From positions 1-5,922 of the forward strand of contig JADFJB010000185.1 of NCBI GenBank assembly GCA_022566355.1: DNA of 5,922 nucleotides, given 5' to 3'. The stretch comes from a candidate division KSB1 bacterium. Lineage in GTDB: Bacteria > Zhuqueibacterota > JdFR-76 > DREG01. The position numbers were made by a program, and so were the translations under genes. Positions 1 through 5,922 of this stretch are shown here, piece by piece. The notes under the pieces are model-generated. The model worked only from the letters and a program-made list of their open reading frames with translations, did no database searches and had not been told where the DNA came from. The stretch's first letter is position 1, and each line of letters begins with the position of its first letter.

Positions 1-20
1 TTAAACAAGGAGGGGAAATT

Positions 21-41
21 CCTCCCCTTGATAAGGGGAGG
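21..41. repeat. Perfect 9-bp inverted repeat, dispersed-repeat type
   Basis: CCTCCCCTT (21-29) and AAGGGGAGG (33-41) are exact reverse complements around a 3-nt loop (GAT). Further GGAGGGG-like blocks flank it at 10-16 and 43-50. From memory, closely similar sequences recur between genes in many unrelated bacterial genomes, so this is probably one copy of a dispersed palindromic family. It could fold in RNA of either strand, but no T-run follows it. Confidence 0.6.
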
Positions 42-181
42 TTAGGAGGGGTAATTGAGATAAACAAATGACTACAGCTTATAGCTCCGTTTAAAAATAC
101 GTCACCGAATTTATGAAACAGACCACTTAGCAATCCAAGAATTTTTCCTTCCCCTTTTTCCTTTTTCCTTGTTACCTTATT

Positions 182-210
182 TTAACAAAAGCATCTTCTG
201 TTTTGTTTAA
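182..210. repeat. A/T-rich imperfect inverted repeat, weak terminator candidate
   Basis: AACAAAA (184-190) and TTTTGTT (201-207) are exact reverse complements around a 10-nt loop, and the match extends outward with one bulged base. It lies just over 100 nt beyond the stop codon of the MauE/DoxX-like gene. It is the nearest foldable element that could end transcription of the minus-strand cluster, but the stem is nearly all A/T and so weak. Confidence 0.25.
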
Positions 211-316
211 ATTCAGCCGTATCGATGTCCTTATAATTAGATGGGTTTGGAGAGTATTTTATTTTTGTTTTTCGTTGTCTAAAATAGGGCAGTTTTGATC
301 AACATGTCTATGGCTT

Positions 317-1243
317 TTATTCGTTGAAAAAATCTATTGGCAAATCATTCCAAACTTGTTCTACAATGCCGTCCTTCAATAAAAATGCCTTGGGAAGTTT
401 CCTGTAGAGATTTCCGACTTCTTCACGGGGGGCATATCCTAAATTGAAAATCACGCCATACTTCCATACAAATTCAAAGACATTGTCTCTATTTCCAACA
501 AGTATTCCGACTAACTCCGGAGCTGTTGAGTTATTTAAAATCCGGTTTAAATCTTCGACGATCTTTTCGCACTGTTCACACTCTTCATCCAGCAAGACCA
601 CTAAATACTCCCCCTCGGTAAGATCAGCATCTATATCACTCACTGATAGATCTTTGAGATCGGCGCCAATTTTCAGATCAGTGACAATGGAATCAACCGG
701 CATGCGGGGACCTAGAAACGGCAAGGCTACGGCGAACACAAGGGAGGCTAAAAACAGGCGATTTTTCCACTGCAAATTTTGAATGTTATTACCCTTCATA
801 CTCAGCCAGGAGACAAATAATCCACCCAAAAGAAATATATCCTCAATGATTACCTCTGCCGGAGTTCTACTTGCAAGACTTCCAAAACAGCCGCACCCTT
901 CCGTCTTTCCCTGGGACCATGCCCATCCTGTAACAATAATAAAAAAGAAAAGCAAAATTCCTGCGCCGGTAAAAGTTATTTTGGGTCTATAATTGATGAG
1001 TAATGCTATGGCAATCAGGAATTCTACAACGATGAAGAATAGAGCTGCAATATATGTTAAAATACCGGAAATAATACCATAAGACTCTATTTGATAGGCA
1101 AATCCGTCAGGATCGAAAGATTTAAGGATACCTGCGGTTAGGAACACAAAAGCGACAATTATTCTGCATACAAAGCCTAAGAGAACCAGCCATTTATGTG
1201 AACTTGTAATGGTTAATTTTGGTGCCGAATCCGATGGATTCAT
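317..1243 (-). CDS. MauE/DoxX-like membrane protein with C-terminal thioredoxin-like domain
   Basis: The 308-residue protein has about four hydrophobic segments (roughly 18-40, 57-84, 91-110, 131-148) and a fifth at 162-178 leading into a soluble domain. The membrane part resembles the MauE/DoxX group: an early V-F-L-x-A-G-I-L-K-S-F-D-P stretch and a G-C-G-C-F-G motif with Cys at 117 and 119. MauE is associated with disulfide formation during methylamine dehydrogenase maturation. The soluble part (about 185-308) looks like a thioredoxin fold: hydrophobic strand V-V-L-L-D, then C-E-Q-C (Cys 222, 225), and a possible cis-proline at 284 (K-L-P-K-A-F). A membrane redox partner for exported thiols is the likely role (inference). 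It starts 13 nt after the upstream thioredoxin gene ends, so the two are probably co-transcribed. The start codon has no strong Shine-Dalgarno, which fits translational coupling. No mau structural genes are seen, so a methylamine role is not implied. Confidence 0.8.
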   Translation of the reverse strand: MNPSDSAPKLTITSSHKWLVLLGFVCRIIVAFVFLTAGILKSFDPDGFAYQIESYGIISGILTYIAALFFIVVEFLIAIALLINYRPKITFTGAGILLFFFIIVTGWAWSQGKTEGCGCFGSLASRTPAEVIIEDIFLLGGLFVSWLSMKGNNIQNLQWKNRLFLASLVFAVALPFLGPRMPVDSIVTDLKIGADLKDLSVSDIDADLTEGEYLVVLLDEECEQCEKIVEDLNRILNNSTAPELVGILVGNRDNVFEFVWKYGVIFNLGYAPREEVGNLYRKLPKAFLLKDGIVEQVWNDLPIDFFNE

Positions 1244-1256
1244 ATTAAGAAGCTTT

Positions 1257-2138
1257 TCAATTCTCTTTAGGTGAGTAGTTACCTTTTAGAATTGCCACAA
1301 TATCCTCTTCCATAGAATCTATAGGCGTGCCCGTGATTCTACCAATCTCTAACCCTCCCCTATGAACGATAACAGTAGGGATCTTCTTGATTGCATTCTC
1401 TTTTAAAAATTTTGCAGGTTGATTAAACTGCTTGTTTATACCAAAATAGGAACAGTCGAGATTAGAATTATTACATTCGGAAATGGATTTCATGAGTGTT
1501 GGAACTAATTTTTTGCAATGGGGACACCAGGTACCAAAAGCAATTGTGATCGTAACAGCCTTATCGTAGTTGGATAAAAATTCGATTGCCTCGCGATTGG
1601 GTTCATACTTATTCATCAATTGCTTATAGGCTACTGTATGTTTTGTGATTTCATCGACTGAGGCCTCACCCACCAAATGTTGACGTGGAACAACACTAAT
1701 TTTCTTATCGCCAACCACAAATTCAAGAGCAGATTTGTTTTGAGTAAAATTAGTAATGAAAGTCATTGGGGTATTCTCATCGACCAGAACAGAAAATTTA
1801 CCTTCGGAGAAAACTATTTGTTTACTGTCTATGGTATTTACGATTCCCGTTTTTACATTCAATACTAATATATTCTTAAAAGCTAAACTTTGGATCATTA
1901 CTGCTGTCCTGTCTTCCCGCAGGTAAAATCTTGCACGGTTATCCATATTTCCATTGATAACAATGCTGAGGTGGCTGACTTCATTCCAATTCTTTGCAGT
2001 TTTCGCCTTTTCAGGCAGTTTTTGGGTAAGTGCCTGGTTTGGGTAAATCGAAATCAATGAAATCACCAGGGCTATCGGAATATACAACCACTTCTTAAAT
2101 ATTTCTGCTTTCCACGATCGCGTAAGCATCATTTTCAT
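1257..2138 (-). CDS. Exported thioredoxin-fold protein with CPHC site
   Basis: The frame is open from 2174, but I choose the ATG at 2138 because a good Shine-Dalgarno (AGGGAGA) lies 3 nt before it; this gives 293 residues. The N-terminus has basic residues then a hydrophobic stretch (about 18-34) ending near N-Q-A-L-T, a signal peptide or anchor. Residues about 45-150 form a beta-rich region I do not recognise. The C-terminal third is a thioredoxin fold: F-G-T-W-C-P-H-C-K-K with Cys 205 and 208, and I-P-T-V-I-V with the expected cis-proline at 254. A second Cys pair at 222 and 229 lies between them. The active site suggests a periplasmic thiol-disulfide oxidoreductase; TlpA/DsbE-like or MauD-like roles are all possible. 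It sits between the candidate selenoprotein gene and the MauE/DoxX-like gene. The 186-nt gap upstream of the start may carry its own promoter. Confidence 0.8.
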   Translation of the reverse strand: MKMMLTRSWKAEIFKKWLYIPIALVISLISIYPNQALTQKLPEKAKTAKNWNEVSHLSIVINGNMDNRARFYLREDRTAVMIQSLAFKNILVLNVKTGIVNTIDSKQIVFSEGKFSVLVDENTPMTFITNFTQNKSALEFVVGDKKISVVPRQHLVGEASVDEITKHTVAYKQLMNKYEPNREAIEFLSNYDKAVTITIAFGTWCPHCKKLVPTLMKSISECNNSNLDCSYFGINKQFNQPAKFLKENAIKKIPTVIVHRGGLEIGRITGTPIDSMEEDIVAILKGNYSPKEN

Positions 2139-2141
2139 TGT

Positions 2142-2148
2142 TCTCCCT
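2142..2148 (-). promoter_or_regulatory. Ribosome binding site fixing the thioredoxin-gene start
   Basis: On the minus strand AGGGAGA is followed 3 nt later by ATG (2136-2138). This is much stronger than anything before the upstream ATG at 2174, where only AAGG at a 9-nt distance is seen. The shorter start is therefore preferred. Confidence 0.65.
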
Positions 2149-2230
2149 ACGTTTGTTTTCAACCACATGTTCAATTGCCTTATAAAAAGTAAATACTCTG
2201 TTAAACCATTAAAATAGTTTTTTTTTTTTC

Positions 2231-2258
2231 AAAATATCAAATTTTTTTTATTGATCAA
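2231..2258 (-). promoter_or_regulatory. Weak sigma70-like promoter candidate for the thioredoxin/MauE-like pair
   Basis: On the minus strand TTGATC (2258-2253) and TATTTT (2236-2231) are separated by 16 nt, each matching the consensus at four of six positions. It lies in the 186-nt A/T-rich gap between the candidate selenoprotein gene and the thioredoxin gene. Such matches occur often by chance in A/T-rich DNA, so this is only a candidate. Confidence 0.22.
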
Positions 2259-2324
2259 AATACAATGAACCTGGTAAATTTTTCGGTCAGATTTAGAGTT
2301 AGTGAACCTCATTTCGAAATAATT

Positions 2325-3086
2325 TTAATTTTCATTCAAAGTTTGGATATATTCCACCAGAGATTCAATTTGATTTTGATCCAATGGTCCCCCATTTTCC
2401 TTGGCAAAACCTAGCATCATTATATTGTAGGTTCCTTTTGCGATGAGCCCATATAAAACTTTATCCGATAAGTTGTTAAAAAACTCCGGTTGGACTAATG
2501 ACTTGGCAATATGTTCTACACCTTTGCCATCTTCTCCATGACATTTAGCGCAATCGGCATCAAACAAGGCTTTACCGTATTTGTCAATGCCTTTGGCCAC
2601 ATGACAACTTATACATTTGCCCTTAAAATAATTGCCTTCCATAACAATTCCACTATGTTCACTACCGGCAACCATTTCCCTTTCAACCACAGTAGCATAG
2701 ATCATTATTTTCTTAATCGGCTCTGTTTTATCATTTGAGTAGATACGGACTGATTTGGCAATTCTACCCATTTTGTTTGCGGCATTAAAGGTGACTTTAA
2801 TTTCCGCTGATTCGCTGGGTTGCAAAGCTTCTGAACTCAGAAGTGCGGCTGTGCAGCCTCAGGAACCTCTTAATTTGTAAATATTTAAGACAGAATCCCC
2901 CACATTGGTAACCCTGAAAATATGGTTTACAACGCTTCCTTCCTGAACCTCACCGAAATCAAAGCTTTCTTGTGAAATTTTGATTTTGGCGCCATTATCC
3001 TGTGAATAATTCGGATTGATGGCTTGAAATCCAAGCATGGACAAGGATAACACAAAAGCGGAAATATTTTTACTCATCGTTTTCAT
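2325..3086 (-). CDS. Candidate selenoprotein: exported DUF1573 domain fused to two-CXXCH cytochrome c, in-frame TGA
   Basis: I join two ORFs that share one frame and are split only by a TGA at 2859-2861. Read as selenocysteine, this gives 253 residues with U76. Residues 1-29 are a signal peptide. Residues about 35-133 match DUF1573 as I know it: F-D-F-G-E-V-Q-E-G, then V-T-N-V-G-D, then R-G-S-U-G-C-T where the family has S-C-G-C-T, then P-S-E-S-A-E-I, and Y-S-N-D. Homology therefore runs through the TGA without a gap. Residues about 150-253 are a cytochrome c region with C-I-S-C-H (158-162) and C-A-K-C-H (179-183), and Met 223/224 as a possible axial ligand. The two heme motifs are only 21 residues apart, and the first could be structural or a second heme. 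A SECIS-like hairpin follows the TGA. Alternatives are a nonsense mutation, a sequencing error, or two separate proteins. Confidence 0.72.
2828..2858 (-). promoter_or_regulatory. Candidate bacterial SECIS element
   Basis: Directly after the TGA, the minus strand has GGCT-GCAC-AGCC (2858-2847), a small 4-bp hairpin. It is followed by CTTCTG-AGTT-CAGAAG (2843-2828), a perfect 6-bp hairpin with a 4-nt loop. Twenty-one nt separate the TGA from the apical loop, and G is the second loop base. Known bacterial SECIS elements have a short upper stem about 16-37 nt after UGA, and a small loop with G in the first two positions. The element lies within coding sequence, as is usual in bacteria. The fit is structural only; no folding energy was computed. 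Confidence 0.6.
2859..2861 (-). other. In-frame TGA, candidate selenocysteine codon
   Basis: The codon order on the minus strand is AGA GGT TCC TGA GGC TGC ACA, that is R-G-S-U-G-C-T. TGA lies exactly at the first Cys of the SCGCT motif of DUF1573 proteins, while the second Cys (TGC) is kept, leaving a U-x-C pair. Other genes here end in TGA (thioredoxin gene, five-heme cytochrome, hicB) and use TGG for Trp, so a general reassignment of UGA is unlikely. Confidence 0.68.
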
Positions 3087-3091
3087 CAAAC

Positions 3092-3098
3092 CCACCTC
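3092..3098 (-). promoter_or_regulatory. Ribosome binding site fixing the selenoprotein-gene start
   Basis: GAGGTGG on the minus strand is followed 5 nt later by ATG at 3086-3084. A GTG at 3095 would extend the frame by three residues but overlaps this Shine-Dalgarno, so the ATG at 3086 is preferred. The strong site also argues that the gene is still translated. Confidence 0.7.
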
Positions 3099-3221
3099 AT
3101 TGAATCACTTTTTTATTTGATTGCATAAATATATATCAAAATTCTTCTCATTGAAAGAAAAAAATTAAATTATTATTTTAAAATCGAATTGATTACAATT
3201 TATCATTGGAAATGTATTTAC
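3099..3221. promoter_or_regulatory. Divergent A/T-rich intergenic promoter region
   Basis: This stretch separates the two diverging cytochrome genes and must hold promoters for both. On the plus strand TTGAAA (3151-3156) and TATTTT (3174-3179) are 17 nt apart, matching the sigma70 consensus at five and four of six positions. They would start transcription near 3186, about 45 nt before the five-heme cytochrome start. On the minus strand TTGATA (3139-3134) is the best -35-like element, with only a poor TAAAAA 18 nt further. No clear operator palindrome is seen. Confidence 0.4.
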
Positions 3222-3225
3222 GGGA
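3222..3225 (+). promoter_or_regulatory. Ribosome binding site supporting the five-heme cytochrome start
   Basis: GGGA lies 7 nt before the ATG at 3233. The frame is open further upstream (TTG at 3206, ATG at 3212), but those starts have no well-spaced Shine-Dalgarno and would put charged residues ahead of the signal sequence. Confidence 0.45.
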
Positions 3226-3232
3226 TGTTTTT

Positions 3233-4462
3233 ATGAAAATGATATCGACCTTATTAAATATTACTTCGAAGGCATTCGTATGTAGTATATTTCTAATCAT
3301 TCAAAATTGTACTTATTCGAATGATGGTCAGCCAAAAATACAGCCCCTGACAGAACACTGGGAGAAACCTATACCCCACCAAACCATACCTGCGGGTCTT
3401 AATTCCATCAGCGCTAAGGAATGCGGCGTTTGCCATCAGGAGATTTATAAGGAATGGAAAGATTCATTTCATGCAATAGCGCTGCAAGACCCGCAATTCC
3501 AGGGTGAGTGGAAAAGAGACGGAAATTTGTGGGTGTGCATCAATTGTCATACACCCCTTCAAGATCAACAGGAATTCATCATCCTGGGCAAAGAAGACGG
3601 AGATTATTACAAACCAGTACAAAAAAGCAATCCGAACTTCGATCCCAATTTGAAAGAGGAATCCATCACATGTGCAGCTTGTCATGTTCGAGATGGTGCA
3701 GTGATTGGGTTGAGAGGAGATACAATGGCTCCCCATGCAGTCAAAATAGATCCGGAATTCTTATCACGACAATACTGTTTGACCTGCCACAACGTGACAG
3801 ACGAACTAACCCCAAGCCTGGTTTGCAGCTTTCAGACTGGCGATGAGTGGGCCGCCGGTCCCTATCCCGAAAGGGGGCGTGATTGTATATCCTGCCACAT
3901 GCCTGAGGTCTATCGTTCTCTGACTGGTTATACTCAGGCTCGGTGGACACGACGGCATACCTGGATCGGCAGTGCGATCCCGAAATTTATGGGGCAGGGT
4001 AAAATTGTGAGCGGGTACAAAAGAGGCATGGAGATAGACATTCAATCTTCACAGAAATCCCTCACATCGGGAGACAGCACTTTTGTCACAATAACAGTTA
4101 CCAATCAGAATGCCGGCCATTATTTACCAACTGGTGATCCCGAGTATTTTATTACTTTGGATCTAAGCTTGGAGAATGATGAAGGAAGAGTGATCGCCGA
4201 CACAACATATCGAATCGGTCAATTGTGGAAGTGGTGGCCTAAGGCGGAGAAAGTATTTGACAATCGGCTGCGACCTTTGGAAAAAAGGAATTACTTGTTT
4301 TCATTCACGGTTCCTAAAAATGGCGGAGATCGTACATTCAAAGTTATAATAACCAATCATCGTTTGACCGAGGAGAATGCCAAAGCCACAAACATATTTG
4401 GTATAGCTCCTCTGAATGCAGTCGTTTTCGAGAAGGAGATTGTTTTTGAAAATCCGGAATGA
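3233..4462 (+). CDS. Exported five-heme cytochrome, c554-like, with Ig-like C-terminal region
   Basis: From the chosen ATG the protein has 409 residues. The N-terminus (K-M-I-S..., then a hydrophobic stretch at about 14-25) is a signal peptide. It ends in I-I-Q-N-C with Cys 26, which could be an atypical lipobox. Five CXXCH heme sites follow: C-G-V-C-H (64-68), C-I-N-C-H (102-106), C-A-A-C-H (147-151), C-L-T-C-H (182-186) and C-I-S-C-H (218-222). The first is embedded in E-C-G-V-C-H-Q-E-I-Y-K-E-W-K-D-S-F-H-A, the pattern of the cytochrome c554/c552 group related to hydroxylamine oxidoreductase. Free His in S-F-H-A, A-P-H-A and R-R-H-T-W could be distal ligands. Residues about 265-409 lack heme sites and look like a beta-sandwich (V-T-N-Q-N-A-G-H-Y-L-P-T-G-D). 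The role is probably periplasmic or surface electron transfer; the substrate is unknown. It diverges from the DUF1573-cytochrome gene. Confidence 0.85.
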   Translation: MKMISTLLNITSKAFVCSIFLIIQNCTYSNDGQPKIQPLTEHWEKPIPHQTIPAGLNSISAKECGVCHQEIYKEWKDSFHAIALQDPQFQGEWKRDGNLWVCINCHTPLQDQQEFIILGKEDGDYYKPVQKSNPNFDPNLKEESITCAACHVRDGAVIGLRGDTMAPHAVKIDPEFLSRQYCLTCHNVTDELTPSLVCSFQTGDEWAAGPYPERGRDCISCHMPEVYRSLTGYTQARWTRRHTWIGSAIPKFMGQGKIVSGYKRGMEIDIQSSQKSLTSGDSTFVTITVTNQNAGHYLPTGDPEYFITLDLSLENDEGRVIADTTYRIGQLWKWWPKAEKVFDNRLRPLEKRNYLFSFTVPKNGGDRTFKVIITNHRLTEENAKATNIFGIAPLNAVVFEKEIVFENPE

Positions 4463-4513
4463 ACTTAAGGGTATGGGTGGTGGGAATGTTTAGAGATACA
4501 AGGAAGAACAAAA

Positions 4514-4546
4514 TGCCTAAATTGCCTAAAGTTAGAAGTGCCTAAA
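4514..4546 (+). repeat. Three copies of TGCCTAAA
   Basis: TGCCTAAA occurs at 4514-4521, 4523-4530 and 4539-4546, the first two one base apart. It is a short degenerate tandem repeat of no evident function. Confidence 0.6.
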
Positions 4547-4722
4547 TTTATTAGGAATTAACATGTGAGATGGAGAAACGAAACCGGCGAATGGGAGAAT
4601 GGGTAAACGGGAGAAGGCAAATATGAAAAAGAAAGGGACTTGCCTGGAAACATGCAGGGATGACAGTTCATAAGAATGGGGCACAAGCTTATCAGGGACC
4701 TAATTTCTGAAAGCTGATGGCG

Positions 4723-4754
4723 GATACCAGATGCAAGATACCGGATACCGGATG
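4723..4754 (+). repeat. Degenerate GATACCGGAT tandem repeat
   Basis: GGATACC-like units follow one another: GATACCAGATG, then AAGATACCGGATACCGGATG. The unit is about 10 nt with substitutions, and it runs directly into the hexamer tract that follows. Confidence 0.55.
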
Positions 4755-4796
4755 AGGTTAAGGTTAAGGTTAGGTTTAGGTTTAGGATTAGGCGTA
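4755..4796 (+). repeat. Seven hexamers of AGGTTA/GGTTTA type
   Basis: Consecutive six-base units are AGGTTA three times, GGTTTA twice, GGATTA and GGCGTA. The tract drifts from one end to the other, as expected of a slippage-derived microsatellite. It resembles telomeric repeats only in composition. Confidence 0.65.
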
Positions 4797-4831
4797 GGAC
4801 TTTGAAATTATATGGTTGAATGTTGGAATTC

Positions 4832-4871
4832 CCCTCTTTGAGAGGCTGTGTCCTGAACCTGACGAAGAGGG
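4832..4871. repeat. Inverted repeat CCCTCTT / AAGAGGG
   Basis: CCCTCTT (4832-4838) and AAGAGGG (4865-4871) are exact reverse complements 26 nt apart. They directly precede the long hairpin at 4874-4905, and the two may form one dispersed repeat unit running to about 4911. Confidence 0.45.
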
Positions 4872-4873
4872 AA

Positions 4874-4905
4874 GAAAATCATCCCGTCCAGACGGGAGGA
4901 TTTTC
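4874..4905. repeat. Long near-perfect hairpin
   Basis: The arms are GAAAATC-A-TCCCGTC (4874-4888) and GACGGGA-G-GATTTTC (4891-4905). They pair over 14 of 15 positions around a 2-nt CA centre, with one A/G mismatch. No T-run follows, so it is not a typical terminator. It is more likely a member of a dispersed palindromic family. Confidence 0.7.
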
Positions 4906-4921
4906 AGGGGTGTATAAAATA

Positions 4922-4946
4922 GACAGACAAGAATGTCTGTCCTACC
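4922..4946 (-). repeat. TGTCTGTC hairpin repeat, copy 1
   Basis: GACAGACA (4922-4929) and TGTCTGTC (4934-4941) are exact reverse complements around AGAA, followed by CTACC. Read on the minus strand it begins GGTAGGACAGACAT, the same as the second copy at 5819 read on the plus strand. Confidence 0.7.
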
Positions 4947-4968
4947 AAGCCAGGTGTAGATGTTAACT

Positions 4969-4990
4969 TTGATCTTAGCGAACAGATCAA
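4969..4990. repeat. Inverted repeat TTGATCT / AGATCAA
   Basis: TTGATCT (4969-4975) and AGATCAA (4984-4990) pair exactly over 7 bp with an 8-nt loop. It lies 8 nt before another hairpin. Confidence 0.5.
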
Positions 4991-4998
4991 CCTATGTC

Positions 4999-5017
4999 GC
5001 ATCAACACTGTTGATGC
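4999..5017. repeat. Perfect 8-bp inverted repeat GCATCAAC / GTTGATGC
   Basis: GCATCAAC (4999-5006) and GTTGATGC (5010-5017) are exact reverse complements around ACT. No T-run follows. It may be a protein-binding site or a small dispersed palindrome. Confidence 0.55.
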
Positions 5018-5106
5018 ACTCCAAAACAAAAGTTGCACATTCTGTTCTTTCTCCGATCTCCTGTTCTCCCTTTTGTTAGAAGCCGATCCTTGGGTGTTGT
5101 AACAAT

Positions 5107-5135
5107 TTGACGAAGGAATATTTTGGAATTGTAAA
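5107..5135 (+). promoter_or_regulatory. Promoter candidate for hicAB
   Basis: TTGACG (5107-5112) matches the -35 consensus at five of six positions. TGTAAA, 17 nt later (5130-5135), matches the -10 consensus at four. A better -10-like TAAAAT (5132-5137) has 19-nt spacing. Transcription would start about 85 nt before hicA and upstream of the palindrome at 5159-5174. Confidence 0.3.
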
Positions 5136-5158
5136 ATCCTTTGCAGAATAATTTAATA

Positions 5159-5174
5159 TATTCAATATTGAATA
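5159..5174. promoter_or_regulatory. Perfect 16-bp palindrome upstream of hicA, operator candidate
   Basis: TATTCAATATTGAATA is exactly self-complementary. It lies 55 nt before the hicA start and just after the promoter candidate, where an operator could block transcription. HicB proteins that carry a DNA-binding tail repress their own operons, but the HicB here is short and seems to lack such a tail, so the binding protein is uncertain. A chance A/T palindrome is possible. Confidence 0.35.
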
Positions 5175-5229
5175 AAAGATTTAAATATGTTAGTTTTGTA
5201 GAGTAATTTAAACTTAATAATGTCAAATA

Positions 5230-5423
5230 ATGAAATTTAGCGAACTTATCCGGCTACTTGAAAAAAATGGATTCAAATTACTTAGGGAAAAAGGATCGAT
5301 AAGATATTATTCAAAGACTGGATGGGATAAATTAATTCGTGTGACTTCCATGGATCAAAAGAAGTACCAACTGGTACATGCCAGGCTATTCTAAAAGCCA
5401 CAGGACTAAAAAAGAAAAAATGA
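5230..5423 (+). pseudogene. hicA: HicA-family toxin gene broken by a one-base frameshift
   Basis: From ATG 5230 the frame reads M-K-F-S-E-L-I-R-L-L-E-K-N-G-F, then K-G-S-I-R-Y-Y, then L-I-R-V to codon 5341-5343. It then loses homology and stops at 5392-5394. In the next frame from 5343 the family's C-terminal half continues: D-F-H-G-S-K-E-V-P-T-G-T, then A-I-L-K-A-T-G-L, ending at TGA 5421-5423. Adding one base at the GTGAC junction (as if GTGGAC) gives a 64-residue HicA, normal in length. HicA toxins are small mRNA-cleaving ribonucleases with a double-stranded-RNA-binding-like fold. Residue 24 is Ile where many HicA proteins have the catalytic His (G-S-H), though I recall a G-S-I-R-Y-Y subgroup. 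It is either inactivated or a sequencing error. hicB follows 15 nt downstream. Confidence 0.75.
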
Positions 5424-5429
5424 GGTATT

Positions 5430-5433
5430 GAGG
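5430..5433 (+). promoter_or_regulatory. Ribosome binding site of hicB
   Basis: GAGG lies 5 nt before ATG 5439. It sits within a direct repeat, TGAGGTAT twice, that begins with the hicA stop codon. The antitoxin therefore has its own translation start, independent of the hicA frameshift. Confidence 0.55.
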
Positions 5434-5438
5434 TATTT

Positions 5439-5684
5439 ATGATAGAATTGCAATATTCGCTCGTTATCGAGGCCACGAAAGAACCTGATTTTTTTGGATT
5501 CTTTTCAAATGAGCTGGAAGGTTTTTCAGGTATAGGCCATTCTATAGAAGATTGTTTGTTCAAAGCAAAATGGGGTATGATAGAACATACTAAATTATTA
5601 AAAAAACAAGGTTTGGAGGTACCTCCCCATAATCCTAACCCTACCATTATTATTCAAAATGAAAGCCAGATTGAAGCAGCTTGA
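5439..5684 (+). CDS. hicB: HicB-family antitoxin, short form
   Basis: The 81-residue protein begins I-E-L-Q-Y-S-L-V-I-E-A, the first strand of the HicB partial RNase H-like fold. It continues with F-F-G-F-F-S-N-E-L-E-G-F-S-G-I-G (matching the family's P-x-L-P-G-C segment), then S-I-E-D-C-L-F-K-A-K-W-G as the helix, and G-L-E-V-P-P-H-N-P-N-P. HicB binds and neutralises HicA. This one ends about 15 residues after the fold and has no visible helix-turn-helix or ribbon-helix-helix tail, so DNA binding is doubtful. It is intact and has its own ribosome binding site, while its partner toxin gene is frameshifted. It may thus be an orphan antitoxin. Confidence 0.8.
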   Translation: MIELQYSLVIEATKEPDFFGFFSNELEGFSGIGHSIEDCLFKAKWGMIEHTKLLKKQGLEVPPHNPNPTIIIQNESQIEAA

Positions 5685-5723
5685 AAATAGCATTTTATAA
5701 ATCGTGAATGAGTTAAGCGCAGC

Positions 5724-5743
5724 GGTCTCAGTTCTGCTTGAGA
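5724..5743. repeat. Small hairpin downstream of hicB
   Basis: TCTCA and TGAGA pair over 5 bp with an 8-nt loop, about 45 nt after the hicB stop codon, followed by an A-rich stretch on the plus strand. Read on the minus strand the hairpin is preceded by T-rich sequence, so it does not make a normal terminator for hicB. Confidence 0.25.
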
Positions 5744-5818
5744 AAAAATAACAAATAATAAAATACAAATCTCAAATAAATCTCAAATTCAAAAAAACAA
5801 TTTCCAAACAGAAGATCC

Positions 5819-5843
5819 GGTAGGACAGACATCCTGTCTGTCC
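5819..5843 (+). repeat. TGTCTGTC hairpin repeat, copy 2
   Basis: GGACAGACA (5823-5831) and TGTCTGTCC (5835-5843) pair exactly over 9 bp around TCC, preceded by GGTA. It matches the copy at 4922-4946 in the opposite orientation, with a few differences in the loop and end. The two enclose the hicAB module. Confidence 0.7.
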
Positions 5844-5844
5844 A

Positions 5845-5922
5845 CTAGAGACTGGCTGGAGGCTGGAGACTGACGAATGACGAATGACGAATGACGAATG
5901 ACGAATGACGACTGGAGACTGA
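5845..5922 (+). repeat. Tandem repeats: GACTGGAG units and five TGACGAA copies
   Basis: From 5848 there is GAGACTGGCTGGAGGCTGGAGACTGA, built from CTGGAG/CTGGCT units. Next come exact TGACGAA heptamers at 5871, 5878, 5885, 5892 and 5899, then TGACGAC and another GGAGACTGA. The tract reaches the window edge and may continue. There are no spacers, so it is not a CRISPR array. Confidence 0.75.

Follow-up and report, generated by a model that had tools for sequence, protein, structure and literature searches.

Genes at the locus and the in-frame TGA

The window, i.e., the whole stretch of 5,922 nucleotides analysed here, is a 5.9-kb contig of a candidate division KSB1 metagenome-assembled genome (MAG) of 213 contigs, designated as G000 and estimated to be 98.5% complete. 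Its features are collected in Table 1. Translation of the DUF1573-cytochrome c gene, with TGA as U, gives 253 residues up to a TAA stop, with a single in-frame TGA (context GSUGCTAALLSS) as the sole break of the frame. As originally predicted, this TGA takes the place of the first Cys of the S-C-G-C-T motif, where homologues carry Cys; an AGGTGG-like ribosome binding site was likewise found upstream of the ATG, and the heme motifs CISCH and CAKCH downstream of the TGA. TGA is also the stop codon of three other ORFs of the window, as had been claimed, namely those of the thioredoxin-like protein and of the multiheme cytochrome, and a small ORF at 5439-5684 (+). A general code change for UGA was therefore rejected.

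Table 1. Position, strand and supporting evidence of the features of the window.
Feature	Position	Strand	Evidence
MauE/DoxX membrane protein, CGCFG motif, downstream neighbour	317..1243	-	domain search
Thioredoxin-like protein (WCPHC), downstream neighbour	1257..2174	-	domain search
DUF1573-cytochrome c gene, UGA putatively read as Sec (U76)	2325..3086	-	translation, Pfam, full-length orthologues L111 and L112
Cytochrome c region with two CxxCH motifs (residues 158 and 179)	2337..2615	-	Pfam, motifs, orthologue alignment
DUF1573 (predicted ASH/PapD-like beta-sandwich) domain, residues 35-125	2712..2984	-	Pfam, AlphaFold
Candidate bacterial SECIS stem-loop CUUCUG-AGUU-CAGAAG	2828..2843	-	agreement with published bSECIS criteria, statistically weak
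In-frame TGA at first Cys position of S-C-G-C-T, residue 76	2859..2861	-	translation, alignment
Region of the ribosome binding site (AATGAGGTGGGTTTG upstream of ATG)	3087..3103	-	read from sequence
Multiheme cytochrome c, five CxxCH motifs, divergent neighbour	3206..4462	+	domain search, motifs

The protein has a signal-like N-terminus, followed by a DUF1573 match (PF07610) that crosses the TGA (E 5.6e-25, 87.7 bits versus a gathering cut-off of 26.1) and by a Cytochrom_C match (PF00034) at residues 170-250 (E 1.8e-10, 42.4 bits versus a gathering cut-off of 21.3). The AlphaFold model, with pLDDT of 93-98 across residues 31-130, is good for the DUF1573 region only, that of the cytochrome part being poor, with a shallow alignment. 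Structure comparison of the model showed resemblance of the predicted DUF1573 fold to the PapD-like domains of HYDIN and CEP192, and HYDIN-type domains were also the PDB relatives of this part by profile. The DUF1573 domain is thus predicted with high confidence to be an ASH/PapD-like beta-sandwich, with U76 placed between two strands.

As regards the neighbouring genes, a MauE/DoxX gene with the CGCFG motif adjoins a Cys-form DUF1573 gene also in another family within the phylum, indicating that this linkage is not peculiar to the window; the gene pair was observed at loci L020-L024, L085 and L090, belonging to two families of the phylum. The divergent multiheme cytochrome, which has no TGA inside, is weakly similar to NF040886 (ExtKL), a family that likewise has selenoprotein members. 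The 81-aa product of the small ORF at 5439-5684 appeared HicB-like by eye and had no match in Pfam or NCBIfam. A scan of the window with Rfam retrieved a chance Histone3 match and nothing else, and no relatives were found in the viral contigs searched.

Cys/UGA alternation among DUF1573 relatives and the candidate bSECIS

DUF1573 relatives were gathered from sets of 59 and 82 genomes within the phylum, from 388 genomes of a wider set and from one GTDB contig scan. An alignment of homologues had been proposed as a check of the original prediction, with alternation of Cys and UGA as the expected outcome, and this is what was observed: in the 81 DUF1573-type domain hits aligned from the examined loci (about 100 columns), the column of the first Cys of C-G-C-T holds Cys in 47 rows and an in-frame TGA in 10. 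No other in-frame TGA occurs in the alignment, all ten falling in this one column, which is therefore more than chance. The UGA forms span ten genomes of at least two phyla; within the phylum they are found in the window's own genome and in two other families (L042, L089), and outside of it in a Myxococcota MAG (L099) and in six further genomes (L118, L119, L121, L123, L125 and L138). SelA was present in all four UGA-form genomes tested besides that of the window (G042, G070, G082 and G138). Such an alternation at one column is the classic pattern of Cys/Sec pairs that serves to recognise bacterial selenoproteins. In the match to a further DUF1573 relative, L113 (G294 C44:27109-27522), an in-frame TAG was reported.

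Genomes G133 (L111) and G254 (L112) have full-length orthologues, 45% and 36% identical to the window protein, respectively. Both align over the whole fusion with no frame breaks, the C-terminal half and the two heme motifs being kept as in the window protein, but they carry Cys at the position of U76, where the latter would have Sec (UGA). No SelA above the cut-off was found in G133.

Selenocysteine decoding in bacteria involves a stem-loop, the bSECIS, for which the published model admits an apical loop of 3-9 nt with G in one of the first two positions, and an upper stem of 4-16 bp, at 16-37 nt from the UGA and with an MFE ≤ -7.5 kcal/mol (as given in the excerpts of PMC13188914). The hairpin in the window has its apical loop, AGUU with G in the second position, 21 nt after the UGA, and folds, in its extended form, at -13.6 kcal/mol. 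Of nine UGA forms checked against the same criteria, six agreed with them (the exceptions being L042, L089 and L119), as did 12 of about 34 Cys forms used as controls. When compared with synonymous recodings, the hairpin of the window did not stand out, with p of about 0.13, versus 0.024 in selD of the same genome (see below) and 0.016 in L125. The candidate hairpin is thus compatible with the bSECIS model, but only weakly beyond chance, these statistics having little power to discriminate.

Selenocysteine machinery and competing explanations

SelD is a well-known bacterial selenoprotein, with Sec usually placed at the active site. The selD gene of G000 (L016:1393-2451 (-), contig C12, 375 bits) contains one in-frame TGA and, if this is read through, codes for an intact protein of 352 residues with T-C-G-U-A-A-K at the active site, the UGA thus falling at the usual place of Sec. 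It thereby provides separate, independent evidence for the use of UGA as Sec in this organism. SelD and the DUF1573-cytochrome protein share UGA in place of Cys, each with a candidate hairpin compatible with the bSECIS model; the two proteins are unrelated.

The remaining genes were not retrieved from the 213-contig assembly. No match to selA was found in G000, nor any selB, all GTPase matches to the SelB model being below threshold; as for selC, the tRNA-Sec model retrieved Ser, Leu, Tyr and other tRNAs only. The pattern that retrieves selC in genomes G001 and G004 gave in G000 a single chance match (contig C95), which is not a tRNA according to ARAGORN or Rfam. Formate dehydrogenase-type genes were searched as well, and none contained a TGA. 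The original prediction had named absence of the Sec machinery from the genome as a ground for abandoning the selenoprotein reading; this holds in part, with selA, selB and selC absent from the assembly, while selD is present and itself carries a UGA.

In both other genomes of the window's family selA is directly followed by selB. One of them (G001) has a tRNA-Sec with anticodon TCA, and in the other (G002) selC was not detected. Moreover, three of the seven selC genes found in relatives lie at most about 0.55 kb from a contig end. Taken together, the lack of a detectable selC in G002 and this position near contig ends indicate that selC is easily lost from such assemblies and, since the family has selA-selB, an assembly or binning gap is the likeliest explanation for the lack of selA, selB and selC in G000. 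A gene for a membrane protein was observed near selA in G001, G002 and G004, conserved in the selA-selB neighbourhoods L061, L062 and L064, among which a MFS transporter gene upstream of selA-selB was also noted in two genomes. The membrane protein adjoining selA in these three relatives has no match in G000, a result that fits a gap or a deletion alike.

A recent loss of Sec decoding by deletion of selA, selB and selC, with selD and the DUF1573-cytochrome gene as relics in which UGA terminates translation, would account for three genes missing together from an assembly of such completeness, as well as for the missing gene near selA. We consider it unlikely, however, as both putative relics are otherwise intact, with no frameshift and no second stop, and the lack of a detectable selC beside selA-selB in G002 shows that genes of this kind do go missing from assemblies; in three relatives, selC lies close to a contig end. 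Still less probable is that the TGA arose at the Cys codon through a mistake in sequencing or assembly, or as a chance nonsense mutation: the window comes from a single MAG contig, and one base change from TGC or TGT to TGA would suffice, but TGA stands at this codon in nine further genomes and at no other position of the domain, and selD of the same genome carries UGA at the usual Sec position. Least credible of all is the decoding of UGA as Sec in both genes by an undescribed system working without SelA, SelB and a canonical tRNA-Sec, which would fit the presence of two UGA-containing genes with selA, selB and selC undetected; the family members have ordinary selA-selB, and a gap in the MAG would be a much simpler explanation.

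Proposed role and relation to known selenoproteins

The DUF1573-cytochrome gene very probably codes for an exported selenoprotein, as the original prediction had proposed, and this reading gains support from the Cys/UGA alternation across ten genomes, the Cys fusion orthologues, the UGA-containing selD and the selA-selB genes of the family. In the window organism, Sec would be inserted as residue 76 through the usual SelA/SelB/tRNA-Sec pathway of bacteria, aided by the candidate stem-loop just 3' of the UGA. The redox pair of the U-G-C motif, Sec76 and Cys78, would lie on a loop of the predicted DUF1573 beta-sandwich, tethered to a c-type cytochrome whose two CxxCH motifs would attach heme. 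The protein would probably act as an electron shuttle, with thiol/disulfide (or selenenylsulfide) exchange at U-G-C on one side and the heme chain on the other, and with the adjacent thioredoxin and MauE/DoxX proteins as partners; transfer from thiol/selenol to heme is the predicted role. The product of a translation restart 3' of the TGA would lack the signal peptide, and presumably could not be exported for heme attachment.

The original prediction had also stated that no DUF1573 selenoprotein family was described, which turned out to be wrong: in the excerpts of PMC9312934 and PMC13188914, DUF1573 (PF07610) is listed as a selenoprotein family with the motif UGC, the prediction, first made for the Delta 1 symbiont of Olavius algarvensis, being credited to Zhang and Gladyshev 2007. 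The window protein shares the domain and the U-G-C motif with this recorded form; in the window protein, the chain also carries a c-type cytochrome and its two CxxCH motifs. A DUF1573 selenoprotein fused to a cytochrome is not mentioned in these excerpts. The window gene is thus a new cytochrome-fused member of a recorded selenoprotein family, and not a new family; what appears to be new is the combination of a Sec form and a c-type cytochrome in one chain, beside thioredoxin and MauE/DoxX genes. With this member, a selenoprotein family that has received little study comes to include chains having their own c-type cytochrome. For the U/C-G-C motif of DUF1573, this offers the concrete hypothesis of thiol-selenol redox chemistry in an exported protein, coupled to a heme chain.

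The results also show DUF1573 selenoproteins to be more widespread than matches to the curated NCBIfam model would indicate, and their genes are at risk of being annotated as truncated. The best NCBIfam match of the window protein is NF041425 (OS_HP2 family (seleno)protein), at residues 38-133, with 72 bits versus a curated cut-off of 100 bits, and the protein would be overlooked in automatic annotation based on this model. Scores under this cut-off were likewise obtained for L085, a Cys homologue, for the two Cys fusions and for the three other UGA forms that were scored.
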